Made by a program: the position numbers and the translations under genes
NCBI GenBank assembly: GCA_947305045.1
Contig: CAMZCW010000049.1
Location: 1-13,171, forward strand
Length of the DNA stretch: 13,171 bases
Direction: 5' to 3'
Source of the DNA: an uncultured Bacteroidales bacterium
Lineage (GTDB): Bacteria; Bacteroidota; Bacteroidia; Bacteroidales; UBA932
Shown: positions 1 to 13,171 of the stretch, one piece after another
Numbering within the stretch: position 1 is the stretch's first letter
Layout: each line of letters begins with the position of its first letter
Notes under the pieces: model-generated
What the model was told of the DNA's origin: nothing
Database searches by the model: none
The model's input: the letters and a program-made list of their open reading frames with translations, nothing else

Positions 1-2
1 TC

Positions 3-1217
3 TACCGGGGCATGCCGGCATCGGCCAAACTGGCCGCCTGCGGCTTCATGATCTTTGGCTGCGGCTGTGAAATGGCCGGCATTACGGTGAGCCGCGGTAT
101 TGTGAAGTGGTTCAAGGGCCGTGAGATGGCCCTGGCCATGGGCTCGGAGATGGCCCTGGCCCGTCTGGGCGTTGCTACCTGCATGATTTTCAGCCCCTTC
201 TTCGCCCGCCTGGGCGGCAAGGTGGATGTCTCCCGCAGCGTGGCCTTCGGCGTGGTGCTCCTGTGCATCGCCCTCATCATGACCATCGTGTACTTCTTCA
301 TGGACAAGAAACTGGACGAGCAAACCGGTGAGGAAGAAGAAAAGGACGATCCTTTCAAAGTGTCCGACATCGGCAAAATCCTCTCGGACGGCGGCTTCTG
401 GATTGTGGCCCTGCTGTGCGTGCTGTACTATTCCGCCATCTTCCCCTTCCAGAAATATGCGGTGAACATGTTGCAGTGCAACCTGTCCCTGACGCTGCCG
501 GAGGCCGGGTCCTTCTGGGCCGGCTCCAGCGTAACCCTTATCCAGTACTTTATCATGCTGCTGGTGGCCGCTGCCGGTTTTGCCAGCAACTTCCAAAAGA
601 AGAAGTCCAACCAGTATCTCCTGCTGTGCGTCTCCGTGCTGGCTCTCATCGTGTACTGTTATATGGGATACATGCGGCAGAGCGCAGAAGCCATCTTTGC
701 GGTGTTCCCGCTGCTGGCCGTGCTCATCACCCCCATCCTGGGAAACTACCTGGACCACAAGGGTAAGGGCGCCTCCATGCTGGTGCTGGGCTCCATTCTC
801 CTGATTGCCTGCCACCTTACCTTCGCCTTCGTGTTGCCTGCTTTCAAGGGCAACGACCTGGGCGGCGTCATCGTAGCCTATGTGACCATCCTGGTGCTGG
901 GTGCCAGCTTCTCCCTGGTTCCCGCCGCCCTGTGGCCGTCCGTTCCCAAACTGGTGGATGCCAAGGTGATCGGCAGCGCCTATGCCCTCATTTTCTGGAT
1001 TCAGAACATCGGCCTGTGGCTGTTCCCGCTCCTGATTGGCAAGGTGCTGGACAAAACCAACCCGGGCGTAACGGACCCCACCGCCTTCAACTACACCGCC
1101 CCGCTGGTAATGCTGGCCTGCCTGGGTCTCGCCGCCCTGCTGCTGGGCCTGGTTCTCAAGGTGGTGGACAAGAAGAAAGGCCTGGGCCTGGAGCTCCCCA
1201 ACATCACGGCTGAATAA
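3..1217 (+). CDS. MFS permease, MFSD1-like, 5' end outside window
   Basis: This is an inner-membrane major-facilitator permease whose first roughly 125-130 residues lie upstream of the window; the frame is open from base 3 and 404 residues are visible. The retained N-half motif KWFKGREMALAMG and the C-half stretch SLVPAALWPSVPK...GSAYALIFWIQNIGLW match the second permease closely. From memory they also resemble the MFSD1 branch, whose characterised animal member moves dipeptides. An acidic central loop (EEEEKDD, about residues 106-113 counted from the ATG at 12) separates the halves. Compared with its neighbour it carries about 55 extra residues forming two additional hydrophobic helices (about 174-192 and 201-221), so it may have 14 rather than 12 membrane segments. 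The stop overlaps the next start (TAATG), implying coupled translation. The substrate cannot be told from sequence. Confidence 0.9.
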   Translation, partial: YRGMPASAKLAACGFMIFGCGCEMAGITVSRGIVKWFKGREMALAMGSEMALARLGVATCMIFSPFFARLGGKVDVSRSVAFGVVLLCIALIMTIVYFFMDKKLDEQTGEEEEKDDPFKVSDIGKILSDGGFWIVALLCVLYYSAIFPFQKYAVNMLQCNLSLTLPEAGSFWAGSSVTLIQYFIMLLVAAAGFASNFQKKKSNQYLLLCVSVLALIVYCYMGYMRQSAEAIFAVFPLLAVLITPILGNYLDHKGKGASMLVLGSILLIACHLTFAFVLPAFKGNDLGGVIVAYVTILVLGASFSLVPAALWPSVPKLVDAKVIGSAYALIFWIQNIGLWLFPLLIGKVLDKTNPGVTDPTAFNYTAPLVMLACLGLAALLLGLVLKVVDKKKGLGLELPNITAE

Positions 1218-2560
1218 TGGCAACTCCCTCTCAGAAAGGTTTTTACAGGTCAGCGGCTTGGATAGCGCTGGCCTGTTTGGTAGTGCCGATGTTCGCATCG
1301 TACTACTTTGACGATATGTTCTCCAGCATATCCTACCTGTTCGAGAACGCTTCGCTCACGCAGCTTGGCTGGGACGCGGCCGGCTACGGCCTCTACGCCA
1401 GCGGTTACAGCGTGCTGTGCGTCTTCGGCGGCCTGGTTGTAGGCGGTATCCTGCTGGACAAATGGGGCGTCCGCGTGAGCGGCTCCGTCTTTGTGGGCAT
1501 GATGGCGGCCGGCGCAGGAATGGTCCTCTGGGCCCTTCTCAGTGGCGCCTCCTGGTCACTCCAGGCGGCCTGTGTGGGCGTCATGTTCTTCGGCCTGGGC
1601 AGTGAGATTGCCGGAACTGCCGTTACGCGCAGCATCGCCAAATGGTTCAAAGGCGGGCCGATGGCCCTCGCCATGGGCCTCCAGCTGGCCATCGCCCGTC
1701 TGGGCACGGCCTTCGCCCTGGTGCTCTCGCCCATGCTGGTGAAGGAGCAGGCGGGCCACGTGTACACGCTCGCGGAAACCGCCCGTCCCGCCCTGGTGGG
1801 CATGGGCCTGATGGCCCTGGGCCTTATCCTCTGGGCCGTCTTTGTGGCCCTGGATGCCCGTAGGGACAAGGCGTCTGTCATTCCGAGCGAAGTCGAGGAA
1901 TCTCCTGTCGTGAATGACGACGACACCTTCCGCTTCAAGGACGTCCTGGGCGTGCTGGGTAACAAGAATTTCTGGCTTCTGGGCCTTCTGTGCGTGCTCT
2001 TTTACAGCAGCATCATCGCCTTCAAGAAATTTGCCGGGGCCATCCTCATTCCCCGTTTCGACATTCCTGCGCAGGCGGCCGGCTGGATGGTGTCCATGCT
2101 GCCGTTCTCCACGGTCATTTTTGCCCCGCTGTTCGGTATGCTGGTCGATAAAGCCGGCAAGGGCACGCGCTGGATGGTCATCGGCGCTATATTGGCGCTC
2201 ATCGCCCATCTGCTCCTGGCTTTTGCCCCCGCCGGTGTGCCTTTCTGGGGATATCTGGCCATGGTTTTCCTGGGCTTTGGCTACTCGCTGGTGCCGGCGG
2301 CCCTCTGGCCCTCCGTTCCCAAGATTGTGCCGGATAAGGTGCTGGGCACCACCTTCGCCCTCATTTACTGGGTGCAGAACCTGGGCCTGCTGAGCTTCAA
2401 ATGGGTGGCCGGTGTCATCCTGGGCAAGGAAGGCAACGGCCCCGTTTCCGTGGAGCTCATGTTCGTGAGCCTCTGCGTCGCCGCCGTAGTGGTGGCACTG
2501 ATGTTCCGCCGCACGGCCGCCCGCCATCCGGACCTCAAACTGGATTTGCCCAACAGCTAA
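1217..2560 (+). CDS. MFS permease, MFSD1-like, complete (447 aa)
   Basis: This is a complete 12-helix major-facilitator permease of the inner membrane and a paralogue of the gene before it. The N-half shows the loop 2-3 motif GGILLDKWGVR (about residues 76-86) and KWFKGGPMALAMGLQLAIARLG (about 142-163). The C-half shows GYSLVPAALWPSVPK and TTFALIYWVQNLGL (about 355-391). These stretches recall the MFSD1 branch, some members of which carry dipeptides; the substrate here is unknown. The ATG overlaps the upstream TAA by one base and no Shine-Dalgarno sequence is visible, which fits translational coupling and Bacteroidota habits. The central cytoplasmic loop contains VIPSEVEESPVVND (residues 221-234), the in-frame translation of a widespread dispersed repeat, in the place where the paralogue has an acidic linker. 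The stop overlaps the convergent GH92 stop. Confidence 0.93.
   Translation: MATPSQKGFYRSAAWIALACLVVPMFASYYFDDMFSSISYLFENASLTQLGWDAAGYGLYASGYSVLCVFGGLVVGGILLDKWGVRVSGSVFVGMMAAGAGMVLWALLSGASWSLQAACVGVMFFGLGSEIAGTAVTRSIAKWFKGGPMALAMGLQLAIARLGTAFALVLSPMLVKEQAGHVYTLAETARPALVGMGLMALGLILWAVFVALDARRDKASVIPSEVEESPVVNDDDTFRFKDVLGVLGNKNFWLLGLLCVLFYSSIIAFKKFAGAILIPRFDIPAQAAGWMVSMLPFSTVIFAPLFGMLVDKAGKGTRWMVIGAILALIAHLLLAFAPAGVPFWGYLAMVFLGFGYSLVPAALWPSVPKIVPDKVLGTTFALIYWVQNLGLLSFKWVAGVILGKEGNGPVSVELMFVSLCVAAVVVALMFRRTAARHPDLKLDLPNS
1876..1918 (+). repeat. Dispersed repeat sequence embedded in frame in the MFS loop
   Basis: The DNA starting at 1876 (TGTCATTCCGAGCGAAG, continuing to GAGGAATCT at 1903) is recognised from memory as a short interspersed repeat common in intergenic DNA of Bacteroidota, Chlorobi and other bacteria. 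It often appears in translated databases as VIPSEVEES or, on the other strand, as SSTSLGMT or RFLDFARND. All three readings occur here. The arm GTCATTC (1877-1883) is mirrored by GAATGAC (1912-1918), so the unit can form a stem. It sits in frame within the cytoplasmic loop between the two halves of the permease, a place that tolerates insertions. No other copy was seen in this window. Confidence 0.65.
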
Positions 2561-4722
2561 AGATTCGTACCCCAGTCCGGATTGGGCTTGGCGCCCATTT
2601 CCAGGCACAGCTCCCCGCCGGAGACAAGGGCTTCGTGCGGGAGGAAGGGGCTGTTCCACTCCTTCCCGTTTAGCGTAGCCCGCTGGATGTATTTGGCATC
2701 GGCCGATACGCCTTTGGCCTTGACAGTGAACGTTTTCCCATTGGACAGATGTATCACGGACTTCTCAAAGAGGGGACTGCCGATGGTGTATTCTGCCAGT
2801 CCCGGTGTGACGGGGTACAACCCTACCGAGGAAAACACCACAAAGGAGGTCATGCCACCACCGTCTTCGTCGCCGGGAATGCCCATGAGGTCGTTGCGGA
2901 ACCACGTACGGAGCATCTGTCGGATGCGTTTCTGCGTTTTCCAGGGTGCTCCGGCATAGTTATACAGATAGGGAACATGCAGGGAAGGTTCGTTGGCCAT
3001 GGAGAACTGGCCCACATTGCCGGTATGGTCCGGCAGTTTGGAATAAAACTCGAATTTGCTGTGCCCCAGCGGGGTGGCAAACATCCGGTCCAGTTCTGTG
3101 ATAAACGCCTCCCGGCCGCCCATCAGTTGAATCAGGCCTGCAATGTCGTGCTGGACATCCCAGCGATACACCCAGGCGTTGTTCTCGTCATAGAATTCCC
3201 GTGCACCTAAACCGCCGGGGAAGGTATAATCCATATTCGGAATCCAATTCCCATCCTTGTCTTTGGGGTGGAAGAAGCGGGTTTCCGGGTTAAAAAGGGT
3301 CCGATAACGCTGTGACAGCGCCAGGAAGCGGGTAGAGAGGCTGTCATCTCCGGCCTGGGCGGCCAGCTGTGCCAGGCACCAGCAGTCATAAGCGGTTCCC
3401 AGTGTCACTGCCACAGGCTGCCGTTTTTCGAAACTGTGTACGTTGGGATCAGTCTCGGCTTCGCCTTCCCGGAGGGCCGGAATATAGCCGTTTTCCCAGT
3501 AAAAGCGGTCGATTAAGCCAGCCGGAGCCGCAGACCAGGGCGCCAGCGTTTTTTCCGTAATGCCCTTGTATGCCACTTCCAGGGCGGCCTTTCTGTCAAA
3601 GTCCAGACCTTTTACGGCGGCATCGGCAAAGGTGGCGACGGTATGGTTGCTATTCATGCGACGGGTATCCCCACTGATTTCCGGGAAGGTTGGCATCCAG
3701 TCTTTGCCATTCTCCCGGGCCATCCGGATAAAGGAGGTAAGGATGGCTTCTTCCGTGTGGCTGTCTGTCAGGAGCCTGAGCGGATGGGCCGCCCTGTACG
3801 TGTCCCATAGCCAGTCGTCCGTATAAAACGGGATACCGCCGTCCTCATGTACGGTCCCGTCCTCTGCACTCCAGTACCGGCCATCTTCGCTAATGCAGAC
3901 CGGGCGTTCAAAGGTCCGGTAATAAGAAGTGTAAAAAACGGTTTTGTCGTCCTCTGAACCGCCTTGAACGGCAATGCGGGAAAGGGTTTTGTTCCACAGG
4001 TCCCGTCCCTGCCGCGCCTGTGCATCCACGTTATAATGGTTCAGCTCTCGCCGCAAATTGGCCTCTGCCTGCTCTGCGCTGATATAGGAAACGCCATAGC
4101 GGAGGTGTACTACGGGGGAGTCGAATCCCCAAATGGCAAAAGAGGTATCTCCATCTTGCGCCATACGGAGTGTCTTGGGCTCCTCCTGGCTTTCCATACA
4201 AAGAAAGACCGAGGTTTTATCGTCTATGTGTTGGATGCCCTTAAGGGTGTTCCCGTCCATGTGTACCTCTCCGTTGAGGCTGGCAATAGAAAGGGACAGC
4301 GGCCGGTCGCTTCTGAGTTCATACAGGGCCGATTGGTGCGAGGGCGCAAAACGTACGTCAATGCTGCCATCGGCTACGGAGACCTCCCACAGGTAAGGCG
4401 TAAGGTGTTCGTTGTCGTAGGTGAGCGGGAGCACGGGAGAGGTTACTTCATCGGCCGTTACGGATAGTTTAAAGGCCGACCGTTCCCGATGATTGGTCAC
4501 CACCAGCGGCAGACCGTTCATATACTCGGAAGTGTAGTCTGCCCGCTCGGGATAGATGCGCAACATGGAGTTGGGCAGCTGGACCGTAGCGAAAGTGGGG
4601 ACCAGCAGGTGACTGATGTTGCCGATATACGGGTTTACATAATCGACAGGCGTCTTTGCTTGCTGGCAAGAAAACGAAAAAAATAGAGCCAGGAGGCTGT
4701 AGAAGGCGTTTTTTTTATTCAT
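2557..4722 (-). CDS. GH92 family alpha-mannosidase-type lipoprotein (721 aa)
   Basis: Family GH92 enzymes are calcium-dependent exo-alpha-mannosidases acting on mannans and N-glycans. Numbering from the start chosen here, the N-terminus is a lipoprotein signal (MNKKNAFYSLLALFFSFSC, Cys19), followed by VDYVNPYIGN, the usual beginning of the mature family. Family blocks in order are TDDWLWDTYRAAHPLRLL (301-318), NSNHTVATFADAAVKG (357-372), NEPSLHVPYLYNYAGAPWKTQ (577-597) and GDEDGGGMTSFVVFSSVGLYPV (617-638). Glu578 in NEPS and the acidic pair Asp618/Asp620 are candidates for the catalytic acid and base by family analogy. An ATG 24 codons upstream (4794) is rejected because it lies inside the promoter and would bury the signal peptide. 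The length is typical and the gene appears intact. It is transcribed away from the regulator and is probably part of its regulon. Exact linkage specificity is not predictable. Confidence 0.92.
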   Translation of the reverse strand: MNKKNAFYSLLALFFSFSCQQAKTPVDYVNPYIGNISHLLVPTFATVQLPNSMLRIYPERADYTSEYMNGLPLVVTNHRERSAFKLSVTADEVTSPVLPLTYDNEHLTPYLWEVSVADGSIDVRFAPSHQSALYELRSDRPLSLSIASLNGEVHMDGNTLKGIQHIDDKTSVFLCMESQEEPKTLRMAQDGDTSFAIWGFDSPVVHLRYGVSYISAEQAEANLRRELNHYNVDAQARQGRDLWNKTLSRIAVQGGSEDDKTVFYTSYYRTFERPVCISEDGRYWSAEDGTVHEDGGIPFYTDDWLWDTYRAAHPLRLLTDSHTEEAILTSFIRMARENGKDWMPTFPEISGDTRRMNSNHTVATFADAAVKGLDFDRKAALEVAYKGITEKTLAPWSAAPAGLIDRFYWENGYIPALREGEAETDPNVHSFEKRQPVAVTLGTAYDCWCLAQLAAQAGDDSLSTRFLALSQRYRTLFNPETRFFHPKDKDGNWIPNMDYTFPGGLGAREFYDENNAWVYRWDVQHDIAGLIQLMGGREAFITELDRMFATPLGHSKFEFYSKLPDHTGNVGQFSMANEPSLHVPYLYNYAGAPWKTQKRIRQMLRTWFRNDLMGIPGDEDGGGMTSFVVFSSVGLYPVTPGLAEYTIGSPLFEKSVIHLSNGKTFTVKAKGVSADAKYIQRATLNGKEWNSPFLPHEALVSGGELCLEMGAKPNPDWGTNL

Positions 4723-4763
4723 AAATTGTTCCGGAGCTGCAAATGAGTCGCACTCCGCGGGTA

Positions 4764-4795
4764 TAAATGTAAGAGAAAATATGCTCTTTTTCAAA
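4764..4795 (-). promoter_or_regulatory. Predicted promoter of the GH92 gene
   Basis: On the minus strand a TTTG (4795-4792) is followed after 20 bases by TACATTTA (4771-4764). This matches the Bacteroides -33 TTTG / -7 TAnnTTTG pattern at the normal spacing, with one mismatch in the last base of the -7 box. It predicts a leader of roughly 35 bases before the ATG at 4722 and supports that start over the upstream ATG at 4794. This is a pattern match only. Confidence 0.55.
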
Positions 4796-4804
4796 AAAAA
4801 GGCG

Positions 4805-4812
4805 TATTTTTG
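4805..4812 (+). promoter_or_regulatory. Predicted -7 box of the regulator gene
   Basis: TATTTTTG fits the Bacteroidota -7 consensus TAnnTTTG exactly and ends only 8 bases before the ATG at 4821. Transcription would begin almost at the start codon, giving a leaderless or nearly leaderless mRNA. No TTTG is present about 20 bases upstream, where the sequence is a T-run followed by an A-run, so the promoter may be weak. It lies within the 98-bp divergent region shared with the GH92 promoter. Confidence 0.45.
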
Positions 4813-4820
4813 ACAAAGAT

Positions 4821-6290
4821 ATGATGAAACCTAGTTGGGAAAAAACCCTTTGGGTCATGTTGTTCATGACCCTATCCTTCCTGCTTCCTGCCAAGGTGAA
4901 GGACGGCCTTTTATTCCGTTCCTACGATGTCGTTTCGGACCAGCGCACGTCGCTGGATATTCCTTCGCCCGGTAATTACCTGAACTTCCAGGATTCCCTG
5001 AACGTATCCTTCGATGTCCGCCTGGAGTTGGACCGCGGACGCTTTGGCTATGTGTGTCGTTTGTTCGTGGACGGCGAGGAGCCTATCGACCTGCTGCTTT
5101 CAACCCCGCAGGGGGGCGGCACCTCACTTGTTTTTACCGGCAATCACCGGGACATGGTTCCTCTTTATCATTCGGACCCCATCCTCTCCCTATGGCAGAA
5201 TGTGCACATGAGCGTAATAAAAAGGGGGGATCAGATGCACGTTTTGGTGAACGGAAAGGACCTCTATCAGTTTCAGACGGCACAAGTGCGCCACACCTGC
5301 TCCATCAGCTTCGGGAGGGGGAATAATGACAAAAATACCACCACGGATGTCGCGCCTATGGTTATCCGCAACCTGCGTGTCCGCACGGACAAGCGGAGAC
5401 CTTATTTCTGGGTCATGTCCGACGAATCGGAAATGAAATCCGGCACAGGCCTCCCGGTCCAAATCAACAATCCGGTCTGGTTGCAGGACTATAACCGCAA
5501 ATGGCGGAAAGTCTGGTCGGAAGAAATGCCGTCCACTACGTACATCTGTCCCGATACCCTGCGCGGGCGCCTGTGGTTTGTATCTGAGGGTAAGGTGGTT
5601 TGCTATCAGGTGAATACCGGTTCCTGGTGGAGCCGCCAGTCCTCGCGGAAGTTGAAGCTGGGTCTGGCTGTCAATGACCTGGTTATTCTCTCGGACGGTA
5701 CCCTGGCCTTCGCAGACGAAGGCCTCTTGCCGCACTTTCTCCGATACGATGCCGATGCAGGGGAGTGGGAACAGGATAATCCGCGCCAGCACAGCTCCTT
5801 GCACCTGCACCATAATACCCTGTATCTTCCCGACAGCGATCAGTTTGTGTACCTGTTCGGCTATGGCCAGTATCGTTACCACAAAAGTGCCACCATCTGG
5901 AGCGAGGCAACGGACAGCGTGCAGGTCATGGAACTGCCGGGGGTGTTTCCGCGTTATCTGGCGGGCGCCGGTTATCGCAACGGACTCATTTATGTGCTGG
6001 GTGGAAAGGGCAATGACATAGGAATTCAGGAACTGGGCATACACTTGTATGACGACTTCTTTTCCCTGGATTTGAAGGACGGCACCTTGAGTCGGCTTTG
6101 GCGCAGTGAGGTCATGAATGGGGAGGTGGCTGTGAAAGATCTTCTTTTCAGTGCCGATGGATCTTCGTTCCTTACGCTCACCTTTAACCCGGATGTGTAT
6201 GAATCGGCCCTTCAATTGCGCCGGTTTTCCATGGCCGACGGCCATTCAGAATTATTAAGTACCCCCCCCCATCCCGTTCCCTTTCCTTGA
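4821..6290 (+). CDS. Transmembrane SARP-like regulator, N-terminal part: LamG-like plus Kelch-like sensor (frameshifted)
   Basis: This frame encodes the sensor half of a membrane-spanning one-component regulator. Residues 1-24 are a signal peptide or N-terminal membrane segment. About 30-190 look like a LamG/concanavalin-type beta sandwich (NVSFDVRLEL, WQNVHMSVIKRGDQMHVLVNGKDLYQF, DVAPMVIRNLRV). About 215-475 look like a Kelch-type beta-propeller with repeated aromatic and Gly motifs (RYLAGAGYRNGLIYVLGGKG at 378-397, FFSLDLKDGTLSRLW at 413-427). The frame ends in TPPHPVPFP and a TGA just after a run of nine Cs. The continuation in the next frame (see the entry starting at 6259) supplies the end of the propeller, the membrane helix and the DNA-binding domain. 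Together they would make 814 residues. As it stands, this product would be an exported sensor without output. The ligand is unknown; a glycan is inferred from the neighbouring susCD. Confidence 0.82.
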   Translation: MMKPSWEKTLWVMLFMTLSFLLPAKVKDGLLFRSYDVVSDQRTSLDIPSPGNYLNFQDSLNVSFDVRLELDRGRFGYVCRLFVDGEEPIDLLLSTPQGGGTSLVFTGNHRDMVPLYHSDPILSLWQNVHMSVIKRGDQMHVLVNGKDLYQFQTAQVRHTCSISFGRGNNDKNTTTDVAPMVIRNLRVRTDKRRPYFWVMSDESEMKSGTGLPVQINNPVWLQDYNRKWRKVWSEEMPSTTYICPDTLRGRLWFVSEGKVVCYQVNTGSWWSRQSSRKLKLGLAVNDLVILSDGTLAFADEGLLPHFLRYDADAGEWEQDNPRQHSSLHLHHNTLYLPDSDQFVYLFGYGQYRYHKSATIWSEATDSVQVMELPGVFPRYLAGAGYRNGLIYVLGGKGNDIGIQELGIHLYDDFFSLDLKDGTLSRLWRSEVMNGEVAVKDLLFSADGSSFLTLTFNPDVYESALQLRRFSMADGHSELLSTPPHPVPFP

Positions 6291-7266
6291 TGTCGAGTCG
6301 GAAGCCCGTCTCTTGTACGATCCCCGTGAGGAAAATTATGTGGCGGCCGTCGCCTGCAAGGAACCGGATGGTGTTTTCCGGGTCTCGGTATATCTGTTAG
6401 GGGCTCCGCTGCTGGATGCCGCGGAAGGACATGTCGTAAAGCGGATCGGTCACCTGGGCTGGGGACTCCTGCTGTGTTTCTGCCTGGGGCTTGCCGGTAT
6501 CTGGGCGTGGAGGCGTTTCAGGCGCGGAAAGGCGGCGCAGATCAAGGCTGTACCCCGGCCCTCCAAACAGCCGCCCGTACGGCTTTTGGGCGGTTTCAGG
6601 GTATATGGCGCGGGCGGAGAAGACATTACGTCCTGCTTTACCCCGCAAACGAAACGCTTCTTTGTGCTTCTTATCCTGTATACAGTGGAATACGGCGGTG
6701 TTTCCAATGCCAAACTCAAGAGCCTGCTGTGGTCGGACAAGTCGGACGAGAGCTACAATAATAACAGAGGTGTCACCATGAAAAAAATCCGCACGGTACT
6801 GGAGCAGGTGGGCGATCTGGACTTTGTCTCCGATGGCGGCCAGTGGAAGGTTTCCGGCAACACGGCGCTCTGTGATTACTTTGTTGCGGCAGAGGCTCTT
6901 CGGCAGGGAGGAACGCTGGAAGAACTCCTGGAAGTAGCTTCCTGGGGCCCTCTCCTTCCGGAGCTGCAGTTGGACTTCCTGGACCCGTTCAAGTCCAGCC
7001 ATACCAACCGGGTTCTTCAGGGGATGGAGCATATCCGGGAACAGATGGGCAGTGCGCTTACACCGGTCCAGTCCGAGCAATTGGCTGACTGTGCCCTGCT
7101 GTTCGATTCGCTGGAGGAGGACGCTATCCGCTTCAAGTGCCACGCCCTTATTGCCCAGAAACGCCTGGGTACTGCACAGCAGGTATTCTCCCGTTTTGCG
7201 GAGGAATACCGACAGGTGATGGGCGAGCCTTTTTCTGTCGATTTCAAGGCTTTTATAAAAAAATAA
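6259..7266 (+). CDS. Transmembrane SARP-like regulator, C-terminal part: membrane helix, winged helix, BTAD-like domain (frameshifted)
   Basis: This frame opens after a TAA at 6256-6258 and continues the preceding reading frame shifted by +1. It has no convincing start of its own; the first start-like codon is TTG at 6313, with no ribosome site. Counting from that TTG, residues 48-67 (LGWGLLLCFCLGLAGIWAWR) form one membrane helix followed by an Arg/Lys-rich cytoplasmic edge. Residues about 89-182 are a winged helix of the OmpR/SARP kind (VRLLGGFRVYG, FTPQTKRFFVLLILYTVEYG, SNAKLKSLLWSDKSDESYNNNRGVTMKKIRTVL, FVSDGGQWKVSG). Residues about 186-317 are an all-helical tail like the BTAD domain of SARP activators, ending EEYRQVMGEPFSVDFKAF. 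The whole protein would bind DNA from the membrane. The cotH-susC-susD operon starting 68 bp downstream is the obvious target, by inference. Confidence 0.8.
   Translation, partial: VPPPIPFPFLDVESEARLLYDPREENYVAAVACKEPDGVFRVSVYLLGAPLLDAAEGHVVKRIGHLGWGLLLCFCLGLAGIWAWRRFRRGKAAQIKAVPRPSKQPPVRLLGGFRVYGAGGEDITSCFTPQTKRFFVLLILYTVEYGGVSNAKLKSLLWSDKSDESYNNNRGVTMKKIRTVLEQVGDLDFVSDGGQWKVSGNTALCDYFVAAEALRQGGTLEELLEVASWGPLLPELQLDFLDPFKSSHTNRVLQGMEHIREQMGSALTPVQSEQLADCALLFDSLEEDAIRFKCHALIAQKRLGTAQQVFSRFAEEYRQVMGEPFSVDFKAFIKK
6262..6270 (+). repeat. C(9) homopolymer tract at the regulator frameshift
   Basis: Nine consecutive Cs lie inside the 32-base stretch (6259-6290) where both frames of the split regulator are open. 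With eight Cs (or eleven) the two halves would join into one 814-residue frame reading STPPIPFPFLDVESEARL. The tract could be a phase-variation site, a transcriptional-slippage site, a recent inactivating mutation, or a sequencing/assembly error. Confidence 0.85.
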
Positions 7267-7283
7267 TTTTTAGTAAGGCTTCC

Positions 7284-7331
7284 GTTAATCCCCTTGTTAA
7301 TATTACGCGCGTACATTTGTGGCAAATTAAC
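7284..7331. promoter_or_regulatory. Promoter of the cotH-susC-susD operon with GTTAAT half-sites
   Basis: A perfect -7 box TACATTTG lies at 7312-7319, 15 bases before the cotH ATG. No TTTG occurs at the normal -33 distance. Instead GTTAAT occurs twice in direct orientation, at 7284-7289 and 7296-7301 (12 bp start to start), covering the -33 position, and its reverse complement ATTAAC is at 7326-7331. A poor -33 region combined with direct repeats about one helical turn apart is typical of activator-dependent promoters, and SARP proteins are known to use direct repeats about 11 bp apart. Assigning these sites to the upstream regulator is inference. Confidence 0.45.
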
Positions 7332-7334
7332 GTA

Positions 7335-8909
7335 ATGTACGGCCGCATAATAAAAACACTGTTCTGTTTAGCCGGAGTCTTTCTTGTTTCCTGCTCCCAG
7401 AATAAAGAACCCGTCCCGGAATCCGAACCGGAGGAGACGGCAGCATTGCCTGTTGCTGTTGATATTTCCTTGTCCGGCATCCAGAAACTGTCCTGGGGAG
7501 GCACGTTGCCGTTACAGATTGGCCTGCGTCCTGCCAGTGCGTTGGAAGGCCTGGAGAAAGAGGGCCTGCCCGGCATGCTTTCGGTGGAGCGGGCCTATGT
7601 TCATTCCGCAGAGCCACTGGACGTGGAATTGCGGGATGTGCGTCTGGTGAAAACGGACAACGCACTCCGTTTCGAAGCCGTACTTGCCGATAAATGCACC
7701 CGGGGAACCTATTCCGACGACGTCCGTATCGTCTTTACCCGGGAAGGAAAAACGGTGGGATCGCCGGCATTCCATGTGGTTTCCCAAGCCTTCGATGGAC
7801 TGGGAACCGGCCTTCCTACCGTCATCATCGATACGCCGGGACATGCGCCTATCACCAGCAAGGAGACCTGGGTGGAGGGCGTCAAAATGCTTATTTTTGA
7901 TGCCGACATGCGCCTGGCCTATCAGGGTGACACCCAGATGAAAGGTCGGGGCAACAGCACCTGGACGCAGTTCCCGAAAAAACCTTATGCCCTGAAACTG
8001 GACAAGAAAGCGGAAATTTTGGGGATGACCAAGCACAAACGCTGGTGCCTGCTGGCCAATTGGATGGACCGCACGCTCATCCGGAACGATGTGGCCTTCG
8101 AAATAGGCCGTCGTACCGGTCTGTCCTGGACCCCTTCCGGCCGTTTTATAGAGCTTATCCTGAACGGGACGCACATGGGAAACTACTATTTGTGCGAGCA
8201 GGTGAAGGTGGACAAGGGACGGGTGAATATCTCGGAAGAGGGCGGATTTCTGCTGGAATGCGACGCCTGGTTCAACGAAGCCTTCAAGTTCCGTTCGGCC
8301 ATCCACGATGTGCCCTGGCAGTTCAAAGACCCGGATGAGGTGACGGACGAGCAGTTCCAGTTTGTCCAGAAGTGGGTAAACGACATGGAACAGGCCCTGT
8401 ACGACCCCGACCGTTTTGACGCCCGCGAATACAAGGATTATCTGGATGCCGCCTCCTTTGCCGACTGGTGGATCGTGAACGAACTGGCCCAGAACAGTGA
8501 GGTTAACCAGCCCAAGAGTGCCTATGTCTATATGGACGCAGGCGGCAAACTCACCGCCGGCCCTGTGTGGGACTTTGACTGGGGCACCTTCATCCCTAAA
8601 GAAAAATACAGTTACGTGGCCATGGGCGCCAAGTACTATATCCACCAGTTGTTCAAGGACCCGGCCTTCCGGTCCGTTATCAAGGAACGCTGGAACCTGT
8701 GCAAGGACCAACTGGCCACCATCCCGGCCTACATTGACGCGGTCGCGGCCACCCTGGTGGCGTCCGATGCCTTGAACAGCGCCATGTGGCCCATTAACCG
8801 TACCACCAATCATGATGAGCAGTTGTACTACAGTGAGGCGGTTGCGCGCCTGAAGAAAGGTTATCAGGAAAAATACGACTGGCTGAATACAAACATTAAC
8901 TCATATTAG
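7335..8909 (+). CDS. CotH kinase-domain lipoprotein (524 aa)
   Basis: This is a predicted lipoprotein with a CotH-type domain. CotH is an atypical protein kinase first characterised in Bacillus spore coats; the Bacteroidota members are mostly uncharacterised. The chosen ATG gives MYGRIIKTLFCLAGVFLVSC, a signal peptide with lipobox LVSC (Cys20), followed by an acidic linker (PVPESEPEE) that could favour surface display. Residues about 40-155 look like a small beta-rich domain. About 160-520 carry CotH hallmarks: QMKGRGNSTWTQFPKKPYALKL (201-222), KRWCLLANWMDRTLIRNDVAFEIGRRTGL (235-263), NGTHMGNYYLCEQVKVDKGRV (277-297) and GPVWDFDWG (409-417). The Lys-rich KKPYALKL and the DFD acidic motif are the likely ATP/metal-binding elements by family analogy. 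The open frame extends to 7137, but that part overlaps the regulator and precedes the promoter. It heads the operon, 7 bp before susC. The substrate is unknown. Confidence 0.88.
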   Translation: MYGRIIKTLFCLAGVFLVSCSQNKEPVPESEPEETAALPVAVDISLSGIQKLSWGGTLPLQIGLRPASALEGLEKEGLPGMLSVERAYVHSAEPLDVELRDVRLVKTDNALRFEAVLADKCTRGTYSDDVRIVFTREGKTVGSPAFHVVSQAFDGLGTGLPTVIIDTPGHAPITSKETWVEGVKMLIFDADMRLAYQGDTQMKGRGNSTWTQFPKKPYALKLDKKAEILGMTKHKRWCLLANWMDRTLIRNDVAFEIGRRTGLSWTPSGRFIELILNGTHMGNYYLCEQVKVDKGRVNISEEGGFLLECDAWFNEAFKFRSAIHDVPWQFKDPDEVTDEQFQFVQKWVNDMEQALYDPDRFDAREYKDYLDAASFADWWIVNELAQNSEVNQPKSAYVYMDAGGKLTAGPVWDFDWGTFIPKEKYSYVAMGAKYYIHQLFKDPAFRSVIKERWNLCKDQLATIPAYIDAVAATLVASDALNSAMWPINRTTNHDEQLYYSEAVARLKKGYQEKYDWLNTNINSY

Positions 8910-8916
8910 TACGCTT

Positions 8917-11900
8917 ATGAATACCCAACCCTCTTTGTTGAGCAAAATGCTCCTGACGCTGGGCCTGGCTGCTTTACTGCTTGGGACCTGCGGAATGGAT
9001 GCTTTTGCCCAAAAGAACCCATCAGGGGCACGTACCCTGGTTGGTACTGTTACGGCAGGGGAGCCTTTCCCCGGCCCGCTCCCCGGTGCTACGGTATTGA
9101 ATACCAAGACTAAGCAGGGTGTCGTCACCGACGCTGACGGTCATTATTCCATCCGTGTTACCGGTCCCGATGATATCATCCAATTTCGTTTTCTGGGCTA
9201 TAAGGACGTGGACCGCATCGCCGGTGTGGCCGCCCGTCTGGATGTGGAGATGGAAGATGCATCCAATGTACTGGACGAGACCGTGGTTATCGGTTATGGT
9301 ACAACCAAGAAAAGAGATATAACCGGCTCCATTGTCTCCGTGACCAAGGAAGACATTGAGAACAAAATGCCCACCAATGTGTACGATGTGCTGCAGGGTA
9401 CCGCTGCCGGTGTCCAGGTGACTTCCGGTTCCGGTCAGCCGGGTGAAGGCTCTTCCGTCATCATCCGTGGTACTTCAACCATGAACGATGCCGGTGTAGG
9501 ACCCCTGTGGGTGGTGGATGGCGTCCCCAGCACGGACATCGACCAGTTGAACCCGTACGACATCGAATCCATAGAAGTCCTCAAGGATGCCGCCTCTGCG
9601 GCTATCTACGGTTCTCGTTCGGCCAATGGCGTCATCCTGGTAACCACCAAGCGCGGTAATGAGAGCAACCCGGTATTGGAAATCCGCTATCAGCACTCCG
9701 TAGCCAGCCTTACACACAAGCTGCCTCAAATCAACGCCAACCAGTACCGCGATATGCAGAAGGGCTATCTGGAATATGCCGAGGGTGAAGGTGACGGCCT
9801 GGTTTCCCAGGCGGTGGTGAATATCTTGAACTCTCAGCTGGGTGACCCCTACAACGTGCTTCTCAACGAGGATAACGACTACCAGCAGCAGGCATATCGG
9901 ATGGCCCATAAGGATCAGGTGGACCTGAGTTTCGGCGGTGCCAGCAAGCAGCTCAAATACATGCTGATGGGCGGTTTCTATAATGAGCAGGGTATCATCC
10001 GGAATACCAATTTCCGGCGTGCCTCCATCCGCCTGAATGCCGACTATACGGCCAACCGCGTGCTGTCCCTGGGTACCAAGATCAACGCCAGCTACGCCCG
10101 CAAGGACGGTGTGGAAGAGGCCGGTTACCTGAATAGCATCCTTTCCCGCAAACCTACGCTGAGCATGTACTATCCAGACGGCACGCTCATCGGCACCCTT
10201 TGGGGCATGAGTCCGCTGGCGGCGAACCTTCAGACCAACTTCAACGAGTATTTTCGCGCATCTATCTTCCAGTTCCTGGACCTCAAGTTCGGCGAGCACT
10301 TCAAGTGGACCTCCAACCTGAATGCGAACTTTGGCTTGGTGCGTTACACCTACATGCGTCCGACCGCCCTCAGTGACCAGTACCTGCACAACTACGGTCA
10401 GCAGCGGAACACCATGACCTTCGACCTGATGAATGAGAACTACCTGAATTTCACTTATTCCATCAATGAGAAGCACAACTTCCAGGCAATGGCCGGTTTC
10501 TCCCTCCAGACCTGGCGTACCAACCTGGATTACTTCAAGGGACAGGATTCCGCCACGGACGCCGTCTGGACAATGAACGCCTTCGCAGCCAATTTCGACC
10601 TCACGGCCACCGGCAGCACGGAAACCCGCCACAACATGCTTTCCGGTTTTGCCCGCTTCACGTATAACTACAAGTCCCGCTATATTTTCTCGGCCAATGT
10701 CCGCGCCGATGGATCTTCGCGTTTCGCCAAGAACAAGAAGGTGGGTCTGTTCCCATCCGTGTCTGCGGCCTGGCGTTTGTCCGACGAGCGATTCATGCGG
10801 GGCGTCAAGCGGGCGCTCAAGCTCTCCGACGCCAAGATCCGCGCCAGCTACGGTATTACGGGTAACGAGGCCATCGGTGACTACGATTCGCAGTTGAGCT
10901 ATGCCATCGGCGGCATTTACGACGGCGTGGCCGGCGTCACCGCTTCCCGCATCGCCGTGAACGACCTGGGCTGGGAACGTACCCGCCAGTTCAATGCTGG
11001 TTTGGACCTGAGTTTCCTGCAGGGTCGCTACCAGCTCACCGTGGACTACTTCGACAAACTCACGGACAACCTGCTGGCCAATTACGAGATTCCCAAGGAA
11101 TGGGGCTTCAACACCGTACGCAAGAACATCGGATCCATTGACAACCGGGGCGTGGAGCTTGCCTTTAAGGGTACCTTCCTGAACAGGCGCAATTATTACC
11201 TGCATGTAGATGCCAATGTCACCTACAACCGTAACCGCGTGGTGGAACTGGCCAACCATACGGACTACATCTACAGTGATAACTGGTACATCTCCGAGGG
11301 ACGTCCGTTGGGCGATTTCTACGGATACAAGTTCCTGAACGTATTTCCTTACGATGAGTCCAATGCTTTTACGGCCGACTGGAAACAGCTCACGCCGGTG
11401 TTCGAGGGCGGCGCCTTCAGTCATTATACGCTGGACGGTAAGCGCTACGAAGGTGACGTACACCAGAAGACCCTGCCCAGCGGCGTTCCGTTCCGGGGGG
11501 GTGACATCAACTGGGAGGAGAATCCGGAGCACCGCGACGGTATCATCAACGACCAGGACCGCATGATTCTGGGCAATGCACAGCCGTTCCTTACCGGTGG
11601 TCTTACGCTTACGCTCCGTTTGTGGCAGTTTACTTTCACGGCCGGCTCCTATTTCTCCTTTGGCGGAAAAATTTACAACTTTGCCCGTTATAACCAGGAT
11701 CAGGCAAGCATGGCCGCCTGGTCCACTACGCCCACAATCAACTGGGTAAACAACTTCTGGGTAAAACAGGGTGACAAAGTGGATTATCCGCGCCCGTTCG
11801 CAGATAGTTTCCAAAACGACCGCCGCGTGAATTCCCGGTACATTGAGGATGGCTCTTTCTTCAAGATCAAGAACATGCGCCTGACCTACCGCTTCAAGCC

Positions 11901-12090
11901 CAGCGTGACCCAGCGAATGCATGTGCGCGGCCTGGCCCTGTATGCCTTCGTGACCAACCCGTTCACTTTCACGGCCTACAGCGGCTACGACCCCGAATTC
12001 TCCAATTACAGTGCCCTCTCCATCGGTATGGATACCAACCGGTTCCCGCGTAACCGTGAGGTCGGCCTTGGTTTTACCCTCAATCTCTAA
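8917..12090 (+). CDS. susC-like: SusC/RagA-type TonB-dependent outer-membrane transporter (1057 aa)
   Basis: SusC-type proteins are 22-stranded outer-membrane barrels that import oligosaccharides (or peptides) with a SusD lid and TonB energy. Residues 1-31 are a signal peptide ending AFA before Gln32. About 40-112 form the carboxypeptidase-D-like domain (GVVTDADGHYSI, FRFLGYKD). The TonB box region is DETVVIGYGTTKKRD (120-134). The plug follows, with the SusC signature GPLWVVDGVPSTDIDQLNP and IESIEVLKDAASAAIYGSRSANGVILVTTKRG (about 195-247). The rest is barrel, ending EVGLGFTLNL. There is no N-terminal STN domain, so signalling through an anti-sigma factor is not expected, which fits control by the membrane-bound regulator upstream. 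The length is normal. It starts 7 bp after cotH and ends 3 bp before susD. A seven-G run (11495-11501) lies in the gene but the frame is intact. Confidence 0.97.
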   Translation: MNTQPSLLSKMLLTLGLAALLLGTCGMDAFAQKNPSGARTLVGTVTAGEPFPGPLPGATVLNTKTKQGVVTDADGHYSIRVTGPDDIIQFRFLGYKDVDRIAGVAARLDVEMEDASNVLDETVVIGYGTTKKRDITGSIVSVTKEDIENKMPTNVYDVLQGTAAGVQVTSGSGQPGEGSSVIIRGTSTMNDAGVGPLWVVDGVPSTDIDQLNPYDIESIEVLKDAASAAIYGSRSANGVILVTTKRGNESNPVLEIRYQHSVASLTHKLPQINANQYRDMQKGYLEYAEGEGDGLVSQAVVNILNSQLGDPYNVLLNEDNDYQQQAYRMAHKDQVDLSFGGASKQLKYMLMGGFYNEQGIIRNTNFRRASIRLNADYTANRVLSLGTKINASYARKDGVEEAGYLNSILSRKPTLSMYYPDGTLIGTLWGMSPLAANLQTNFNEYFRASIFQFLDLKFGEHFKWTSNLNANFGLVRYTYMRPTALSDQYLHNYGQQRNTMTFDLMNENYLNFTYSINEKHNFQAMAGFSLQTWRTNLDYFKGQDSATDAVWTMNAFAANFDLTATGSTETRHNMLSGFARFTYNYKSRYIFSANVRADGSSRFAKNKKVGLFPSVSAAWRLSDERFMRGVKRALKLSDAKIRASYGITGNEAIGDYDSQLSYAIGGIYDGVAGVTASRIAVNDLGWERTRQFNAGLDLSFLQGRYQLTVDYFDKLTDNLLANYEIPKEWGFNTVRKNIGSIDNRGVELAFKGTFLNRRNYYLHVDANVTYNRNRVVELANHTDYIYSDNWYISEGRPLGDFYGYKFLNVFPYDESNAFTADWKQLTPVFEGGAFSHYTLDGKRYEGDVHQKTLPSGVPFRGGDINWEENPEHRDGIINDQDRMILGNAQPFLTGGLTLTLRLWQFTFTAGSYFSFGGKIYNFARYNQDQASMAAWSTTPTINWVNNFWVKQGDKVDYPRPFADSFQNDRRVNSRYIEDGSFFKIKNMRLTYRFKPSVTQRMHVRGLALYAFVTNPFTFTAYSGYDPEFSNYSALSIGMDTNRFPRNREVGLGFTLNL

Positions 12091-12093
12091 ACT

Positions 12094-13171
12094 ATGCGAA
12101 AGAATATGAAATCGACGATACATTCCTTACTCATTTGCATGCTGGGCGCCGCGCTGGCAGTCCCTTCCTGCAGGATGCTGGATGCCGAGCCCGTCAGTGA
12201 GATTCCCCAGAGCGAGATGTGGCAGAACCAGCGCGACGTGAATGCGGGCATTGCAGAAATCTACGCCTCCTTCCGTACGGCGCTGCGGACCAACTGGTTC
12301 TGCTGGGGAGAGATGCGATCCGACAATTTTGTGTTGTATCAGGAATTGCCCAACGAATACGGCAAGCTCATCATGAACCAGATGACTACGGACCTTCCGT
12401 CCACCAACTGGACCAGTCTGTACAAGGTTATCAGCAATACCAACTTTGCCATTCAGAACATTCCCAACGCCAATATTACGGACCAGACCCTCAAGAACGA
12501 CTATCTTGCCCAGGCCTATGCCATGCGTGCCCTCTGCTACTTCTATGCGGTGCGCGTATGGGGGGCCGTTCCGGTGTATCTGGATCCGGTGGACAACCTG
12601 GCCGACGCCAAGGTGCAGGGCCGTACGCCCAAGGACGAGGTCCTGCGCGATGTCATTATCCCGGATCTGGAACTGGCGGAATCGCTCATCGACCCGTCCA
12701 ATGTGGAGCGCAAGCGCATCAGCCGCAATGCCATTTATGCTATTCTGGCCGATGCCCAGATGTGGCTGGGCGAGTGGGAGCAGGCCGATGCCACCATCGA
12801 CCGCTTTATGGCAGCCAATGGCAGCCCGGATGCCACCATAACCAACTCCAAGGTGATTTTCCAGTCCAACCTGGAAGAACTGAAGAACAGCTTTGTCACC
12901 GGACTCAATAACAAGGCCGGCGACAACAATCCCCAGGTGGACGAATACGGTGACCCCAACGAGTTCATCTTCGTGATTCATCACAATATCAACGAGGCGG
13001 GACTGAGCAATTATTCCATGATCTGGAGCATCCTGGGTTGCGGAATGGGTCAGGGCTCCACCGTGGTGCTCTCACCCAAGCTGCAGGCTGTATATGAGGC
13101 ATCAGTGGCCAGTGCCCCCATCGACAAGCGCATGGAGCAGTATCTGTGCCCTTCCAAGTCGGACCGTTCCA
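12094..13171 (+). CDS. susD-like: SusD/RagB-type glycan-binding lipoprotein, 3' end outside window
   Basis: SusD-type proteins are surface lipoproteins that cap the SusC barrel and capture the glycan. The frame is open from the ATG at 12094 to the last base, giving 359 residues; about 150-200 more would be expected. The N-terminus (MRKNMKSTIHSLLICMLGAALAVPSC) is a lipoprotein signal with Cys26; an alternative start is Met5. The mature part opens with a helical region (SEIPQSEMWQNQRDVNAGIAEIYASF). The SusD family hallmark YLAQAYAMRALCYFYAVRVWGAVPVYLDPV lies at about residues 138-167. TPKDEVLRDVIIPDLELAESLI and KRISRNAIYAILADAQMWLGEWEQADATIDRFM continue the TPR-like helices. It is 3 bp downstream of susC and clearly co-transcribed with it. 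Specificity is not predictable from sequence. Confidence 0.95.
   Translation, partial: MRKNMKSTIHSLLICMLGAALAVPSCRMLDAEPVSEIPQSEMWQNQRDVNAGIAEIYASFRTALRTNWFCWGEMRSDNFVLYQELPNEYGKLIMNQMTTDLPSTNWTSLYKVISNTNFAIQNIPNANITDQTLKNDYLAQAYAMRALCYFYAVRVWGAVPVYLDPVDNLADAKVQGRTPKDEVLRDVIIPDLELAESLIDPSNVERKRISRNAIYAILADAQMWLGEWEQADATIDRFMAANGSPDATITNSKVIFQSNLEELKNSFVTGLNNKAGDNNPQVDEYGDPNEFIFVIHHNINEAGLSNYSMIWSILGCGMGQGSTVVLSPKLQAVYEASVASAPIDKRMEQYLCPSKSDRS

Follow-up and report, generated by a model that had tools for sequence, protein, structure and literature searches.

A nine-cytosine tract divides a predicted Kelch-SARP-like regulator upstream of cotH-susC-susD in an uncultured Bacteroidales bacterium: a candidate ON/OFF allele

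Homopolymeric tracts are known to alter regulator genes in other phyla. In bvgS of Bordetella pertussis, a cytosine tract occurs as C6 or C7; the extra C truncates the product and turns the target genes off, and mixed C6/C7 populations are described in passages of PMC1891110. In mga of group A Streptococcus, a C8/C7 tract gives rise to a reversible frameshift, of which the reversion has been observed (excerpts of PMC11868660). For Bacteroides, the switching of SusC/SusD and capsule loci by DNA inversion is described in parts of PMC12632263 and PMC11868660; in the portion of PMC12632263 consulted, the words "homopolymer" and "slipped" do not occur. Bacteroidota are also reported, in a section of PMC12699852, to have a high density of short repeats. 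In literature searches judged by title, in which few subscription papers were covered, homopolymer switching of Bacteroidales regulators or of SusC was not found among the matches listed, nor was anything relevant to a Kelch/BTAD architecture.

The split reading frame and its intact counterpart

The sequence analysed here, called the window, is a stretch of 13,171 nucleotides from an uncultured Bacteroidales bacterium. Its relevant features are the following.

2557 to 4725, minus strand: GH92 glycosidase (PF07971), divergent
4821 to 6290, plus strand: upstream frame, with the signal peptide, a beta-sandwich (labelled "LamG-like" in the sequence-only reading) and most of a Kelch propeller
6259 to 7266, plus strand: downstream frame, with the last propeller strands, a membrane helix and a SARP-like DNA-binding half
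6262 to 6270, plus strand: C(9) tract, the point of divergence of the two frames, placed from the sequence and the junction residues of the relative P0001
6451 to 6522, plus strand: predicted membrane helix, covering residues 65-88 when counted in the downstream frame, with a hydropathy peak at residues 63-66
6574 to 7263, plus strand: winged-helix and helical-repeat half with a fold like AfsR and EmbR (domain borders estimated)
7335 to 8909, plus strand: CotH-domain protein (PF08757; the start at 7335 was chosen by us, and a longer frame from 7137 exists)
8917 to 12090, plus strand: SusC-like TonB receptor (Plug and CarbopepD_reg_2)
12094 to 13171, plus strand: SusD-like protein (PF14322), cut by the window end

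The window also encodes two MFS transporters, the first of which is truncated at the window start, and the large neighbouring ORFs (both MFS, GH92, CotH, SusC and SusD) are all open. The regulator lies upstream of cotH-susC-susD, as expected from the susCD genes noticed downstream in the sequence-only reading.

The upstream ORF encodes 489 amino acids and ends in TGA at 6288-6290, while the second frame is open from 6259, just after a TAA at 6256-6258, to a stop ending at 7266. Both frames are jointly open over 32 bases only (6259-6290), and the C(9) tract, taagtaCCCCCCCCCatcccg, lies inside this interval; the overlap proposed from the letters alone is thus borne out by the ORF coordinates. 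No other homopolymer in the window is as long; the G/C run that comes next is G7 at 11495. That the downstream half has an ordinary start of its own was considered and ruled out, as it contains no ATG before 6778; an in-frame TTG (6313) and an in-frame GTG (6340) precede it.

When the protein of the upstream half was used as query, 77 relatives were obtained at E <= 1e-10 (7994 candidates scored). The best of them, P0001, occurs naturally in the same species and reads through the junction. Compared with the window, it has 4 differing residues among the 480 before the junction and none among the 333 that follow; the two mismatches also seen at 480-481 reflect the change of frame. At the tract, P0001 reads STPPIPFPFLD, which, with the codons of the window, implies an in-frame C8. 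Within this species, the tract therefore probably differs in length between the window (C9) and P0001 (C8, implied from the protein only); the species is represented by this one other sequence, as protein, and C(9) is a single consensus. In one respect, the tract resembles a homopolymer contingency locus: it is located inside a reading frame, exactly at the break, and P0001 is in frame.

The junction that had been predicted for the restored frame, PPIPFPFLDVESEARLLYDP, occurs letter for letter in P0001, and the expected single frame of 814 codons corresponds to the 814 amino acids of this protein. The IPF-type linker expected of homologues was also recovered, as IPF/IPY..FLD, in many of them. 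Three further relatives, P0002-P0004 (78-83% identical over the sensor), read STPIP or SSPIP where P0001 has STPPIP. They are one residue shorter at the tract, which indicates that its length has changed before.

The absence of any change in the 333 downstream residues rules out an old pseudogene and makes simple decay, the alternative raised in the sequence-only reading, less likely. With the downstream half as query, three short proteins were retrieved, none of which was the species' own split half. No split form of the window species was found among the proteins listed, where clustering at 90% could hide such forms, and the junction pattern had 0 matches in viral_contigs.

Proline tRNA is liable to +1 shifts on CCC-C, and the two frames overlap precisely at a run containing it. 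Some full-length protein could then be made from C9 by a ribosomal shift, or by RNA polymerase slippage as had been suggested. We consider such recoding highly improbable. The RNA after the tract has a folding energy of -13.9 kcal/mol against a mean of -15.4 for shuffled sequences (z +0.52), so that neither a stable structure nor the downstream stimulating element of programmed frameshifting was found past the tract; programmed frameshifting has no support here, and no evidence was obtained for polymerase slippage. Moreover, no shift is needed by P0001 or by the 67 homologues described below that have no run of at least 8 (one, L202, carries a nonsense stop instead).

Domain architecture of the regulator

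The gene begins with a signal peptide and a beta-sandwich, followed by a Kelch propeller, a single membrane helix and the AfsR/EmbR-like (SARP) half. The structure model of the intact relative P0001 has a Kelch beta-propeller fold, and a profile search against solved structures returned Kelch-type chains only. A second list of structure matches for the same model was taken up by the propeller and says nothing against other folds. For the downstream half, all six Foldseek matches at E <= 0.001 were AfsR or EmbR chains, among them 8hvr_I (E 6.1e-7) and 2fez (E 6.2e-6), as expected of a SARP fold. In Pfam, no family was found for the downstream half of the window at E 0.001, nor at E 0.01 for the output half of P0001, P0038 or P0084; for this reason we speak of a SARP-like fold and not of a SARP member. 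The predicted helix and the fold of the output half agree with the earlier view of a membrane-spanning regulator split at C(9).

In the model of P0001, the strands 484-487, 494-500, 505-513 and 519-527 lie beyond the break, which falls at residue ~482. Since the break removes the last propeller strands, the truncated product of the window allele is, as judged from this model, probably an incomplete sensor. The suggestion that the cell would export a sensor without output is accordingly doubtful.

Frame breaks at G/C runs among homologues

Overlapping searches of 150, 398, 121 and 374 genomes, together with some additional loci, supplied the DNA of the homologues. Many of the 107 loci entered were repeats, and a 100-base stretch in common was taken to mark a single gene. 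With the window, 78 distinct genes remained, of which 72 were near full length; the six with less than 75% query coverage, including L196-L198 (output half only), were left out. At least 10 further output-half-only matches are not in the set, and the gene that is spread over two contigs as L106 and L107 was likewise left out of the count.

A frame change was found in 4 of the 72 near-full-length homologues, each time at a G/C run of at least 8, and a recount gave the same result:

window: C9
L104 (genome G069): G8
L098 (genome G335): G9
L208 (genome G335): G8

Only one other homologue, L091 (G464), has such a run, a G8 that is in frame. Among the remaining 67, no frame change was observed. One of them, L202 (G830:C80), which lacks any run of at least 8, is interrupted by an internal nonsense stop, and hence ordinary breakage of Kelch-SARP genes occurs too. 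If the genes were independent, the chance of all four frame changes falling among the five run-bearing genes would be 4.9e-6; they are not fully independent, because G335 alone contributes two of the broken genes and the set includes near-identical ones (L010/L089/L115 and L206/L207). In these assembled sequences, the coincidence of break and G/C run is more than chance, the frame changes of the 72 homologues being found at such runs only. These independent breaks make plausible the tract-based variable spot that had been proposed for Bacteroidales.

L098 and L208 are two Kelch-SARP paralogues of the same genome, both broken N-terminally (at about residues 134 and 169). Among the short homologues, P0035 and P0079 are named partial by NCBI and P0078 comes from an 847-base contig; P0021, with an odd tail, and P0074, P0080, P0123 and P0136 could be breaks elsewhere.

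Homopolymers are the usual site of assembly and sequencing errors. The main rival explanation is that the consensus gives a wrong number of Cs for a tract that is in reality in frame, as the in-frame state of P0001 in the same species would suggest. The confinement of the breaks to long runs does not help here, for homopolymer errors would produce the same pattern. However, the other runs in coding sequence of the window (G6 at 5111, 5224 and 12560, A7 at 6781 and G7 at 11495) are not accompanied by a break. On the whole, we regard an error at C(9) as unlikely, though it deserves the most weight among the rivals.

In the species of L104, proteins in all three frames after the G run were found among the best 120 of 825 matches, with 98-100% identity to the sensor half. 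P0083 (5 members) ends in SSAGGGLVSYS, the full-length P0084 (97 members) reads SSAGGGIGVIF, and P0081 (38 members, 8 contigs) and P0082 (2 members) read SSAGGGDWCHIHS. G8 is read in DNA, at L104, and G9 and G10 are implied from the proteins. The three frames form separate protein clusters from ncbi, lgn and ena sources, which argues against error, for the L104 species and not for C(9) itself. P0086, 74% identical, is also out of frame just past the same position. This run is placed at residue ~535, between the propeller and the membrane helix, and the truncated forms therefore retain the whole sensor, unlike that of the window. As it is a run of G and not of C, at another position, the two cases are parallel and not inherited.

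In the genome of L104 (G069), 61 overlapping pattern matches correspond to 43 distinct G/C runs of at least 8 (loci L104 and L124-L172). By ORF heuristics, 21 of these runs are in frame within ORFs of at least 100 codons (L156 being doubtful), and 11 of the 21 lie no more than 110 bases from the start, many of these 11 in signal peptides. Seven genes are out of frame: the regulator, two SusC, a FecR, a BACON protein, a lipoprotein-like signal peptide and a DUF6377 protein. From these calls, L157 was dropped on account of an in-frame ATG after the run, and L134, L161 and one G-strand frame of L158 were not counted. The runs may possibly represent a genome-wide set of contingency loci. As raw counts, irrespective of base composition, the 18 G9 matches of G069 are not exceptional: at least one was present in 119 of 150 relatives, with 54 in G019 and 76 in G125.

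Two side observations were made. The susC directly after the broken L104 regulator (4609-6501, reverse) has an in-frame G9 67 bases past its start, so that two runs are stacked at this locus. Overlapping G9 matches vary widely among the relatives, G119 and G137 included, from 0 to 76, with the 54 of G019 in a genome of 1.5 Mb.

The closest DNA match to the window among 398 family genomes was G001, at 68% identity. This genome has 14 runs of at least 8, of which 7 are of length 8, 3 of length 9 and 4 of length 10; in G013 there are 6. Nine of the ten runs of at least 9 in these two genomes lie outside long ORFs and one is ambiguous; no coding repertoire is therefore evident near the window's lineage, and a repertoire of coding C runs was not found in G001, the closest relative examined. 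The runs outside long ORFs are C or G runs of 9-11 (L048, L050, L052, L054, L057 and L061 in G001; L063, L065 and L066 in G013). Several adjoin TA-rich DNA, and that of L061 precedes the start of a long ORF by 35 bases. They are possibly promoter-spacing tracts.

A one-off recent frameshift, heading to a pseudogene and with neither reversion nor switch function, would agree with the single strain in the out-of-frame state and with G001, which is devoid of a repertoire of coding runs. Against it stand the unchanged downstream residues, the independent run breaks in three other homologues and the three lengths implied in one species, although the last two argue for hypermutability and not for function. 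Such an event seems to us quite unlikely.

A variable tract and the known switches

An intact near-identical strain, together with breaks at similar runs in related species, makes a natural on/off spot look likelier than decay. Thus, the regulator allele of the window is probably an OFF form, frameshifted and without function but otherwise intact, produced by slippage in the poly-C tract, other cells of the species being in frame (ON). Replication slippage would alter the tract between the in-frame and C9 states, and this change would be reversible. C9 cells would make no working regulator, and the OFF cells would lose signal-dependent control of cotH-susC-susD. Whether the tract is a selected switch or merely a tolerated hypermutable spot is another matter, and on balance we lean away from selection. 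As a tentative proposal, somewhat less likely than not, it may be that some Bacteroidales lineages switch outer-membrane uptake genes by G/C-homopolymer contingency loci too, with slippage severing the DNA-binding half of the Kelch-SARP regulator and the susC run at L104 acting as a second, stacked switch.

Bacteroidales are a model for DNA-inversion switching, and switching by a tract would differ from the inversion accounts given in the reviews (passages of PMC12632263 and PMC11868660). If the proposed switching is true, tract lengths counted in existing metagenome reads would tell in which cells an uptake regulator is on and in which it is off. Some of the short frameshifts met in assembled Bacteroidales genomes would then represent switch states and not errors or pseudogenes.

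By the fold of its DNA-binding half, the regulator resembles AfsR and EmbR (8hvr, 8k60, 2fez, 2ff4). It differs from them in its other parts, an extracytoplasmic propeller and a membrane helix beneath which this half hangs; to our knowledge, a comparable Kelch sensor with membrane helix is absent from the solved AfsR and EmbR proteins. As in bvgS, the C tract is located within a sensor-type regulator gene (passages of PMC1891110). In contrast to bvgS, which encodes a two-component histidine kinase in another phylum and for which switching has been shown, the window regulator is a one-component Kelch-SARP protein known from sequence. The product of mga is a cytoplasmic regulator. The mga gene, as described in excerpts of PMC11868660, shares with the window a regulator-gene C tract of almost the same length; it belongs to another phylum, and its reversion has been observed, whereas the window allele is read from DNA alone. 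Finally, the stochastic ON/OFF systems of Bacteroides occur in the same phylum and, in the parts of the sources cited above, include SusC/SusD genes; those systems use site-specific inversion, whereas the window allele would depend on homopolymer length.
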